Positions 1 to 64,000 of a DNA stretch of 64,000 bases are shown here, one piece after another; positions within the stretch are counted from its first letter, which is position 1; every line of letters begins with the position of its first letter. Origin of the DNA: Peptococcaceae bacterium. Lineage in GTDB: Bacteria > Bacillota > Peptococcia > Peptococcales > Peptococcaceae. The DNA lies in contig JAFQEO010000032.1 in NCBI GenBank assembly GCA_017399005.1, positions 1 to 64,000 on the forward strand, given 5' to 3'. The notes under the pieces are model-generated. The model was not told the origin of the DNA. It ran no database searches and saw only the letters and a program-made list of their open reading frames with translations. Made by a program: the position numbers and the translations under genes.

Positions 1-81
1 AAAAAATAATTTAAAAAAATGAAAAATTACGCTTGACTTGTCTCCATAAAGATGATAATATATTCCTTGCTGAAAGCACAT

Positions 82-171
82 GGAGAGATGTCCGAGTGGT
101 CGAAGGAGCACGCCTGGAAAGCGTGTATACGGGCAACTGTATCTGGGGTTCAAATCCCCATCTCTCCGCCA
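82..171 (+). tRNA. tRNA-Ser (anticodon GGA), CCA encoded
   Basis: A complete class II serine tRNA. The acceptor strands GGAGAGA and TCTCTCC pair, the anticodon loop is CTGGAAA (GGA, reading UCC/UCU), a long variable arm follows, the T-arm is GGGGTTCAAATCCCC, and CCA is genomically encoded. It is directly followed by a terminator. Its 3' part is the attachment target for the elements downstream. Confidence 0.97.
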
Positions 172-173
172 GT

Positions 174-203
174 AAAAATGCCGAGAACATCTCGGCATTT
201 TTT
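174..203 (+). terminator. Intrinsic terminator of tRNA-Ser
   Basis: Stem AAATGCCGAG / CTCGGCATTT followed by a T run. Copied at 1857-1886 and, with changes, at 12317-12347. Confidence 0.9.
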
Positions 204-227
204 GTTTATGCAATACCTCAAAACACA

Positions 228-257
228 GGGCAGAACTGCGATTGCGCGGTTCTGCCC
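228..257 (+). repeat. Second hairpin of the attachment repeat
   Basis: GGGCAGAACYGCG-type stem closed by CGCGGTTCTGCCC and followed by ATTTTCTTT. The same hairpin is at 1911-1940 and 12373-12402. It may be a backup terminator or part of the attachment-site architecture. Confidence 0.7.
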
Positions 258-328
258 ATTTTCTTTGCTCCGCAGCTTGCACCACTACCGCATTTTATGA
301 AGTGCCAGGCTTTTATATTTCCACATAC

Positions 329-363
329 AAAAAACCAGTAGAAGCACTCTGCCTCTACTGGTT
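329..363 (-). terminator. Terminator of the HipA-like gene
   Basis: On the minus strand AACCAGTAGA pairs with TCTACTGGTT and is followed by TTTTTTG, immediately after the stop codon of the kinase gene. Confidence 0.8.
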
Positions 364-365
364 CA

Positions 366-1517
366 TTATTTATCTTCATCAAGTAATTCCCTCACTCGAT
401 ACTGAATAAAGTCTTCTAACTGTTTTCTACGTTTTGCTGAAAACTTTACGTTTGCCTTATTTGGTTTATGAGCTTCAAATTTGAAGTTAATCAGCTTTCT
501 CAACTGTTCCCGCTGCTTTGGCCCCATTACAATTTTAGCAACATCGGTATGATTTGCCCCTGTTGCAGTGCTTCGGGTTTCCGCATAAGCGATTAAATTC
601 TCAAAATCGTCTTCCATTGCAAAATTGAATAAAGAGTATCCATTATCAAAAACAGGGGCCGGGGCAATGAATTTCCCTGTACGATTATCCCGTAACAGAC
701 CAAAATTTCCAAAGTGTCTGTCGGTGTTGTAAATCACAGCATCGAACACCAGCATACTGCACAGTTCATCATAATAATCATCGCCAAGCGCTTTATAATA
801 ATCTAAAACAGCCTGCAATCCTCCGGTTGGCACTAGTCGTCCAATTGGAACATAGGAGGTATGAATATCTGTAAATAACGCGCAATAAGAAGACAGCATC
901 CCTTTCCACATACCTAAATAATATGGAACGGCCTTTAAGCCCATTGCTTTTGCAATCTGATACGCATAAAATTCGCTATATGGTTCCATTCCAGCATTTG
1001 CTGCACCTGTAGAGCCACCTTTGAATAGGTATCGCTTTCCATCACTGAGAATTCGCCAGCCTTTTGGCAAGTTGCCATTGGTAGTGAGTTCCGGTGAAGA
1101 TGTAAAATGGGTAGAGGTGTGTACCGCACCTGTATAAGCAATCAAAGACAGCACTTTGTCAAATTTGTTTTCATACAGATTATACTCTGCAAACGTGCCT
1201 TTGAAATCTGCAGGAACTACCCAGTAGCTGTCATTCAGAGATAACCCTTTACAAACATCAATAATGCCTTTCAGATCATTGCTGCTTAACCCAAGAGATT
1301 TCAAAATTTCATGAACAAACGCTCTGCTTTTAGGAATCACTCGCTTTTGCAGCCATTGCCGCACACCTTCATTCGATATTTCCAAATCTTTCGGCAAAAA
1401 TATTTTATTTTCTTCTACAACAGAGTCTATTTCCACTTCTAAACCATTCAGTTTATCTACATGCATGAAGAAGTATAATAAATCATCGTCGTACTGTTTC
1501 AGAACATATTTTTCCAT
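366..1517 (-). CDS. HipA-like serine/threonine kinase domain protein
   Basis: Protein of 383 aa with a HipA/PI3K-like catalytic core in its C-terminal two thirds. A nucleotide-binding segment with K-G-G-S-T lies near residues 167-171, the catalytic loop reads NTDRHFGNFG near 265, and a DFG-like metal-binding FDNG follows near 290. The N-terminal 110 residues do not resemble the usual HipA N1 subdomain; residues 45-90 look like a small helical DNA-binding or recognition domain. HipA kinases phosphorylate translation factors such as glutamyl-tRNA synthetase and act as toxins. No HipB-type partner is adjacent. It is the only gene between attachment repeats 1 and 2, so it is probably cargo of an eroded element. 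AAGGAGG lies 8 nt before the ATG. Confidence 0.75.
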   Translation of the reverse strand: MEKYVLKQYDDDLLYFFMHVDKLNGLEVEIDSVVEENKIFLPKDLEISNEGVRQWLQKRVIPKSRAFVHEILKSLGLSSNDLKGIIDVCKGLSLNDSYWVVPADFKGTFAEYNLYENKFDKVLSLIAYTGAVHTSTHFTSSPELTTNGNLPKGWRILSDGKRYLFKGGSTGAANAGMEPYSEFYAYQIAKAMGLKAVPYYLGMWKGMLSSYCALFTDIHTSYVPIGRLVPTGGLQAVLDYYKALGDDYYDELCSMLVFDAVIYNTDRHFGNFGLLRDNRTGKFIAPAPVFDNGYSLFNFAMEDDFENLIAYAETRSTATGANHTDVAKIVMGPKQREQLRKLINFKFEAHKPNKANVKFSAKRRKQLEDFIQYRVRELLDEDK

Positions 1518-1543
1518 CCAGGTTACCTCCTTTCTTCAAGCAT

Positions 1544-1587
1544 ATTATAAACCAAACTACATATGAAAAGCAAACTATAAATAGTTT
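1544..1587 (-). promoter_or_regulatory. Promoter and palindrome upstream of the HipA-like gene
   Basis: On the minus strand TATAAT lies at 1549-1544. Upstream is the palindrome AAACTAT-AA-ATAGTTT (1572-1587). The heptamer CAAACTA occurs twice, at 1553-1559 and 1571-1577, one copy being half of the palindrome. The -35 region falls between the repeats, which suits a repressor operator. The rest of 1588-1780 is AT-rich with no gene seen. Confidence 0.5.
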
Positions 1588-1781
1588 TCCCATAGCATTA
1601 CTTAAAATACACTTATTATATTTAATTAATTGCACAACTGCCAACATAGGTATACATTCCTTGTATTTTTATTCGCTAATCAATATCACTACCTTTCAAA
1701 AAGACAATTCTTTCAATGTGACAACAAATTGACAACAGATTTAAAAAACTGTAACAAATCCAATAAACTATAGAAAAAATA

Positions 1782-1818
1782 TGTCCGTATACACGCCTGG
1801 AAAGCGTGTATACGGACA
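1782..1818. promoter_or_regulatory. Perfect 15-bp inverted repeat centred on the tRNA anticodon loop (candidate attachment core)
   Basis: TGTCCGTATACACGC and GCGTGTATACGGACA flank the 7-nt loop CTGGAAA. In the real tRNA gene only the inner 6-7 bp pair as the anticodon stem, so symmetry was extended here outside tRNA constraints. Inverted core sites around an anticodon loop are typical of tRNA-targeting tyrosine integrases. Confidence 0.6.
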
Positions 1819-1854
1819 ACTGTATCAAGGGTTCAAATCCCTTTCTCTCCGCCA
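1792..1854 (+). pseudogene. tRNA-Ser 3' fragment (attachment copy 2)
   Basis: Matches the tRNA-Ser gene from the anticodon stem to CCA but lacks the 5' acceptor strand and D-arm. The T-stem differs from the gene yet still pairs (GGGTTCAAATCCC), so it derives from an element that carried its own functional tRNA 3' end. Confidence 0.85.
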
Positions 1855-2066
1855 GTAAAAATGCCGAGAACATCTCGGCATTTTTTGTTTATGCAATACC
1901 TCAAAACACAGGGCAGAACTGCGATTACGCGGTTCTGCCCATTTTCTTTGCTGTTCTTTTTTTGATTTTTTGTGATTGGTAACGAGTGTCATTCAGTACC
2001 ATCAGGTGACAAGAATTTCCCTGCCCTTTGTCACCTCTCTGGTGTCTCTCGTCACCTGTGACGCAT
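1826..2066 (+). repeat. Direct repeat, copy 2, with GTCACC arm motifs
   Basis: Nearly identical to 12293-12529. Besides the tRNA end and hairpins it holds GGTGAC at 2005, GTCACC at 2030, GGTGTC at 2041 and GTCACC at 2051, in mixed orientation. These are candidate integrase arm-binding sites. The remainder to 2231 shows no convincing gene. Confidence 0.75.
1857..1886 (+). terminator. Copied tRNA-Ser terminator
   Basis: Identical to the terminator at 174-203; part of attachment repeat 2. Confidence 0.75.
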
Positions 2067-2231
2067 CTAGCTGTGAGAAGCGTTAGGTTTGGTTTTAAGA
2101 GACTTGAAAGCCTTTCGACTATCTATTCGTTTGTTTGAACTTTTTTCAGAGTAGTAGGCAGAGTAGGTTAAGGGAGTACAAAGGAAACCAGTTCCCACTA
2201 CGTTGCCTCTACCACAATACCTGTGGCATCT

Positions 2232-2268
2232 CAAAAAATAAGCCCTAATCAAAATGATTAGAGCCTAC
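2232..2268 (-). terminator. Terminator of the zinc-ribbon operon
   Basis: On the minus strand AAGTAGGCTCTAATCA pairs with TGATTAGGGCTT, then TATTTTTTG, 40 nt downstream of the last gene of the operon. Confidence 0.75.
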
Positions 2269-2308
2269 TTTTCTTACCAGTAATACATTGTGTCTATCAA
2301 CGCATTTC

Positions 2309-3439
2309 CTATTTCTGCTTCCATTTTATCAGCAATGTACCATCACCTAAGTTGTTATCATAGTTCACTAGAAGAGCCATCAGGAAAAGACCTTGCATAG
2401 ATTCATCACACACTTCTCCATCTATCTGGATTGCATACAGTTCAAATCCACTTTCATTCTCCTCAACTAAGAATTGTAGTAAAATATCACTGCCCTCAAA
2501 GTAACCAGTTGCATTAACAACCATCTGCCCATCAGCAACTTCGAATGATTCCCATGTTAGTTCATCAATCGAATATTCCAGAATTTCGCCCACAGTTGCT
2601 GTCTGATATACTTCAAAATTGCCATTTTGAACTTCTGCAATTTCTGAACCACCTAAGAAAGAACCACTTATCCCAAGCCCAATGCAAATAGCAATCAAAA
2701 TTGGAACCGCCATGCGAAAAATATTCGATTGATAGAATGGCTCTTTGAATGTGGCAGGATTATATCTTTGAATACCTCTACTATCCATCGCGACATTGAT
2801 TGTATTTATGAATCTTTCGCATTCCTGTGCATTTTCTGCTTCAGTTGCAATTGTGATTGTACGATTATTTCTATCATAAATCACCAGTGCAAAATAGCGT
2901 GTTACCAGACCTACAATTGCCAACGCACCAACTGCAAGGGCTTTTATAGAAAATCCCGATTCAGCAACAAACAAAATTGTCAGTACTGTAAAGAACAATC
3001 CAAGGAAAAAGGATGCCATCGGTACTCGTTTCCGCAATGATATGTTTGCGATATCCTGCAAGCGCACATCGTAGTTTTTTCTGAACAGTTTGCTGTTTTT
3101 GAAAAAATGAATACCCTTGTCAATAGCAACAGTATCACCTTTTATCTCTACATCTGTTACTGATTTGAATTCCCATACATCTTTCGAGAACTGAAATTTA
3201 TTAGGGTCTCTTTCCAGCTCACCACTATTTATTTGTTGTGTTTCCGTTTCCTTGACTATTTCTTTGGTATCATCAATCTTTATTTCTCGTTCTTCTGGCT
3301 CCGTTGCGCCGTTTTTCTCTACGAGTTTGTTGGCTTCTGTTAGCTGGCTAACAGTTTCTACACTTTTTACTTTTTTCCCACAACCTGTGCAAAAAGCCGC
3401 CCCATCCTTTATTTCTTTTCCGCAATTAGTGCAAAACAT
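2309..3439 (-). CDS. Zinc-ribbon membrane protein of unknown function
   Basis: Protein of 376 aa. An N-terminal zinc ribbon has CTNCG (residues 3-7) and CTGCG (17-21). A charged linker to about residue 85 follows, then a beta-rich PH-like segment (about 90-135), two membrane helices (about 142-182), a further cytoplasmic stretch, one more membrane helix near 240-262, and a C-terminal external domain of about 110 residues. That last domain is related to one in the next upstream gene: both have a V-x-x-G-x-F ... A-T-V-G pattern leading into a tryptophan-containing motif. GAGGTGAT precedes the ATG. It is the last gene of a three-gene operon starting at 4631. Zinc-ribbon plus TM proteins are common cargo in gut Bacillota elements, but no role is established. 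Confidence 0.7.
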   Translation of the reverse strand: MFCTNCGKEIKDGAAFCTGCGKKVKSVETVSQLTEANKLVEKNGATEPEEREIKIDDTKEIVKETETQQINSGELERDPNKFQFSKDVWEFKSVTDVEIKGDTVAIDKGIHFFKNSKLFRKNYDVRLQDIANISLRKRVPMASFFLGLFFTVLTILFVAESGFSIKALAVGALAIVGLVTRYFALVIYDRNNRTITIATEAENAQECERFINTINVAMDSRGIQRYNPATFKEPFYQSNIFRMAVPILIAICIGLGISGSFLGGSEIAEVQNGNFEVYQTATVGEILEYSIDELTWESFEVADGQMVVNATGYFEGSDILLQFLVEENESGFELYAIQIDGEVCDESMQGLFLMALLVNYDNNLGDGTLLIKWKQK

Positions 3440-3452
3440 TTTATCACCTCGT

Positions 3453-4400
3453 TTATTCTGTCAACGTCACCAGTGCCATGTAGGATGGACCCACTTTTTC
3501 TGTGAATTCAAAGCAGATGTTATATCCATCATAATAAACATATGCACACCATGCTTCCTTCATATCATTCCATTCCAGAACACCTGTAATGCCTCGTTTT
3601 GCACTGCTCATCAGCTCATCATATGTCATACCTACTTTGACTTCCTCATTAATTAAGGTATCAGCATCTCTTACAATCACACCTTCAACGGCACTGTCGT
3701 AAGTCAGATATTCATAATATTCACTATCATACATAGACTCCATACAGAAAACATAAGGACAATTATCTTCTGTGAATTCAATGAGTAAGGAACCATATAA
3801 ATACCCCATAGTTTCATAGTCATTTGCAAAGAATTCATATAACTCTTCTAAACTCATAGACAAGAAACTCGCAGCGAAATCACTATGGAACTCAACATCA
3901 GGATTAGTTTTTGCATAGTCAACATACCAGTTTTCTATTTCTACACGTTGTTCCCACACAGAACATGGAGTTCCGTTTTTTACAACCATTAATATTTCAA
4001 ATTCTTCATTATCGGCATCTACCATAAAGTGAATCTCATAAGTGTTCTCATTTGAATCACCTGTTGCTACTACAACCTGATAATCATCGGTTACCTCAGA
4101 TGTCCATTCAGCATTCGGCATCAAATTTTCGATTACTGCACCAACCGTGGCATTTGGATAGTCTACAAAATATCCTTCCCGTACTTCTTTCACATATTTG
4201 TCACCGGAACCAAACAACATAACTGCTAAACCAACGCACACTACCAGTACAATTGGAATCACCAGTTTCAACTTACTTTGTTTCTGAGGGCTTGTTTTTT
4301 CTTCTTTCTGCACAACCTGCTCCTCTTGCAAATTTGCTCCACATTTGTCACAGAATTTATTATCATTTTCATTTTCTTTTCCGCATTTTGGACAATACAT
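3453..4400 (-). CDS. Zinc-ribbon single-pass membrane protein of unknown function
   Basis: Protein of 315 aa. The zinc ribbon is CPKCG ... CDKCG (residues 3-22), followed by a lysine- and glutamine-rich linker, one membrane helix (about 46-65, ending FGSGDKY), and two external domains. The first (about 70-150) is homologous in layout to the C-terminal domain of the downstream gene (EGYFVDYPNATVGAV). The second (about 230-315) contains a T-Y-D-E-L motif and a tryptophan-rich strand pattern. GGGTGAAG lies before the ATG, and the gap to the downstream gene is 13 bp, indicating co-transcription. Topology suggests a cytoplasmic metal-binding sensor tethered to external domains; this is inference. 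Confidence 0.7.
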   Translation of the reverse strand: MYCPKCGKENENDNKFCDKCGANLQEEQVVQKEEKTSPQKQSKLKLVIPIVLVVCVGLAVMLFGSGDKYVKEVREGYFVDYPNATVGAVIENLMPNAEWTSEVTDDYQVVVATGDSNENTYEIHFMVDADNEEFEILMVVKNGTPCSVWEQRVEIENWYVDYAKTNPDVEFHSDFAASFLSMSLEELYEFFANDYETMGYLYGSLLIEFTEDNCPYVFCMESMYDSEYYEYLTYDSAVEGVIVRDADTLINEEVKVGMTYDELMSSAKRGITGVLEWNDMKEAWCAYVYYDGYNICFEFTEKVGPSYMALVTLTE

Positions 4401-4451
4401 TTGTACTTCACCCTTTCTATTTTATCATTTTCTACATATCAGCTTTGTTAA

Positions 4452-4631
4452 TTAATAGCCTCCACCTAGTAAGCCAAAAATAACTAAAAATACTAACAGA
4501 TATGCAATCAGCTTTATCTTCACCGAGTAGAACAATGTCCCACCTAAGATTGTAGCAATCATTTTAAAAGCAAAATTAACAAGAACAATTGCTAAGACTG
4601 CTGAAATAATCAGCACTATAGTTGCTAACAT
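4452..4631 (-). CDS. Small membrane protein, 59 aa
   Basis: Begins ATG at 4631 behind GGGAGGGGTG and ends TAA at 4452. Two predicted membrane helices (residues 3-22 and 42-58) are separated by a short loop with G-G-T-L-F-Y, and the protein ends LLGGGY. It lies 51 bp upstream of the zinc-ribbon protein on the same strand, so it is the first gene of that operon. No family recognised; it may be a partner subunit of the zinc-ribbon membrane proteins. Confidence 0.65.
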   Translation of the reverse strand: MLATIVLIISAVLAIVLVNFAFKMIATILGGTLFYSVKIKLIAYLLVFLVIFGLLGGGY

Positions 4632-4695
4632 ATATTCACCCCTCCCTTTTGCACTTTTAGTACTATAGTATTTTTATTATATCTCAATATTTTTA

Positions 4696-4725
4696 TATCT
4701 ACAAGTACGATTATACTTGTAGATA
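4696..4725. promoter_or_regulatory. 12-bp inverted repeat operator between divergent genes
   Basis: TATCTACAAGTA and TACTTGTAGATA are separated by 6 nt, between the minus-strand zinc-ribbon operon and the plus-strand XRE gene. Position and perfect dyad fit autoregulation by the adjacent XRE protein. Confidence 0.7.
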
Positions 4726-4774
4726 CTTTTATTTGCCCACAATTCCCACATAATAATTTATGAGGTGATGTGTG

Positions 4775-5113
4775 ATGGCTATTGATTACAGTTTAATCGG
4801 TAAACGAGTTGCTACTGCTAGAAAAGAACGTGGACTGACACAGGATAAGCTTGCTGAAAAGGCTGATATTAGCAACAACTACTTATCCCATATTGAAACC
4901 AGTCGTTCCATTCCCAGTCTGGAGACGTTGATGAACATCTGCGATGCTTTAGATGTGACTCCCGATTGCTTATTGCTTGGCACATCAAATCGCCAGAAAG
5001 ATTATCTCATCTCTGATATAGAGGACAGACTCAATCAGTGTACCGATTATGAGAAGCGTGTTATTTTCAATCTGATAGACATTATGGTTAAAGAACGTAC
5101 AAAAAAAGTGTGA
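4775..5113 (+). CDS. XRE-family HTH repressor (element regulator)
   Basis: About 112 aa. The N-terminal 65 residues form a Cro/C1-type HTH: GKRVATARKERGLTQDKLA, then SNNYLSHIE as recognition helix and SIPSLETLMNICDALDV. The short C-terminal tail resembles RDRQLNQCTD/EKRVIFNLID-type dimerisation tails of Firmicutes Xre proteins. GAGGTG lies upstream; ATG at 4775 is preferred over the overlapping GTG at 4772. It is divergent from the zinc-ribbon operon with a perfect inverted repeat between them, and so likely represses both directions. Probably the maintenance repressor of the element. Confidence 0.85.
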   Translation: MAIDYSLIGKRVATARKERGLTQDKLAEKADISNNYLSHIETSRSIPSLETLMNICDALDVTPDCLLLGTSNRQKDYLISDIEDRLNQCTDYEKRVIFNLIDIMVKERTKKV

Positions 5114-5141
5114 CTACAATGAATCTGTAATCACACTTTTT
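5099..5141. terminator. Bidirectional terminator between the XRE gene and the micro-ORF operon
   Basis: AAAAAGTGTGA and TCACACTTTTT pair around a 17-nt loop. It serves the XRE gene on plus and the micro-ORFs on minus. Confidence 0.8.
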
Positions 5142-5150
5142 CTTGCCTAT

Positions 5151-5270
5151 CTATTTTTTCTTTTTAATTGCATTGGCTGCGGCTGTACCTGCTGTCACAC
5201 CTGCAATGAACAGCTTTGTAGCCTCTGCAGAACTGATGGTTGTTGTAAACACTACTGGAACTGCTAACAT
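5151..5270 (-). CDS. Micro-ORF, 39-aa alanine/threonine-rich hydrophobic peptide
   Basis: ATG at 5270 lies behind AAAGGAGGGAGAGCC and the stop is TAG at 5151. The peptide begins MLAVPVVFTT, has a small-residue hydrophobic middle (FIAGVTAGTAAANA) and ends in four lysines. A strong ribosome site, operon position and terminator argue that it is translated. It could be a membrane-active or accessory peptide; no family recognised. Confidence 0.6.
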   Translation of the reverse strand: MLAVPVVFTTTISSAEATKLFIAGVTAGTAAANAIKKKK

Positions 5271-5304
5271 GGCTCTCCCTCCTTTCTCCTTATTTGAAAT
5301 CATT

Positions 5305-5397
5305 CTACTCACTCATTACAGTGATGACCGCCACTGCGAAAGCGAATCCACCTACAAAGTATGGCATAGCTTTTCCTCCTTTCTTCTTATCGCTCAT
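5305..5397 (-). CDS. Micro-ORF, 20- or 30-aa hydrophobic peptide
   Basis: The long form starts at 5397 with ATG overlapping the stop of the upstream gene (ATGAGCGATAA). The short form starts at 5367 behind AAAGGAGGAAAAGCT, a near-ideal site, giving MPYFVGGFAFAVAVITVMSE. The core is one hydrophobic segment with GG near its start. It sits between the DUF1643 operon and the 39-aa ORF, all on the minus strand. Function unknown; it could be a small membrane peptide. Confidence 0.5.
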   Translation of the reverse strand: MSDKKKGGKAMPYFVGGFAFAVAVITVMSE

Positions 5398-6109
5398 ATG
5401 GAAACAATGTTGTGATGGCGATTCCATCATCAATCACATAGATTTTCTTCCCATTCCACTTTTCAATGTTATCGAAAACACCTGCAAGACTGGATATCGT
5501 CCAGAAGGTAGTCTGTTCGCACTCCGGCTCTTCCTGCATATGAACCAGTTTTACTACTCCATTGGCAATCTCCACTGACAGCTCAAAGACCTGCAGGTAG
5601 TCCAGGTTGACCCGATTTCGCATTTTTTCTATGCTCCTTTCAAGGAACACATGAATTTCCACCGGAATGTATTCTGCCACATCTCTGGACAGATAGCGTG
5701 GTGTATTCTTATCAAACATTCCTCTCAATCGTGGCCGAATGATTGTGATTCCGTATTCCGTTCCAATCAGATATACTTCGCTCATCCAATCCATGATGCC
5801 GTCTTCTGTTTGTACGGTTGCTAGTGTTCTGGACAGTTCCAGACAGGATGGATTTTGATTGTACTGCTCCAGTAGAGAAAGCAGTTCCGGATTGTCATCC
5901 TGCGTCAGCTCTGTGAAAAGAACTACATAGCCCCCTTCTTCTTCCCAGTTACGTTCTGCCCCATAGTGTTTATCTAGCAGAGTGAGACCAATATGAAGTG
6001 CCTGCATGACAGACAGGATGTTCTTCTGGTTCTCTACAAGAGGTTGGAGTTTTGTTTCCAATTCACTCTGCAAAGCTTCTAACTCTGCTGTTGTCCCTAT
6101 CTTATACAT
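5387..6109 (-). CDS. Hypothetical protein of the element, 240 aa
   Basis: ATG at 6109 is chosen because AGGAGG lies 9 nt upstream and its start overlaps the end of the DUF1643 gene as ATGTATAA; a longer frame to 6154 has no such site. The N-terminal 70 residues are helical and coiled-coil-like (ELEALQSELETKLQPLVENQ). The rest is mixed alpha/beta without a recognisable catalytic motif, ending TTLFPYER. Translational coupling with the DUF1643 protein suggests they act together. Not recognised by family. Confidence 0.65.
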   Translation of the reverse strand: MYKIGTTAELEALQSELETKLQPLVENQKNILSVMQALHIGLTLLDKHYGAERNWEEEGGYVVLFTELTQDDNPELLSLLEQYNQNPSCLELSRTLATVQTEDGIMDWMSEVYLIGTEYGITIIRPRLRGMFDKNTPRYLSRDVAEYIPVEIHVFLERSIEKMRNRVNLDYLQVFELSVEIANGVVKLVHMQEEPECEQTTFWTISSLAGVFDNIEKWNGKKIYVIDDGIAITTLFPYER

Positions 6110-6845
6110 CTGTACCAACCTCCTGCTTCGCATTATTCTGAACCTCTCCTGCAACTCTTTCTTTTACCGGAAAGGTTGTGATTCTGGTAGGTTCGGCAGG
6201 AATGTTTTCTGATTCTGTTTTCTTTGGTCTGCCTTTTCCCCGTTTAGGTGGTTCTGTCCGCATCAGTGCCTCTGGTATCTGGAACTTTTCCAGTTTCCAC
6301 ACAGAATTTTTATGGCGGATACCCATGAACAGAGCATGAACAGCTGATTCATTTTTCATGTAGATATCATCGGCAGTCAACTGCCACAGGATTCCGTTTG
6401 GTACAATTTCTTTGTACATCTGAATGATTCTCCGCTTCATTTCTGTTGCGATTGTGTTCTTCTCCATGCTGCTGCCCCATGCCACAATGACCTTGCAATC
6501 CGCAAAGTCCTTCTCCTGCATCAGCTTTCTGATTTGCTCCAGATTATCCTCATCTACCGCCAGTGCCTTAGTGGACGGTCTTGCTTTACACACCTTAGAA
6601 AAGAGATTTACGAATGTGACCTCTCTTAGTTGCAAGTCATCCAGATGGTTCAGAAAATGAAGCATAGTCGTGTCAGTTGTATTAATGTCTTCCTCTGTCA
6701 GTGTCGGGTACAGCTGAATCACCATAGCCTTGTTTCCTGTCCTCTCTGGGAACTGCTTACGCACCATGTAGGTGTGTTTCCCGTCCTCTGAGCAAAGCAT
6801 ACTGCTCCTTACCGTTCCTGTGATTGTTTTTAGCGATTGTGCCAT
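6102..6845 (-). CDS. DUF1643 family protein
   Basis: Protein of 247 aa. The conserved DUF1643 pattern is readable: YMVRKQF near the start, IQLYPTLTEED (the family's LNPSTA-like strand), then TFVNLFSKVCKARPS (NLF with P) and VIVAWGSS (the AWG motif). The last 60 residues are a basic, low-complexity tail with GKGRPKK. DUF1643 proteins are common in phages and mobile elements, and their biochemical role is not settled. ATAGGAGG precedes the ATG. First gene of an operon with the 240-aa protein and the micro-ORFs. Confidence 0.75.
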   Translation of the reverse strand: MAQSLKTITGTVRSSMLCSEDGKHTYMVRKQFPERTGNKAMVIQLYPTLTEEDINTTDTTMLHFLNHLDDLQLREVTFVNLFSKVCKARPSTKALAVDEDNLEQIRKLMQEKDFADCKVIVAWGSSMEKNTIATEMKRRIIQMYKEIVPNGILWQLTADDIYMKNESAVHALFMGIRHKNSVWKLEKFQIPEALMRTEPPKRGKGRPKKTESENIPAEPTRITTFPVKERVAGEVQNNAKQEVGTDV

Positions 6846-6873
6846 TTTATTTGCCTCCTATATCGTTTTAGAC

Positions 6874-6910
6874 AGCAAAAAGCCCTAAGCAGAACTCCGC
6901 TTAGGGCTGA
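6874..6910 (-). terminator. Terminator downstream of the 7094-7804 gene
   Basis: On the minus strand AGCCCTAAGC pairs with GCTTAGGGCT and TTTTTG follows. Confidence 0.8.
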
Positions 6911-7093
6911 TTATTGCTATCAGATTTATAATATAGGTTTGTATTATGTTTTATTGCGATTGATGAGTAGGATAGGTAGGCAGGTTGAATGAAAATATTT
7001 TCTTTTTATATTTTATTTTTATCATCATTTTTTGAAAAAGTAGGCTACCTGAACTACCTGTTTACAATATAGAATAAATTTTATCTATGATGA

Positions 7094-7804
7094 TTAATGA
7101 TATTTAAATTTTGCATTTTTAAACAATTCTTTTAGATATTTATCTAAACTATTAAAATCTTCAGTTTCTTTTTGCCACGCGGCAAATACAATTAAAACAT
7201 TTTCAACAGCTAAACAATACGCATTAACATCATCATTACTGAATTCTCCATTAAGCCATGTTGCTACTGCATCAATATATTGTCTTTCTATAAAAAAGCA
7301 ACGAAAAAATCGATAGTCAGTAGACTCAATACTAATTTGTGATGCCATATTTAATATTGGATATATTTTTCGTTTTACATGTAAACTATCAGCAGCATAG
7401 TGTAATTCATCATTTTCGTCAATATACAATTCACCACTATTTTTCAATTTGCGAATCGCAGTATCAAGTGTTGAATCACTAAATTTTAACCCTCCAATGT
7501 CCAGACCACTCCACGTATCATCGTTATTCTTCGACTCTATATCAGCATATTCTTTTTCAGAAATTGCGCACCACTCGTTGTTTTCATTTTTCAAATCTTC
7601 AACTGTATTATAGCGCATTTGAAGTGCATAGATAATGTCTTGGTCAGTTTTCAATTTTACATAGGATTTTTCACCAATTTTTTTACCAGCTTCTTTCTCA
7701 GCTAAATAATTTTTTTCATTTTCTAAAAAAAAATGTACTATCAACTTATACGCAACACCTTCTTTTGTTGCTTTTTTCTCAGTAGTTTTATTTTTCTTCG
7801 TCAT
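7094..7804 (-). CDS. Hypothetical protein, 236 aa, probable cargo
   Basis: ATG at 7804 with AGAGGTGAG 8 nt upstream. It starts with a lysine/threonine-rich tail (TKKNKTTEKKATKEG). The body is mainly helical with a possible winged-helix stretch around residues 105-140 (LDTAIRKLKNSGELYIDENDE), then hydrophobic helices near 180-215. No catalytic motif seen. It is markedly more AT-rich than its neighbours and is a single gene with its own terminator, as expected for laterally acquired cargo. Function unknown. Confidence 0.6.
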   Translation of the reverse strand: MTKKNKTTEKKATKEGVAYKLIVHFFLENEKNYLAEKEAGKKIGEKSYVKLKTDQDIIYALQMRYNTVEDLKNENNEWCAISEKEYADIESKNNDDTWSGLDIGGLKFSDSTLDTAIRKLKNSGELYIDENDELHYAADSLHVKRKIYPILNMASQISIESTDYRFFRCFFIERQYIDAVATWLNGEFSNDDVNAYCLAVENVLIVFAAWQKETEDFNSLDKYLKELFKNAKFKYH

Positions 7805-7810
7805 AATCAC

Positions 7811-8119
7811 TCACCTCTAAATAATTTTACCATAGGCAGAAAAAATTTTTAACTTTTTTTTGGGCATTCATCCAATCGGCCTTAGTTACTTTTTTAGGTA
7901 ATCTTTTTCCCACAGGGACGGTTTGCTGTCGGTTCTGCTATACTTTAATTCATCAGCTGATGCATAAACCAAATGGCGATACTGGCCAATTCTTCGCCAC
8001 AAGCGGCATGCCGCGACATTCGGCTCTTTGAAAATTTTATAGCGGGGAAGTGAAGATGGTTAATTCACTTTCCCGCGGGGCTCTAACGCCCATACTACAG
8101 TGATTGGGAGGAATTTCAA
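7811..8119. other. Structured intergenic region, candidate replication or transfer origin of the element
   Basis: Between divergent genes. It holds the palindrome GCGGCATGCCGC (8003-8014) and a long hairpin, 8042-8076, with 13-nt arms (one G-T pair) around a 9-nt loop, ahead of the replication-module genes. No coding frame is convincing. Either an origin or a leader structure for the 8120 gene would fit. Confidence 0.35.
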
Positions 8120-8521
8120 ATGGAAAAATGCATTCAAAACTTTAGTGAGGAATTAAAATGTCCTGACAAAATTTTCCTGGGCTTTACTTATGATAACGCT
8201 GAAAAAAAATTTGTACGGGTTTACTATGAAGGTCTGTACACTCCATCCGCGGAACCATGTCTCGCAGCAGAAGTGGAAGAACATCGCTTTATGGACTCAA
8301 GTATCCTACATGTCCTTAAAAGAGAAAGTCGTCCTATAGTCAATTCGTATATTTATGCGAATGATTACGATACATTTATCGACATGTCTGCTCTTGACCA
8401 TTTTGACCTGCGTCATGCATCATTTTTACTTCACAGTGTGCAAGGTGAATATTCTTATGCTATTGCCGTTGTGGAAAATGCATTGCAAATTTTGTACGAA
8501 AATCCGGAAATCGTATTTTAA
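8120..8521 (+). CDS. Hypothetical protein, 133 aa
   Basis: GGAGG lies 8 nt before the ATG. It is an acidic alpha/beta protein with no recognised motif. Features are a DKIFLGFTYDNAEKKFVRVYY strand pair near residues 17-37 and an aromatic-rich C-terminal half. It lies 56 bp upstream of the helicase and is probably co-transcribed. Element-specific replication accessory protein is a guess from position only. Confidence 0.55.
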   Translation: MEKCIQNFSEELKCPDKIFLGFTYDNAEKKFVRVYYEGLYTPSAEPCLAAEVEEHRFMDSSILHVLKRESRPIVNSYIYANDYDTFIDMSALDHFDLRHASFLLHSVQGEYSYAIAVVENALQILYENPEIVF

Positions 8522-8577
8522 AAATTCTACAATTCATAGAGGGGCGGGGATATTCCTGCCCCGAAGGAGGTTTCATA

Positions 8578-10677
8578 ATGTTAAATAGAAAAAAACGTGA
8601 AGAAGAAGCTGAAATGAAAACTTACGGTGCGGGTCGTCGCAAGAGAAACATCGTAGTGCCGCCACCACAAAAAAGCTACATTGCTACAGATGATGCTTTT
8701 GCGGATACAGGGTCTTATGAAGAAGCTGAACTCACCCCTGAGGAACAGCTTGAAGTCGATTTTCCTGCCGATGATTGCTTCGAGGTTGCACCTGTCGTTA
8801 GACGAGCAACCAAGAAAGAGGAGGACAGCGATTTTAAAGGTTTGGAAATTGCTGATGAAGAAGAATCAACCTATAAAGAAAATGATTCCTCTATTAAAGA
8901 AATGCTCAAGCGTGAAAAACTTCAGTATGTCGCTGACGACGATGATGACATCGACGATGCAGAGGAATCATACGACCCTGATGAATTAGAAAAAGATGTG
9001 GCAATGGTTGTAGAGGAATCCATTATCGAGGGTGACGAGAGTGACAGGTTGTATGAAAACTTTACATCATCTGACACAAATAGAAAGTCTCTTGTGGTTG
9101 ATGAAAATGAAACGGTCAAGCAGGTATCCTGCTCTATCGAAAACCTTCCTTCTACTGTCACTCTAAACAGTAGAAAATCTATCTCATCTTACACAATTCC
9201 TGAGCCAGATGAGGGGGAAAATCTGTTCCGTCCAGAAGACTATATTAATTTTTTAGACTTCGAGGTGAACGCAGACCCTACAGACATTTGGTTTCAGCGC
9301 AAGCAATTCGAGTTCTATGGTGTTGAAAAAAATGGACGCAAATTCAATCTGGATACTGCTACATTTGCTAAAGCGCTAACTAAAAAGCTGACTGCAAAAA
9401 TTTTCAATACGCAGTTATTTCTTTACAACAAGCGTCGAGGCATCTTCGAACCAGTCTCAGATGCAGAGTTCAAACGAATTACTTACAGAATTTTGAATGA
9501 GATTGGTGATGGAGTCTGGAAACGCAATCAGCAAGCAGAATATATTGAAGCATTTAAATACAAAGCTGAGCAGTACGCAACGTTCATCTATAACCGCCGT
9601 TATCTTTCCTTTAACAATTGTACCCTTGACCTAAGAACAATGAAAACCCTGCCACATTCGCCATTTCTCAATTCAACGAATTACCTTGGATATGATTACG
9701 ATAAAACAGCGAAGTGTCCGCTCTGGGAAGATACCCTGAATAAGATTTTTCTGGGCGACAAGGCTGTAATCGAGTCATTTCGAGAAATGTTCGGATGCTT
9801 CTTGATACATGGAAAAGGACAGGGGATAGATAAACTGTTCATCCTGTATGGGAATGGTTCTAACGGCAAAAGTTTGTGTACGAATGTGATTAAAGATGTG
9901 CTTACGGAAAAAAATTGTTCCGCTAAAGAATTTGCAAATATTGGACAGAAATTTAGCCTTTCCACCATCTACGATAAATTCGTTAACATCAGCTCAGAGA
10001 ACCAAAAGGTAATTACTGATACTGCCATCTACAAAGCCGTTGCCAGCAGCGACAGCGTTGACATTGAACGAAAATATCAGGATTCCTATTCTGCAGTTCC
10101 TTATGTAAAACTGGTGTGCAGTACCAATAAGTTACCGCAATTTAACGATGACAGTAACGGGATGCTCCGGCGCATTCATATCTTCAATTTCAAAGCTCGT
10201 TTCGTTGACAACAACAATGGATATGTACTGGGCAAAAATGAGTTTCTCAAAGACCATACACTCTTTGAGAAACTGCACGAGGAACGTGCCGGTATTTTGA
10301 ACTGGGCACTCATTGGCACACAACGTCTGCTGAATAATGATTATGTCTTCTCCATGCCTGCTGCAGTTCGACGTTATAATGAAGACTTTGCGCTTAATCT
10401 AAATCCGGTAAAGATTTTTCTAGATTCCTGTATTTCAAATAAGCCTGGGAATCGTATTAAGACCACAGAAGTCGTTTCTCACTATCACAGCTGGGCTGAG
10501 TTTCATGATGTAAAGAATCAGCGGTTCCATGGGAACCAACAGTTTCATCGCAGATTTAAAGAGTGTCTTGCTGAATCTGACCTAACGACCAAAACTTTAC
10601 AAATCAAAGGCTACGATTATTACTGCGATTTTGAAATTGATACTTCCTATCCACTCACCTTGCCTCAATGCTTCTAA
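8578..10677 (+). CDS. SF3 helicase / D5-P4-type replication protein
   Basis: Protein of 699 aa. Residues 1-215 are acidic and probably disordered. Residues 230-400 match the D5_N region that precedes phage and plasmid P4-type helicases. The SF3 core has Walker A YGNGSNGKS (about 422), a Walker B-like segment ending SSENQ, and sensor motif CSTNKLP (about 520), with the conserved N-x-x-L-R-R-I arginine region behind it. A C-terminal winged-helix-like tail follows. No zinc-ribbon or Toprim primase domain is present, unlike P4 alpha. It presumably unwinds DNA at the element origin, allowing replication after excision. AAGGAGG before the ATG. Confidence 0.85.
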   Translation: MLNRKKREEEAEMKTYGAGRRKRNIVVPPPQKSYIATDDAFADTGSYEEAELTPEEQLEVDFPADDCFEVAPVVRRATKKEEDSDFKGLEIADEEESTYKENDSSIKEMLKREKLQYVADDDDDIDDAEESYDPDELEKDVAMVVEESIIEGDESDRLYENFTSSDTNRKSLVVDENETVKQVSCSIENLPSTVTLNSRKSISSYTIPEPDEGENLFRPEDYINFLDFEVNADPTDIWFQRKQFEFYGVEKNGRKFNLDTATFAKALTKKLTAKIFNTQLFLYNKRRGIFEPVSDAEFKRITYRILNEIGDGVWKRNQQAEYIEAFKYKAEQYATFIYNRRYLSFNNCTLDLRTMKTLPHSPFLNSTNYLGYDYDKTAKCPLWEDTLNKIFLGDKAVIESFREMFGCFLIHGKGQGIDKLFILYGNGSNGKSLCTNVIKDVLTEKNCSAKEFANIGQKFSLSTIYDKFVNISSENQKVITDTAIYKAVASSDSVDIERKYQDSYSAVPYVKLVCSTNKLPQFNDDSNGMLRRIHIFNFKARFVDNNNGYVLGKNEFLKDHTLFEKLHEERAGILNWALIGTQRLLNNDYVFSMPAAVRRYNEDFALNLNPVKIFLDSCISNKPGNRIKTTEVVSHYHSWAEFHDVKNQRFHGNQQFHRRFKECLAESDLTTKTLQIKGYDYYCDFEIDTSYPLTLPQCF

Positions 10678-10692
10678 CCAATCTCTCTGTTC

Positions 10693-10727
10693 GCGGTTGT
10701 CCACTTCGGGCAACCGCCTCTTTTTCG
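10693..10727 (+). terminator. Terminator of the helicase gene
   Basis: GCGGTTGTCC and GGGCAACCGC pair around ACTTC, followed by TCTTTTT. Confidence 0.8.
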
Positions 10728-10776
10728 CAACCAATCGGGTTTCGTTCAAATATTATTTTTTTGAGGAGGTCTATCT

Positions 10777-10950
10777 ATGAGCAAAATGAAACATATGCTG
10801 ACCGTACAGGAACTGGCGGATATCCTGCAGGTCAGCTATAAGACAGCACTGAAAGTGATGAAGGATTCTATCCCATATATCCAAGTGGCAGGACAGTATA
10901 GAATCCATCCAAAGCATGTGAATCAGTTTATCAATTCCAATGTACGATAG
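10777..10950 (+). CDS. xis: Excisionase-like HTH protein, 57 aa
   Basis: ATG at 10777 behind GAGGAGGT and TAG at 10948. The sequence contains MLTVQELADILQVSYKTALK followed by IPYIQVAGQYRIHP, the classic MerR-type winged-helix layout of excisionases (helix 1 with QELA, turn, basic recognition helix, then a wing with a glycine and YRI). It lies 12 bp upstream of the integrase, the usual xis-int order. It would bend DNA at the attachment ends and direct excision. Confidence 0.85.
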   Translation: MSKMKHMLTVQELADILQVSYKTALKVMKDSIPYIQVAGQYRIHPKHVNQFINSNVR

Positions 10951-10962
10951 GAGGTATTTATC

Positions 10963-12129
10963 ATGGCAAACATCGTAGTACTGGATGAAGGTACAAAAAA
11001 AGAACGCTATAAAGTTATGTATGATGTTCCTACCCTGCCAGGGCAGAAACGAAAAAGAGAATCAAAGACATTCCCTGTTGGCACCTCATTACGTGAGGTC
11101 AAACAGTTTAAAAAAATCAAAGAGGCTGAAGCACTGTCTATGCAGCCGGTCAACAATCACAGCCTTACCTTTGAAGAAGCGGCAAACCTCTATTTTGCAC
11201 ACTATTGCATCAACCTAGAGGCTAACACCATCAGCGGTTATCGCAGTATCTATCAGCGTGAAGAAGGGTTGCGAGAATTCTTTGGCAAAATGAAGCTGAA
11301 ACAGATTGACACCAACATGGTTCAGATGTACATCACGCGGCTTCACACCTCCGGCAATTCACCTAAAACAATTTCCAACACCATTGGATTGTTACGCACC
11401 ATCATGAAACATTGCGTTGCTCTGCAGTATATCAGCCGCAATCCCGTGGATGGTACAACCCTTCCAAAAAAGGTTAAAAATCTTGAAGTGAAAGCCTACA
11501 CGCCGGAACAGGTTCAGCAATTACTGGCTATTTCGCAGAACAACCATTTCATCCACACTGTGATTGCACTGGGAACAATGGCAGGTCTGCGCAGAGGAGA
11601 AATGGCTGCTCTCACATGGGACAATGTAAATCTGGATGAAAAGCCATCCATTAGAATCAAAGAGTCCAAGTATCATGTAAGCAAAACACTCGGTTTAGCA
11701 GAATCCTCTGGTGTAAAGACACCAAAAACAACTGCTAGTATTCGTACCATTCCACTGCCTGATACTCTGGTACGAATTCTTAAACAGGAAAAACGACGTT
11801 ACAATGAATGTAAACTGCGATATGGTTCTAATTTTAAGAACTCCAACTGTGTCTTATTCAAAGATGATGGCTCAAGCTATGAGGTTTGCACTCTCAGCAA
11901 CGGCTACACCAAATTCATGCGGAAACATCCAGAGTTTCCATACTGTACTCTGCACCAGTTACGTCATACATTCGCATCCATGCTAGCCTCTGCCAATACT
12001 CCTGTCAAAGATGTGCAGGAACTATTAGGGCACAGCGATATCAGCACAACCATGAATGTCTATACACATGGGTTCGAGGAATCAAAACGAACAGCTATCA
12101 CGGAATTGAACAGATTGATTTCTGGCTAA
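10963..12129 (+). CDS. int: Tyrosine recombinase / integrase (Tn916-like)
   Basis: Protein of 388 aa. The N-terminal 60 residues form an arm-binding (AP2-like) domain, the SAM-like core-binding domain spans about 65-165 (AANLYFAHYC ... SPKTISNTIGLLRTIMKHC), and the catalytic domain spans about 180-380. Catalytic residues are visible: R in GLRRGEM, HxxR in HQLRHTF, H in LLGHSD and the nucleophile Y in NVYTHG. AGGAGG precedes the ATG. It lies 160 bp from the right attachment repeat, with two GTCACCTCT motifs in between. It integrates the element into the tRNA-Ser 3' region. Confidence 0.95.
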   Translation: MANIVVLDEGTKKERYKVMYDVPTLPGQKRKRESKTFPVGTSLREVKQFKKIKEAEALSMQPVNNHSLTFEEAANLYFAHYCINLEANTISGYRSIYQREEGLREFFGKMKLKQIDTNMVQMYITRLHTSGNSPKTISNTIGLLRTIMKHCVALQYISRNPVDGTTLPKKVKNLEVKAYTPEQVQQLLAISQNNHFIHTVIALGTMAGLRRGEMAALTWDNVNLDEKPSIRIKESKYHVSKTLGLAESSGVKTPKTTASIRTIPLPDTLVRILKQEKRRYNECKLRYGSNFKNSNCVLFKDDGSSYEVCTLSNGYTKFMRKHPEFPYCTLHQLRHTFASMLASANTPVKDVQELLGHSDISTTMNVYTHGFEESKRTAITELNRLISG

Positions 12130-12170
12130 AGATAGCTGATAGATTAGCAGAATGTTTCGTATATTCTTTT

Positions 12171-12190
12171 GTCACCTCTCCGTCACCTCT
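12171..12190 (+). promoter_or_regulatory. Direct GTCACCTCT repeats, candidate integrase arm sites
   Basis: GTCACCTCT occurs at 12171 and 12182, 11 bp apart, i.e. one helical turn. The GTCACC core recurs in attachment repeats 2 and 3. It lies between int and the right repeat. Confidence 0.55.
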
Positions 12191-12292
12191 GACTGATAGA
12201 AAAGAAAAAAAGAACGGTTGTTGACCGCTCTTCACTAGGCAGAGTATATGGAAAGGTAACCTTTATCTTGGAAAGTTTTGGGCTTTCTAGCT

Positions 12293-12529
12293 GTTCAAAT
12301 CCCTTTCTCTCCGCCAGAAAAAATGCCGAGTTTATCTCGGCGTTTTTTGTTTATGCAATACCTCAAAACACAGGGCAGAACTGCATTTGCGCGGTTCTGC
12401 CCATTTTCTTTGCTGTTCTCTTTTTGATTTTTAGCCATTGGTACCCAGTGCCATCTGGTACCATCAGGTGACAAGAATTTCCCTGTCCTTTGTCACCTCT
12501 GTGGTGTCTCTCGTCACCTGTGACGTATC
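12293..12529 (+). repeat. Direct repeat, copy 3 (right attachment end)
   Basis: Begins at the tRNA T-loop (GTTCAAATCCC), continues through CCGCCAG, the terminator variant 12317-12347 and the hairpin 12373-12402, and ends with GTCACC/GGTGTC motifs at 12467, 12492, 12503 and 12513. Upstream, TTGGAAAG (12268-12276) looks like a decayed anticodon region, so this copy lost its anticodon arm. Confidence 0.8.
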
Positions 12530-12536
12530 CTGTGCA

Positions 12537-13694
12537 TTATAAACCTAACTTCCGTTTGATATTACCGATGAACAGTTCCACATTTGTTTTCGGCTGAAAA
12601 TATTTATTTGGCTTTGGATAAGGTTCCCAATCATCATCTTCTTCGTCCTCATATTCCTCGTCAATGATTTCATCCTCTATCATTTCCAGAACATCAGCAT
12701 TGGCATTTCTGATAAATTCATTTACACGCTCTACCGCATCTACCATAGATGTATGATGACAGTAAGTTCCGTCTTTCGCTAAATCAATATCGAACCATTT
12801 CTGCAGCCTGTCCGCTGCCATTTCTCTGGCGGTTGATACCAGAAGCAAAGCCTCTGCCAGTGCCTCATCCTCATAGACATATTTTCCGGTATAATAATAT
12901 TCCGCTAATCGACACATAGCTGCCCCATGCTGCTGCATCACTGCCTTTGTATACCAGTAAACCGCCAGACGTTCATCCGGTTCTGTAAGAATCCCTTCAT
13001 CATAGCATTTCCCAAGTTGGAACTGCACCTCTACTTCATTGTCCCCTGCAGCCGCTTTCAGATTTCTGAACAGTTCTGCACTTTGTTTTGCTTTCTTATT
13101 CTTGTCCGGTTCCATTACACCATGTACCTTCTGAAAAGAATTCTTGAATCGTTCAGTTGCTTCACTAAGCGTTTCTGTTTGGCATTCCTCCTGCTCATCT
13201 ACGCCCGAAGTATCTTCCTTCTCTTCATCCTGTTTCTCGCTTGAGAACGAAATCTCGAAAGGCTGAGCTACCTGCTCTGCGATTTCCTCCAGAAGTTCAG
13301 CCAGAAGCGTTTTTCTAACAAAAGAGGTAATTATCTGGTCATCCCATGTGCCCTCATCATTACAGTAGAACAGAATTTCATTGTCATTATCTTTCTTTGC
13401 AAAGTTATTGATTTCCACTTTGCGGATATCTTTATACAGAATATGATTTGGTTTTCTGCCAATCTCCTTGTAATAAATCCCCTCTGTTGTAAACACCATT
13501 CCGTCTTTAGCACTTCCGGTTACCGTAAAATCAATCAGACCAAGAATGTCCTCGTACTCTACGTTCTTTGCATATGAGCAAATATGATTCAGTTGTTTTT
13601 CAGAAATGTCTTGTTGTTTATATGCAGCTCCTTTAACCGCTGAAATATATGGCAGATAGTATTCCACCAGTTTTTTGATTGTTTCTTTTTCCAT
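12537..13694 (-). CDS. PH-like plus Sel1-repeat protein
   Basis: Protein of 385 aa from ATG 13694 (AAAGGA 7 nt upstream; an ATG at 13703 is too close to it). Residues 25-135 are a beta-rich bacterial PH-like module (TTEGIYYKE ... ILYKDIRKVEI). Residues about 205-300 hold Sel1/TPR-like repeats (VQFQLGKCYDEG, LAVYWYTKAVMQQHGAAMCR, LAEYYYTG). The C-terminal tail is acidic (EEYEDEEDDDWEPY). The second half is a clear paralogue of the protein at 15004-15693. It lies 19 bp downstream of a small basic ORF. Sel1 proteins mediate protein-protein contacts; the specific role is unknown. Confidence 0.7.
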   Translation of the reverse strand: MEKETIKKLVEYYLPYISAVKGAAYKQQDISEKQLNHICSYAKNVEYEDILGLIDFTVTGSAKDGMVFTTEGIYYKEIGRKPNHILYKDIRKVEINNFAKKDNDNEILFYCNDEGTWDDQIITSFVRKTLLAELLEEIAEQVAQPFEISFSSEKQDEEKEDTSGVDEQEECQTETLSEATERFKNSFQKVHGVMEPDKNKKAKQSAELFRNLKAAAGDNEVEVQFQLGKCYDEGILTEPDERLAVYWYTKAVMQQHGAAMCRLAEYYYTGKYVYEDEALAEALLLVSTAREMAADRLQKWFDIDLAKDGTYCHHTSMVDAVERVNEFIRNANADVLEMIEDEIIDEEYEDEEDDDWEPYPKPNKYFQPKTNVELFIGNIKRKLGL

Positions 13695-13713
13695 ATTAAT
13701 CATCCTTTCGCTT

Positions 13714-13857
13714 TCAATATTTCTTTGTATCCATCAGCATTTCCCGAATATTCTGTAAAACAGCCTCTTTCAGCCCTTTTTTATTATTCTTTTCTTTTTT
13801 CAGCCGTTTTAACTGTTTATAGCCATCCTCCTGCGGAGCAACAATATTTTTTCGCAT
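13714..13857 (-). CDS. Small basic protein, 47 aa
   Basis: ATG at 13857 behind GCAGGTGA, TGA at 13714. It starts MRKNIVAPQEDG and is very lysine-rich in the middle (LKRLKKEKNNKKG), followed by an amphipathic helix (EAVLQNIREMLMD). It overlaps no other gene and is followed at 19 bp by the PH/Sel1 gene, so an operon is likely. Function unknown; the charge would suit nucleic-acid binding or an interaction with the acidic tail of its neighbour. Confidence 0.5.
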   Translation of the reverse strand: MRKNIVAPQEDGYKQLKRLKKEKNNKKGLKEAVLQNIREMLMDTKKY

Positions 13858-13907
13858 CTATATATCACCTGCTTTCTGTCTGCTTTATTTTCTATTTAAT
13901 TTCATTA

Positions 13908-13940
13908 TAAAAAGAGAACCGGACAGCTATGTGTCCGGTT
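13908..13940 (-). terminator. Hairpin between the small basic gene and the WYL gene
   Basis: AACCGGACA and TGTCCGGTT pair, and on the minus strand TCTTTTTAT follows. It may stop minus-strand transcripts or be a regulator site in front of the WYL gene. Confidence 0.55.
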
Positions 13941-13991
13941 GAAATGATTTTTGTATTTTATTATAATGAGATTGTAAAGGGGGCAGGACAT

Positions 13992-14957
13992 ATGACTGAT
14001 ATGAAATCCAACCGTATGTTAGAATTATTTTTCCGTGCATTGCGTGGCGAATCGCTCTCCGTTCGTCATCTTGCCGATGAATATAAAGTATCCACCCGCA
14101 GTATTTCCCGGGATATTGCTGAGCTGAAAGCATTTTTAGCAGAACATCGGGAACTGGTAGGCAACGCGGAACTCACTTATTCCAGCAAAGACCGCTGCTA
14201 TCAGCTTTATCTGGATGATTTTATCTCCAGTAAAGAACTGTTCGCAATCGCGAAAGTGCTGATTGGCTGCCGTCCATTTGACACACAGGATATTCTTACT
14301 CTGATAGAAAAATTAAAACGACACACCTCGCCAGAGGAACGCAAAAAACTGGACAATTTTATCCGTAAAGAACTGTATCATTACAAACAAATCCATCTGG
14401 ACTGCGCAGACCTGCTGGGCACTATCTGGGAACTGACCGAACACATTGAGGCAAAAAGACCGATTACTATTCAGTACAACCGTATGGACAGAACACAGGT
14501 AAAACGCAAAATTCTGCCCCAGTCCATTATGTTCAGTGATTATTATTTCTATCTGATTGCCTATGATGCCGATGATGAATCGTTCCATGCCAAACATTAC
14601 CGCATTGACCGCATCACTAGCATTGTGGCACATCGTGAAAAAATCCGTCTGCCACGGAATAGGGAATTTGATGAAGGCTATCTGCGTGAACGCTGCCAGT
14701 TCATGTGGCCGGGAGAACTGCAGAAAATCCGCTTTGAATTCTCCGGCCCATCGGTACAGGCAATCCTGGACAAAATCCCTACTGCCCGTATCGTAGAACT
14801 GAACCACGGCAATCCAGTGATAGAAGCCGAAGTATTCGGCAACGGCATTCGAATGTATCTGCTTTCCCAGGGCTCATGGGTAAAAGTGCTCTCCCCGGCG
14901 TCATTTGTGGAAGCAATGAAGACAGAGGTGGAAAAAATGATAGGGAATTATGAGTAA
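13992..14957 (+). CDS. WYL-domain HTH transcriptional regulator
   Basis: Protein of 321 aa from ATG 13992 (GGGCAGGA upstream). Residues 5-60 are a winged HTH (LFFRALRGESLSVRHLADEY then STRSISRDIAEL), as in YafY/DeoR-like WYL proteins. Residues 140-235 form the WYL domain, with FSDYYFYLIAYD and FHAKHYRIDRI holding the family's Y and RxxRI positions. The C-terminal WCX-like segment includes VLSPASFVEAM. WYL regulators of this class (CapW/BrxR) often control defence operons in response to nucleotide ligands; here it lies between two Sel1-protein loci. Local GC is higher than in the five-gene operon. Confidence 0.88.
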   Translation: MTDMKSNRMLELFFRALRGESLSVRHLADEYKVSTRSISRDIAELKAFLAEHRELVGNAELTYSSKDRCYQLYLDDFISSKELFAIAKVLIGCRPFDTQDILTLIEKLKRHTSPEERKKLDNFIRKELYHYKQIHLDCADLLGTIWELTEHIEAKRPITIQYNRMDRTQVKRKILPQSIMFSDYYFYLIAYDADDESFHAKHYRIDRITSIVAHREKIRLPRNREFDEGYLRERCQFMWPGELQKIRFEFSGPSVQAILDKIPTARIVELNHGNPVIEAEVFGNGIRMYLLSQGSWVKVLSPASFVEAMKTEVEKMIGNYE

Positions 14958-14962
14958 AATGT

Positions 14963-15000
14963 AAATGAGGATACCCCGTTTTGGAGTATCCTCATTTTAC
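14963..15000. terminator. Bidirectional terminator between the WYL gene and the five-gene operon
   Basis: AAATGAGGATAC and GTATCCTCATTT pair around a short loop. It ends both convergent transcripts. Confidence 0.85.
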
Positions 15001-15003
15001 TTT

Positions 15004-15693
15004 TTAGTATTCATCCCAATCGTCGTCTTCTGCTTCTTCATCAGCAATTTCTGCTTCTATTTCGTCAATAATATCTCTTTGAGCATGTTGAATAAAAAAT
15101 CTTACAGTTTCCATCGCGTTAGCAGTGGAGCTGTGATAATTGTAAGTTTCACTATCAGCATAATCAATGTCAAACCACTGGTCTAATTTTTTGTTAGCTG
15201 TTTCTCTAGCCGACGAAATTAATAACAAAGCTTCTGCTATTTCTTCATTGTCATAGACAACATTTTCATAAGCAATCATATCGTTATAATAATATTTTGC
15301 TAAACAACACATTGCTTCACCATGATATTTCATAGTTGCTTTTGTATACCAATATATTGCCATGCGATTATCTATTTGCGTGCCATGACCGTGTTCATAA
15401 CACTTACCCAATTGATATTGAGCTTCTTTATCACCACTTTCAGCAAGCTTTTTGGTTAGCTCAAAATCAAATTGTTTATTTTTCTTTTTTGAGGTCGATT
15501 TTTTAGGTGTCTTAGAGTCACTTTTAAGCCCATATGCGTTTTCCAATGAGTTTTTAAAACGATTTAACGCATCATCCATTGTTTCTGTTTTCGTATTTTT
15601 TTCGATTATCGCCTCTTCATTTTGCTCAATAAACTCTTCTGCAACGGCTTCTCGAAACCCTTCTGTTTCTACCGATAAATCTTCGATTGTCAT
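15004..15693 (-). CDS. Sel1-repeat protein, paralogue of 12537-13694
   Basis: Protein of 229 aa. After an acidic N-terminus and a lysine/serine-rich linker (TPKKSTSKKK), residues about 85-170 carry Sel1-like repeats (AQYQLGKCYEHGHG, MAIYWYTKATMKYHGEAMC, LAKYYYND) and LLISSARE, LDQWFDIDYAD, ending in an acidic EEAEDDDWDEY tail. The match to the C-terminal half of the PH/Sel1 protein is collinear, but the PH-like part is missing. Weak ribosome site; it starts 9 bp after the preceding gene, so translation is probably coupled. Last gene of the five-gene operon. Confidence 0.7.
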   Translation of the reverse strand: MTIEDLSVETEGFREAVAEEFIEQNEEAIIEKNTKTETMDDALNRFKNSLENAYGLKSDSKTPKKSTSKKKNKQFDFELTKKLAESGDKEAQYQLGKCYEHGHGTQIDNRMAIYWYTKATMKYHGEAMCCLAKYYYNDMIAYENVVYDNEEIAEALLLISSARETANKKLDQWFDIDYADSETYNYHSSTANAMETVRFFIQHAQRDIIDEIEAEIADEEAEDDDWDEY

Positions 15694-15702
15694 AAAATCA
15701 TT

Positions 15703-16233
15703 TCACAAATCGGGTTTGCTATTTGTACCTCTAATAATTTCATCCTGTATTTCAATCATTTCTTTATCTTTTTGGTGCTGTTCTTTCTGAATTTTGATGA
15801 TTTTATCTTTAGCATCAATTTCATCTTCATGTGCTTTTTTTATTTCATCTAAACCTTTTTGCCCTGCCTCTAATCCCCTTTCGTAACCCTTTCTTGTAGC
15901 TTTTTCTTGAGCTTTATCAAAAGAATCACTAACAACTGCAGCTGTCCCAACTGTGGTAACAGTTCCAACAACAACCGGATTAGTTGCTACGCCAACAGCA
16001 ACTCCACCAACAGTGGTGGCAACACCAACAGCCGCTGATCCTGCAGCAGCAGCGGCACCTGCTACACCAGTCCCAATAGTTGCTGCCGTTCCTACGACTG
16101 TTGTACCTGCAGCAAGAGCAGCACCGCCTACAGCAGCGGCAGCTCCACCCACAGCAGCGGCAGCTCCACCCACAGCAGCGGCTGTACTAGTTACCGCTGC
16201 TATTGCTCCTCCAATTAAAAATGGTAATGGCAT
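15703..16233 (-). CDS. Glycine-zipper-like hydrophobic protein with charged tail
   Basis: Protein of 176 aa. Residues 1-105 are almost only A, G, V and T, with VGGAAAA repeated (the DNA has 2.5 copies of a 21-bp unit at 16130-16182) and further G-xxx-G spacings, as in glycine-zipper membrane segments that oligomerise. Residues 110-176 are a highly charged coiled coil (KDKIIKIQKEQHQKDKEMIEIQDEI). AAAGGAGG precedes the ATG. The architecture suggests a membrane-inserting, oligomerising protein with a cytoplasmic stalk, which would suit an effector or pore; that is inference. Same operon as the TerB-like gene 36 bp upstream. Confidence 0.7.
   Translation of the reverse strand: MPLPFLIGGAIAAVTSTAAAVGGAAAAVGGAAAAVGGAALAAGTTVVGTAATIGTGVAGAAAAAGSAAVGVATTVGGVAVGVATNPVVVGTVTTVGTAAVVSDSFDKAQEKATRKGYERGLEAGQKGLDEIKKAHEDEIDAKDKIIKIQKEQHQKDKEMIEIQDEIIRGTNSKPDL
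16130..16182 (+). repeat. 21-bp tandem repeat, about 2.5 copies, inside the glycine-zipper gene
   Basis: The unit ACAGCAGCGGCAGCTCCACCC occurs at 16130 and 16151 and partly at 16172. In the minus-strand gene it encodes VGGAAAA, so slippage would change repeat number in frame. Confidence 0.85.
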
Positions 16234-16268
16234 ATGATTTCCTCCTTTTTGTTTTCCTGTCGATTATT

Positions 16269-16676
16269 TTAAGCACCCAAAACTAATGTATTGATTTTCG
16301 CTTGCAATTGAATATACTCTTCTACGTATTTTTTTGCATCTTCTTTAAAAGACATTTCTAAATCGAATTTTTGCACCATTGCTTTCAACATTTTGCTTTC
16401 ACTTTCATCATATTTGTTGTCAACTAGAGCTAAGCCTATTGCTTCAAATAGCACAATTTTCTTTTCCTGCTCCCCACAAACGGAATTTAATTTTTCTAAC
16501 AATTCTTCTACATTTGCCTTTTCAGCCTCGACGTTGAATGGTACATGCATTTCATCACAATATGCTAAGAGCATTTCTTCTTCGCTCTTAGTATATTGAC
16601 CATCTACTGTCGCCAATTTATATGCATACTTAAAAAAACATTCTTTCTGTTCTTCATTCAATAAATTTAAAAACAT
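16269..16676 (-). CDS. TerB-like domain protein
   Basis: Protein of 135 aa, all of it a TerB-type helical domain. The first repeat reads YKLATVDGQYTKSEEEML, with the family's D-G and E, and the second reads ALVDNKYDESESKMLKAM. TerB domains occur in membrane-linked stress and phage-response complexes and probably bind metal through their acidic residues. AAGGAGG overlaps the end of the upstream gene and the ATG is adjacent to that gene's stop, so the two are tightly coupled. Single-domain, unlike larger TerB fusions. Confidence 0.8.
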   Translation of the reverse strand: MFLNLLNEEQKECFFKYAYKLATVDGQYTKSEEEMLLAYCDEMHVPFNVEAEKANVEELLEKLNSVCGEQEKKIVLFEAIGLALVDNKYDESESKMLKAMVQKFDLEMSFKEDAKKYVEEYIQLQAKINTLVLGA

Positions 16677-16943
16677 TTACTTTTCCTCCTTGGATTGTTC
16701 CTTTAGCAATTGACATGCATTATAATTGAGTTGATAGTACTCTTCCAATGACAATTGATTTTTGAAATAAACTTTGTATGCTTCGTCAATATTACAAATT
16801 ATTGGTCTTTTGTCATATATACAACACAATTTTGTTTCATTATCATAATATTTGCAAACACCATCTCCTCTATCAAGCCACGCATAAATATCTGATTTCC
16901 CAACTTGTTTACAGCATAACCCACATTTATCGCACTCGAACAT
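16677..16943 (-). CDS. CxxCxxCC zinc/iron-chelating (YkgJ-like) protein
   Basis: Protein of 88 aa. The N-terminus FECDKCGLCCKQVG has the CxxCxxCC cluster, and further cysteines are GVCKYY, KLCCIYDKRPIIC and YNACQLL. The pattern with CxYxxRPxxC is that of the YkgJ/UPF0153 family, which binds a metal or Fe-S centre. Its place between the large unknown protein and the TerB gene suggests a redox or metal-dependent component of the same complex. Ribosome site weak; it lies 26 bp after the upstream gene. Confidence 0.8.
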   Translation of the reverse strand: MFECDKCGLCCKQVGKSDIYAWLDRGDGVCKYYDNETKLCCIYDKRPIICNIDEAYKVYFKNQLSLEEYYQLNYNACQLLKEQSKEEK

Positions 16944-16969
16944 TATTTTTCTTCATCACTCTCCAGTAT

Positions 16970-18208
16970 TTATATTAACTCATCATAAGTAAAGCCTCTT
17001 AATTCAAGGCTCTTTTCATATGTGCCATACACATATTCATCCCTAATTTGTTTTATTATTTTAGTGTCTGTCGCAATTCGATGAATAGTGACTAACAATC
17101 CTCCAATATCTAAGTTGCTAAGGTTTCTTGTCATGGCTGTATAGATAACATTACTCGTAGATGCAATTGTATTTGAATACATAATTATTTTTCTCGATTT
17201 CACCTCTACAAGTTCGCTCTTTTCTTCCATGCCATATGCCAATTTATATAATGTCTCTATTACAACATTTATCAACATACTTAACATAGCTTGTACACTA
17301 ATTGTTGCCGCATTTTTAGCAAGAAATTGTGTTAATCGTTTTAATTCGTAACTGCTCCATCCATATTTCAACAATTGTTGTGCTTTATCGGGTGGTATAA
17401 AAGGTATCGCTAATCCCTGCTTGGATTGCTCATCCGATTGAATATGGATTGCCTGTCGAATTATAGCCGCGGGAATTCTCATTATATCTTCAGAAGAAGT
17501 CTCTATTGTTTTTTGCAAAACCTCCGCAAAACTTATCTGCGAGCCAACATATTGTTTATTTTTTGTTCCCGCATGTATATGAACAGTGTTAGTTACAGGC
17601 GGAAATGTATTAAATGTTATTGTACGAGTCAGAATATTTATTGTACCAAAGATATATCCTAATATAGGGTCATGCCCTAATGTTGCTACATGGTGATTAC
17701 GCCCATTGAGATTTCGTCCTTTATCACTTACACCTTTAATAACAATATTTTGTGTGCCTTCTGTAGCATCGTATGGGACAGAATAAATAAATATTTTTTC
17801 TTTATCTGGATATTTTCTAGACTTAATTACATCCTCCGCATTTTTTTGTGCATGTTCGCGCATTGCGATTTTTTCTTTTGCCGCCCCTTCGTCAGAGGTT
17901 TTTCTGTTTGCTTTTCGTTCAAATTCTGGATTGATTTTTGGTTGTGCAATCCACCTGCAGCATTGTAACGCAACTGCGAAGAAAAGAAACTCCATATCTT
18001 TACTATTCAAAGATGTTCCATTTTTAAATTCATTTGATAATTCCGATAATATTTTATCTGCATTATTTAGATTATACTCAATCCTTTTTGCTTCACTACT
18101 CCAATGCTTTGCCGCAGCTTGATGATAGGCAATTTCTTTATCTAACTGCGCAGTGGTTTTATCATATGCTTCTTTTGCTTTCAAGTATCGTTCCAGAGCG
18201 TCATCCAT
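16970..18208 (-). CDS. Large unknown protein, 412 aa, first gene of the five-gene operon
   Basis: Starts at ATG 18208 (GAGGTG 6 nt upstream). Residues 1-75 are a coiled coil (AYDKTTAQLDKEIAYHQ). Residues 120-215 contain a mixed segment with NHHVATLGHDPILGYIFG, glycine- and histidine-rich enough to be a catalytic or binding site. Residues 260-330 are helical and include hydrophobic stretches (SVQAMLSMLINVVIETLY) that could be membrane-associated. The C-terminus is helical. No family recognised. It is the largest and promoter-proximal gene, divergent from an XRE regulator, and probably the defining component of the locus. Confidence 0.7.
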   Translation of the reverse strand: MDDALERYLKAKEAYDKTTAQLDKEIAYHQAAAKHWSSEAKRIEYNLNNADKILSELSNEFKNGTSLNSKDMEFLFFAVALQCCRWIAQPKINPEFERKANRKTSDEGAAKEKIAMREHAQKNAEDVIKSRKYPDKEKIFIYSVPYDATEGTQNIVIKGVSDKGRNLNGRNHHVATLGHDPILGYIFGTINILTRTITFNTFPPVTNTVHIHAGTKNKQYVGSQISFAEVLQKTIETSSEDIMRIPAAIIRQAIHIQSDEQSKQGLAIPFIPPDKAQQLLKYGWSSYELKRLTQFLAKNAATISVQAMLSMLINVVIETLYKLAYGMEEKSELVEVKSRKIIMYSNTIASTSNVIYTAMTRNLSNLDIGGLLVTIHRIATDTKIIKQIRDEYVYGTYEKSLELRGFTYDELI

Positions 18209-18335
18209 ATCGTCCACCTCTTTAACAAATTATGTTGTATTTTACTCCTTATTTTTATTATACCACTTTCACACGACATCGGTATGTCATAGTCAAATTT
18301 TAACTTATATTTTCTACATACGCTCACAGCTTCCG

Positions 18336-18397
18336 CACCTCCATTATAGCTTATGTATTACGCTACAGGCAATAGCTATAATACTATAGTGGAGGTG
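18336..18397. promoter_or_regulatory. Overlapping inverted repeats upstream of the XRE gene
   Basis: CACCTCCATTATAG (18336-18349) can pair with CTATAGTGGAGGTG (18384-18397, containing the GGAGGTG ribosome site). ATTATAGCT (18343-18351) can instead pair with AGCTATAAT (18374-18382). If transcription starts upstream this is a ribosome-site switch; if TATAAT at 18377 is the -10, it is an XRE operator. Confidence 0.45.
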
Positions 18398-18404
18398 GGC
18401 GCAT

Positions 18405-18740
18405 ATGAAAGAATTATCGCTTGATTTAGTCGGCAAACGATTACGCAGGATTCGTACGCAGATGGAATTTACCAGAGAACAGTTTGCGGAACAGGTTGGT
18501 ATTTCTCCGCAGTTTTTAGCCGAAATTGAGAACGGCAAAAAGGGGATGTCTGCCGATACGTTATACAAAATCTGCACTCGTTTTGATTTATCTGCTGACT
18601 ATATTTTATTAGGAAAAACATCTGCCTCCCAGCTCTCCGACCCGATTCAGAAAACACTGGATGGTTTTCCGGAGCCTTATCTGGAACTGACGGAAGAACT
18701 GATTAAGGCAATCGAAAAAACACTACCATTGACAAAATAA
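18405..18740 (+). CDS. XRE-family HTH regulator 1
   Basis: Protein of 111 aa. The HTH spans residues 8-65 (GKRLRRIRTQMEFTREQFAEQVGIS, PQFLAEIENGKKGMSADTLYKICTRF) with a short C-terminal tail ending LIKAIEKTLPLTK. GGAGGTG lies 7 nt before the ATG within an inverted repeat. It is divergent from the five-gene operon, and with the next gene it forms a pair of related regulators. Likely controls the operon and itself. Confidence 0.85.
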   Translation: MKELSLDLVGKRLRRIRTQMEFTREQFAEQVGISPQFLAEIENGKKGMSADTLYKICTRFDLSADYILLGKTSASQLSDPIQKTLDGFPEPYLELTEELIKAIEKTLPLTK

Positions 18741-18808
18741 AAATCATTATCATTCTTTGTTAGCTACTATCCTGATACTTAAATAATTGGGAAAGGGGCA
18801 GTTCATAC

Positions 18809-19132
18809 ATGGAAAAACAACAACTGAAAGAAATCGGACAAAGACTGCGTCAACGCAGAACCGAGCTGAACTTAACTCGTGAACAGTTCGCTGAATTAGC
18901 TGATATTGGTGCAGGTTATTACGGTCAGATTGAAGTTGGCACTTCTCAAATGTCTATCGATACATTAATCAAAGTTTCTCATACAGCCCATTTACCGATG
19001 GAATATATTTTATTCGGTACCGGCTATGAACCGGCAAATCCTGACGCAGTAATTGATATGCTTTATCAATGTTCTGAACGCGAACTGGAACTTGCTAAAA
19101 AGATGCTTATACTGTTTCTAGCTAAATCATAA
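18809..19132 (+). CDS. XRE-family HTH regulator 2
   Basis: Protein of 107 aa, related in length and layout to the preceding gene (GQRLRQRRTELNLTREQFAELADIG, GYYGQIEVGTSQMSIDTLIKVS, then YILFGTGYEP). AAAGGGG precedes the ATG. It is separated from the first XRE gene by 68 bp. Paired similar repressors often give bistable or layered control; whether they share an operator is unknown. Confidence 0.85.
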   Translation: MEKQQLKEIGQRLRQRRTELNLTREQFAELADIGAGYYGQIEVGTSQMSIDTLIKVSHTAHLPMEYILFGTGYEPANPDAVIDMLYQCSERELELAKKMLILFLAKS

Positions 19133-19172
19133 AAGGTGTAGTCACTCGAAAAAGAGTAACTACACCTTTTTT
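19131..19172 (+). terminator. Terminator of the XRE pair
   Basis: AAAAGGTGTAGT and ACTACACCTTTTTT pair. It marks the right border of the accessory island as seen from gene content. Confidence 0.85.
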
Positions 19173-19196
19173 ATCGTTATTTTTATTGTTAGCAAA

Positions 19197-19703
19197 TTAA
19201 TTAATATCAATCACATCGCCGGTAAACCGCCGGTCGATATTGCTCATATACTGCAGGGCAATCTGGTAACACTGCTCTACATGATTGCGGCCCAGATAGC
19301 GCATGGCTGCAAAACTGACTCCGGCTGATACGGCCTGGCCTGCAAGGGGCACCAGGCGGCTCACCTGCTTTGCCACAATACGATTGCTGATTCGCTTTAA
19401 CAGGCTTCGCACCAGGCTGGCAGATACGGTTTTTCCGGCAAGTTCATTGCCTACCGATGAGATAATAACCAGCAGCACTTTTTTGCGCTCCAAATCCATC
19501 TGATTCAGCTGCTGTTCCGATAAGCCAAAGCGCTTGTTGATTTCGGTTAAAAGCTCCACCATAATGGTGATATCGGCAGAAATATCCACCCCGGGCAGAG
19601 GGATTACAGCAGCTGCACCGGATAATACTGCCCGCTTGTTTACCAGCTGCATACATTCTGTTTTAACGCGTTCCAACTCCTCCATATTTTCCGGAAAATA
19701 CAC
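19197..19703 (-). CDS. DUF697-like membrane-associated protein
   Basis: Protein of 168 aa from a GTG start (AGGGAGGGG 6 nt upstream). It contains VIPLPGVDISADITIMVELL, the typical hydrophobic hairpin of the DUF697/YcjF family found behind GTPases, followed by an amphipathic stretch with LVRSLLKRISNRIVAKQ and a second hydrophobic segment with VPLAGQAVSAGVSFAAMRY. Probably peripheral or integral in the membrane. Monocistronic; no GTPase nearby. Family role is poorly defined. Confidence 0.7.
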   Translation of the reverse strand: MYFPENMEELERVKTECMQLVNKRAVLSGAAAVIPLPGVDISADITIMVELLTEINKRFGLSEQQLNQMDLERKKVLLVIISSVGNELAGKTVSASLVRSLLKRISNRIVAKQVSRLVPLAGQAVSAGVSFAAMRYLGRNHVEQCYQIALQYMSNIDRRFTGDVIDIN

Positions 19704-19798
19704 CGCTATCCCCTCCCTTTGTTTATACGTTGTTCTTATTATACCATATCCCCATGTTATCCTGCCACTGTTCTCTGCTTTCAGAAAAATGTAGCCTC

Positions 19799-19953
19799 AT
19801 GTAAGCTATGTAAGCCTTTCGATATTCTTTTTTCTATTTGTTTCTTATTTTTTTATATTTTATGTGAAAGGTATACATGTGCTTACATAGCACTATCTGT
19901 TGACACAAAAGTGCCTGCATGTACGCCTGCATTACGCTTACATCGGCTTACAT
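19799..19953. promoter_or_regulatory. Five GCTTACAT / ATGTAAGC repeats upstream of the PdxT-like gene
   Basis: ATGTAAGC at 19799 and 19808, and GCTTACAT at 19881, 19936 and 19946. The two left copies are inverted relative to the three right ones. A TTGACA at 19900 lies between them, though no good -10 follows. The array looks like binding sites of a dimeric regulator, for example a GntR/MocR type. Confidence 0.5.
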
Positions 19954-20032
19954 ATTTCCTTGTATCTGTACGCCGTTCTGTTTCATACAATATACACAGC
20001 ACACAACTGCTTTGCAAAAGGAGGCGATTGAG

Positions 20033-20593
20033 ATGCTGTCAATCGGTATGATTGGCCCGCCATTACTTTTACAGCAAAACCGTAGAATTTTTCAGCAGAG
20101 AGACACAGAGGCATTTCCGCTGCGGACTGCACAGCAGCTTCAGAAAATCGACGGACTTTTGATTACCGGCTGCCGCCCGGAAGATTATGCCTGCCAGCTG
20201 TATCGGCTCCGCACATCGATAAAATGCTGTGCAGACTCCTTTGCTCTGTTCGGCATTGCTGCCGGAGCTGCCGCTCTGGGGCAGAATCAGCTGCTGCCTT
20301 TGCTGAACTGCCGGACATACTGCCAGAAAGCCTCCGCGTTTACAACATCACTGCTGGATGTGCCCTGCTTTCAAAAGAGTCGGTTTGCCGCTTTTTTTCA
20401 ACCGAAAATCTGTTTTGCCGACCTGGCACCAAGTCTGGGGATTTTGTGCCATCATCCGTTGCACGGCCCGGTGATTATCCGCCAGGGGGACATTTTAGCC
20501 TGCAGTTATCTGGCAGAATGGACTGAACAGCAGGAAATTTATCAGTACTGGCTTGAAATGGTGGAAACACTGAAAAACAGCCGTGAAATTTAG
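20033..20593 (+). CDS. PdxT-like glutamine amidotransferase lacking catalytic residues
   Basis: Protein of 186 aa from ATG 20033 (GGAGGCGATTGAG upstream). It aligns along its length with PdxT, the glutaminase subunit of pyridoxal 5'-phosphate synthase: MLSIGMIG at the start, IDGLLITGCRPED where PdxT has its GGEST motif, GIAAGAAAL where PdxT has GTCAGLI, and IIRQGDILACSYLAEWTE where PdxT has a QG-x-x-L-x-x-SFHPELTE motif. The nucleophilic Cys is Ala and the catalytic His is Leu, so glutamine hydrolysis is not expected. No pdxS is nearby. It lies just upstream of serS. Either a pseudoenzyme with a binding or regulatory role or a decaying gene; the reading frame is intact. Confidence 0.7.
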   Translation: MLSIGMIGPPLLLQQNRRIFQQRDTEAFPLRTAQQLQKIDGLLITGCRPEDYACQLYRLRTSIKCCADSFALFGIAAGAAALGQNQLLPLLNCRTYCQKASAFTTSLLDVPCFQKSRFAAFFQPKICFADLAPSLGILCHHPLHGPVIIRQGDILACSYLAEWTEQQEIYQYWLEMVETLKNSREI

Positions 20594-20613
20594 CAAATTT
20601 TGAGGCCCAAATC

Positions 20614-20642
20614 TTGACAATGCCGCGCTTTTGCCGTTTAAT
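20614..20642 (+). promoter_or_regulatory. Sigma-70-type promoter of serS
   Basis: TTGACA (20614-20619), a 17-bp spacer and TTTAAT (20637-20642). No T-box leader is present between it and serS. Confidence 0.7.
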
Positions 20643-20679
20643 TATAGGTAAGTGAATTTTACAAAGGAGAGTCGCAATT

Positions 20680-21948
20680 ATGTTAGATATTAAGTTTGTC
20701 CGTTCCAATCCGGAAGTGGTTGTTGCCGGTATGAAAAAAAGAGGAATGGATTTAGACCTGGCACCATTCCTGGCGTTAGATGAAAAACGCAGAGCACTGT
20801 TAACAGAAGTAGAACAGTTAAAAAATACAAGAAACACCGTTTCCAAAGAAATCGGCAAAATGAAAAAAGCCGGTGAAAATGCTGATGAATTAGTAGCTCA
20901 GATGAGCAAAGTGGGCGAAGACATCAAAGCATTAGACCAGCAGGTAGCTGAAGTGGATGCAAAAATGGAAGAAATCATCATGAGCATTCCAAACATCCCG
21001 CATGAATCCCTGCCGGAAGGCGGCGAAGCAGATTATGTGGTAGAACGCACATGGGGCGAACCAACAAAATTTGACTACGAACCTCTGGCTCACTGGGATG
21101 TAGGGACCGGTTTAGGCATTCTGGACTTTGAACGTGCCGGCAAAGTAACAGGCGCACGCTTCACCTTCTACAGAGGTGCAGGTGCTCGTCTGGAACGTGC
21201 GGTTATCAGCTTCTTCCTGGATCTGCACACTCAGAAACACGGCTACGAAGAACTGATTCCTCCATACATGGCTAACAGCGCAAGTATGACAGGTACCGGT
21301 CAGCTGCCAAAATTCGCAGAAGACATGTTCAAACTGGAAGGCACCGATTACTACCTGATTCCAACTGCGGAAGTTCCAGTAACCAACTACTACCGTGATG
21401 AAATCGTAAGTGCAAAAGAACTGCCAATCAAACACTGTGCATTCAGCCCTTGCTTCCGTGCAGAAGCTGGTTCCGCAGGCCGTGATACCCGCGGTATTAT
21501 CCGTCAGCACCAGTTCCACAAAGTTGAGATGGTAAAATTTGCACACCCAGACCATTCCTTCGAGGAATTAGAATCCTTAACAAACGATGCAGAAGAAGCA
21601 CTGCAGCTGTTAAAACTGCCATATCGCGTTATTACACTACCAACCGGCGATATCGGTTTCTCTTCCTGCAAAACATACGATATCGAAGTATGGCTGCCAA
21701 GCTACAACGCTTACAAGGAAATCTCCTCCTGCAGTAACTTCGTAGACTTCCAGGCAAGACGCGCAAATCTGCGTTTCCGCGATGAAGAAGGCAAAGTACG
21801 TTTTGTACACACACTGAACGGTTCCGGTTTAGCAGTAGGCCGTACCGTTGCAGCAATTCTGGAAAACTATCAGCAGCCAGACGGCAGCGTAATCGTTCCA
21901 GAAGTTCTGCGTCCATACATGGGCGGTTTAGAAGTAATCAAAAAATAA
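20680..21948 (+). CDS. serS: Seryl-tRNA synthetase
   Basis: Protein of 422 aa, the normal bacterial length. The N-terminal coiled-coil arm that binds the long variable arm of tRNA-Ser spans about residues 30-100. The class II catalytic core carries motif 2 ([20 protein letters not shown], about 260-280) and motif 3 ([16 protein letters not shown], about 385-400). It charges serine on tRNA-Ser in the cytoplasm, including the tRNA-Ser at the left of the window. AAAGGAGAG precedes the ATG. Own promoter and terminator. Confidence 0.98.
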
Positions 21949-21966
21949 GTCTCGCTGAGACCCCTA

Positions 21967-21999
21967 AGACAGATACCAGAAACGGTATCTGTCTTTTTT
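21967..21999 (+). terminator. Terminator of serS
   Basis: AGACAGATACC and GGTATCTGTCT pair, then TTTTT. Confidence 0.92.
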
Positions 22000-22070
22000 G
22001 TTGTCCGCTATATTCCGGATGACTCTTTGTGCATTTTGATTGTAACAATGTTGCCAACACTAATACAAAT

Positions 22071-22086
22071 TGTTTCACGTGAAACA
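22071..22086. promoter_or_regulatory. parS: parS site 1
   Basis: Perfect TGTTTCACGTGAAACA, the Bacillota ParB-binding consensus. It is the leftmost copy, 40 kb from parAB. Confidence 0.93.
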
Positions 22087-22140
22087 ATTATATTATTGAA
22101 CAATGTCAGATTAATGCACTTGCGATTGGAATTTAAAAGA

Positions 22141-22174
22141 AGCAGGACAGACTCGGTGAAAATCTGTCCTGCTT
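22141..22174 (-). terminator. Terminator of the EamA permease gene
   Basis: AGCAGGACAGA and TCTGTCCTGCT pair; on the minus strand TCTTTT follows. It lies 130 nt beyond the stop codon. Confidence 0.65.
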
Positions 22175-22301
22175 CTCGTTTCTGGTTCTTTCGAACCTCG
22201 CTTTTGTAATGGTTTTAGCTTTATCAGCTTACTGTTACTTACACAGATTCTGCCTGTTCTTCACAGAATCTGCCATCGTGCTTCTCTATGGATTATATAG
22301 C

Positions 22302-23246
22302 TTACCTGGTAACTTTTCGCACAAACTCTTTATTAACGATATAGATTCCAGCACAGGCCAGAACCAGTGCTAAAAGGCTGCGTGCATTAAAAATCGATTC
22401 TCCAAGGAACATAACAGAGAATGTGGTACCGAAAATCGGAATCAGGAAATTATAGATGGCAATCCGGCTGGCTGGATTATATTTCAGCAGCATGGTCCAC
22501 ACGGTAAATGCTGCAGCTGATAAAAATGCCATATAAAGCAGCAGCAGTAAGCCTCTGCCCGTTACAGCACCAAACTGCCCATGACCACACAGCCCGATTA
22601 GAATCAGCAGCAGACCGCCGCCGGTTAGCTGATAGCCGGTAACAACGACCGGGTCCTGCCCCTGAGTAACGCTGCGGCTGATAATAGAACCCAGTGCCGA
22701 TGACAGCGTGGATAGCATAATGAATCCTTCTCCGGTAAATACAAAGCCGCCGCCCATGCCGCTGCCATCAAACGTGATTAAAAACACTCCGGCAAAACCG
22801 ATACAGCAGCCAATCATTTTTTGCAGCGTCATGCGGTCATCCGGAAACATAAAATGGGCAAAGATAACTACAAAAAAAGTAGCCAGTGCATATAAAATGG
22901 AGCCTGTCACACCGGATGTATTGGCCAGACCCAGATAAAAGAAAATATACTGGCATGTTGTCTGCACAATGCCCAGCAGCGCAATACCGCTCCAGTGCCG
23001 ACGTTCCGGCACCACCAGTTTTTTCTGCAGCACAATGCTGACTGCCAGCGTCATCAGCCCGGCCAGCGTAAATCGCAAGCCGGCAAACAGCAGTTTTCCA
23101 AATCCGTCTGCGGCATCAATGGCAAACAGCTCATAGCCGATTTTCACAGCCGGATATGCGGTTCCCCACAAAATCGTACAGAACAGGGCCAGCAGAATAA
23201 TTACCGGCCCTCGCTGCAAGGTATGAATCGTTTCATTGTTTTTCAA
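22302..23246 (-). CDS. EamA/DMT-family permease
   Basis: Protein of 314 aa with ten predicted membrane helices in two EamA repeats. Repeat 1 begins ILLALFCTILWGTAYPAVK with the family's early W-G-x-x-x-P pattern, and repeat 2 begins near GFIMLSTLSSALGSIISRS. It is probably an inner-membrane exporter or importer of metabolites; the substrate cannot be read. TTG start (23246) with GAGGCG upstream, the site overlapping the end of the acetyltransferase gene, so the two are co-transcribed. Confidence 0.9.
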   Translation of the reverse strand: MKNNETIHTLQRGPVIILLALFCTILWGTAYPAVKIGYELFAIDAADGFGKLLFAGLRFTLAGLMTLAVSIVLQKKLVVPERRHWSGIALLGIVQTTCQYIFFYLGLANTSGVTGSILYALATFFVVIFAHFMFPDDRMTLQKMIGCCIGFAGVFLITFDGSGMGGGFVFTGEGFIMLSTLSSALGSIISRSVTQGQDPVVVTGYQLTGGGLLLILIGLCGHGQFGAVTGRGLLLLLYMAFLSAAAFTVWTMLLKYNPASRIAIYNFLIPIFGTTFSVMFLGESIFNARSLLALVLACAGIYIVNKEFVRKVTR

Positions 23247-23249
23247 ACA

Positions 23250-23840
23250 TTACGCCTCGCTTTCCACCAGCGTAATATGCGCTTTTGCCTTATAAACCGG
23301 CAGCGGGAACAGCGTGCGGTAAATGGCATCCAGTTCCTCGTAAATCTTTTCATCGGCACATGCACTGCCAACAGGCAGATAATGCAGAATATACGGCACA
23401 CCAAACAGCACAGAATGTACTCTTGTCGGCCGCATACCGTTGCGCTGATAAAAGGCCACACGCCGTGTACGGGTATGAGCCTCTTCATCCGAGCTGCTTT
23501 TGGCCGGGTCTTCCACTTCTGCCAGAATACCGGCAACGCCGCCCCATAATGTTTTCATCCGTTCCAGACACTGACTGCCGTATCCGCTGTTTCGATACTG
23601 GCGGCACACTGCAAAATAATCCATCAGCAGTACACTTCCTTCCGGAGCCTGTACAAAAAAACTGTAGGCAATCAGGCTGCCTGCCTCATTATACCAGCCG
23701 TAAGGCTGATACACGCCTTTTTTTATCAGCTGCTGAATCAGCAGCAGCGGTTTCACTTCCGCCGGCGGGAAATCCTGTTTCATATGATTGTGATAAATGT
23801 CAGCCACCTGTTCTGCGTTCAGTAACTGATAGGTTAACAT
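23250..23840 (-). CDS. GNAT-family N-acetyltransferase
   Basis: Protein of 196 aa. The GNAT fold is recognisable by YGWYNEAGSLIAYSFFVQ (beta hairpin), VLLMDYFAVCRQYRNSGYGS (motif A, Q/R-x-x-G-x-G/A type) and RRVAFYQRNGMRPT (motif B, with the FYxxxG pattern). The C-terminal 40 residues are an extension. AGGAGG precedes the ATG. It is first in a two-gene operon with the EamA permease. Acceptor substrate unknown. Confidence 0.85.
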   Translation of the reverse strand: MLTYQLLNAEQVADIYHNHMKQDFPPAEVKPLLLIQQLIKKGVYQPYGWYNEAGSLIAYSFFVQAPEGSVLLMDYFAVCRQYRNSGYGSQCLERMKTLWGGVAGILAEVEDPAKSSSDEEAHTRTRRVAFYQRNGMRPTRVHSVLFGVPYILHYLPVGSACADEKIYEELDAIYRTLFPLPVYKAKAHITLVESEA

Positions 23841-23896
23841 GCTGTCATTCCTCCTGTTTTGTCATATCGATTATATACCTCTATATACCGGCAAGG

Positions 23897-24166
23897 TTAC
23901 AGTCTGAAATCCACGGAGAGGTTGTTGTTTTCCTCCTCCGCCTCCTGAAACAGCTGCATGACCATTTCCCCGTAAGTGCCTACCTGCGCCAGCGATTCAC
24001 CGCAATTTTCAATGATAATCTGCAGCGGGTTCCCCCAGGCTGTCAGGATATCCCACAGGGCATCCAGATTTTCTCCGTAATATAACGGCAGCTGCAGCTG
24101 GCGGAAAATCTCCTTGTGCAGCGCCTCTTTATCATCCAGCATACGGCTGTCTAAACGCAATTCCAT
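23897..24166 (-). CDS. Barstar-like ribonuclease inhibitor
   Basis: Protein of 89 aa, the barstar length. It contains LYYGENLDALWDILT, the signature inhibitor helix with Y-G-x-N-L-D-A-L-W-D, and residues equivalent to barstar Asp35 and Asp39. It blocks the active site of the barnase encoded 22 bp upstream on the same strand. AAGGAG precedes the ATG. Cytoplasmic by sequence, so it protects against mis-targeted or precursor enzyme. Confidence 0.92.
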   Translation of the reverse strand: MELRLDSRMLDDKEALHKEIFRQLQLPLYYGENLDALWDILTAWGNPLQIIIENCGESLAQVGTYGEMVMQLFQEAEEENNNLSVDFRL

Positions 24167-24188
24167 TGATTGTCACTCCTTCGCCAGA

Positions 24189-24674
24189 TTAATATAACTG
24201 TTCAAAACTTTTATAGTGATCTGCTGTATAGAAAATCAGACCATCGTTCGAATACACAATGCGTTCTCCGCCCCGGTATCCACCTTCGTAGTTAACATCA
24301 CATTCGTAATACTTGCGGCCTTTCTCCTTCGGCAGAAGCCCTTCCCGGTTGCCAAAACTGTCGCCGCCGATACTCATCCCCGGTGCCACTTCATCCAGGT
24401 TGCCTTCCTGGCTGTCCCAGCCTAAATCCCGAGCCTCATTTTTTGTGATAAAGTTTTCCGGCAAGTGCCCGAACTCATAGAGATAATCGGCCACATCCTG
24501 CGGTGCGGTATAGTGCCCGTCTTCTGCGATGCCGACCGGCTGTTCCACTTCATCCCCGCTGACAACCGTTGTGCTGCTGATATCATCCGCTCCGCAGCCG
24601 GTAAAGAGCAGCCCGGCTGCCAGAACCAGCATCAGAAGCACATACAGATATTTATGTTTTTTCAGAAACTCCAT
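24189..24674 (-). CDS. Barnase-family ribonuclease, predicted lipoprotein
   Basis: Protein of 161 aa from ATG 24674 (GGAGG 7 nt upstream). Signal segment YLYVLLMLVLAAGLLFTGC fits a lipobox with Cys at 29, then an acidic linker and a full barnase domain (about 55-161): YLYEFGHLPENFITKNEA, LGWDSQEGNLDEVAPGMSIG, NREGLLP, YECDVNY, GGERIVYSNDGLI and TADHYKSF. The catalytic Glu (in YECDVNY), Arg (ERIVYS) and His (DHY) are all present, so it should be active against RNA. It is unusual that the enzyme appears anchored at the cell surface instead of freely secreted. Confidence 0.92.
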   Translation of the reverse strand: MEFLKKHKYLYVLLMLVLAAGLLFTGCGADDISSTTVVSGDEVEQPVGIAEDGHYTAPQDVADYLYEFGHLPENFITKNEARDLGWDSQEGNLDEVAPGMSIGGDSFGNREGLLPKEKGRKYYECDVNYEGGYRGGERIVYSNDGLIFYTADHYKSFEQLY

Positions 24675-24809
24675 AACAAGTCCTCCATTCTGTTTTTCTG
24701 TCATCATTATATCGCTTTGCTGCCGGTGCGTCAAACCGGTACCGCTGCCTCAGATTTATAACACATAACAGGTAATCTCTGCATATAGTAATGCGAGGAG
24801 GTGATAATC

Positions 24810-25283
24810 ATGCAGGAACGAAACCGTCCAAATTCGTGCTGCCAGCCATCCGGCTCTGCACATCAGAACGGCCCGGCCTATGCACTGTATTATCAGACAG
24901 AAACCCTGTTTAACACTGCTGCCAACAGCAGCATCGACATCACACAGACCGCAGAGGAAACAGCCGGTGCTTTCTATTCTGACGGCAGTCAGGTGCAGAT
25001 TCTGCGCCCGGGCACGTATCACATCGTTTACACTGTAAACCTGCCGGCTGAGACTGTGATAACCACCACGTTTGCTCTGCAGGCAAACCGTCAGGCCATT
25101 GAAGGTACCAGTCGCGCAGTAGCCAAAACAGGAGCGGATACCCCAACCACCATCACCGGTGAAACCATTCTGGAAGTCTGTGCTCCAGTGGCTGTCCGCG
25201 TAGTTTCTACCGCTCTGCTGGATGTTACCGGCGAAGAAGACGAAGTACTGGCAACGCTGTTTATTCAGCAGCTGGGTAAATAG
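24810..25283 (+). CDS. C1q/TNF-like (BclA C-terminal-like) surface domain protein
   Basis: Protein of 157 aa from ATG 24810 (GAGGAGGTGATAATC upstream). After a short N-terminus with CCQPSGS, the rest is all-beta: ALYYQTETLF, TGAFYSDGSQVQILRPGTYHIVYTV, TTFALQANR and VRVVSTALLDVTG. The jelly-roll pattern (G-T-Y-x-I-x-Y, L-x-x-N) matches the C1q/TNF-like domains at the end of BclA-type filaments in Bacillota. It lacks a collagen-like stalk and a signal peptide. Possibly a spore or envelope surface protein; role unknown. Confidence 0.65.
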   Translation: MQERNRPNSCCQPSGSAHQNGPAYALYYQTETLFNTAANSSIDITQTAEETAGAFYSDGSQVQILRPGTYHIVYTVNLPAETVITTTFALQANRQAIEGTSRAVAKTGADTPTTITGETILEVCAPVAVRVVSTALLDVTGEEDEVLATLFIQQLGK

Positions 25284-25308
25284 TCGCAATCAGATGAAAA
25301 AAACAGAA

Positions 25309-25359
25309 AAAAACTGCTGTACCATATTGCTGTGTGTAATATGGTCAGCAGTTTTTTTA
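25309..25359. terminator. Bidirectional terminator
   Basis: AAAAAACTGCTGTACCATATT and AATATGGTCAGCAGTTTTTT pair with one mismatch. It lies between convergent genes and reaches into the corA stop codon. Confidence 0.85.
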
Positions 25360-26301
25360 GAATAATTTCTTCCATTTCATCACGATAGCGGCAACACCAA
25401 CGGCCACCAGTGACAGCCCGCAAATTGCGGTTGCACCGGCACCACCCTGAAGCGGCAGCGGCACATTCATCCCGAAGAAACTGAAAATCATAGTCGGAAT
25501 GGTCATGATAATGGTGAGCGATGTCAGCACTTTCATAACCGTGTTCAGGTTATTGGAGATGACCGAGCTGTACGCTTCCATGGTAACATCCAGGATGCTG
25601 CTGTATACGTTGGCCATTTCGATAGCCTGTTTGTTCTCGACGATTGCATCTTCCAGCAGGTCTTCATCTTCCGGATATTTTTTAACACTTTCCAGACGCA
25701 TCAGACGCTCTAATACAAGCTCGTTTGCGCGCAGGGAGTTACTCAGGTATACCAGCGATTTATCCAGGCTCAGCAATTGGAACAGCTCCTCGTTTCTGGT
25801 GGAACGATGCAGTTCCTGCTCGATTTTCCCGCTGGAACGCTCCAACATACGCAGATACTGCAGATAGTAGGTAGCGTTGCGGTACAGCAGCTGAATAATA
25901 AATCTGGTTTTCTTGTAGGTGTAGAATTTTTTTACGCGGCCGTTGCGGAAGTCATCCAGCAATGCCAGTTCCCGCAGACAGATGGTGATAATGTATTTTT
26001 TGCCTTTATCACCCAGAATGATGGCCAGCGGCACCGTTCCGTAACCGTCGCGGCCGTCTTCCTCCTCGCGATACGGAACGTCAATGATAATCAGTGTATA
26101 ATCGTCGTCGTCGTCGACACGGGCTCTTTCATCTTCGTCCAGTGCCGAAATCATATCCTGCAGCTCAATTTCGAAATGTTCACTGACATCCCGTACTTCT
26201 TCTGCAGTAGGGCTGATCAGGCATACCCAGTTGCCGTCACAGTACTCGTTGATTTCTTCCAGCCGACCGTCTTCCAGAGACGTTTTATAAATGGCTTTCA
26301 C
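25357..26301 (-). CDS. corA: CorA-family divalent cation transporter
   Basis: Protein of 314 aa with a GTG start (GGAGGG 7 nt upstream). The N-terminal cytoplasmic alpha/beta domain is acidic and includes a DEDERARVDDDDDY run. The long stalk helix is followed by two C-terminal membrane helices with the pore signature FGMNVPLP (GMN) near 282 and a basic KWKKLF tail. It forms pentamers that carry Mg2+ or Co2+/Ni2+ into the cell. The upstream leader holds two competing hairpins (26317-26433), suggesting ligand- or ion-responsive control. Confidence 0.92.
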   Translation of the reverse strand: MKAIYKTSLEDGRLEEINEYCDGNWVCLISPTAEEVRDVSEHFEIELQDMISALDEDERARVDDDDDYTLIIIDVPYREEEDGRDGYGTVPLAIILGDKGKKYIITICLRELALLDDFRNGRVKKFYTYKKTRFIIQLLYRNATYYLQYLRMLERSSGKIEQELHRSTRNEELFQLLSLDKSLVYLSNSLRANELVLERLMRLESVKKYPEDEDLLEDAIVENKQAIEMANVYSSILDVTMEAYSSVISNNLNTVMKVLTSLTIIMTIPTMIFSFFGMNVPLPLQGGAGATAICGLSLVAVGVAAIVMKWKKLF

Positions 26302-26308
26302 AGTGTTT

Positions 26309-26433
26309 CCCTCCTGTGACTCACCATTTTTCTATCTTATCGACAGCAGCGCTATCGACACAAAAATAGTGAGCCAGATTTCATTTGTTTACAGTTTCTC
26401 GCTCGACCGGGCCCAAGATCCATCTGACTCACT
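26309..26433 (-). promoter_or_regulatory. corA leader with mutually exclusive hairpins, candidate riboswitch
   Basis: In RNA order, segment A (26433-26422, AGTGAGTCAGAU) pairs over 12 bp with segment B (26379-26368, AUCUGGCUCACU). The 3' part of B extended (26376-26362) pairs over 15 bp with segment C (26331-26317, AAAAAUGGUGAGUCA), whose end is 2 nt from the GGAGGG ribosome site. A-B and B-C cannot form together. Between B and C, TCGATAGC-GCT-GCTGTCGA forms an internal hairpin. It matches neither the M-box nor the NiCo consensus as I know them. Confidence 0.6.
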
Positions 26434-26555
26434 TCCTTTTTCACATATTTTACTTTTCGCTTTGTCAAAAACTGATTCAAAACCGGAAAAGTGCCCTAAC
26501 TATTTTATTTTATAGCACAAAATTTCAATAGTCAAGACAGGGATATCACTTCCGC

Positions 26556-27245
26556 TTATTTTCCTTTTCGACATGCCCAGGTAACACAGGCTGCACAGTT
26601 ATGTCCACCATTGCAGAAGGCATTGTGTTCCCCTTTCGGGTACTCCTGCTTCTGCCACTGATTTGACCAGCCAATGATTGCCGTGATGCTTTTCACCGGT
26701 TCCATCAGATAATTATCGCTGAGCCGGATTTCTCCATTGCACTGATTCAGAAATTTAAAAATCTCCGGTTGTGCCCCCAGCGCCCAGTCACCGTATCCCG
26801 GGCTGTAACGCAGAGTGGCATACATACCTTTCGGCACTGCCTGCTGCTGCAGATACTGACAGAATGCTTCTGCAAACAGTTCAGCACCATGAGAACCGAG
26901 ATAATCGGCCACTGTACTTCGATATAACTGCCCGTCCTGTGCAGATATCCGTGCTTCATCAGGAAGCCCCGGGCCGATTGTCAGTGCCATTATGGTTGCA
27001 CGGCTGCATTGTGCCAGGCCCTTGCAGACATAACAACTGGCAATGGATAAGTCTCCATTGCCTAGTGTTAATACTTCTCCATTATTACTGCTGATTGCCT
27101 CTTCCCGCCAGAATACCGAAGGTTTCACCTTGCGCCACAGCGCTTTGAGAAGCTGCGGATCATCAGGACAATCCTTGCGGGTCTGGATAAACTGCTGCAC
27201 ATCAAACGGGATAAAAAAATTCTGCATATGATGCACTGCACTCAT
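26556..27245 (-). CDS. Free-standing methionine synthase activation domain
   Basis: Protein of 229 aa. The motif RYSPGYGDWALGAQ is the S-adenosylmethionine-binding R-x-S-P-G-Y of the MetH activation domain, and the C-terminal CNGGHNCAACVTWACR adds a cysteine cluster typical of the stand-alone clostridial form. It reductively remethylates cobalamin that has oxidised to Cob(II). The metH gene of this operon lacks that domain, so the two proteins should work in trans. ATG directly follows the metF stop. Confidence 0.9.
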   Translation of the reverse strand: MSAVHHMQNFFIPFDVQQFIQTRKDCPDDPQLLKALWRKVKPSVFWREEAISSNNGEVLTLGNGDLSIASCYVCKGLAQCSRATIMALTIGPGLPDEARISAQDGQLYRSTVADYLGSHGAELFAEAFCQYLQQQAVPKGMYATLRYSPGYGDWALGAQPEIFKFLNQCNGEIRLSDNYLMEPVKSITAIIGWSNQWQKQEYPKGEHNAFCNGGHNCAACVTWACRKGK

Positions 27246-28097
27246 TTACAGCACCTCGATAATCCGTTCCGCCAGACTGTACTGACGCATCGGGAAAATA
27301 TGAATCCCGGCAGCAACCGGTTTCAGCTGCTGTACCAGATTCTGAATATAGCGCATACCGCCTTCTGCGCCCTCTTTTTCTAAAATGGCAATCATTTCAT
27401 CCGGCACATGCACCCCTGGAACATTGGCATTCATATACTGCGCCTGTTTCACACTCTTCAGCGGCATAATGCCGTAAATAAACGGCACATCGGTATTTAC
27501 AGCTGTGGCAAAGCGCTCCACCTGCTCCAGACTGTATACCGGCTGTGTCTGGAAAAACTGCACACCGTGGGCAATTTTATCATGCACCCGTTCTGCTTCA
27601 TGGGCAATATCCGCCATCGCCGGGTTAGCTACGGCACCAATAAAGAAATTCGTGCCGTTGTCCAGTTCACGACCGTAATAATCCTGCCCCAGATTCAGAC
27701 TTGCCGCCATCTGCGCCAGCCCTTTGGAATCCACATCAAATACACCGGAGGCATCGGGATGGTCACCCAGTTCCGGCTGGTCGCCGGTTAAGGTCAGAAT
27801 ATTGCGTACACCCATGGCATGGGCACCCAGAAGCTCTGCCTGCAACCCCATCAGGTTGCGGTCACGACAGGTGAGATGAAAAATCGTTTCCAGATGCAGC
27901 TGAGCCTGTACCAGATGCGCCAGAGCAATGGGGCTCATGCGCAGTTTTGCTGTCGGGCTGTCTGCAATATTCACCGCGGTCAGTTTTGCAGCTAAATCGT
28001 GAATAGCCAGAAATACCGGCCACGGGTCAGCACCGCGCGGCGGGTCAACTTCCATGGTAACTACAAACTCTTTGCGTTCTAACTGCTCTCTTAACAC
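27246..28097 (-). CDS. metF: Methylenetetrahydrofolate reductase
   Basis: Protein of 283 aa, TIM-barrel MTHFR family. ME-V-DPPRG at residues 15-22 holds the catalytic Glu region, followed by NILTLTGDQPELGD (folate/FAD contact region), and FFQTQPVYSLEQ with GIMPLKS near the C-terminus. It supplies 5-methyl-THF to MetH. GTG start overlaps the end of metH, so translation is coupled. It belongs to the short MTHFR form common in anaerobes. Confidence 0.92.
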   Translation of the reverse strand: MLREQLERKEFVVTMEVDPPRGADPWPVFLAIHDLAAKLTAVNIADSPTAKLRMSPIALAHLVQAQLHLETIFHLTCRDRNLMGLQAELLGAHAMGVRNILTLTGDQPELGDHPDASGVFDVDSKGLAQMAASLNLGQDYYGRELDNGTNFFIGAVANPAMADIAHEAERVHDKIAHGVQFFQTQPVYSLEQVERFATAVNTDVPFIYGIMPLKSVKQAQYMNANVPGVHVPDEMIAILEKEGAEGGMRYIQNLVQQLKPVAAGIHIFPMRQYSLAERIIEVL

Positions 28098-30481
28098 AGG
28101 GGGTCACCCTCTTTCAGAAAATCATCCATCAGTTTTACGGTCTGCACTGCATCACGGCCAAAACCGTCTGCACCAGCCTCTTCTGCAAATTCCTCTGTGA
28201 TAACAGCACCGCCGATAATCACTTTTGTATTCGGCGATTTTTCACGAATCTGCGCAATCACACCCGGAATCTCCTGCATGGTAGTAGTCATCAGTGCACT
28301 TAACCCTAAAAATTCTGCATTATATTCCAGTACCGCATCCACAAATGTTTCTGCCGGTACATTCTTTCCTAAATCGATAACTCGATAGCCGTGGTTTTTC
28401 ACCATTACAGCCACCATATTTTTTCCAATATCATGAATGTCGCCTTTTACAGTGCCGATTACCAGGGTTCCTTTCTGGAATCCCTCTCCGCTCTGTAAAT
28501 AGCCTTCTAGCAGGTCAAATGCCTGCTGGGATACTTCTGCACTACGCATCAGCTGTGGCAGGAAAAATACGCCTTTCTCGTACTTCTCGCCCACTTCATT
28601 TAAGCCCTTAATCAGCCCGTCGTTAATAATCGTCATGGCTTCTATGCCCTGATCCAGCAGAGCCTGTACCACTTTCGCGATACCGGAGCTTCCTTTCACC
28701 ACATAGCGGGTAACCAGCTCCAGACTCGGTGTTTCATCGGCAGTCACCGGAGCCGATACCGCCTGTTCGCTGTTCAGCATGAGATAATTCTCTGCATTTT
28801 CATCACGCCCGGCCAGCAGTGCCGCACTCTGCCATGCATTTTTCATCATCTCATCCAGCGGATTGATGATGGATAAATCCAGCCCTTTGCCAATCGCCAT
28901 TGCTAAAAATGCACTGTTGATTTTCGGCCGGTTCGGCAGACCGTGGGATACATTGCTGACACCCAGCAGCAGATTTACGCCGGGCAGTTCCTGACGAATC
29001 AGCTCCATAGTACGCAGCGTTTCCTTCGGCCCGTTGATATCGGTACCAACAGTAAGTACCAGGCTATCGATATAAATATCCTGTCGTCTGATGCCGTACT
29101 GCTCACAGGCTTCCACAATCCGTTTCGCAATTTCCAGACGTCCTTCCGCTTTTGCAGGGATGCCGTTTTCGTCCAGTGTGAGCCCAACCACAGCGGCACC
29201 GTAACGTTTTGCCAGCGGCAGAATATTTTCCAGACTTGCCTGTTCGCCGTTTACCGAGTTAATCAGAGCCTTGCCCTGATACTGTTTCAGAGCCCGTTCC
29301 AGTACATCCGGCTTGGTGGAATCCAGACACAGCGGAATACTGATGCTCTGCTGCAGCAGTGTTAATACATCCGCCATCACCTGAACTTCATCAATGCCGT
29401 GAGTACCCACATTGACATCCAGAATATGTGCCCCTGCCTCTTCCTGCAGTTCAGCCTCTTTTTCAATCATAGCAAGGTCGCCGTCACGCAGTCCCTGTGC
29501 CAGTTTTTTACGGGCAGTCGGGTTAATGCGTTCCCCAATCATTTTCGGCAGCGTATTGCCGCCGATTTCCACAATATGTTCCCGGCAGGATAACCGACCC
29601 AGCGGTTCCACACTGCGCGGCTGCACATCAAAATCCTGCACTGCGGCCTTCAAACCGGCGATATGCTGCGGTGTGGTGCCGCAGCACCCGCCCAGAAATG
29701 CCACCTGATACGGCAGGAATTTTTTCATTTCATCTGCAAACTGTTCTACACCCAGCGGATACTGTACTTTGCCGTCCACCATCAAAGGCAGACCGGCATT
29801 TGGCTGCGCAACCAGAGGCAGTTCAGTATAGCGGGATAACTCCTCCACAACCTGCTGCAGTTCATCAGGGCCGCCAGAGCAGTTGCACCCGATTACCGAT
29901 GCACCCATAGCCTCCAGAGTTACCGCTGCCACCGCAGGGCTCACACCGGTCAGTGTACGGCCATTGGTGTAGGTCATGCTACAGATTACCGGAATTTGTT
30001 CGTTCCCGGCATCACGGCAGGCCAGCAGTGCCGCCCGCATTTCCCCCAGGTCGCTGAAGGTTTCCAGCAGAAAGTAGTCCGGCCGAGCAGAAGCAATGGC
30101 CTCTGCCTGTTCCAGATAAATGGCATACATTTCATCAAAGGAGGTGTCGCCCACCGGCGATACAAAGTGCCCGGTCGGCCCCAGTGATGCGGCAACCATC
30201 CCGTGCCCTGCCTTCTGACAGGCACCGCGGGCAATTTCCACCGCCCGGCGGTTGATTTCCGCAACACGGTCCTCCAGTTTGTATTCCTGTAATTTTAAAC
30301 GGCTTCCGCCGAATGTATTGGTGATAACAATGTCGGCACCGGCCCGCAGATAATCCAGATGCACACTTTCCACCACATCCGGCATTGTCAGGTTCAGTTC
30401 TTCCGGGCTCTGCCCAGGAGTCAGCCCCCGCTGCTGCAGCATAGTGCCCATGGCACCGTCAAAAATTAAAATCTGACCCAT
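28091..30481 (-). CDS. metH: Cobalamin-dependent methionine synthase, core domains
   Basis: Protein of 796 aa, about two thirds of full MetH. Domains in order: homocysteine S-methyltransferase with zinc ligands (CNCSGG near 200 and GGCCGTTP near 265), pterin-binding domain (ERINPTARKK, DVNVGTHG), helical cap, and B12-binding domain with GDIHDIGKN (the DxHxxG cobalamin motif). The C-terminal activation domain is missing and is supplied by the separate gene at 26556. It transfers methyl from methyl-THF to homocysteine in the cytoplasm. Confidence 0.95.
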   Translation of the reverse strand: MGQILIFDGAMGTMLQQRGLTPGQSPEELNLTMPDVVESVHLDYLRAGADIVITNTFGGSRLKLQEYKLEDRVAEINRRAVEIARGACQKAGHGMVAASLGPTGHFVSPVGDTSFDEMYAIYLEQAEAIASARPDYFLLETFSDLGEMRAALLACRDAGNEQIPVICSMTYTNGRTLTGVSPAVAAVTLEAMGASVIGCNCSGGPDELQQVVEELSRYTELPLVAQPNAGLPLMVDGKVQYPLGVEQFADEMKKFLPYQVAFLGGCCGTTPQHIAGLKAAVQDFDVQPRSVEPLGRLSCREHIVEIGGNTLPKMIGERINPTARKKLAQGLRDGDLAMIEKEAELQEEAGAHILDVNVGTHGIDEVQVMADVLTLLQQSISIPLCLDSTKPDVLERALKQYQGKALINSVNGEQASLENILPLAKRYGAAVVGLTLDENGIPAKAEGRLEIAKRIVEACEQYGIRRQDIYIDSLVLTVGTDINGPKETLRTMELIRQELPGVNLLLGVSNVSHGLPNRPKINSAFLAMAIGKGLDLSIINPLDEMMKNAWQSAALLAGRDENAENYLMLNSEQAVSAPVTADETPSLELVTRYVVKGSSGIAKVVQALLDQGIEAMTIINDGLIKGLNEVGEKYEKGVFFLPQLMRSAEVSQQAFDLLEGYLQSGEGFQKGTLVIGTVKGDIHDIGKNMVAVMVKNHGYRVIDLGKNVPAETFVDAVLEYNAEFLGLSALMTTTMQEIPGVIAQIREKSPNTKVIIGGAVITEEFAEEAGADGFGRDAVQTVKLMDDFLKEGDPLC

Positions 30482-30492
30482 ACATGTTCCCT

Positions 30493-31413
30493 CTATTCTT
30501 TATCTAAATTGGATAAGTCGTATGGTGTTTCCTGATATACATAGTAGTTGAGCCAGTTGGCAAACAGCAGATTGCCGTGACTGCGCCAGCGCACAATCGG
30601 CGCCTTTGTATCATCATCATTTGGATAATAGTTTTTCGGCACATTAATCGGTTTGCCCAGATTTACATCACGCCGATATTCAGCATCCAGAGTCAGCGGG
30701 TCATACTCGCAGTGACCGGATACAAACACACGGCGCCCGTCTTTGCTGGCTACCAGATACACGCCGGCCTCTTCCGACTGTGCAATAATCTCCACATCAT
30801 CCACTTTTTCAATGTCTTCTGCACGGAACTCGGTATGGCGGGAATGCGGCGCATAGAATACATCATCAAAGCCGCGCACGATTGGCCGTTTCACCAGCAC
30901 ATCGTGTTCAAATACACCAAACCGTTTTTCCGGCAGCGCATACTTCGGCACATCATAATAATAATGCATCGCCGCCTGTGCCCCCCAGCAGATAAACATG
31001 GTGGAGAATACGTTTTTATCAGCAAAATCAAAAATCAGTTTCAGCTCATCCCAGTAGTTTACCTCTTGGAACGACATATGCTCAACCGGTGCTCCGGTTA
31101 CAATCATACCGTCATATTTTGTGTTTTTGATATCCTCAAAATCTTTATAAAAGGTCTTCAGATGTTCTGCCGACACATTTTTGCTCTCATGGCTCGCCAT
31201 ACGAATCAGATCCACTTCTACCTGCAGAGCTGTATTCCCGATTAACCGCAGCAGCTGTGTTTCGGTTACAATTTTTGTAGGCATCAGATTTACAATGGCA
31301 AGTTTCAGCGGACGGATATCCTGCTCTCTGGCCCGCTGCTCGTGCATGACGAAAATCTGTTCATTGGTCAGGGTCTCGGTAGCCGGCAGCGCCGCTGGAA
31401 TAATAACAGGCAT
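30493..31413 (-). CDS. metA: Homoserine O-acyltransferase (MetA family)
   Basis: Protein of 306 aa. It has the MetA fold with [13 protein letters not shown] (nucleophilic Cys), [13 protein letters not shown] (catalytic His) and ITEAP-like region [11 protein letters not shown]. It activates homoserine with acetyl- or succinyl-CoA; in this lineage acetyl is more common and the downstream sulfhydrylase would use O-acetylhomoserine. AAGGAGG before ATG. It lies between metY and metH in the S-box operon. Confidence 0.93.
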
Positions 31414-31474
31414 ATGGTAGTCCTCCTTATGTGAATCATTATGTGATACTTGTTTGCGTAATTGTTATAATCGC

Positions 31475-32761
31475 TTAAATCTGAGCCAGCGCCTGTTCCA
31501 GATCGGCGATAATATCTTCGGCATCTTCAATCCCTACAGAGAAACGAATCAGGTCTGGTGCAACGCCAGCCTCTTTCAGCTGTTCCTCATTCATCTGACG
31601 ATGGGTATGACTTGCCGGATGCAGTACACTGGTACGAGCATCGGCCACATGGGTTACGATGGTAGCCAGCTGCAGTTTATCCATAAACTGAATAGATGCT
31701 TCTCTGCCGCCTTTTACGCCAAAGCATAATACACCGCAGGTACCGTTCGGCATATATTTCTGTGCCAGGTCATAGTATTTGCTGCTTGGCAGCCCTGCAT
31801 AGCTCACCCATGCCACTTTTTCGTGGTTTTCCAGATACTGTGCCACTTTCAGTGCGTTTTCACAGTGACGAGGCACACGCAGATGCAGTGTTTCCAGCCC
31901 GATGTTCAACAGGAACGCATTCTGCGGAGAAGGGGTGGAACCCAGATCACGCATCAGCTGAGAGGTTGCTTTTGTGATGTATGCCAGTTTGCCGAATTTC
32001 TGCGTATATACGATACCATGGTAAGATTCATCCGGCTCGGTCAGGCCTTTAAATTTGTCGTGATATTTCTCCCAGTCAAAGTTGCCGCTGTCTACAATGC
32101 AGCCGCCTACCGCTACCGCATGGCCATCCATATATTTGGTGGTGGAATGGGTAACAATGTCAGCCCCCCATTCAATTGGACAGCAGTTAATTGGTGTTGC
32201 AAAGGTATTGTCAATAATCAGCGGAACACCGTGGCTGTGTGCCAGACGCGCAAATTTTTCGATATCCAGTACGGTTAATGCAGGGTTTGCAATGGTTTCC
32301 GCCACCACGCATTTGGTGTTTGGACGGAATGCTTTTGCCAGATTTTCCTCGGTGTCATCCGGGTCCACAAATGTGCAGGCGATGCCCATTTTTTCCATGG
32401 TAACGCCAAACAGGTTAAAAGTGCCGCCATATACTGCGCTGGAGCAGATTAAATGGTCGCCGGCCTCACAGATGTTGAGCACTGCAAAAAAGTTTGCCGC
32501 CTGACCGGAGGATGTCAGCATCGCTGCAACCCCGCCTTCCAGAGCTGCAATTTTGGCAGCTACCGCATCGGTGGTAGGGTTCTGCAGACGGGTATAGAAA
32601 AAGCCATTGTCCTCTAAATCAAATAAGCGACCCATCTGTTCACTGGTTTCATATGCAAATGTGGTACTCTGATAAATCGGCAGAACGCGAGCCTCGCCTT
32701 TTTTCGGCTCCCAGCCGCCCTGAATACAAACAGTACCTGGTTTACAGTTTTTTAAATCCAT
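31475..32761 (-). CDS. metY: O-acetylhomoserine sulfhydrylase
   Basis: Protein of 428 aa, Cys/Met-metabolism PLP enzyme family. SSGQAANFFAVLNIC (phosphate contact), then IDNTFATP with the PLP-stacking region and THSTTKYMDGHAVAVGG, where the lysine forms the Schiff base (about 209). Length and the HSTTKY signature fit the MetY/CysD branch better than MetB/MetC. It makes homocysteine from O-acetylhomoserine and sulfide. First gene of the S-box operon; AGGAGG before the ATG. Confidence 0.93.
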   Translation of the reverse strand: MDLKNCKPGTVCIQGGWEPKKGEARVLPIYQSTTFAYETSEQMGRLFDLEDNGFFYTRLQNPTTDAVAAKIAALEGGVAAMLTSSGQAANFFAVLNICEAGDHLICSSAVYGGTFNLFGVTMEKMGIACTFVDPDDTEENLAKAFRPNTKCVVAETIANPALTVLDIEKFARLAHSHGVPLIIDNTFATPINCCPIEWGADIVTHSTTKYMDGHAVAVGGCIVDSGNFDWEKYHDKFKGLTEPDESYHGIVYTQKFGKLAYITKATSQLMRDLGSTPSPQNAFLLNIGLETLHLRVPRHCENALKVAQYLENHEKVAWVSYAGLPSSKYYDLAQKYMPNGTCGVLCFGVKGGREASIQFMDKLQLATIVTHVADARTSVLHPASHTHRQMNEEQLKEAGVAPDLIRFSVGIEDAEDIIADLEQALAQI

Positions 32762-32787
32762 AAATAACGCCTCCTAAAAAAATATAC

Positions 32788-32950
32788 AGAAAAAGCCATT
32801 TTCTTTTGGGTAGAAAATGGCTTTTGATTACACCTAGATTACACTCCATTATCTACCAGACCTTGGTCTGCAGGATTTAGCACATTTCCAGTCTTGCTGG
32901 CTGTTGCCGGGCTTCACAGGGCCAGTCCCTCCGCCACTCTTGATAATAAA
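32788..32950 (-). promoter_or_regulatory. SAM-I (S-box) riboswitch with terminator
   Basis: On the minus strand the leader contains TTATCAAGAGTGGCGGAGGG, ACTGGCCCTGTGAAGCC and CGGCAAC, the SAM-I core, with P1 closing by GATAAT. The expression platform ends in the stem AAAAGCCATTTTC / GAAAATGGCTTTT (32791-32825) and T run. High SAM should terminate transcription of metY-metA-metH-metF. Confidence 0.95.
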
Positions 32951-33046
32951 GACCTTTATTCTGTTTTCTGTTTCGCCTACTATACCACAGCCGACCGGTA
33001 TTGTAAAGCAAATTTGCTCATGGATACATAATGCATGACCAATACA

Positions 33047-33616
33047 CTATGCACGCGCTTTCCATTTTGGTACAATTGCCAGACCTTCGTATTCTTCGCG
33101 GGTCATCCCCAGAATCCACTGGTCGATATACTGGCCGTCGATGAATGTGTGCTTGCGCAGTTTGCCTTCTGCGGTAAAGCCGAAGCTCATAGCCGATTTC
33201 AGCCCTAAACGGTTGTTGTCGTTCACTTTGGTATAACATTTTTCAAAACCGAAGTGATAGAACAGAATATCCGCCAGCACAATCATCAGGTCAACCCCGA
33301 ACCCTGCACGACGGTTGTTTTCATCTGCGATACCCAGTGCGATTTCCGCATGCCCGTTCTGACGGTCAATATCTTTAATAGACGCAATGCCGATAATTTC
33401 ACCGTTGCGTTTATTTTTTACAACAAAATCCACACGGTCCGCACTTGGATCGGTGATATCTTTCATTTTGCTGATTTCTTCTTCAATCATATCCAGCGAT
33501 ACGCTCATGTAGCTGTCGTACCAGTGCCGGAATTCTTTATCCAAAAACCATTTCTGGAAGTAAAATGCATCCTCTCTGGCTGGCTTCTCTAAAACAATTT
33601 TTCTACCGGTAAACAT
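33047..33616 (-). CDS. GNAT-family N-acetyltransferase (RimJ/RimL type)
   Basis: Protein of 189 aa from ATG 33616, chosen because GGAGGT lies 7 nt upstream and homology starts at FTGRKIVLEKPAREDA. It shows the RimJ/RimL pattern: IIGIASIKDIDRQNGHAEIALGI, RRAGFGVDLMIVLADI (CoA-binding) and NNRLGLKSAMSFGFTAEGKLR. It probably acetylates an amino group on a protein or small molecule; target unknown. Monocistronic, upstream of a divergent helicase. Confidence 0.85.
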   Translation of the reverse strand: MFTGRKIVLEKPAREDAFYFQKWFLDKEFRHWYDSYMSVSLDMIEEEISKMKDITDPSADRVDFVVKNKRNGEIIGIASIKDIDRQNGHAEIALGIADENNRRAGFGVDLMIVLADILFYHFGFEKCYTKVNDNNRLGLKSAMSFGFTAEGKLRKHTFIDGQYIDQWILGMTREEYEGLAIVPKWKARA

Positions 33617-33793
33617 TCCTGCCACCTCCAATGCCTTTCTGCGATAGTTATCGTTATCCTTTATTTTATCCCACAAATGGCTCAAGGTCAACCTCTACAG
33701 GATGACATTTTAGTGATTTCGTGATATAATAATTCATCAATTCAATTCATAAAATACAGACAAACCAGAATCATACAGATGGAGGATTCCCTT

Positions 33794-35242
33794 ATGTCTT
33801 TTTACGATTTATTGCAGCACGACGCCATGGCACAGGCGCTGGAAAAACAGAACATCACTGAACCGACCGCTATTCAGCAGGAGGTAATTCCGCTGCTTGC
33901 ACAAGGCCGCGATGTCATTGGCCAGTCCCACACCGGCAGCGGCAAAACACTGGCTTATTTATGCCCGGCCCTGCTGAAAATTGATGCAGCAGCCAAACAG
34001 GCACAGGTGCTTATTTTAGCCCCGACCCACGAACTGGTTATGCAGATTTACCGCCAGGCCCAGCAGCTTATCAAGGATACCGGGCTGGATATCACCGCTC
34101 AGAGTATCATCGGTGAAGCCAATATCAACAACCAGATTGCAAAATTAAAAGAAAAACCGCAGCTCATCGTAGGAACACCGGGCCGCATTCTGGATTTAAT
34201 CAAAAAACGCAAAATCAACTGCCAGACCATTCGCACCGTTATCATCGACGAAATGGATAACCTGCTGGATAACACCAATCAGCAGACCATTCTGGATATC
34301 ATCAAAAGTATGCTGCGTGACCGCCAGCTGGCTGCATTTTCGGCAACAGCCAGCAGCCACACCATGGATTTACTGCTGCAGCATATGCACGACCCTGCCA
34401 TTGTAAAAATCGAGGCTCAGGCAAAAATGAACCCAAACATTGACCATTTTTATCTGGTGGGCGAACAGCGCGATAAATTTGTGCAGCTGCGTAAATTATT
34501 ACACGCACTGGACGAAGAAGCGGAACGCATCCTGATTTTCATGAACGATGGCCCTGAACTGGACTTTTTAGTGGATAAACTGAATTATCACAAAATCCGC
34601 ACCTACAGCTTACACGGTATCGTAAGCAAAGAAGAACGGCAGAAAGCCATGGAGGATTTCCGGAAAGGTAAAATTAAAATTCTGGTATCGTCCGACCTGG
34701 CAGCCCGCGGTTTAGATATTCCGGATATCACCCATGTCATCAATATGGATTTCCCGGCTGAGCCAAACGAATACATTCACCGTGCCGGCCGTACCGCACG
34801 CGGAACCCGCACAGGCCAGTGCTACAGCCTGGTAAATCCGCGCGAACTGGCAGCACTGCGCATCTACCAGCGCGAATTTGGCATTCAGGTGGCTCCGGTG
34901 CATCTGGTAAAAGGTAAAATCCTGTCCGGTGCAACCAAAGATTATTACAAAGACCCGAACCGCAAGAAAAAACACAGCGGTGAAGCAAAAAACACGGAAG
35001 CCAAACACGCAGAAGCGAAAAAACAGAACAGCAAACCGGCAAAATCCACAAAACCAGACTATGCAGGCAAAAGCGCAAAAGCAAAATTAACCGAACACAG
35101 CACAGAAAAGAAACCGGCATACAAAACCTCCAATAAAGGCGGTTACAACGCTCAGAACGAAAAATCCGGCTTCCAGAAAGGCACAAAAAGCCAGCAGAAA
35201 CCAGGCCGTTCCGGCAAATTCAGCGCACCAAAGAATACGTAA
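33794..35242 (+). CDS. DEAD-box RNA helicase
   Basis: Protein of 482 aa from ATG 33794 (GGAGG upstream). Q-motif (PTAIQQEVIPLL), Walker A GQSHTGSGKT, PTHELVMQ, VGTPGR, DEMD (in place of DEAD), SAT, then DLAARGLD and HRAGRTARG of the second RecA domain. The C-terminal 100 residues are lysine-, alanine- and glutamine-rich low complexity, a typical RNA-binding tail. The DEMD variant of motif II is also seen in some Bacillota helicases. It probably unwinds structured RNA at low temperature or in ribosome assembly. Confidence 0.93.
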   Translation: MSFYDLLQHDAMAQALEKQNITEPTAIQQEVIPLLAQGRDVIGQSHTGSGKTLAYLCPALLKIDAAAKQAQVLILAPTHELVMQIYRQAQQLIKDTGLDITAQSIIGEANINNQIAKLKEKPQLIVGTPGRILDLIKKRKINCQTIRTVIIDEMDNLLDNTNQQTILDIIKSMLRDRQLAAFSATASSHTMDLLLQHMHDPAIVKIEAQAKMNPNIDHFYLVGEQRDKFVQLRKLLHALDEEAERILIFMNDGPELDFLVDKLNYHKIRTYSLHGIVSKEERQKAMEDFRKGKIKILVSSDLAARGLDIPDITHVINMDFPAEPNEYIHRAGRTARGTRTGQCYSLVNPRELAALRIYQREFGIQVAPVHLVKGKILSGATKDYYKDPNRKKKHSGEAKNTEAKHAEAKKQNSKPAKSTKPDYAGKSAKAKLTEHSTEKKPAYKTSNKGGYNAQNEKSGFQKGTKSQQKPGRSGKFSAPKNT

Positions 35243-35252
35243 TATGGCAGCA

Positions 35253-35287
35253 AGGAACACACAGATTTGTGTGTTCCCTGTTTTTTA
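35253..35287 (+). terminator. Terminator of the DEAD-box helicase gene
   Basis: GGAACACACA and TGTGTGTTCC pair, followed by CTGTTTTTT. Confidence 0.88.
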
Positions 35288-35393
35288 TGTCTCTGCTATA
35301 GACTTGTTTTGTCAAAATATTGCACTTTTTATCTCAACAAAAAATTCCGCACTGCGTAAGCAATACGGAATCTCTGAATTTTTATTTTGTTTC

Positions 35394-35852
35394 TTATTCT
35401 TTTTTCTCTTTGCTGCATGGGCAGATGCGCTGCAGTACACGCATCAGCATATCGTGGAAAATTTCTTCTTCTTCTGCGCTTAAATCCTGGGTCATGTCTT
35501 TTTCCAGTGTCTGCAGATTCTGGCGCACGCTGCTGGCAACTTCCATGGCTTTTGGAGTCAGCTGAATATATTTGGAGCGGCCGTCTTCCGGATTGGCAAC
35601 GCGCTGGATAAAGCCTTTGCTTTCCATGCGTTTCATCAGCCCGGTTACGGTCGGATTGCTCAGTTTAAAATATTGTTCCAGCTCCCGCTGATTCACCGGA
35701 TGATCTACATCTTCCAGATACACAACAATACTTGCCTGTGCCGGTGTTAAATCGTACCGGGCTGCTGTGCGCTGCAGGTTGTTTTCAAATGCAATGGAAA
35801 GCTGCTTAAACAGGATTCCGTAATATCGTTTTTCGTCTGGCATAACTATCAC
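35394..35852 (-). CDS. MarR-family transcriptional regulator
   Basis: Protein of about 150 aa. It has the MarR winged helix with LTPAQASIVVYLED, PVNQRELEQYFKLSNPTVTGLMKRMESKGFI (recognition helix) and the wing EDGRSKYIQLT. The C-terminus ends in CPCSKEKKE, with two cysteines that could sense redox or metal. Start is GTG 35852 or ATG 35843; the ribosome site is weak for both. Monocistronic, target genes unknown. Confidence 0.9.
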   Translation of the reverse strand: MIVMPDEKRYYGILFKQLSIAFENNLQRTAARYDLTPAQASIVVYLEDVDHPVNQRELEQYFKLSNPTVTGLMKRMESKGFIQRVANPEDGRSKYIQLTPKAMEVASSVRQNLQTLEKDMTQDLSAEEEEIFHDMLMRVLQRICPCSKEKKE

Positions 35853-36099
35853 GCTTTCTATATGGTTCTGTAAAGTTGATTCTGTTTCTACATATATTAT
35901 CTATTATAATCCAAAACGTGCATAAGGGCAAATAACAATTCATAAAATTTCTGCGGAATTGCAATATATTTTTTTATTCTGTGTAAATCTTAACAAAATT
36001 CATACATTCTTTCTGCAAAAATATGCTATACTGTAACAAACAGTTTGCAAAGAACAAATCAGAACAGATTAAAATATACAGGAAAGAAGTGCTGCTGTT

Positions 36100-37614
36100 A
36101 TGAAATTCAAAAAGCTGACATCGTTACTCTGCACGGCTGTGATGCTGTTTTCGACGGCATCGCCGGCGCTGGCAAATATTAAAACCGATGAAATCGGTGC
36201 AGCCACCACAATTTATCAGCAATATCTGACCGACGGCGCAAAAGGGGAAATACGGCTCAATACCAATGTAGCGGGAAAAAATCCCGATGCAGAGGATTAC
36301 ATGAACAATGTGCTGGATTTATCCACCCGGCTGTTGCCGTTCAGCCTGGATGCCAGCATGACCTACTATGCCAATGTAAATCCAACCACATTTTTTGTAA
36401 CATTCCGGGGCCGTGATTATAACGACCTGAACCAGTATGTGCAGAACAAAGCAAAAGAAATTGTCAGCCATGCATCGATTTACAGCACCGATTACGAAAA
36501 ACTGCGCTATATCAATAATTATCTGGTGGATCATTGTGACTATGTGCCGGAAGCTGTAGAAAATCCAGATAGCCATCAGGAAGCATTTACCACATTCGGC
36601 TGTCTAATTGAAGGCCGGGCAGTATGCGAGGGTTACACCAACAGTGTACAGCTGCTCTGTGAAAGGCTGGAGATTCCCTGCATAAAAGTCACCGGTACCG
36701 CCTACGGCGGCGACCATATCTGGAATGCAGTCTATCTGAATGATAAATGGTGGATGCTGGATGTTACCTTTAATGACCCGATGGGCAATGCATCCAGCCG
36801 GGATCGCTGGTCGTACTTCCTGCTGGATATGGATGCATTTGCACAGAAAGGCACACATGAATATAATCAGTACGGTTTTGAAATGAGTAAAGAAATCTAC
36901 ACCGGTCACACGGAAGGACAGCGAAATGTTACCGTGCCGTTTGATAATCTGTCGCTCCGCAACGCATACAGCGGTGATGTGCCCGATGCAAGTCTGAAAA
37001 CATCGGAAGCAAATAAAACATCTGAGGAAAATAATCAGTTAACAGAACCGGAGAAACCATCTGAATGGAAACCGCAGCCGGAAATTGAAAAACCGGTTGT
37101 TATCAGCAAGTCAACCGAAGCGAAAGCCTCTGCCCTGAAAGAAATGAGGCTGTTTGCCGGTGATGAGGGCGGTTTCCGCCTGGCCGATAAAATGACCCGT
37201 GTGGAAATGGGCGTTATGGTAATGCGCATGAATGACGGCGTTGCTGCACTGCGCGAAAACGGGAGCTATTACGCAGAAATCTGTCCGTTCACCGATGTGC
37301 CGCAGTGGGCAAAATCGTCCATCGGCTTCTTATACGATAACAAACTGGCTGCCGGGCAGAGTGCTACCACTTACGGTGCCAGTGATGTAACCAAACGGGA
37401 TTACGCCGTGATGATGATGCGTGTACTGGGTATCGAACACAGCTACGAAGATGCACTGGCCATTGCAGTTACCCAGGGAATCCTGACAGAGGAACAGGCC
37501 AGCGGTAATCCGGTTGCACTGCGTGCTGATATCGTGGACATGACGTATGCGGCACTGCAGCTGCTAGAGGAACATCAGCAGCATAACAGCACAGATACCA
37601 CAACTGAAATATAA
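36100..37614 (+). CDS. Secreted transglutaminase-like protein with SLH-type C-terminus
   Basis: Protein of 504 aa. The signal peptide runs to about ASPALA (residue 25). The transglutaminase core spans about 125-235, with catalytic Cys in GRAVCEGY, His in GDHIWNAV and Asp in DVTFNDP. A proline/glutamate-rich linker (300-340) leads to S-layer-homology-like repeats (RLADKMTRVEMGVMVMR, FTDVPQWAKSSIGFLYDN, VTKRDYAVMMMRVLG). It probably acts on or near the cell wall and is anchored through SLH to wall or outer-membrane polymers. AAAGAAG upstream of ATG. Confidence 0.88.
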   Translation: MKFKKLTSLLCTAVMLFSTASPALANIKTDEIGAATTIYQQYLTDGAKGEIRLNTNVAGKNPDAEDYMNNVLDLSTRLLPFSLDASMTYYANVNPTTFFVTFRGRDYNDLNQYVQNKAKEIVSHASIYSTDYEKLRYINNYLVDHCDYVPEAVENPDSHQEAFTTFGCLIEGRAVCEGYTNSVQLLCERLEIPCIKVTGTAYGGDHIWNAVYLNDKWWMLDVTFNDPMGNASSRDRWSYFLLDMDAFAQKGTHEYNQYGFEMSKEIYTGHTEGQRNVTVPFDNLSLRNAYSGDVPDASLKTSEANKTSEENNQLTEPEKPSEWKPQPEIEKPVVISKSTEAKASALKEMRLFAGDEGGFRLADKMTRVEMGVMVMRMNDGVAALRENGSYYAEICPFTDVPQWAKSSIGFLYDNKLAAGQSATTYGASDVTKRDYAVMMMRVLGIEHSYEDALAIAVTQGILTEEQASGNPVALRADIVDMTYAALQLLEEHQQHNSTDTTTEI

Positions 37615-37618
37615 AAAA

Positions 37619-37827
37619 AACGGGGCAAGACGCTTTCAGGAAACAGCATAGTATTATTTCCATCTCCCTCCATACACGTACACTACCTCACACCTGTTCA
37701 GCGTTGCTGATACAGCACAAGTGCTGTACACCACGCTGATGAACAGGCGTGAACGTGTTCGTCTATAGTCGGAATTCCTGGAAATATACTATGCTGTTTC
37801 CTGTTTTTATTCTGTCTTTATCCCGTT
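37619..37827. ncRNA. Structured element R1 (long hairpin with conserved internal bubble)
   Basis: At a convergent gene end. The closing stem AGGAAACAGCATAGTAT / ATACTATGCTGTTTCCT (37638-37654, 37786-37802) is perfect over 17 bp, with a further AACGGG / CCCGTT outside. The inner stem is CCTGTTC / GAACAGG, then AGCGT / ACGCT, and the tip is TACAGCAC-AA-GTGCTGTA. The bubble holds CCCTCC, GTACACTA on one side and CGTGTTC, AGTCGGAATT on the other. The same layout with compensatory changes recurs at 49588-49740. Strand and class unknown. Confidence 0.55.
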
Positions 37828-37857
37828 CTTTTTTCAATTATTCTTTTATCTGCCGCT

Positions 37858-39087
37858 TTATTCTTCCGCAATCTCAATATGCACGGATTCAGCACGGCGT
37901 CCGTTGCTGCGGGTTACGGTTACATTGAGGCCTTCTACCTGAATGCTGTCACCGGCAGCCGGAACTTTGCCCAGCACATCCATCATCCATCCGTTCACGG
38001 TAATCATATCAAATTCCCGCTTTTTGCCTAAGAACTCAAACAGTTCCTCCACATTGCAGGTACCACTTACCTGATAACTGCCGTCCTCCAGTGTCTGGAT
38101 ATCATCACTGACGGTATCGTATTCGTCCCAGATATCGCCCACAATTTCTTCTAATATATCTTCCATGGTTACCAGCCCGGCTGTGCAGCCAAACTCATCA
38201 ATCACAATGGCAATATGCTGCTTTGCCTGCTGCAGTTCTTTTAATAAATCGCCGATTTTTTTGTGTTTGCTTGCAAAAATAGCCGGCCACACAACATCTT
38301 CTATATTTTTCTTTCCATGTACCACTAAACGGTAGAAATCTTTCTGATATAATATACCGCTAATCTGGTCCACATCACCATTATGCACCGGCAGACGGGA
38401 ATAACCGCTTTCTAAAAAGACATTCTCAATTTCCTCATTGGTCATTTCCGTGGAAATACTCACAATTTCAATACGCGGTGTAAAGATATCCTGCACTTCT
38501 AAATCGGTAAAACCAATGGCGCTGCGGATTAACGACCCTTCCTGGGCATCGATGGTACCGCCCTGCTCTACTTCATCGATGTAAGTCAGCAGTTCGGCCT
38601 CGGTTACCGCCTGGTCGCCGCCGCTTTTAATAATTTTAGACAGCAGCTTTTTCCACAGACCAAAGAGCCAGTTAATCGGCACGAAAATTTTCACAAGCGC
38701 ATTCAGAATCGGCGCTGTCAGCATGGCAAATTTTTCAGGCGATTCCTTGGCAATACTCTTTGGCGAGATTTCCCCGAAAATCAGAACCACAATGGTTACT
38801 ACAATGGTAGCCACACCTGGCCCCTGTGCCTCACCCAGCAATGCGATAAACAGCACGGTTGCCATAGAGGAACACAGAATATTTACCACGTTGTTCCCTA
38901 CCAGAATAGTTGATAGCAAATCATCGTAGTTCTCCAGCATATTCAGCACAAGACGGGCTTTGCTGTTGCCCTGCTCCGCCATACTTTTGATTCGCACTTT
39001 GTTCAGTGAGGAGAATGACATCTCGCTGGCGGAGAAAAACGCGGAGATAATCATACAACCCACAATAATCATCAATGTTGTTTCCAT
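37858..39087 (-). CDS. CNNM/CorC-type (HlyC) membrane protein with CBS pair
   Basis: Protein of 409 aa from ATG 39087 (AAAGGA 8 nt upstream). The N-terminal DUF21 transmembrane domain has four helices, with FFSASEMSFSSL and IVLIFGEISPKSIAKESPE, followed by two CBS domains (IFTPRIEIVSIS ... EDVVWP) and the C-terminal CorC/HlyC domain (GYQVSGTCNVEELFEFLG). Family members are linked to Mg2+/Co2+ efflux or homeostasis. Convergent to the transglutaminase gene across the R1 element. Confidence 0.93.
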   Translation of the reverse strand: METTLMIIVGCMIISAFFSASEMSFSSLNKVRIKSMAEQGNSKARLVLNMLENYDDLLSTILVGNNVVNILCSSMATVLFIALLGEAQGPGVATIVVTIVVLIFGEISPKSIAKESPEKFAMLTAPILNALVKIFVPINWLFGLWKKLLSKIIKSGGDQAVTEAELLTYIDEVEQGGTIDAQEGSLIRSAIGFTDLEVQDIFTPRIEIVSISTEMTNEEIENVFLESGYSRLPVHNGDVDQISGILYQKDFYRLVVHGKKNIEDVVWPAIFASKHKKIGDLLKELQQAKQHIAIVIDEFGCTAGLVTMEDILEEIVGDIWDEYDTVSDDIQTLEDGSYQVSGTCNVEELFEFLGKKREFDMITVNGWMMDVLGKVPAAGDSIQVEGLNVTVTRSNGRRAESVHIEIAEE

Positions 39088-39216
39088 AAACTTAAATCCT
39101 TTCTGTCGGTTTTTCAATTACGTATATGCAGGATAGTTTCTTCCGGCAGGAACCAATTCCCTTTATTAAAATGTCTGCAAATGATTACAATCTTATTCTA
39201 TCAGGCACAACCAGAA

Positions 39217-39232
39217 TGTTTCACGTGAAACA
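39217..39232. promoter_or_regulatory. parS: parS site 2
   Basis: Perfect TGTTTCACGTGAAACA between the CNNM/CorC and AGCS genes. Confidence 0.93.
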
Positions 39233-39243
39233 TTCTGAAATAT

Positions 39244-39276
39244 AGAAAAAGCAGAGAAACCTTTCAGCCTCTCTGC
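39244..39276 (-). terminator. Terminator of the AGCS symporter gene
   Basis: On the minus strand GCAGAGA and TCTCTGC pair and TTTTTC follows. Confidence 0.75.
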
Positions 39277-39337
39277 CTGTTATTCGTATGTCTGCCGTCA
39301 GCATTACCTGCCCGGCATATGTGTCTGGATATGCATT

Positions 39338-40696
39338 CTATTGACGTTTGTTATATTTTTTACTGCTTGCTGCAACTACACCAGAGAGTGCCAGTAATGC
39401 CAGCAAGTTCGGGAATACCATCATACCATTAAATAAATCGGCCAGTTCCCATACTAAATCTACTTTTAAAGTGGAGCCCACCACGATGAAAATCAGAACG
39501 ATGGAGGAGTACAGTTTTACTGCCGCTTCCCCGAACAGCCATTTTACGTTTACAGCTGCAAAGAAATGCCAGCTTAAAATGGTGGAAAACGCAAAGAACA
39601 GTAAGCAGATTGCTACAAAAATATCGCCAAAGCCGCCCATTTCAGAAGTAAACGCAGCCTGTGTCAGAGCAATACCGGTTTTGCCGGAACCCAGAACACC
39701 GGAGCTTAGAATTGCAAATACGGTCATGTTCAGTACGATAAAAGTATCGATAAATACGCTCAGCATTGCGGTTAAACCCTGTTCATGCGGATTTTTTGCC
39801 GCTGCACGAGCATGTGCATGTGGTGTAGAACCCATACCGGCTTCGTTGGAGAATAACCCGCGGGCTACCCCGTAACGAACTGCCTGCTGTACAGTAATAC
39901 CAATCGCTGCACCGCCTGCAGCAGATGGATTAAATGCGCATACTACAATCATTTTCAGTACATTTGGAATTTCGGTAATGTTCAGGAAAATTACCGCCAG
40001 ACTGCCTACGATATAGAATAATGCCATGAATGGCACAACTTTTTCAACAAATGCTGCTAAACGGTTTGTCCCACCGATAAAGATGAACGCTGCAAAAATT
40101 GCCAGCAGAACACCAATAATAATTGGAGGGAAATCCACACCGCGGCTTGTGAATACTTCAGCAAATGCCGCACCAATAGAGTTGGACTGCACCATGTTTC
40201 CCATAAAGCCCAGTGCCAGAATAATCATAATAGCGAAGAATGTAGCCAGCACTTTACCCAGTGTGCCTTTAAAAGCTGCCTGAATGTAGTAAACAGGCCC
40301 CCCGGTTACTTCCCCGTCTTTTGTAGTGGTTTTATAAGTCTGCGCCAGTGTTGCTTCCCCGTAAATGGTTGCCATCCCAAAGAATGCACTCACCCACATC
40401 CAGAAGATTGCCCCCGGGCCACCCATTACTAATGCGGTAGCCGCACCGGTTAAGTTCCCGGTACCAACCTGTGCTGCAATGGCAGTTGTTAACGCCTGGA
40501 ACGGTGTCATTTCGCCCTCTTTGCGTTTGCCGCCTTTAAATCTCATGTGACCGAAAAGCAGTTTACATGCTTCCCCGAATTTTCTTACCTGAATGAACTT
40601 CAGGCGGAATGTGTAGTAGATCCCGGTACCGCACAGTAAAATCAGTAATACCGGCCCCCATAACACACTGTTGATGCTTTGCACCATTTCTAACAT
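39338..40696 (-). CDS. AGCS-family sodium:alanine/glycine symporter
   Basis: Protein of 452 aa, about 11 membrane helices. The family signature PFQALTTAIAAQVGTGNLTGAA is near residue 65, and GLFSNEAGMGSTPHAHA near 290 is the second conserved block. It imports alanine or glycine with Na+. The preceding glycine riboswitch points to glycine as the substrate. It is a single-gene transcript ending at the 39244 terminator. Confidence 0.95.
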   Translation of the reverse strand: MLEMVQSINSVLWGPVLLILLCGTGIYYTFRLKFIQVRKFGEACKLLFGHMRFKGGKRKEGEMTPFQALTTAIAAQVGTGNLTGAATALVMGGPGAIFWMWVSAFFGMATIYGEATLAQTYKTTTKDGEVTGGPVYYIQAAFKGTLGKVLATFFAIMIILALGFMGNMVQSNSIGAAFAEVFTSRGVDFPPIIIGVLLAIFAAFIFIGGTNRLAAFVEKVVPFMALFYIVGSLAVIFLNITEIPNVLKMIVVCAFNPSAAGGAAIGITVQQAVRYGVARGLFSNEAGMGSTPHAHARAAAKNPHEQGLTAMLSVFIDTFIVLNMTVFAILSSGVLGSGKTGIALTQAAFTSEMGGFGDIFVAICLLFFAFSTILSWHFFAAVNVKWLFGEAAVKLYSSIVLIFIVVGSTLKVDLVWELADLFNGMMVFPNLLALLALSGVVAASSKKYNKRQ

Positions 40697-40769
40697 TTTG
40701 CATTCTCCTCTCCGTCTGTTTCCGGTTTTGTTTTAGATTTTTTGTTTTATGGAAACAGACACAAAAAAA

Positions 40770-40952
40770 TAAAGAGCTGATAATTTTATCAGCTCTCCGA
40801 AGAGTAGAACATCGCACCTGACAGATTCCTCTGCCACTCGATTTTCCTATGCCCTGTCCTTTTGCCTGAGAGATTGGCAGATTTCTGTTTGCGCGGACAC
40901 AAACCTGCTGTACACCTTCGGCGCTCTTTAAAAGATAGAGACTCTCCAGAGA
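40770..40952 (-). promoter_or_regulatory. Glycine riboswitch with terminator
   Basis: The minus-strand leader has GCGCCGAAGGTGTA, AATCTCTCAGGCAAAAGGAC and AGGGCA, the gcvT-type glycine aptamer. Only one clear aptamer is seen; the following GAGTGGCAGAGGAATCTGTC may be a ghost aptamer. The platform is GAGAGCTGATAA-type hairpin AGAGCTGATAA / TTATCAGCTCT (40772-40796) with T run. Confidence 0.92.
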
Positions 40953-41224
40953 TAGTTGTTTTTAAAACTCCTTGATGAATTTCCAACAACGATTTATACT
41001 TTACCACCATCGATTATTGAAAGCAACCCTGTTTTTGTGAGCCATCGCTCAAACTTTATGGTGCCGAAGCACAGTGTTGTCATTCAGGCAAACACATTGC
41101 GTCTTTATATCGTGGATTTTTTTCTGTTTATTTGTCTGTTTGCCTTATTGCAAAAACAAATGTCCATAAAACAGATTCTATTATGTGCATCCCCGCATCC
41201 CGCCTGTTTTTCAGCTGCACATAG

Positions 41225-41254
41225 AAAAAACAGCCTGCCGATTGGCAGGCTGTT
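41225..41254 (-). terminator. Terminator of the hydrogenase operon
   Basis: CAGCCTGCC and GGCAGGCTG pair with a T run on the minus strand. A second hairpin (ATATCAGAA / TTCTGATAT, 41264-41283) lies between it and the stop codon. Confidence 0.85.
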
Positions 41255-41285
41255 TCAGGTAAAATATCAGAACTTCTGATATTTT

Positions 41286-43052
41286 TTATTTTTCACATTC
41301 CAGGTTGTATTTTTTACGTGGAGTGTAGTGTGTGTGCAGTAATTCATGAGATTTGTGACCCAGAGGTTCACCCAGGAAGTTTTCATAAACAGCTGTGATG
41401 AATGGGTTTTCATGAGATTTACGGATGGTCAGCTGTTCATCATCGGTGTACAGACCTTTTGCACGTAATGCACGGTAGTCTTCTGTCAGTTTTGTTCTGG
41501 TCAGAGAATCAACGATTGGAGTACCGCCGCCGCCTACGCAGCCGTTTGGACATGCCATGATTTCGATGAATGTGTAGTCAGCTTTACCAGCTTTCACATC
41601 TTCCATAATTTCTTTTGCACGAGCCAGTGTGTTTGCAACAGCAACTTTAACTGGTGTACCGTCTAAATCGATGGTAGCTTCTTTGATTTCGCCCATAGTA
41701 CCGCGAACATCTTCCAGTTCTAAGCGTGGCAGAGTTTTGCCGGTTACTACTTCGTATACGGTACGCAGAGCAGCTTCCATAACGCCACCGGTTGTACCGA
41801 AGATTGTAGCAGCACCTGTACCTAAGCCCATTGGTGCATCGCATTCTTCGTCTGGCAGGTTCACAAAGTCGATACCAGCCTGTTTAATCATGCGAGCGAT
41901 TTCACGAACAGTCAGAACAGCATCTACATCTCTGTAGCCGCTGTCGCACAGTTCTGGACGAGCTGCTTCATATTTTTTAGCAGTACATGGCATGATAGAT
42001 ACGCTGTAAATAGTAGCAGGATCAATGCCATCTGTCTGTGGGTAATAGGTTTTAACCATTGCACCGAACATCGCCTGTGGAGATTTCGCACTGGACAGGT
42101 GACCTAACTGTTCTGGATAGTGGTTTTCGCAGTATTTAACCCAGCCTGGGGAACAGGAGGTAATCATTGGCAGTGTGCCGCCGTTCTGCAGACGATCCAG
42201 CAGTTCGTTACCTTCTTCCATAATGGTTAAGTCAGCAGACCAGTTGGTATCGAATACTTTGTTGAAGCCCATTCTTCTCAGAGCTGCAACCAGTTTACCG
42301 GTGGAGATAGCGCCGTATGGCAGACCAAATTCTTCACTGATAGCTACACGAACAGCTGGGGAGAACTGTACAACAACATGTTTTTCTTCATTTGCCAGAG
42401 CATCCCATACTTTCTGGGTGTCGTCTTTTTCAGTTAATGCGCCAACTGGACATACATTGATACACTGACCGCACAGTGTGCAGTTAATGTCATCCAGTGC
42501 ATGACCGAATGCAGGACCAACTGTGCTGTTGAAGCCACGGCCGATGCCGCCCAGGATATTAACGCCCTGAATATTTTTACATACTGCTTCACAACGACGG
42601 CAGTATACACATTTGTTTGGATCGCGAACGATTGCTACGCTGCGGTCGTCAACAGGGAATGTGCTCTGTTCACCGGAGAAGCGGATTTTACGGATACCCA
42701 TCTGATGAGCCAGCTGCTGTAATTCACAGTTACCACTGCGTACGCAGTTCAGGCAGTCAGCAGGATGGTTGGATAACAGCAGTTCTACAACGCCTTTTCT
42801 AGCTTCGCGAACTTTTGCTGTGTTGGTCAGTACTTCCAGGCCTTCTCTTACTGGATATACGCAGGAAGGCTGCAGTGCTTTTGCACCTTTTACTTCAACC
42901 AGACATACACGGCATGCACCAATCTGGTTAACGTCTTTTAAATAACATAATGTTGGAATATTAATGCCAGCTTTCTGTGCTGCCTGCAGAATAGTGGAAC
43001 CCGCTTCAACCTGCACGGAAACGCCGTCGATAATAACATTTACCATTTCCAC
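41286..43052 (-). CDS. hndD: [FeFe] hydrogenase catalytic subunit (HydA/HndD type)
   Basis: Protein of 588 aa from GTG 43052 (GGGG 8 nt upstream; ATG 43046 is also possible). Order: N-terminal [2Fe-2S] domain (CYLKDVNQIGACRVC), His-ligated [4Fe-4S] (HPADCLNCVRSGNC), two [4Fe-4S] clusters (CVYCRRCEAVC, CTLCGQCINVCP), and the H-cluster domain with TSCSPGW, MPCTAKKYE and EIMACPNGCVGGGG. It evolves or takes up H2. Adjacent NuoF- and NuoE-like subunits show it couples to NAD(P)H, possibly by electron bifurcation with ferredoxin. TSCSPGW replaces the more common TSCCPxW, as in many trimeric enzymes. Confidence 0.95.
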   Translation of the reverse strand: MEMVNVIIDGVSVQVEAGSTILQAAQKAGINIPTLCYLKDVNQIGACRVCLVEVKGAKALQPSCVYPVREGLEVLTNTAKVREARKGVVELLLSNHPADCLNCVRSGNCELQQLAHQMGIRKIRFSGEQSTFPVDDRSVAIVRDPNKCVYCRRCEAVCKNIQGVNILGGIGRGFNSTVGPAFGHALDDINCTLCGQCINVCPVGALTEKDDTQKVWDALANEEKHVVVQFSPAVRVAISEEFGLPYGAISTGKLVAALRRMGFNKVFDTNWSADLTIMEEGNELLDRLQNGGTLPMITSCSPGWVKYCENHYPEQLGHLSSAKSPQAMFGAMVKTYYPQTDGIDPATIYSVSIMPCTAKKYEAARPELCDSGYRDVDAVLTVREIARMIKQAGIDFVNLPDEECDAPMGLGTGAATIFGTTGGVMEAALRTVYEVVTGKTLPRLELEDVRGTMGEIKEATIDLDGTPVKVAVANTLARAKEIMEDVKAGKADYTFIEIMACPNGCVGGGGTPIVDSLTRTKLTEDYRALRAKGLYTDDEQLTIRKSHENPFITAVYENFLGEPLGHKSHELLHTHYTPRKKYNLECEK

Positions 43053-43069
43053 AAAAATCACCCCTTCTA

Positions 43070-44956
43070 TTAGCCTCTGGAGATTGCGCCGAATCTACAT
43101 TTTTCAATACAGCTGCCACATTTGATACATTTCGAGGTATCAATAGTATGTGGTTCGCGAACGGTACCGGAGATTGCACCAACTGGACAGTTGCGTGCAC
43201 AAGCGGTACAACCTTTACATTTTTCAGGATCAATCTGGTACTGTAACAGGCTCTTACATACGCCAGCAGGACATTTTTTATCGATAATGTGAGCTTCGTA
43301 TTCTTCGCGGAAGAATTTCAGTGTAGCCAGAATTGGGTTTGGAGCGGTCTGACCCAGTGCACACAGTGCAGAGCTGCTGATTGTGCTAGCCAGTGTTTCC
43401 AGATTATCGATATCTTCCATGGTACCTTCACCACGGGTGATTTTATCTAAGATTTCCAGCATACGTTTGGTACCGATACGGCATGGTGGGCATTTACCGC
43501 AGGATTCATCCTGGGTGAATTCCAGGTAGAATTTTGCGATATCAACCATACAGGTTGTTTCGTCTAATACGATCAGACCACCGGAACCCATCATGGAACC
43601 AGCTGCTACTAAAGTATCGAAGTCGATTTCAGTATCCAGAGCGCTTGCTGGCAGACAGCCGCCGGAAGGACCACCGGTCTGCGCTGCTTTAAATGCTTTG
43701 CCGTCAGGAATACCGCCACCGATATCATAAATCATTTCTCTTAATGTTGTACCCATTGGTACTTCTACCAGACCGATATTGTTTACTTTACCAGCCATAG
43801 CGAATACTTTGGTACCTTTGGAACCAGCGGTACCGATGGAAGCGAATGCTTCGCCGCCTTTTGTAAAGATAACTGGAATGTTAGCCAGTGTTTCTACGTT
43901 GTTTACGAAGGTTGGAACACCCCATAACCCTTTTTCTGCAGGGAATGGTGGACGTGGACGAGGTTCGCCGCGTTTCCCTTCTACAGATGTCAGCAGAGCG
44001 GTTTCTTCACCACATACGAATGCGCCGGCACCTAAACGGATATCGATATCAAAGTTGAAACCGGTACCCATAATATTTTCGCCTAACAGACCAACTTCAC
44101 GAGCCTGTGCAATCGCAACTTCCAGACGATGTACCGCGATTGGATATTCGGCACGTACATAGATGAAACCATGGGTTGCGCCGATTGCGTAACCACCGAT
44201 TGCCATAGCTTCCAGAATGCTGTGTGGGTCACCTTCCAGTACGGAACGGTCCATAAATGCACCTGGGTCACCTTCGTCGGCATTTACTACTACATATTTT
44301 TCAGCAGACTGATAACCAGCTGCGAATTTCCATTTCTTCCCGGTTGGGAAACCTGCACCACCACGACCACGGATGCCGGATTTTTCAACTTCTGCGATTA
44401 CTTCAGCAGGAGTCATTTCAGTTAATGCTTTCCCTAAGCCCTGGTATGCATCATGAGCGATTGCTTCGCCGATATTTTCAGGGTCGATGGTACCGCAGTT
44501 ACGCAGAGCAACACGTTTCTGTTTCTGGAAGAATGGGATGTGGCTCATATCAGGCGCTTTTTTGTTCTGGCCAGGAATGTCATACAGCAGACGTTCTACC
44601 AGCTGACCGCCTTTTAAGTGAGTTTCTACGATTTCAGCAACATCTTCTACTTTTACATGATGGTAGAAAGTACCTTCCGGATATACTACCATGATTGGGC
44701 CTAAGCTACAGAACCCGAAGCAGCCTGTCTGTACTACATCGATTTCTTTATCCAGACCAGCTTCTGCCAGCTGTTTAATCAGAGCTTCTTTTACCAGCAT
44801 ACTGTTGGAGGAGCTGCAACCTGTACCAGCGCAGATCATTACATGATGTCTTGCCAGATTCGCAGAACCTGGAGCCTGACCATCACGAACAGCGATTTTC
44901 GCACGTTCCGCTGCCTGTAAAGCTTTTAATTCTTCAAAACTTTTAATTTTATTCAT
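43070..44956 (-). CDS. hndC: NAD(P)H-binding hydrogenase subunit (HydB/HndC, NuoF-like)
   Basis: Protein of 628 aa from ATG 44956 (AGGAGG upstream). An N-terminal thioredoxin-like [2Fe-2S] domain (CAGTGCSSSNS ... CFGFCSLGP) is followed by the FMN- and NAD-binding NuoF core (GRGGAGFPTGKKWKF, GSGGLIVLD) and the [4Fe-4S] site ESCGKCPPCRIGTKR. Two C-terminal [4Fe-4S] ferredoxin motifs are present (CKGCTACARNCP, CIKCGSCIEKC). It passes electrons between NAD(P)H and HydA. It sits 17 bp upstream of hndD. Confidence 0.95.
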   Translation of the reverse strand: MNKIKSFEELKALQAAERAKIAVRDGQAPGSANLARHHVMICAGTGCSSSNSMLVKEALIKQLAEAGLDKEIDVVQTGCFGFCSLGPIMVVYPEGTFYHHVKVEDVAEIVETHLKGGQLVERLLYDIPGQNKKAPDMSHIPFFQKQKRVALRNCGTIDPENIGEAIAHDAYQGLGKALTEMTPAEVIAEVEKSGIRGRGGAGFPTGKKWKFAAGYQSAEKYVVVNADEGDPGAFMDRSVLEGDPHSILEAMAIGGYAIGATHGFIYVRAEYPIAVHRLEVAIAQAREVGLLGENIMGTGFNFDIDIRLGAGAFVCGEETALLTSVEGKRGEPRPRPPFPAEKGLWGVPTFVNNVETLANIPVIFTKGGEAFASIGTAGSKGTKVFAMAGKVNNIGLVEVPMGTTLREMIYDIGGGIPDGKAFKAAQTGGPSGGCLPASALDTEIDFDTLVAAGSMMGSGGLIVLDETTCMVDIAKFYLEFTQDESCGKCPPCRIGTKRMLEILDKITRGEGTMEDIDNLETLASTISSSALCALGQTAPNPILATLKFFREEYEAHIIDKKCPAGVCKSLLQYQIDPEKCKGCTACARNCPVGAISGTVREPHTIDTSKCIKCGSCIEKCRFGAISRG

Positions 44957-44972
44957 TACTCCACACCTCCTG

Positions 44973-45470
44973 TTAAATCTGTTCAGCAGCTTTGATTTCA
45001 GCAATCAGAGCTGGAATATCTTCTGGTACTAAATGACCATGAACTTTGTCGTTGATTGTAATAACCGGAGCCAGACCGCAGGCACCTACGCAACGGCAGC
45101 ATTCAATGCTGAACATACCGTCTTCTGTAGTTTCGCCAACACCAATGCCCAGTTCTTCCTGCAGTTTTTCTAACAGCTTGCCGGAACCTTTTACGTAACA
45201 TGCTGTCCCCAGACATACATTGAATGTATATTTCCCTTTTTTGTTCATTGTGAATAATGCGTAGAATGTTACTACACCATAAATTTCACTTAAAGGAATA
45301 TCCATTTTTTCTGCAATGTAAGCCTGAACTTCTTCTGGTAAGTAACCGAAGATGCCCTGAGCTTTGTGCAGTACGCTGATTAAGCTGCCTCTTTGGTCTT
45401 TGTGCTGCTCAATCACATTGTCCAGCTGTGCAAATAATGCTTCATTGTGTCCGCCACATGTACAAGCCAT
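44973..45470 (-). CDS. hndA: Hydrogenase [2Fe-2S] subunit (HydC/HndA, NuoE-like)
   Basis: Protein of 165 aa. Thioredoxin-like [2Fe-2S] ferredoxin with ligands CLGTACYVKG and CCRCVGACGLAP. The N-terminal helical region GYLPEEVQAYIAEKMDIP is standard for the family. It forms the first subunit of the trimeric NAD(P)H-linked hydrogenase. First gene of the operon, GGGAGG before the ATG. Confidence 0.95.
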   Translation of the reverse strand: MACTCGGHNEALFAQLDNVIEQHKDQRGSLISVLHKAQGIFGYLPEEVQAYIAEKMDIPLSEIYGVVTFYALFTMNKKGKYTFNVCLGTACYVKGSGKLLEKLQEELGIGVGETTEDGMFSIECCRCVGACGLAPVITINDKVHGHLVPEDIPALIAEIKAAEQI

Positions 45471-46069
45471 ATTTTTGTCCTCCCTTGATAATTAATTTAA
45501 AATCTCATTAACGACAATCTACTCGATTATCGATAAACCCTATATTCTTATTAAAGCGCATTTTTACGCAAAAAGAAAGCATTTTATAGACTATTTATAA
45601 TAAATGTTATCAATGATAGTTTTCAAAATTTTCGTACATTTTTTCACGAAACTTGGTTTTTCCCTTAACATTGCGTTCTTAAGCCGTCCGCACTTCATCG
45701 ACACTCATCCGTCACAGAAATACATTTTTAAATATGCTGCATAATTCACAAGTCTTTGATTATCTTTTATTAGTTTAAGCTATTTAAAATATCATTTAAT
45801 AATTCAAATATGTAATTGTTATTTCTGTTTTACGCCCAGTCGGAATGTTACAGAATGTACAAAAATTAACCTGCATTCTCAAAATATTCGAATATTTCAA
45901 AAGATAATTGGAGAAACACGAAAAAATAATTCAGCCAGTCAGAAAAGCATGAAAAAAGAGGAAGAGGAATCAATGCGTATCAAAAAAATTTATTGCACAT
46001 ACATTTTTTGTAAATCACATATGTAAATTTGATTGGCTCATATATTCCCTATCAGATTACTCACGGAAA
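45471..46069. other. Long intergenic region upstream of the hydrogenase operon
   Basis: About 600 bp, strongly AT-rich, between divergent genes. A 17-codon frame at 45973-46026 has a weak AGAGG site and is probably chance. I see no recognised riboswitch and no clear redox-repressor (Rex) palindrome. It presumably holds the hydrogenase promoter. Confidence 0.5.
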
Positions 46070-46098
46070 TTGACAATCATTTTTTTCTGTGGCATAGT
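46070..46098 (+). promoter_or_regulatory. Promoter of the rhodanese gene
   Basis: TTGACA (46070-46075), 17-bp spacer, CATAGT (46093-46098). Confidence 0.55.
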
Positions 46099-46145
46099 AC
46101 AAGGTAGCAAAACAACACAACAATACGAAATGGAGTTGGACTATT

Positions 46146-46571
46146 ATGGATATGAGTCACTGGCTGTATATTCTTCCTGTTGCCATCGTGTTATTTTTCG
46201 TCATTGGCTGGATGGAACAGCAGCCTTTAAAAACAAAAGAAAAGCAAAAAGACGGCAAAGTGGTTTATCGTTCCCTTTCGCCGGAAGACGGCTGGGCATT
46301 CCTGCATGACTCCCGCAGTGTCACACTGGCTGATGTGCGCACAGCCGATGAATTTGCAGAATCGCATCTGCCGGGCAGTGTTAATCTGCCAATCGCAGAG
46401 CTGAACCCGTCCAGCAGCAGCAAACTGGGGAAACGCAATAAAACCATTCTTGTTTACTGCCAGAGCGGCACACGAAGCAAACAGGCCACAAAAGCACTTT
46501 ATGCCTACGGCTTTACCGATGTATACGATATCGGCGGCATGGCTGTTTTTTATAAGCACAAACCAGAATAA
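46146..46571 (+). CDS. Membrane-anchored rhodanese-like protein
   Basis: Protein of 141 aa. One N-terminal membrane helix (residues 6-23, WLYILPVAIVLFFVIGW), then a single rhodanese domain with LADVRTADEFAESHLPGSVNLP and the active-site loop VYCQSGTRS carrying the catalytic Cys. It may transfer sulfane sulfur near the membrane. GGAG lies upstream of ATG. Followed at once by a parS site. Confidence 0.9.
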   Translation: MDMSHWLYILPVAIVLFFVIGWMEQQPLKTKEKQKDGKVVYRSLSPEDGWAFLHDSRSVTLADVRTADEFAESHLPGSVNLPIAELNPSSSSKLGKRNKTILVYCQSGTRSKQATKALYAYGFTDVYDIGGMAVFYKHKPE

Positions 46572-46587
46572 TCTGCCCCGGTAAAAA

Positions 46588-46603
46588 TGTTTCACGTGAA
46601 ACA
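46588..46603. promoter_or_regulatory. parS: parS site 3
   Basis: Perfect TGTTTCACGTGAAACA, 17 bp after the rhodanese stop codon and 44 bp before a DnaA-box cluster. Confidence 0.93.
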
Positions 46604-46646
46604 TTTCTAATCTGTAAGCGAATGATACCTGTGTATGATACTGTGA

Positions 46647-46731
46647 TTATCCACCGGATTCACAATGTCATACACAGTTTTTTTGTGATATCCATAGGTT
46701 ATCCACAAAATTATCCACAGGCAGTGGATAA
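46647..46731. promoter_or_regulatory. DnaA-box cluster
   Basis: TTATCCACA occurs at 46699 and 46711 (both perfect), TTATCCACC at 46647, and AGTGGATAA (inverted, one mismatch) at 46723. AT-rich DNA follows to 46910, with no gene. It could be an origin-like or DnaA-titrating region or a DnaA-regulated promoter for degV. Confidence 0.65.
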
Positions 46732-46942
46732 TTTGTAGAAGTGCAAATCCTTTTCGCAAATTTCATATCTATCTCATCTGGTTTTTGTTATTAGATATTT
46801 TTTTGATTTAGTTACAAAATCGCAAATCCGGTTGCATTTTGTTGCATGCAGAAAATAAATTCGATATCATTATCTTTATCATTGATTTATATTGCAAGAT
46901 ATCTGATATCCGTTTTTCAACGGAACTACCGGAGGTTTTAAT

Positions 46943-47779
46943 TTGATTCGTATTATCACGGACAGCAGCTGTGATTTTGATTTAGAACAGACTGCAAACA
47001 TGAATGTGGATGTTCTTCCCATTCATATTTATTTTGGTGAAACAGAATATTTAGACCGGCAGACACTCTCTGTCGCAGAATTTTATGAAAAACTGGAAAC
47101 CGTAGAAAAACTGCCGACGACTGCACAGGTAACACCGTACCAGTTTGTACAGACCTTTCAGCCTTATGTAGAAGCCGGTGACGAAATTGTCGGTATTTTT
47201 CTTTCCAGTAAACTCAGCGGCACATATCAGTCGGCACAGATTGCTGCACAATCGCTGAACACGAATCATATTTATCTGGTGGACAGTCTCAATGCGGCAC
47301 TTGGGCAGCATCTGCTGGTGCAGATTGCGGTTCAGCTTCGCGAACAGGGCTTATCAGCAAAAGAAATTGCGGAGCGTTTGACAGAACTGACGAAAAAAGT
47401 GCGTCTGGTTGCCTGTGTAAAAACTATGAAATATCTGGTAATGGGCGGTCGTGTTTCCCCGGCTCTGGGAAAAATCGGCGGTATTCTCGGTATCAATCCA
47501 CTGATTGAAGTAATAGACGGCAATGTGGAATCGGTTGGCAAAGTGCGCGGATATAAAGCAGCACATCGCTGGATGCTGCAGTATATGGAAAAACATCCGG
47601 CTAATCATCAATATCCGGTGGTATTCTCACACTCCATGAATACCGAGGGGCGGGATGAAATGATTCAGGCGCTGTCCAGTGCATTTGAAGAAAAAAATTA
47701 TCTGTACTGTGATTTAGGCAGCACAGTAGGCACACACATCGGGCCTGGCGCAATCGGCTTTGCTTATATTGAACAGTAG
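46943..47779 (+). CDS. DegV-family fatty-acid-binding protein
   Basis: Protein of 278 aa with TTG start (GGAGGT 6-7 nt upstream). It begins IRIITDSSCDFD and includes PTTAQVTPYQFVQTF, SSKLSGTYQSAQIAA, VDSLNAALGQHLLV and GGRVSPALGKIGGILGINPLIE, the full DegV pattern. DegV proteins (FakB type) bind fatty acids and present them to FakA for phosphorylation; no fakA is in this window. Ends at a strong terminator. Confidence 0.93.
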   Translation: MIRIITDSSCDFDLEQTANMNVDVLPIHIYFGETEYLDRQTLSVAEFYEKLETVEKLPTTAQVTPYQFVQTFQPYVEAGDEIVGIFLSSKLSGTYQSAQIAAQSLNTNHIYLVDSLNAALGQHLLVQIAVQLREQGLSAKEIAERLTELTKKVRLVACVKTMKYLVMGGRVSPALGKIGGILGINPLIEVIDGNVESVGKVRGYKAAHRWMLQYMEKHPANHQYPVVFSHSMNTEGRDEMIQALSSAFEEKNYLYCDLGSTVGTHIGPGAIGFAYIEQ

Positions 47780-47796
47780 CATACACATAAAAATTT

Positions 47797-47832
47797 ACGG
47801 ATGGCAGAATTTCTGTCATCCGTTTTGTTTTG
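47797..47832 (+). terminator. Terminator of the DegV gene
   Basis: ACGGATGGCAGAA and TTCTGTCATCCGT pair (one G-T), followed by TTTGTTTT. Confidence 0.85.
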
Positions 47833-48077
47833 CTATTTTGAGTGGCTTTGCTCCCTGTTCCTTTGCAGCCATCAAAAAATATTTGTATCTATACAAAAAA
47901 TCATGAACTTTTTTCTGTTACAAATTCCCTTTCAAATAATGCTACAATAAAATGATACTGCAATAAAAATGAGATTCTCTCAAATTATAAATGGTTTCCC
48001 GTTTTGAATTTTATTATAATTCCATATTGCAAAATTATTTTACAGATATTTTATAAATATAAAAGGAGATGTTGTTT

Positions 48078-49472
48078 TTGGATGCAAAGAAAACAAATCT
48101 GATTTTACTGACACTGGGACTTGGTACCTTAATCGGTTCTCTGAATACCATGATGTTTAACGTGGCACTGCCAACCATGGTAACTTATTTCGATGCACCG
48201 TTATCGACTGTTCAGTGGCTCACATCCGGTTATATGCTGGCCGCTGGTGTTGTTATCCCGGCTGCCGGATTTTTAGGAGATCGGTTTGGCTATAAACGGA
48301 TTTTCACTGCCATCCTGTTCTGCATATTAGCGCTTTCCATTGCCGGCGCTTTCGCATGGTGTATTGAAGTGCTGATTATAATCCGTTTGCTGTTTGGTTT
48401 TACTGGCGGTTTGCTTTCTCCGCTGGCACTGGCTATGTTTTACCGGATTCTTCCGGTCAGTCAGCAGACGAAAGCAGCCAGCATCTGGGGCATGGCCACC
48501 ATGTTCGGCGCTATTCTGCCAACGGTTCTCACCGGGCTGATTCTCAGTATTGCCGACTGGCGCTTTTTATTACTGTTCAATGTGCCATTTGCACTCCTCG
48601 CTGCTGTGCTGAGTATTTCTGTTTTACCGAAAGATTCTATACAGATGCAGACAAAACTGGACTTTACCGGCATATTTTTAACATCTGTTGGTAGCTTTAT
48701 CCTTCTGTTCACATTCAGTAACCTGTCCAGCTGGGGCTTCTCTTTAAAACTGTTAATCGGTTTTATTTCAGGTCTTGCTTTTCTGTTGATTTATATTGTA
48801 CGCAGCCGTAATCGCTCTGATGTGGTACTGAATCTGAACGTATTCAAGTATCGCCGTTACCCTGCAGCTTTCCTGGTAAGCGGTATCAATATCATTGCAC
48901 TTTGCACCATAGCTTTTTTAATGCCGCTGCTGCTGCAGAACGGGCTGGGTATTTCTCCACTGGCAACCGGGATTGTGATGCTGCCGTGTTCCATCGTGTC
49001 GATGCTGATGATGCCGGTGGGCAGTTATCTATATAATAAAACCGGTGAAAAACTGCTGACCGCCATTGCAATTCTGATTATTGTCGCAGGTTCTATCCCA
49101 TTCCTTACTGTGACCCCGTCTACATCTATTCTGTTAGTTGTAGTGATACAGATTGTTCGCGGCTGCGGTATGGGTCTGTTTAACCTCATTGCAACCAACA
49201 GTCAGATGTCTGCAATTCCGCCGGAATTATCCGGCCATGCATCTTCTTTAACCAACTGGTTTCAGCAGATGCTGAATGCACTGATGGTTGGGGTGGCAAG
49301 TAATATTGTGGATTTACGCATTACAGCTATGGGTGCCAATACGCCAGAAACCATTGCACTGGCCTATACAACCACCACCAATATGGTTATGGCTGTTTCC
49401 TGCATCTTACTGCTGCTGGTTATTCCAATTGCCATGAAATTCTTCCGCAGCAAAAAAGAACTGCGCGGATAA
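48078..49472 (+). CDS. DHA2-family MFS efflux transporter (EmrB/QacA type)
   Basis: Protein of 464 aa from TTG 48078. AAGGAG at 48063 directly abuts an ATG at 48069, so that ATG is too close and the TTG 9 nt further fits better. About 14 membrane helices. LNTMMFNVALPTMVTYF (motif D1), GFLGDRFGYKRIF (motif A) and an antiport motif C-like GAILPTVLTG are visible. Probably a proton-driven multidrug exporter. Followed by the R2 element. Confidence 0.9.
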   Translation: MDAKKTNLILLTLGLGTLIGSLNTMMFNVALPTMVTYFDAPLSTVQWLTSGYMLAAGVVIPAAGFLGDRFGYKRIFTAILFCILALSIAGAFAWCIEVLIIIRLLFGFTGGLLSPLALAMFYRILPVSQQTKAASIWGMATMFGAILPTVLTGLILSIADWRFLLLFNVPFALLAAVLSISVLPKDSIQMQTKLDFTGIFLTSVGSFILLFTFSNLSSWGFSLKLLIGFISGLAFLLIYIVRSRNRSDVVLNLNVFKYRRYPAAFLVSGINIIALCTIAFLMPLLLQNGLGISPLATGIVMLPCSIVSMLMMPVGSYLYNKTGEKLLTAIAILIIVAGSIPFLTVTPSTSILLVVVIQIVRGCGMGLFNLIATNSQMSAIPPELSGHASSLTNWFQQMLNALMVGVASNIVDLRITAMGANTPETIALAYTTTTNMVMAVSCILLLLVIPIAMKFFRSKKELRG

Positions 49473-49587
49473 TCAGAACCCGAACCGCATTTCCCGGGAA
49501 ATACTCTACAAAAAATTATGTAATATTTACCGGGAAATAAACTTCCTGAAATACAAAAAAACCGGAACAAAATATGATTTAAAAATA

Positions 49588-49740
49588 AAAACGCAGAGTA
49601 TCATTTCCCTGATCCCTCCGCACATGTACACTAGCTTTTCTCTGTCCAGCGTTATCGAACATAAATGTTCGCCACGCTCCTAGACAGAGAAAACCGTGTT
49701 CATCTGCAGTCGGAATTTTGGGAAATATACTCTGCGTTTT
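49588..49740. ncRNA. Structured element R2 (paralogue of 37619-37827)
   Basis: Outer stem AAAACGCAGAGTAT / ATACTCTGCGTTTT (14 bp), inner stem TTTTCTCTGTC / GACAGAGAAAA, then AGCGT / ACGCT and tip GAACAT-AA-ATGTTC. Bubble sequences CCCTCC, TGTACACTA and CGTGTTC, AGTCGGAATT are conserved with R1, while stem bases differ in a compensatory way. It also lies at a convergent gene end. Confidence 0.55.
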
Positions 49741-49813
49741 CGATTTCAATTATAGCTTTGTCTCAGTCCCTTTTTTGCTTCTCTGTGGTAGGAACTAATC
49801 AGAATCTGTACAA

Positions 49814-49944
49814 ACTACGGACGCCGGAAAATTTTCGCAGTACAAGGCGGCTTTTGATTTTTCGAGCGACGCGTACTACAAGGTACGCAAGGCGAGAAAA
49901 ATCAAAAACAACGCAGTAATGCGGAAATTTAACAAGTCCGTGGT
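49814..49944. repeat. Long palindromic element at the 3' end of the HD-DUF429 gene
   Basis: Outer arms ACTACGGAC / GTCCGTGGT, then GGAAAATTTTCGCA / TGCGGAAATTT, and inner TTTTGATTTTTCG / CGAGAAAAATCAAAA around GCGTAC / GTACGC. The right outer arm overlaps the last codons of the minus-strand gene. It looks like an ERIC- or MITE-type repeat. Confidence 0.6.
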
Positions 49945-51125
49945 ATAATAATCTGCATCTCCAGCCCCTTCGCATCAATTTCCGGCTCTGGCGGAATGGT
50001 TTCACTTCCGTTGCGGCATTCCATCTGCCCGATTACAGCCAGACACAGCGCATCTTCTAAATGTTGTTTATCATAATGTTTATCACTGCCCTGGTTTAAC
50101 TGCTGCTGATACTGTTGAAGAATCAGTCTGCGGCCTTCGCCCAGCACCTGGGCACGGCTTTCGCGCAGAACATGTTTCCATTCGGTATGATTTGCAAACA
50201 ACTCATCGATTTCCCGCAGTAAATGACGCTGCGCCATCTGCTGCGGCGAAATGGTGCGGCCCAACACACGAATATTTTCTTCCCGGGCGGCGTCTGCATA
50301 TACAGCCTGACGGCACGGCACAGCCGATACACTGGCGCCATACATACGCTTCCGCAGTTCCCCTTCCGGTCGAAGCGCTTCATCTTCTCTGTTTTCCGGC
50401 AAACCAATCGGCAAATCAATGAGTACGGCATCCGCATCCTTATACTGATTACACAGTTCCCACAACGTATCGGCACTCACAAATCTGCAGTCGGCACCGG
50501 ATAATACTGCCGCCTGCCATGCCTTTCCGTTATGAGTAATGCCAACTGTCTGCCAGTTTTGCAGCAGAACCTCCTGCTGCGCTTTTGCATGCAGTTCTTC
50601 AAATAAATCCAGATACTGTTTTTCAACAGACCAGAAACTCGAAAACTCAAAACACGGTGTAATGTGCAGTTCCGGCTCCTCATCGGCCATTTTTTCGCCT
50701 TTCAGATTCAGAAACTCATAATACAGCATGGTATTGTCAATCTCTTTTACCACACGCTGTTCCCGCGGACGGATTCCGCCCGGCACATATTTATCATAAA
50801 TCAGATCCAGTAAACGGTCTTCCACAGCAATATACTGACGCAGATGTTTTTTCACCGGCGATGTAATATCCGACATATAGGCTTCACTGGCATCGTGCAG
50901 CAGACAGAAAAATGCCTGACGTGCGCCGTATCCACGCGCCAGTGCCTCTCTGGCACAATCCAGACAGTGCTGCCCCACCGAATAAAATTCGGAGAAGTGC
51001 CCGTTGGCCCGGCCGATTCTTGCCAGTGCATGAGCAATATCCCGCACATCAATGGCTTCTGCATCAGGAGCCAGCGGCGAAAACTGATGCCCGCTATAGG
51101 TTGTGATGTAATCTCTGCGTCTCAT
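49929..51125 (-). CDS. HD phosphohydrolase fused to DUF429
   Basis: Protein of 398 aa. Residues 1-180 resemble YfbR-like HD-domain nucleotide hydrolases: FYSVGQHCLDC and FCLLHDASEAYMSDI give the H ... HD metal ligands, with D at DNTMLYYE. Residues 195-385 are a DUF429 domain (VGITHNGKAWQAAVL, VLIDLPIGLPEN, GASVSAVPC, KHLEDALCLA-like end), a predicted RNase H-fold nuclease. The start is ATG with a weak site. The fusion of a nucleotide hydrolase with a nuclease-like domain is uncommon and could couple nucleotide clearance to nucleic-acid processing; inference only. The last codons overlap a palindromic repeat. Confidence 0.8.
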   Translation of the reverse strand: MRRRDYITTYSGHQFSPLAPDAEAIDVRDIAHALARIGRANGHFSEFYSVGQHCLDCAREALARGYGARQAFFCLLHDASEAYMSDITSPVKKHLRQYIAVEDRLLDLIYDKYVPGGIRPREQRVVKEIDNTMLYYEFLNLKGEKMADEEPELHITPCFEFSSFWSVEKQYLDLFEELHAKAQQEVLLQNWQTVGITHNGKAWQAAVLSGADCRFVSADTLWELCNQYKDADAVLIDLPIGLPENREDEALRPEGELRKRMYGASVSAVPCRQAVYADAAREENIRVLGRTISPQQMAQRHLLREIDELFANHTEWKHVLRESRAQVLGEGRRLILQQYQQQLNQGSDKHYDKQHLEDALCLAVIGQMECRNGSETIPPEPEIDAKGLEMQIIIPRTC

Positions 51126-51251
51126 AACCGTTCAACCTTCTTACCGTTTCTCTAATTTCAAAATCATTCTTTCACACAATCTTTCGCACATGGATTTTCC
51201 ATATGCGCTAACTTTCAGTATACGCATTTTCTGCCTGTTTTGCAAGACCGT

Positions 51252-51737
51252 TTACTGCCTTGCCCGCACCAGCTCGATGGCTTCTTTGCCGGTCATATGG
51301 TCAATGGTCAGTTCCAGCATACATAAACGGCTGAATTCCTTCTCGATTTCCTGCAGACGGCCTTCTTTCAAATCGGGCATATATTTCTCCGCCAGCGTTT
51401 CAATGGCAGCCCGTTTTTCTGCATCGTTTTCCAGAATCCGCACCCGACCAAACACAATTACACTGCGAAAATAGGTAGTGTATTCCTCCGGCACGATGTT
51501 ATCCTGTGCAATAATGGTAAACGATGCCTTATTATTTTTACGGACTGCATCGATTTTATGCCCGGTCTGTGCGCTGTGAAAATACAGCTTCCCGTCGGCA
51601 TATACATAACTCAGCGGTACTCCATAAGGATATCCATCCTCCCCGTATACCGATAACACACCCGATGTGTTATCTTTTAATATCGTCTCGCAATCCTCCT
51701 GCGATAATAACTGCCGGCTCCGCCGCATTTCCCGCAT
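51252..51737 (-). CDS. NimA-like pyridoxamine 5'-phosphate oxidase family protein
   Basis: Protein of 161 aa from ATG 51737 (GGAGGCGATTGT upstream). A longer frame would run through the parS site at 51784 and is rejected. FMN-binding split barrel with REMRRSRQLLS at the start (family signature), GVLSVYGEDGYPYGVPLSYV and YFHSAQTGHKIDAVRKN. Related to nitroimidazole-resistance NimA proteins; probably a flavin-dependent reductase or binder. Confidence 0.88.
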   Translation of the reverse strand: MREMRRSRQLLSQEDCETILKDNTSGVLSVYGEDGYPYGVPLSYVYADGKLYFHSAQTGHKIDAVRKNNKASFTIIAQDNIVPEEYTTYFRSVIVFGRVRILENDAEKRAAIETLAEKYMPDLKEGRLQEIEKEFSRLCMLELTIDHMTGKEAIELVRARQ

Positions 51738-51783
51738 ACAATCGCCTCCGCACTCTCTGAAATAAACATAAAAAAATTCAAAA

Positions 51784-51799
51784 TGTTTCACGTGAAACA
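51784..51799. promoter_or_regulatory. parS: parS site 4
   Basis: Perfect TGTTTCACGTGAAACA within AAAATG...CATTTTG flanks, 47 bp upstream of the NimA-like start. Confidence 0.93.
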
Positions 51800-51824
51800 T
51801 TTTGAATTTATTATAGCACATCTT

Positions 51825-52667
51825 TTATTCGATTGTAAAATCAGCGCTGACTTCAAGCTGCTCCGCAGAATTTACACCAGGCTTTTCAAAGCCCACGCTT
51901 TTGGTAATGCGATAATGCCCCGCATCCAGAGGTTCCTCAAAGCGGTATTCCAGCGTTTTCTGCGTTCCGGCAGGCAATGTATAGAGCGGCATAGTAAATA
52001 CCATATCCTGGTTTATCCATTCCCAGCCTCCCATTTCATTCTCCCGGTACAGCTTATACGGCTCTCCATAATACAGTTCCTTATCGCTGCCGTTTACCAG
52101 TTCTACGACAATACCATCCGGCCGCCCACCTGCAACGGTCACACGCAGAAAAGCCTTTGTCGATTCATCCATACATAATAATCCCGGTGCTATCCGGGCT
52201 GGTTCATAATAAGGCAGCCCTGCAATCTGTTCTCCGCAAATGGTTTCGATTGACGAGAGTACCTCCCAGTCAGAGCCGATGTACTGCACAATCACATTTT
52301 TATACAGAAAGAAATGAGGCGCATCCACCCAGCTGATTTGCACACTGTGCCCCACACTCAAGCCTTCGCGGTAATCCATACCACAACCGTCTGCATGAAT
52401 ACATTTTGCTTCTTTGTGTGCTTCCTCCGCATTTTTATAGGCATAGACCGTCACATTTGTTTCCGTATTATCGTTTAAAATCAGCCGATATCGCTCACCG
52501 TGTAAAAATTCACTGCTGCCCTCCGGCCCTTCAATCGATACCGCAAACCCGTTTTCCTGCAATGCCAAAGCAATTTCATCCACCGGCGCTAAATCCATCG
52601 GCTGCAGCGAAACCGCAAGTACCAGAGCCAGAACCACTGCAAGCAATATAGTAAAAAACTCTTTCAT
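51825..52667 (-). CDS. Exported protein with beta-rich C-terminal domain
   Basis: Protein of 280 aa from ATG 52667 (AAAGGA upstream). N-terminal signal/anchor helix (FFTILLAVVLALVLAVSL). Residues 30-165 form an alpha/beta domain with repeated VYAYKNAEEAHKEAKCI-type helix and FFLYKNVIVQYIG. Residues 185-280 form an Ig-like beta sandwich (VELVNGSDKELYYGEPYKLYRENEMGGWEWI, PAGTQKTLEYRFE) as in bacterial surface and penicillinase-associated proteins. Function unknown; probably faces outside the membrane. Confidence 0.65.
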   Translation of the reverse strand: MKEFFTILLAVVLALVLAVSLQPMDLAPVDEIALALQENGFAVSIEGPEGSSEFLHGERYRLILNDNTETNVTVYAYKNAEEAHKEAKCIHADGCGMDYREGLSVGHSVQISWVDAPHFFLYKNVIVQYIGSDWEVLSSIETICGEQIAGLPYYEPARIAPGLLCMDESTKAFLRVTVAGGRPDGIVVELVNGSDKELYYGEPYKLYRENEMGGWEWINQDMVFTMPLYTLPAGTQKTLEYRFEEPLDAGHYRITKSVGFEKPGVNSAEQLEVSADFTIE

Positions 52668-52730
52668 CCGCCCACATCCTTTCATGATCTGATAATTTAT
52701 AGACGAAACGAAAAAGAAAAAGTTGCTACG

Positions 52731-53120
52731 CTACAGAAACATCTTCGAGATATTTTCTGATGTATCATCCAGTTCAAAAGAATCCACACGCCGCCCGGTG
52801 TAGCGCAATGTACCAGTCTGGCCGATACTCACTTTTTTGTAAAGACGATATTCCACCTGAAATTCCATCTGTGTTCCGTCGTCGGTTTCAAACAGCAGAG
52901 ATGGATATTCTACCACACCCTGTACTGCCGATGCACTCTGTTCCCTATGAATCCACCGATTCAGAATTTTTGCACGAACCGTCACAGAATCCTGATAACC
53001 TGTGTCATTCAGAATTCCGGACAGAGATTTTCCATTATCGCTCAAAAGCTGTTTCACAAATCCTGCTGCCAGAATAATTGCGATGACGCTTAAAATAATA
53101 ATTAAAACGGTTTCTGTCAT
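52731..53120 (-). CDS. DUF2500-like protein B
   Basis: Protein of 129 aa. One N-terminal membrane helix (VLIIILSVIAIILAAGFVKQLL) then a small beta domain with VTVRAKILNRWIHRE, YPSLLFETDDGTQMEFQVEYRLYKKVSIGQTGTLRYTGRRVDSF, the DUF2500 pattern. A tandem paralogue of the next gene upstream; the first 24 residues are nearly identical. Short gap and same strand indicate an operon. Confidence 0.75.
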   Translation of the reverse strand: MTETVLIIILSVIAIILAAGFVKQLLSDNGKSLSGILNDTGYQDSVTVRAKILNRWIHREQSASAVQGVVEYPSLLFETDDGTQMEFQVEYRLYKKVSIGQTGTLRYTGRRVDSFELDDTSENISKMFL

Positions 53121-53143
53121 AGCATAGACCTCCCCCTACCCTC

Positions 53144-53545
53144 TTACGGAAACATTTTTTTGCGATTTTGTACCGTCTTATCCGGTACAAATTTACAAAA
53201 CCTATCTGGTTCCAGATAATGCAGCACTCCAGTCACTCCGATATTCATGGCAAAAGAACTGGTTACTGGTACTACAAAATCAAGACAGCTCCCGTCTTCC
53301 AGCTCAAAAACAACGCCCTCATATTCCATATACGGACTCTTTATATATCGATTCGGGTCTGGTTCGTCATATAAATCTACAACCTTTACCCATACCTGCA
53401 ATGTCTCATCATTCTTTTCATAGCCAGTATCATTTAAAACGCTTTGCAACTTCTCTTTATGCTCCATCAAAAACTGCTTTACAAATCCTGCCGCCAGAAT
53501 AATTGCAATGACGCTTAAAATAATAATTAAAATAGTTTCCGTCAT
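53144..53545 (-). CDS. DUF2500-like protein A
   Basis: Protein of 133 aa. The membrane helix MTETILIIILSVIAIILAAG is the same as in protein B with one change, followed by a diverged DUF2500 beta domain (VWVKVVDLYDE, GVVFELEDGSCLDFVVP, GVTGVLHYLEPDRF). A recent duplication of the N-terminal part with faster change behind it. GGAGGCGAGG before ATG. Function of the family is unknown. Confidence 0.75.
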   Translation of the reverse strand: MTETILIIILSVIAIILAAGFVKQFLMEHKEKLQSVLNDTGYEKNDETLQVWVKVVDLYDEPDPNRYIKSPYMEYEGVVFELEDGSCLDFVVPVTSSFAMNIGVTGVLHYLEPDRFCKFVPDKTVQNRKKMFP

Positions 53546-53651
53546 ATCCTCGCCTCCTTTGCATCAGTTTATCACAGGATTCTACAATCAGCAATAATTT
53601 TTGGCCTGTATTTGACACATCATATGCCTCGTGTTATAATCAAGTTGCCGG

Positions 53652-53668
53652 ACACCCCCCGGGGGTGT
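53652..53668. promoter_or_regulatory. CsoR operator
   Basis: ACACCCCC-C-GGGGGTGT is an 8-bp perfect dyad with a 1-bp centre, the G-tract operator typical of CsoR, just upstream of csoR-copA. Confidence 0.85.
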
Positions 53669-53688
53669 AGTGATTTGAGGTGATTTTT

Positions 53689-53952
53689 ATGATGGCAGAT
53701 AAAGAAAAGGTAACCCGGCTTTTAAAAACGGCACGGGGGCAGATTGACGGTATTTTAAAAATGGTGGAAGATGACCGCTACTGTATGGATATTTCTCATC
53801 AGCTGATGGCAACAGAAGCCATGCTGAACAAAATTAATAAAGAGATTCTCACCGCTCATCTGAAACATTGCGTAAGCCATGCGGAAACGCAGGAGGAACG
53901 TGATGAGAAAATTGAGGAAATGGTGAACCTGTTAAGCAAACTCATGAAATAA
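53689..53952 (+). CDS. csoR: CsoR-family copper-sensing repressor
   Basis: Protein of 87-88 aa. It has the DUF156 fold: VTRLLKTARGQIDGILKMVEDDRYCMDISHQLMA and LTAHLKHCVSHA. Copper ligands Cys (RYC) and H-x-x-x-C (HLKHC) are present, with the expected spacing. When Cu(I) binds, it releases the G-tract operator upstream and de-represses copA. GAGGTG lies 6-9 nt before ATG 53689/53692. Confidence 0.93.
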   Translation: MMADKEKVTRLLKTARGQIDGILKMVEDDRYCMDISHQLMATEAMLNKINKEILTAHLKHCVSHAETQEERDEKIEEMVNLLSKLMK

Positions 53953-54048
53953 TGTAGGGGTCGTTGACCACAACGACCCGTTCGCCGCAGGCGAATTTTG
54001 GTTCCCTGACCTTCGGTCAGCGGTGCGATGTGGTCATCGCACCCTACA
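53953..54048. repeat. Multi-hairpin palindromic repeat between csoR and copA
   Basis: Outer TGTAGGG / CCCTACA close four small hairpins: GGGTCGTT-AACGACCC, TTCGCC-GGCGAA, CTGACC-GGTCAG and GTGCGATG-CATCGCAC. The first hairpin has a relative at 63226-63252 (opposite strand). The transcript of csoR-copA would carry it as a cloverleaf. Confidence 0.75.
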
Positions 54049-54087
54049 AAACAATACATGATTTTATACAACAACGAGGTGATTTAC

Positions 54088-56973
54088 TTGAAAGAAAAAT
54101 TTGACGTAACCGGCATGACCTGTTCCGCCTGCTCATCCCGTGTGGAAAAATGCGTAAGCAAACTGGACGGCATGAACGAAGTTACGGTAAATCTGCTGAC
54201 GAACAGTATGCAGGTAGAGTTTGACGACACGCGATTATCCACCGGTGACATTATATCGGCAGTTACGCAGGCAGGTTACGGAGCCAGCGTAAAACAGGAC
54301 AGTGCTGCCCCAAACCCTGCGGTTTCGGCTGCTTCTGCCAAGCCCCGTGAAAACCCGGTGGAGGCACAATTAAAAGAAATGAAGCACCGGCTTGTTATCA
54401 GCTTTGTGTTTCTGATTCCGCTGATGTATGTATCTATGGGGCATATGATTGGGTTACCGCTGCCCGGATTTTTATCGGGCACAGAAAATGCGGTAAGTTT
54501 TGCTTTTACCCAGTTTCTGCTGGCGCTTCCTATCGCCTATGTAAACCGTAAATTTTACATCAAAGGCTTCCAGACACTGGCTCACGGTGCTCCAAATATG
54601 GATACGCTCATCGCAATCGGCTCCACAGCTTCGATGGTTTACGGCATTTTTGCTATCTACCGCATGAGCTATGGGCTGGGGATTGGTAATCTGGAACTGG
54701 TTCACCGTTACCATCACGATTTATATTTTGAATCAGCCGTTATGATTCTAGCGCTGATTACCGTGGGCAAATATTTAGAAACCCGTTCGAAAGGTAAAAC
54801 CAGCGAGGCGCTGACCCGCCTGATGGATTTAGCGCCAAAAAATGCTACAGTTGAGCGCAATGGCCAGCAGATGGAGATTCCAGTTGAGCAGGTTATCGTG
54901 GGCGATGTGGTTTGTGTAAAACCAGGCCAGCGAATTCCGGTAGACGGCCTGATTGTGGAAGGCAGCACCAGCGTCGATCAGTCGGCAATCACCGGGGAAA
55001 GTATCCCCGTGGAAAAGGAACCGGGCGACAATGTAATTGCTGCCACCATCAATAAAGGCGGATTTATTCGCTTTACTGCATCCAAAGTCGGCAACGACAC
55101 CACCTTTGCACAGATTATACGCTTAGTGGAAGATGCATCGGCCACCAAAGCGCCGATTTCCCGCCTGGCGGATAAAATTGCAGGCATCTTTGTGCCGGTG
55201 GTAATTGGCATTTCGCTTGTAACCGCAGCGCTGTGGCTCTTAAACGGTGCCACATTTGAATTTGCCTTATCCTGCGCCATCTGTGTGCTGGTTATCTCCT
55301 GCCCGTGTGCATTAGGGCTGGCAACACCGGTTGCCATTATGGTGGGTACCGGCAAAGGGGCTGAGCACGGCATTTTAATTAAATCGGGGCAGGCACTGGA
55401 AACTGCACATAATATCAATACCGTGGTTCTGGATAAAACCGGTACCATTACACAAGGCAAACCGATGGTTACCGATATTCAGACCATCTTTGCCGATGCA
55501 AACGAATTTATTGCTATTGCAGCCGCCCTGGAACAAAACAGCGAGCATCCACTGGCGGAAGCGGTCATGCATTACGCGGATGAACAGAACATCCACGCCG
55601 CAGCGCCACAGGATTTCCTGGCGCTGCCGGGCCGCGGTGTACAGGCAACGATTAACGGCAAACCGTACTATGCAGGGAATAAACGGCTGATGAACGAAAA
55701 AAATATTGACTTATCCAGCTGGGAAAAAGCTCTGGAACAGCTGGCCTCCGCCGGCAAAACACCGCTGATTTTTGCGGACGACAAACAGGTTATCGGCATT
55801 ATCGGCGCTGCCGATGTGGTAAAACCGACAAGCCGTCAGGCAATTCGTCAATTAAAAGAAATGGGTGTACAGGTTGTTATGCTCACCGGCGACAACGCAC
55901 GCACTGCTGCGGCAATTCAGAAGCAGCTTGATTTAGACGAAGTAATTGCAGAAGTGCTCCCGCAGGATAAGGAACAGCAGATTTCTGCACTGCAGGCAGA
56001 GGGCAAAGTGGTTGCCATGGTTGGCGACGGTGTAAACGATGCGCCTGCTCTGGCCCGTTCCAATGTGGGCCTGGCAATCGGGGCAGGTACCGATGTTGCC
56101 CTGGAAAGTGCCGATATCGTGCTGATGAAAAACGATTTATTAGATGTTGTAACCGCTATCCAGCTGAGCAAGGCCACCATCCGCAACATTAAACAGAACC
56201 TGTTCTGGGCATTTTTCTACAATGTGCTGTGTATTCCGCTAGCGGCAGGGCTTTACTACAACGCATTCGGTATTCTGCTCAACCCGATGATTGGCGCAGC
56301 AGCAATGAGCTGCAGCAGTTTCTTTGTAGTAACCAATGCGCTTCGTCTGCGCGGTTTCCAGCCGGTTCTGGCTCAGAGCAGTGAACAGACTGCGCAGCCG
56401 GAACATCACAAAGTGCAGATCGTCACTTCCATTGGCAATGCAGGGGCACAACCTTCTGCAAACCACACAGAATTGCCTGTAACACGCAAAACCATGATTG
56501 TTGAGGGAATGATGTGCCCGCACTGTCAAAAAGCTGTTACACAGGCTTTATGCGCTCTGGAGGGCGTAAATGCAACTGTCAGTCTGGAAAACAAAGCTGC
56601 CTATATTACATCCACCGGCATCACCAGTGATGAAGATATGATAAAAGCTGTCACCGATGCCGATTACAAAGTCATTTCCCTGACCGATGACGAACCAGTG
56701 AACAATGCTTCCCACTTGGAAGCTGAAAATAATACCACAAGCAAAGGAGCAACTCTCATGAAAAAAACAATGATTATCGAAGGCATGATGTGCCCGCACT
56801 GCCAGAAAGCAGTAACCAAAGCACTGAACGAACTGGAAGGCGTTAGCGCTACCGTTAGCCTGGAAGACAAAGCCGCTTACATCACAACTGACGGCACCAC
56901 CAGCGACGAAGCCATGATTAAAGCAGTTACCGACGGCGACTACAAAGTAATTTCCTTAACCGACGCAGAATAA
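54088..56973 (+). CDS. copA: Copper-exporting P1B-type ATPase with C-terminal HMA pair
   Basis: Protein of 961 aa from TTG 54088 (GAGGTG 6 nt upstream). One N-terminal HMA domain (GMTCSACSSRVEKC, residues 8-21), eight membrane helices, actuator TGES, ion site CPCALGLATP (about 405), phosphorylation DKTGTIT (about 449), SEHPLAEA and hinge GDGVNDAPAL (about 646). Unusually, two further HMA domains follow the last helix (about 800-868 and 891-961), both with GMMCPHCQKAV. The last begins at an internal ATG (56758) with its own ribosome site. It exports Cu(I); regulated by csoR upstream. A parS site follows 11 bp after the stop. Confidence 0.95.
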   Translation: MKEKFDVTGMTCSACSSRVEKCVSKLDGMNEVTVNLLTNSMQVEFDDTRLSTGDIISAVTQAGYGASVKQDSAAPNPAVSAASAKPRENPVEAQLKEMKHRLVISFVFLIPLMYVSMGHMIGLPLPGFLSGTENAVSFAFTQFLLALPIAYVNRKFYIKGFQTLAHGAPNMDTLIAIGSTASMVYGIFAIYRMSYGLGIGNLELVHRYHHDLYFESAVMILALITVGKYLETRSKGKTSEALTRLMDLAPKNATVERNGQQMEIPVEQVIVGDVVCVKPGQRIPVDGLIVEGSTSVDQSAITGESIPVEKEPGDNVIAATINKGGFIRFTASKVGNDTTFAQIIRLVEDASATKAPISRLADKIAGIFVPVVIGISLVTAALWLLNGATFEFALSCAICVLVISCPCALGLATPVAIMVGTGKGAEHGILIKSGQALETAHNINTVVLDKTGTITQGKPMVTDIQTIFADANEFIAIAAALEQNSEHPLAEAVMHYADEQNIHAAAPQDFLALPGRGVQATINGKPYYAGNKRLMNEKNIDLSSWEKALEQLASAGKTPLIFADDKQVIGIIGAADVVKPTSRQAIRQLKEMGVQVVMLTGDNARTAAAIQKQLDLDEVIAEVLPQDKEQQISALQAEGKVVAMVGDGVNDAPALARSNVGLAIGAGTDVALESADIVLMKNDLLDVVTAIQLSKATIRNIKQNLFWAFFYNVLCIPLAAGLYYNAFGILLNPMIGAAAMSCSSFFVVTNALRLRGFQPVLAQSSEQTAQPEHHKVQIVTSIGNAGAQPSANHTELPVTRKTMIVEGMMCPHCQKAVTQALCALEGVNATVSLENKAAYITSTGITSDEDMIKAVTDADYKVISLTDDEPVNNASHLEAENNTTSKGATLMKKTMIIEGMMCPHCQKAVTKALNELEGVSATVSLEDKAAYITTDGTTSDEAMIKAVTDGDYKVISLTDAE
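56758..56973 (+). CDS. Possible CopZ-like copper chaperone from an internal start in copA
   Basis: AAAGGAG at 56743-56749 lies 8 nt before an in-frame ATG at 56758, giving a 71-aa HMA protein (MKKTMIIEGMMCPHCQKAV ...), the size and fold of CopZ. The spacing is better than that of many real starts here. It suggests fusion of a formerly separate copZ, with its start retained. Expression as a separate product is inferred. Confidence 0.4.
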   Translation: MKKTMIIEGMMCPHCQKAVTKALNELEGVSATVSLEDKAAYITTDGTTSDEAMIKAVTDGDYKVISLTDAE

Positions 56974-56983
56974 AAATTGCAAA

Positions 56984-56999
56984 TGTTTCACGTGAAACA
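56984..56999. promoter_or_regulatory. parS: parS site 5
   Basis: Perfect TGTTTCACGTGAAACA, 11 bp after the copA stop. Confidence 0.93.
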
Positions 57000-57004
57000 A
57001 TCGA

Positions 57005-57041
57005 AAAAAGGACTTGAAATCAAACGATTTCAAGTCCTTTT
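57005..57041. terminator. Bidirectional terminator of copA and the 57047 gene
   Basis: AAAAGGACTTGAAATC and GATTTCAAGTCCTTTT pair around a 4-nt loop. Confidence 0.9.
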
Positions 57042-57046
57042 GTTTT

Positions 57047-57556
57047 TTAATCTTCCAGCATATCTTCATGGATACCAAACATAATGGCCGCTGTTGCGTA
57101 CGGGTCATCCCGAAGAGTCTGTGCCGCCATTTCGCTCGCCATACTGTCAAGCTGCTCATAATCAGCAGTGAACAATCCTTCTTTATTATCCCATGCGGCC
57201 ATTACCCGGTTATCCGGTAAAAACCATATCGTGATAAATTCCGGCTCTTCTCCCGCAAAAATATCGCCGCTGAGAAGCATAATCCCCGACATCGCATCCA
57301 GATCGCTCTGTTTTATTTTAAAATTCGCTTTCCGCAGTTCCAGATTATTTAGTTCCGCCACAATCTGATGAATATAATCGGCATCTGAGATTTCTACATC
57401 TTCATTTACCCTGCCCGCTGTCATATAGCTTAAACTTGTAATCTCATCTGCATCAACCGCAATCCGCTCCGTGCTCCCCTCCGTCAGCGCATAAACCGAT
57501 AACACACCGCAAAACGCCAGAATCAGCGCAATCATTATTAAGCCTTTGTTTTTCAT
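57047..57556 (-). CDS. Exported hypothetical protein, 169 aa
   Basis: Signal or anchor helix (LIMIALILAFCGVLSVYAL) then a soluble alpha/beta domain with IVAELNNLELRKANFKIKQSD and FITIWFLPDNRVMAAWDNKEG. The DALNQL/ELNNLEL region resembles a motif in the 58221 and 60446 proteins, suggesting a family of local paralogues. AGGAGCG before ATG; upstream gene ends 12 bp away, same strand. Function unknown. Confidence 0.6.
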   Translation of the reverse strand: MKNKGLIMIALILAFCGVLSVYALTEGSTERIAVDADEITSLSYMTAGRVNEDVEISDADYIHQIVAELNNLELRKANFKIKQSDLDAMSGIMLLSGDIFAGEEPEFITIWFLPDNRVMAAWDNKEGLFTADYEQLDSMASEMAAQTLRDDPYATAAIMFGIHEDMLED

Positions 57557-57568
57557 ATTGTCACGCTC

Positions 57569-58183
57569 CTATCTCGTGTAATGACCCGGATAAAACTCAA
57601 ACTGTGCTTTATAAAGCGCATCACCATCATCAAAAATAACAATGGCTTTTATGAGTACACGCTCTGCATGCTCCGGTGCTATTAACGTTAACGGAATCTG
57701 CAGATGCTTCCCTGCACCGACAATAAATTTATTTTCAGACAAACGGCAAACCTCATTTCCATCCTCGGCAACCGACTCAAATTCTATCTGCATCTGATTT
57801 CCACCGTTTTTCAATTCCGTACGCCAGTTTTCTGCTGTAAACGCAGCCTCACAGAAATAACCATCCGAATTATGATGAACACTAACCTTGTCCAGTTTCA
57901 GTTGGAACATATTAAATTCCGTCCAGCCTTGCCCTGCACGATACAATATTTTCCCCGACTCCGATTTACCTGCAACACCTGGATATTTGATTTCGTTATA
58001 GGCTTTTACAAAACAAACAATTGCCGCAACCGTAAATCCGAGTGTTAGAATAACCCATATAACATAATAGAAATTCACTTCGCCAAAACCTATAAACAAC
58101 GATACCCATCCCGGGGCGCTTACAATAAACGAAATTAGCGCAAATGCTGTTAAAATATACCCTCGAATCTCATTCGCTTTCAT
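57569..58183 (-). CDS. Membrane protein with beta-domain, 204 aa
   Basis: Two N-terminal membrane helices (residues 8-30 and 38-63) and a soluble C-terminal beta-rich domain (FNMFQLKLDKVSVHHNSDGYFCEA, IPLTLIAPEHAERVLIKAIVIFDDG). AGGAGG before ATG. Transcribed with the 57047 gene. Not recognised by family. Confidence 0.6.
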   Translation of the reverse strand: MKANEIRGYILTAFALISFIVSAPGWVSLFIGFGEVNFYYVIWVILTLGFTVAAIVCFVKAYNEIKYPGVAGKSESGKILYRAGQGWTEFNMFQLKLDKVSVHHNSDGYFCEAAFTAENWRTELKNGGNQMQIEFESVAEDGNEVCRLSENKFIVGAGKHLQIPLTLIAPEHAERVLIKAIVIFDDGDALYKAQFEFYPGHYTR

Positions 58184-58220
58184 AATACATACCTCCTGTC
58201 AAATTCTATCCCGTTAATTT

Positions 58221-59219
58221 TCAAAATGTTTCACGTGAAACATTTGCAATTTCGTCTAACAAATTCAGAAAATCCTCATAATCGTCATTGTGGACAATGT
58301 AATATTTCTCTTTGCCTGCCTGTTCCAGGCACTCTACTCTGATTTTTCTGTCTTCGCAGACAGAAACACTACGCATAATTGTACCTCGCGAAAAAGGTCC
58401 GGAAGCCTGATGAATATCAATTTCATATAGCTTCTGTTCAGTAAAGGCATTTCTCTGTTCAAATAGTTCCGGACTTCCTTTATAACTATATCCGCTTAGT
58501 TCTTTCTGTTCCTGTAATTCAAGCTGATTTAATGCATCAACCAGCCGTGTTACATTCTCACCAGAGATTTCATAGTGATCTCCAGATACTATTTCGCCTT
58601 TATATACCATTATCCCGCGCAGATCGTGCTCATCAATCGGAAATACAGGATTATACATCATATAACAAACGGAAATCGCAATGCCAGCAACGACTATCAA
58701 CCCCGCTTTTATATAGCTGCGATTTACTGCCCGAACTTCAGTATCGGTTGGCAGATAGTTCGGAGAAATATGCTCACGCTTCCACTGTTGAATGTTTTTC
58801 GATATTTTCTCCGTCTGGTGAGCGTTAATAAAGATAACTGCGGTAAGCAACACACATAATGCAGCAAGTATATACTGTGAAACGTTATCTAACCCAAAAT
58901 AGAGTGCCATGGTCAAAATTCCTGTCGCCATATAGAAAAATATATTTCCCCGTCTTATCTGTTCTGCAATTTCTTTCGTTGGATAATTACCATTATAATT
59001 TTGTCCAGGATTTACTATCGCATAGATGCCCGCAGCCAGGCAGATTACACCGCAGTACAGCAAAATATGCATACTGTTATGCTGCGCATCAATGGCAGTG
59101 ACAAACAGAAACAGTGCTGCAAATATCGCATATCTTGAAGGAATCGGTTTATCACTTACGGAATATCCGCTAAAGCCTAGCAACAAAAGGAGTAACATCG
59201 CACTTAAAAATCTGTCCAA
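58221..59219 (-). CDS. Polytopic membrane protein with external C-terminal domain, parS in its last codons
   Basis: Protein of 332 aa with TTG start (GAGGTGAG upstream). Four to five membrane helices fill residues 1-125, one more is near 173-192, and the C-terminal domain (about 200-332) has MVYKGEIVSG, VDALNQLELQEQKEL and YYIVHNDDYEDFLNLLDEI. The last residues NVSRETF are encoded by the parS site at 58227-58242. The upstream flank is one copy of a 180-bp repeat. Function unknown. Confidence 0.6.
   Translation of the reverse strand: MDRFLSAMLLLLLLGFSGYSVSDKPIPSRYAIFAALFLFVTAIDAQHNSMHILLYCGVICLAAGIYAIVNPGQNYNGNYPTKEIAEQIRRGNIFFYMATGILTMALYFGLDNVSQYILAALCVLLTAVIFINAHQTEKISKNIQQWKREHISPNYLPTDTEVRAVNRSYIKAGLIVVAGIAISVCYMMYNPVFPIDEHDLRGIMVYKGEIVSGDHYEISGENVTRLVDALNQLELQEQKELSGYSYKGSPELFEQRNAFTEQKLYEIDIHQASGPFSRGTIMRSVSVCEDRKIRVECLEQAGKEKYYIVHNDDYEDFLNLLDEIANVSRETF
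58227..58242. promoter_or_regulatory. parS: parS site 6 (inside coding sequence)
   Basis: Perfect TGTTTCACGTGAAACA, read in the 58221 gene as the codons for VSRET just before the stop. Confidence 0.9.
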
Positions 59220-59244
59220 TCGCTCTCACCTCGATTTTTGCAAA

Positions 59245-59260
59245 TGTTTCACGTGAAACA
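59245..59260. promoter_or_regulatory. parS: parS site 7
   Basis: Perfect 16-bp parS within a 30-bp perfect palindrome (59238-59267) that adds TTGCAAA on each side. Confidence 0.93.
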
Positions 59261-59338
59261 TTTGCAATTTTATAAAAATAGCCCGGATGACTCCACAAAT
59301 CGTTATGGGGCATACGGGCTACAGTTCGTTATTTAATT

Positions 59339-59398
59339 TTACAACAGGATAACAGCTATGACAAGTACTAATGTCATAACGAACCATAATATTGACAT
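59339..59398 (-). CDS. Possible 19-aa hydrophobic peptide in repeat copy 1
   Basis: MSILWFVMTLVLVIAVILL followed by a GC-rich hairpin and T run, a layout seen for type I toxins. No good ribosome site, and a second frame of the same stretch is also open, so this is tentative. The copy at 61034-61093 differs by one V to A change. Confidence 0.25.
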   Translation of the reverse strand: MSILWFVMTLVLVIAVILL

Positions 59399-59428
59399 AA
59401 CTGACCATCTTGCTGTTAAATTTGCTTA

Positions 59429-59758
59429 TTAAAGGTTGTATTTCTCTCTCCGTAACAGTGCTTCTTTATAAACCTGTTCATCACTCCGCGCGGAAATTAC
59501 AATTATTTTCATGATATTATCTACGACTTCTACTTTATATACTACGCGAATTCCTATTCCACGGAATTTTATTTTTAAAAGATTCGTCAAATTCAAGCCA
59601 TTTTTGTGCCCTAGAGGTTTCCCATACCCTCCCTGGCTCACAGGCAAGGGATTTGTACTGACTTTTCGAATCCCGTTTAAAACCTGTGCACGAACAGAGC
59701 CATCCAGTTTCATTAAATCCTGTTCCGCTTCACTTAGAAATTCAATTGTCCAAGTCAT
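59429..59758 (-). CDS. RelE/ParE-family toxin
   Basis: Protein of 109 aa. It begins TWTIEFLSEAEQDLMKLDGSVRAQVLNGI, followed by the beta sheet GIGIRVVYKVEVVDNIMKIIVISARSDEQVY, the RelE/ParE fold. RelE types cleave mRNA in the ribosome; ParE types poison gyrase. The loop GKPLGHKNGLNLTNLLKIKFRG suits the RelE branch. It overlaps the antitoxin gene by 4 bp (ATGA). Confidence 0.88.
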   Translation of the reverse strand: MTWTIEFLSEAEQDLMKLDGSVRAQVLNGIRKVSTNPLPVSQGGYGKPLGHKNGLNLTNLLKIKFRGIGIRVVYKVEVVDNIMKIIVISARSDEQVYKEALLRREKYNL

Positions 59759-60078
59759 TCGATTTCAACATCTCCTGCCTGTCTTAAGTCTTCTTCTGTA
59801 ATCCCCAGATTGTTCATCACATCTTCAAAGGATTTTGCTGGTACGTTCTCATTGTTCGCAAGTCGCGTCTGAGCTTCAACCATCAATAAATAATCTTCCT
59901 CAATTTCAAGCAGCCGTTCATATTCCTCCGGCGAAAGAATTACCGCAGATGGCTGATTATTTTTTAACACAATCAGCTGCGATTCTGTGCTCAAACGGTC
60001 AAAAATGCGAGATGCCTGCCCACGGTTAAATTGTGTAATCGATACAAGACTTTTTAACATTCCCGGTGCAATCGCCAT
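59755..60078 (-). CDS. Phd/YefM-family antitoxin
   Basis: Protein of 107 aa. N-terminal Phd fold with SITQFNRGQASRIFDRLS and LIVLKNNQPSAVILSPEEYERLLE, then a long helical C-terminus that would wrap the toxin. AGGTGGCGAT precedes ATG. It binds DNA as a dimer and represses its own operon. With the downstream toxin it forms a complete type II module between the two 180-bp repeats. Confidence 0.9.
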   Translation of the reverse strand: MAIAPGMLKSLVSITQFNRGQASRIFDRLSTESQLIVLKNNQPSAVILSPEEYERLLEIEEDYLLMVEAQTRLANNENVPAKSFEDVMNNLGITEEDLRQAGDVEIE

Positions 60079-60172
60079 ATCGCCACCTCCATTCTTCTGC
60101 TTTTATTATATGCAAATGGATGAAAAAAATCAACAGATTGCATTATAATTTATCGATAAATTATAATGCACT

Positions 60173-60436
60173 TTATTCCATCACCTTGTCTTTCCAGTTC
60201 CACCACTTGAGTCGTTCCGGTTTGCGTTCATCCGGTGGAGTGTTGGCATAATACACCGCACATCGATACACATACAGTACACATCGGTCAACTTTTACAC
60301 CTTGCCGGATACATTCCTGCTCATACAGTTCTTCCGGATTAGCTCCACGCAGCGAAGCAATGGTTGAATATCCAATCGCAATCAAATCCTGCTCGGTCTG
60401 TCTCCCCACACCGGGGATTTTCTGCAATTCGCCCAT
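60173..60436 (-). CDS. Helix-hairpin-helix (Cdd1-like) protein
   Basis: Protein of 87 aa. LQKIPGVGRQTEQDLIAIGYSTIASLRGANPEELYEQE is the HhH-containing Cdd1/pathogenicity-locus pattern, followed by VLYVYRCAVYYANTPPDERKPERLKWWNWKD. HhH domains bind DNA non-specifically. Sits next to the TA module; family role unknown. Confidence 0.85.
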   Translation of the reverse strand: MGELQKIPGVGRQTEQDLIAIGYSTIASLRGANPEELYEQECIRQGVKVDRCVLYVYRCAVYYANTPPDERKPERLKWWNWKDKVME

Positions 60437-60445
60437 ATTGTCACC

Positions 60446-60916
60446 TCATATTTCTAAACCATTCGTTTTCAAAAATTCTATGAAAGAACGGAAATCTACA
60501 TCTTCATATAATCTTACCGGCTGATTCATGCCATACTGCACAATAACTGTACCATCATCAAAGAAATAATATTGCCCAAGCCAACAGTCACGGTTTGGAT
60601 TTTTGTCAGAAGAATAAAACAATCTTAACTCTAACGAAAAATCATTATCAGATGCATCAAAATTTTCAAACTCTCGATATCCTTTATCCGTCAGCTGGTT
60701 TAAATACTCAACTGCTATCTTATATTTCTGCCAGTCTGTTGTGCTCCAGCTTGCGCTTCGGCCATCATTATCTATATAATCATAGTTCAGACCTTCCAGT
60801 TCCTCATAATTGATAGGGAAGATTCTATTTGCTTCATAATTTATTGACCAGAATGTTAAGCCTATCGAAAAGATAAGTAAACACATAATCATAACGATAC
60901 CGCTGTATTTTTTCAT
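60446..60916 (-). CDS. Exported hypothetical protein, 156 aa
   Basis: Signal or anchor helix (GIVMIMCLLIFSIGLTFWSI) then an alpha/beta domain with VEYLNQLTDKGYREFENF, SLELRLFYSSDK and DGTVIVQYGMNQPVRLYEDVDFRSFIEFLKT. The fold layout, with a Y-x-x-L-x-x-L motif and a closing FIEFL helix, resembles the C-terminal domain of the 58221 protein, so they may be paralogues. AGGTGACAGT before ATG. Upstream is repeat copy 2. Confidence 0.6.
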   Translation of the reverse strand: MKKYSGIVMIMCLLIFSIGLTFWSINYEANRIFPINYEELEGLNYDYIDNDGRSASWSTTDWQKYKIAVEYLNQLTDKGYREFENFDASDNDFSLELRLFYSSDKNPNRDCWLGQYYFFDDGTVIVQYGMNQPVRLYEDVDFRSFIEFLKTNGLEI

Positions 60917-60939
60917 ACTGTCACCTCGATTTTTGCAAA

Positions 60940-60955
60940 TGTTTCACGTGAAACA
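60940..60955. promoter_or_regulatory. parS: parS site 8
   Basis: Perfect TGTTTCACGTGAAACA in repeat copy 2. Confidence 0.93.
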
Positions 60956-61033
60956 TTTGTAATTTTATAAAGATAGCCCGGATGACTCCACAAATCGTTA
61001 TGGGGCATACGGGCTACAGTTCGTTATTTAATT

Positions 61034-61093
61034 TTACAACAGGATAACAGCTATGGCAAGTACTAATGTCATAACGAACCATAATATTGACAT
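61034..61093 (-). CDS. Possible 19-aa hydrophobic peptide in repeat copy 2
   Basis: MSILWFVMTLVLAIAVILL, differing from copy 1 by one residue. Same reservations: weak ribosome site and an alternative open frame. Confidence 0.25.
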   Translation of the reverse strand: MSILWFVMTLVLAIAVILL

Positions 61094-61124
61094 AACTGAC
61101 CATATTGCAGCTTGAATTTGCGAT

Positions 61125-61140
61125 TGTTTCACGTGAAACA
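61125..61140. promoter_or_regulatory. parS: parS site 9
   Basis: Perfect TGTTTCACGTGAAACA downstream of parB. Confidence 0.93.
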
Positions 61141-61155
61141 TTGGAAAAACAATTA

Positions 61156-61186
61156 AAAACGGGAGTGAATTTATCAATTCACTCCC
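61156..61186 (-). terminator. Terminator of the parA-parB operon
   Basis: GGGAGTGAATT and AATTCACTCCC pair, followed on the minus strand by GTTTTTAATT. Confidence 0.88.
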
Positions 61187-61216
61187 AAAATAAACTGTAT
61201 TCTATCTGGCACCAGA

Positions 61217-62122
61217 TTAATAGAAATCACCCTGAAGCGCATCAAACAACCGTTTCAGGTCTTCTTCACTGTAATATTCAATCACTAATTTGCCGCTGCC
61301 GTCACGGTTTTTCTTGATATTTACCTTGGTACTTAACCGTTCTGCCAGCTGATCCTGCAAAGTACGCAGCTCGGAAGGCAGTTTTTTGTATTTCTGCTTA
61401 TTCTGGAACAGGATTCGTTCATCCTGCCAGCTTACCTGGCCTTCGTCCAGCGCTTTTTTTACCATTTTTTCTACATCACGTACCGACAGATTGCACTGAT
61501 AAACCTCCTGGGCAAAGTGGCTCTGCCATTCCGGCACATCAATGCTCAGCATAGGCCGCACATGGCCAACGGTCAGTTTGCCGTCCTGCACCATCTGCTG
61601 TACATCTTCCGGCAATGCTAATAAACGGGTGGTATTTGCAATGGCACTGCGACTTTTGCCCATGCGTTTTGCCAGTTTATCCTGTGTGTAGCCGTATTTT
61701 GTCTGCAGAACATCGTAAGCACGCGCTTCTTCAATTGGATTCAGGTCATCACGCTGTACGTTTTCAATTAACGCCAGTTCCATGATTTTTTCATCGTCCA
61801 GTTCACGAATCAGCGCAGGAATGGTTTTCAGCCCTGCACGACCGGATGCACGGAACCGACGCTCCCCGGCGATAATCATATATTTATCTTCGCGCGGAGT
61901 TACAATAATCGGCTGTAATACACCGTGCTCAGTGATGGATTCCGCTAAATCAATCAGCTTGTCTTCGTCAAACAATTTACGAGGCTGGTCCGGATTCGGG
62001 AAAATTTTATCCAGTTCCAACTCCACAATACCGTCACGACCGCTGTGTGTTTCAATAATTTCTTCGTATTCAGGCAGCAATGCGCCCAGCCCGCGGCCTA
62101 AACCGCCTTTTGCCTTAGCCAT
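61217..62122 (-). CDS. parB: Chromosome partition protein ParB (Spo0J)
   Basis: Protein of 301 aa. GLGRGLGALLPE at the N-terminus, the CTP-binding ParB/sulfiredoxin domain with NPDQPRKLFDEDKL, ITEHGVLQPIIV and IAGERRFRASGRAGL (GERR motif), then the HTH with YTQDKLAKRMGKSRSAIANTTRLLALP and a C-terminal dimer domain. It loads at parS sites and slides by CTP switching to build the partition complex and recruit SMC. ATG overlaps the parA end by 8 bp. Confidence 0.97.
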   Translation of the reverse strand: MAKAKGGLGRGLGALLPEYEEIIETHSGRDGIVELELDKIFPNPDQPRKLFDEDKLIDLAESITEHGVLQPIIVTPREDKYMIIAGERRFRASGRAGLKTIPALIRELDDEKIMELALIENVQRDDLNPIEEARAYDVLQTKYGYTQDKLAKRMGKSRSAIANTTRLLALPEDVQQMVQDGKLTVGHVRPMLSIDVPEWQSHFAQEVYQCNLSVRDVEKMVKKALDEGQVSWQDERILFQNKQKYKKLPSELRTLQDQLAERLSTKVNIKKNRDGSGKLVIEYYSEEDLKRLFDALQGDFY

Positions 62123-62873
62123 GCTTGATTACCTCCTTCGCCAGTGCCAGATATGTTTCTGCGCCTTTTGATTTTGCATCGTAATCCAGAATCGATTGCC
62201 CGAAGCTTGGAGCTTCACTGAGACGCACATTGCGAGGAATTACCGTTTTAAATACCTTCTCTTTAAAGTTTTCACGCACATCGGCCACAACCTGATTACT
62301 CAGATTGGTGCGGTTATCAAACATGGTAAGCAGAATCCCTTCCATCTGCAGGTTCGGATTCAGATTTTTCTGTACCAGTTTAATTGTGCTCAACAGCTGG
62401 CTTAACCCTTCCAGCGCATAATATTCGCACTGAATCGGCACCAGGAAGGTATCGGCAGCAGTCAGCGCATTTAATGTGAGCAGCCCTAAAGACGGCGGAG
62501 TATCAATAATAATGTAATCGTAGTTGTCTTTTACATCCTCCAGTGCGTTTTTCAGCCGTGTTTCACGGGAAATGGCAGCCACCAGCTCCATTTCTGCACC
62601 GGCCAGCTCCACTTTAGCAGGCAGAACCGATAATTTTTTATTAACTTCCACAGTAATTTTATCTACCGGTACAAAGTTTACCAGCACATCATACGATGAA
62701 TGTTCCAGCGCATTTTTATTAATACCAAGCCCGCTGCTTGCGTTGCCCTGCGGATCCAGGTCAATCAGTAAAACTTTCTTTTTATAATGAGCCAGACAGG
62801 CAGCCAGATTCACCGAGGTAGTGGTTTTGGCAACGCCGCCCTTCTGATTGGCTATAACGATTGTTTTACCCAT
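62115..62873 (-). CDS. parA: Chromosome partition ATPase ParA (Soj)
   Basis: Protein of 252 aa. Deviant Walker A KGGVAKTT (residues 11-18), A' motif IDTPPSLG (about 122), Walker B-like LLIDLDPQGNASSGLG (about 35) and RNVRLSEAPSFGQSI near the end. It drives segregation of ParB-parS complexes and regulates DnaA. Two parS sites (62909 and 62952) lie immediately upstream of its start, so ParB spreading could repress the operon. Confidence 0.97.
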   Translation of the reverse strand: MGKTIVIANQKGGVAKTTTSVNLAACLAHYKKKVLLIDLDPQGNASSGLGINKNALEHSSYDVLVNFVPVDKITVEVNKKLSVLPAKVELAGAEMELVAAISRETRLKNALEDVKDNYDYIIIDTPPSLGLLTLNALTAADTFLVPIQCEYYALEGLSQLLSTIKLVQKNLNPNLQMEGILLTMFDNRTNLSNQVVADVRENFKEKVFKTVIPRNVRLSEAPSFGQSILDYDAKSKGAETYLALAKEVIKHG

Positions 62874-62908
62874 TTCATTTGCTCCTCTCTAAGGATTCTA
62901 TTTTTGAT

Positions 62909-62924
62909 TGTTTCACGTGAAACA
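62909..62924. promoter_or_regulatory. parS: parS site 10
   Basis: Perfect TGTTTCACGTGAAACA, 35 bp upstream of parA. Confidence 0.93.
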
Positions 62925-62951
62925 ATGGAAATTTGTTATCTCAATTGCAAA

Positions 62952-62967
62952 TGTTTCACGTGAAACA
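62952..62967. promoter_or_regulatory. parS: parS site 11
   Basis: Perfect TGTTTCACGTGAAACA, 43 bp beyond site 10, about four helical turns. Confidence 0.93.
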
Positions 62968-63197
62968 TTTTAATTTCATTTTAACCCTATTATAAAGGAA
63001 AACGCTGAAAATGAATATAGAAAAGCACAAAATTTTGTGTAAAATTGCAAATTCGCTGTATTTTTCGATTTAAGCGACTACACGCTGTTTTATGAATAAG
63101 ATTATGCCTGACGTGTCATTCGCCCGTTAAACGCGAAAATACGAAGCCGATTTTTCTGTGATCGTCAAAAAAATTCCACAACACATGCTTCAAAAAA

Positions 63198-63213
63198 TGT
63201 TTCACGTGAAACA
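63198..63213. promoter_or_regulatory. parS: parS site 12
   Basis: Perfect TGTTTCACGTGAAACA in the gene-free stretch upstream of parA. Confidence 0.93.
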
Positions 63214-63225
63214 TTTGCAAATTTT

Positions 63226-63252
63226 ACGGGTCGTCGAGACGCCGACCCCTAC
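63226..63252. repeat. Partial relative of the csoR-copA palindromic repeat
   Basis: On the minus strand GTAGGGGTCG and CGACCCGT flank a short loop, as in the first hairpin at 53953. Confidence 0.5.
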
Positions 63253-63280
63253 ACGCTCTATTTCATATATTGCATATAAA

Positions 63281-63473
63281 ACAAGACCGTATATGCAGAT
63301 TGAGATGGCATTCGCGAATTCTGTTTACGCTGAACGTCGACGCCGATTGTCTCAGTCGTGAAAGACGAAGTCTTACGAAGACAGACAATCAAGAATATGT
63401 GCGCATGCCCGACGCCTTTCTGGTCGGGTAAACAGTAAGAGGAATGACATCGAAACTGCATATCCGGTCTTGT
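63281..63473. repeat. Long imperfect palindrome in the gene-free stretch upstream of parA
   Basis: Outer arms ACAAGACCG-ATATGCAG / CTGCATAT-CGGTCTTGT, then GATGGCATTC / GAATGACATC, CTGTTTAC / GTAAACAG and inner GATTGTCT / AGACAATC. It is about 190 bp long with no convincing gene. It could be a structured RNA or a decayed insertion; it does not share the R1/R2 bubble motifs. Confidence 0.45.
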
Positions 63474-63493
63474 AAACCGTTTCAAAATAAAAA

Positions 63494-63509
63494 TGTTTCA
63501 CGTGAAACA
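63494..63509. promoter_or_regulatory. parS: parS site 13
   Basis: Perfect TGTTTCACGTGAAACA. Confidence 0.93.
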
Positions 63510-63536
63510 TTTTGAAAATCGATTCCCAAAATAAAT

Positions 63537-63552
63537 TGTTTCACGTGAAACA
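63537..63552. promoter_or_regulatory. parS: parS site 14
   Basis: Perfect TGTTTCACGTGAAACA, 43 bp beyond site 13, the same spacing as sites 10-11, and 14 bp past the stop of the DUF2007 gene. Confidence 0.93.
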
Positions 63553-63565
63553 TTCGTAATTTATA

Positions 63566-63958
63566 TTATTGCAATATGGTAAACAGAAACAGCAACAGCA
63601 GAATTACAGCAATCAGAGGAATTGGAGAATTTCTTTTTGGAATTCCGGCTTCTTCCTCCCTTTTTTCAATCTGCGCCACTTCATACTGGTCAAAATCATC
63701 GGCATCAGCAAAAACTTCATCCTGTGCCGCCTGTTCTATATGAATTGCTTCTTCACTGCCCTGCTGCAATGCCAGCATAATCTCTCTGGCTCTTGGATAA
63801 TCGTAATCGTACACATACAGCGTTTCGCCAAAAATCGAATAGCCCATATAAATTTTCATGTAGCCGCCACTACCCGCTTCTTTGGTCAATACCGATATGC
63901 CCTCCTGCTGCAGAATATCCATCAGCATGTTGGCTTCCAGTTCTGTCTGCAGATTCAC
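63566..63958 (-). CDS. DUF2007-like signal-transducing domain protein
   Basis: Protein of 130 aa. The N-terminal 70 residues follow the DUF2007 pattern: NLQTELEANMLMDILQQEGISVLTKEAG, then GETLYVYDYDYPRAREIML, a ferredoxin-like fold resembling PII-type domains. An acidic linker leads to one C-terminal membrane helix (IPLIAVILLLLFLFTIL), so it is tail-anchored. The protein may start further right than the window allows to be judged; the ATG at 63958 has no clear ribosome site. Confidence 0.75.
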   Translation of the reverse strand: MNLQTELEANMLMDILQQEGISVLTKEAGSGGYMKIYMGYSIFGETLYVYDYDYPRAREIMLALQQGSEEAIHIEQAAQDEVFADADDFDQYEVAQIEKREEEAGIPKRNSPIPLIAVILLLLFLFTILQ

Positions 63959-64000
63959 CAGCGCAACAAGTTGGCCGGTAAAAGCATCTGTGGAATGTTC

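Follow-up and report, generated by a model that had tools for sequence, protein, structure and literature searches.

The corA leader of a Peptococcaceae bacterium is probably a ribosome-operated translational attenuator with an M-[D/E]-x-x-P leader peptide as sensor

What does a transporter gene sense through a leader that can fold into alternative helices, and which part of the leader does the sensing? The question is raised by the corA gene of a Peptococcaceae bacterium, found in the window (the whole stretch of 64,000 nucleotides that was analysed here, contig JAFQEO010000032.1). A preliminary description had read the leader as a candidate riboswitch of unknown class, in which two mutually exclusive helices govern access to the corA ribosome site and the about 42 nt enclosed by the first helix bind an ion or a related ligand. 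We consider it likely, based on modelled RNA folds and the comparison of leaders, that this leader is instead a ribosome-operated translational attenuator whose sensor would be a leader peptide starting with M-[D/E]-x-x-P, and not a ligand-binding aptamer.

All features of the locus are located on the reverse strand. The corA gene (25357..26301) starts with a GTG codon at 26301 and encodes 314 residues including the GMN motif (PF01544, E = 7e-56). A probable promoter, TTGACT-17 nt-TAAAAT, is found at 26507..26535, and similar sequence is present upstream in the congeners. The leader contains a short open reading frame (uORF, 26352..26423) of 23 codons plus stop, MDLGPGRARNCKQMKSGSLFLCR, which is preceded by the Shine-Dalgarno sequence AAGGAAG (26432..26438) with the core AAGGA 10 nt before the ATG. 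Four segments of the leader can pair with each other. Segment A (AGTGAGTCAGAT, 26422..26433) overlaps the ribosome site and the start codon of the uORF, and the uORF Shine-Dalgarno sequence overlaps it in part. Segment B (ATCTGGCTCACTATTTTT, 26362..26379) covers the uORF codons 15-21 and can pair either with A, through the part ATCTGGCTCACT (26368-26379), or with C. According to the predicted fold and the alignment, a linker hairpin (TGTCGATAGCGCTGCTGTCGATA, 26338..26360) separates B from segment C (AAAAATGGTGAGTCA, 26317..26331), which ends 1-2 nt before the corA Shine-Dalgarno sequence AGGAGGG (26309..26315) and has B or D as its partner. Segment D (CTGTGAAAGCCATT, 26290..26303) comprises the GTG and the first codons of corA. 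The helices described earlier, A:B with 12 bp including one G-U pair and B:C with 15 bp including two, were confirmed on the window sequence together with their mutual exclusivity and the closeness of C to the ribosome site. The preliminary description did not include segment D, which pairs with C in a third helix, nor the ORF in the A:B loop; the stretch that it took for the sensor in fact represents codons 1-14 of this ORF.

Just upstream of the corA promoter, at 26556-30481 on the same strand, the window encodes a split methionine synthase set, in which a 796-residue MetH core and a stand-alone MTHFR are accompanied by a 229-residue ORF that matches the B12-dependent activation domain below the threshold. 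At 23897-24166 and 24189-24734 (reverse strand) a Barnase-type ribonuclease (PF00545) with a lipoprotein-like signal is followed by an ORF of 89 residues, which by eye looks like a barstar inhibitor, and the pair would then be a secreted nuclease and its immunity protein.

The leader is present in all eight genomes of the genus that were examined by DNA similarity, and its predicted fold is better than those of all 200 dinucleotide shuffles (z -4.5). The core of A:B, comprising ten pairs, is kept in all eight congeners with the outermost pair missing in two genomes. The core of B:C is also kept in all of them with a single A-C mismatch in one leader (L004). The C:D pairs and the corA Shine-Dalgarno sequence are kept in all eight. 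The linker between B and C ranges from about 20 to more than 80 nt among the congeners and is strongly variable in sequence as well. A sister genus (L033), whose CorA is 75% identical, has equivalent A:B and B:C helices that are built from different sequence, as read from its leader. Within the genus all helix changes are one-sided and G-U-compatible.

If the leader were a true metabolite or ion riboswitch, the A:B loop would be its aptamer and the ORF would be incidental. Within the genus such a reading finds some footing in a stretch of 15 nt (ATGGATCTTGGGCCC) that, like much of the remaining loop, is near-invariant in the eight congeners, and in codons 1-5, which do not show any synonymous change. 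Outside the genus, however, the only loop nucleotides that are kept are those spelling M-[D/E]-x-x-P, and across genera and families the nucleotides change, including synonymous changes, while the start of the peptide stays. A known riboswitch class was rejected because the Rfam covariance models did not match the leader at either gathering or permissive thresholds, in agreement with the earlier statement that the leader has no M-box or NiCo signatures. The sub-threshold matches in the leader were to unrelated RNAs (microRNAs, a snoRNA, and fstAT) with E-values above 1. A new class was rejected as well: a covariance model built from segment A:B and searched against 46 genomes of the class matched only the genus and, weakly, one further site, which is located just before corA of the sister genus. 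A DNA pattern search allowing two mismatches in 399 genomes of the phylum did not reveal any convincing relative outside the genus. Altogether a riboswitch is largely refuted, and we give it a very small probability. Two riboswitches of known classes are present elsewhere on the reverse strand of the window, a SAM (S-box) riboswitch at 32846-32949 and a glycine riboswitch at 40843-40959, both above the Rfam gathering scores.

The uORF reads ATG GAT CTT GGG CCC GGT CGA GCG AGA AAC TGT AAA CAA ATG AAA TCT GGC TCA CTA TTT TTG TGT CGA TAG. Its first five codons are invariant in the genus and all eight congeners share a frame starting with MDLGP[G/S]R, which in one genome (G006) is shifted beyond codon 13 by a deletion of one nucleotide. 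Because codons 1-5 are unchanged and replacements appear later, the codon evidence within the genus is neutral by itself, and the claim that the uORF is coding is therefore based on other genera. In the sister genus the peptide before corA starts with MDPVPCKRN, and corA leaders in other families of the class encode MDSGPEHSC, MDPGPDRTT, and MESVPIRTF. A further corA scan, which returned 80 loci mainly from Clostridia, added MDVGPSYRR (Cellulosilyticum), MESGPYPG (Blautia), MEGGPSPR (Lactonifactor), MDCDPDSS (Ruminiclostridium), MDGAPCYK (Thermincola), and many more alike. Across the leaders, Pro5 is encoded by CCT, CCC, CCG, and CCA, and the acidic residue 2 by GAT, GAC, GAA, and GAG. As all synonymous codons are used, selection acts on the amino acids and not on the bases. 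A second acidic residue at position 4 is found in a minority (Asp4 in 5/48 corA and 5/33 mgtE leaders).

Short ORFs and inverted repeats are each frequent in leaders, and a chance ORF combined with chance pairing could be suspected at any single locus; no result of the tools supports it here. A Shine-Dalgarno-preceded M[DE]..P uORF precedes 41 of 90 corA genes compared to a mean of 0.77 in dinucleotide shuffles, and the stricter form M[DE].[GDVS]P is found 39 times compared to 0.13; Asp/Glu2 and Pro5 are fixed by the definition of the search but the enrichment is far above chance. Moreover, 41 of the 52 Shine-Dalgarno-preceded short ORFs before corA that start with M[D/E] have the proline exactly at position 5, while the motif is absent from all 60 control genes (0/60). 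These counts refute coincidence, which retains a negligible probability. What is conserved is thus a translatable, Shine-Dalgarno-preceded short ORF, and it is conserved as a peptide. Three corA leaders (L104, L089, and L108) have near-motif uORFs without Pro5, starting with MESDADSS, MDSGSCYH, and MDSGSSYH, which could possibly serve as natural variants for probing the role of this proline.

Which signal could such a peptide report? CorA and MgtE belong to unrelated families of Mg2+ channels, and M-[D/E]-x-x-P leaders precede the genes of both. In the class, 18 of 30 mgtE genes have such a uORF (e.g. MDSYPPSR and MEGNPRSS). Samples of the entire phylum gave 15/69 for mgtE and 8/30 for corA. 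It speaks against the attenuator reading that about half of the corA genes do not have the uORF. In the same phylum the motif was not found before TrkH (K+) genes (0/30), nor before P-type ATPases (0/12 MgtA and 0/18 others). In the genome of the window itself, a pattern search located a Shine-Dalgarno-preceded copy of the Gly4 form before corA and nowhere else. Because similar leaders precede corA and the unrelated mgtE, the Mg2+ sensor is probably the ribosome that translates the uORF. The ion-related signal proposed earlier is considered likely. The M-box, which is an OFF switch at high Mg2+, is located directly 5' of the uORF in one mgtE locus and in nine of the 39 corA loci with a uORF that were checked. 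Among corA loci lacking the uORF it was found in 1/20, at a greater distance.

Another signal (another ion, polyamines, the supply of amino acids or tRNAs, or an antibiotic) could in principle be sensed by stalling at the same N-terminal motif. CorA proteins are able to carry Co2+ or Ni2+, and leader peptides are known to sense many signals. This reading does not account well for a motif that precedes two unrelated Mg2+ channel families but not the tested controls and that follows M-box Mg2+ riboswitches, and the uORF does not have a run of a single amino acid as would suit classical attenuation. We regard a signal other than Mg2+ as improbable.

Two groups of leaders differ in detail. In a subgroup of mgtE leaders of the class (L130-L141 and L148) the peptide has the near-invariant start MDSYPP[S/C/G] with a double proline and may stall ribosomes by a somewhat different route. 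In Thermincola (L128) a hairpin resembling an intrinsic terminator (AAAACTCCCTTAA...AGGGGAGTTTTTTT) is located between the uORF stop and corA, following an M-box and the uORF, and the uORF may therefore act on transcription there.

How would translation of the uORF be transmitted to corA? All eight congeners are predicted to adopt A:B and C:D as their ground state, and the corA start codon is then paired at a probability near 1. In the C:D hairpin the start codon is part of the stem and most of the Shine-Dalgarno sequence is in the loop. In the window, forcing the B:C helix reduces the modelled cost of opening the corA ribosome-binding site from 11.1 to 4.2 kcal/mol. Because C:D pairs the corA start codon, the state with A:B and C:D is regarded as closed and the state with B:C as open. 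According to the models B:C is thus probably the ON state and acts as an anti-sequestor. This is the reverse of the earlier proposal, in which A:B would free the ribosome site and B:C would crowd it.

In the models, the closed ribosome site and its response to a block at the uORF start extend to other leaders. For 46 corA leaders, opening of the ribosome-binding site costs 9.6 kcal/mol compared to 6.9 in shuffles, and blocking the uORF start, which mimics a ribosome at this position, lowers the cost by 1.97 kcal/mol on average compared to about -0.1 in leaders with a shuffled middle part. The 29 mgtE leaders, which form an independent set, gave 9.5 compared to 7.3 kcal/mol for opening and a decrease of 2.27 compared to about -0.25 upon blocking. 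The idea that exclusive helices govern access to the corA ribosome site is supported by these computations, in which the exclusive RNA states depend on the position of the ribosome, although the switch is incomplete in the window itself: with the uORF start blocked C:D is still the minimum (-44.4 compared to -40.6 for B:C). One congener (L006) behaves like the window and retains C:D, while six of the eight congeners switch to B:C. Since the model of the window keeps C:D after the block, co-transcriptional folding is assumed, in which B would meet C before D is available. For two Blautia leaders (L103 and L109) the folds predict direct pairing between the region of the uORF start (AAUUAUGG) and that of the corA start (CCAUGAUU), which would represent a simpler coupling of both starts.

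The same uORF could also be coupled to corA differently, either by translational coupling or re-initiation, in which a ribosome that completes the peptide would open the closed leader and corA would increase with translation of the uORF, or through B:C as the OFF state, as proposed earlier. B:C indeed finishes only 1-2 nt from the corA Shine-Dalgarno sequence, and some leaders have about 20 nt between the uORF stop and the start of the transporter gene. In those leaders (L038, L039, L041, L044, L102, and L126) a ribosome modelled at the stop lowers the opening cost. Overall, a ribosome at the uORF stop has a smaller effect than one at the start, with 24 leaders lower and 12 higher (p = 0.04), and this result was not used because, where the mask overlaps the ribosome-binding site, as it does in just the leaders named, part of the effect is a consequence of the mask itself. 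In contrast, the effect at the uORF start is systematic against shuffles and in two gene families. An upstream M-box, being OFF at high Mg2+, also agrees with the uORF only if abortion of translation at low Mg2+ favours expression. Such other couplings therefore seem unlikely to us, though less so than a signal other than Mg2+.

In the preferred reading, the attenuator with the M-[D/E]-x-x-P peptide as sensor, the four RNA segments would form two states, and the corA ribosome site would be shut by A:B together with C:D (OFF) and freed by the anti-sequestor B:C (ON). When Mg2+ is scarce, ribosomes would pause or drop off within the first uORF codons, at the acidic residue 2 and Pro5. Repeated early occupancy by ribosomes would mask A without reaching B, B would pair with C during transcription, and corA would be translated. 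With enough Mg2+ the peptide would be completed, the ribosomes would leave, and A:B and C:D would form and turn corA off. The computations show the uORF and its conservation as a peptide, its association with Mg2+ channel genes and with M-boxes, and the two RNA states with their direction, whereas we infer that the signal is Mg2+ and that ribosomes pause or drop off early; the low-Mg2+ drop-off model is proposed because of the layout of mgtQ, the drop-off at MgtL, and the inverse relation known from corL, and the M-box in series with the uORF fits a system that is turned on at low Mg2+.

The closest parallel is the experimentally dissected mgtQ, a uORF between mgtC and mgtB of Salmonella. Its translation is impeded by the acidic residues 2 and 5, and as a result the ribosome site of mgtB is opened (PMC8092293). 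Like the leaders described here, mgtQ is a short ORF with an acidic residue and a proline within the first five codons (Asp2, Pro4, and Glu5) before a Mg2+ transporter gene and exerts translational control through four segments, the ribosome-binding site being closed by 1:2 and 3:4 and opened by 2:3, with the early acidic residues favouring the open state (PMC8092293). In contrast, mgtQ has eight codons, is located within an operon before the gene of the P-type ATPase MgtB, and is found in Salmonella and some other bacteria with mgtC and mgtB, while the Bacillota uORFs have about 10-45 codons and precede the channel genes corA and mgtE. MgtL, the leader peptide of mgtA in E. coli and Salmonella, contains an EPDP motif, and in E. 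coli ribosomes drop off from it at low Mg2+ (PMC11282234). Its start M-E-P-D-P fits M-[D/E]-x-x-P, the Bacillota motif resembles this ribosome-destabilising start, and the drop-off turns on the Mg2+ importer gene mgtA. The output at mgtA is Rho-dependent termination, whereas it looks translational in the modelled corA and mgtE leaders. As the peptides are short, convergence is as likely as common descent with mgtL and mgtQ.

Translation of corL is inversely related to the expression of corA (PMC11552253). The corL leader shares with ours a proline-bearing uORF before corA and two exclusive RNA states, but it is Rho-dependent, starts with UUG in E. coli, and has few acidic residues and prolines, and the corA motif of gamma-proteobacteria has been reported only in Gammaproteobacteria (PMC6429828). 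The M-box (ykoK, RF00380) also precedes Mg2+ transporter genes and in several lineages immediately precedes the uORF; it is an RNA aptamer and not a peptide sensor, and is absent from the leader in the window. In Mycobacterium an M-box is followed by the conserved uORF2/Rv1805A with a universally conserved N-terminal proline (PMC12810186). This uORF differs by having the proline at position 7, by being specific to mycobacteria, by being the regulated gene itself, and by its location upstream of PE/PPE genes. Thus, the kind of leader is already known from the enterobacterial Mg2+ leader peptides, the mycobacterial uORF behind an M-box, and the corA motif of gamma-proteobacteria, while the Bacillota family apparently is large and unannotated. 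A report on leaders of this sort before corA or mgtE in Bacillota was not found in the literature outside subscription papers.

More generally, the locus teaches that conservation and alternative helices can make a leader look like a riboswitch although its sensor is an ORF. Mg2+ control in Bacillota is usually ascribed to the M-box riboswitch. In Clostridia from the gut and the environment, the leaders before corA and mgtE point to a second, peptide-based layer, which is seemingly unannotated. On balance we lean, by a little, towards the view that M-[D/E]-x-x-P peptides constitute a phylum-wide Mg2+ sensor of the Bacillota, which acts through the ribosome, serves at least two unrelated channel families, and is often placed behind an M-box such that one leader reads Mg2+ twice. 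If this is true, the tandem leaders would read Mg2+ first by an RNA aptamer and then by the ribosome, and these natural arrangements pose the question why one ion should be measured twice. Asp/Glu2 and Pro5 together are an easily tested motif for studying the stabilisation of ribosomes by Mg2+ while the nascent chain is still short. The Bacillota leaders would then parallel the enterobacterial MgtL/mgtQ/CorL system, and sensing of Mg2+ through early failure of the ribosome would not be an enterobacterial peculiarity.
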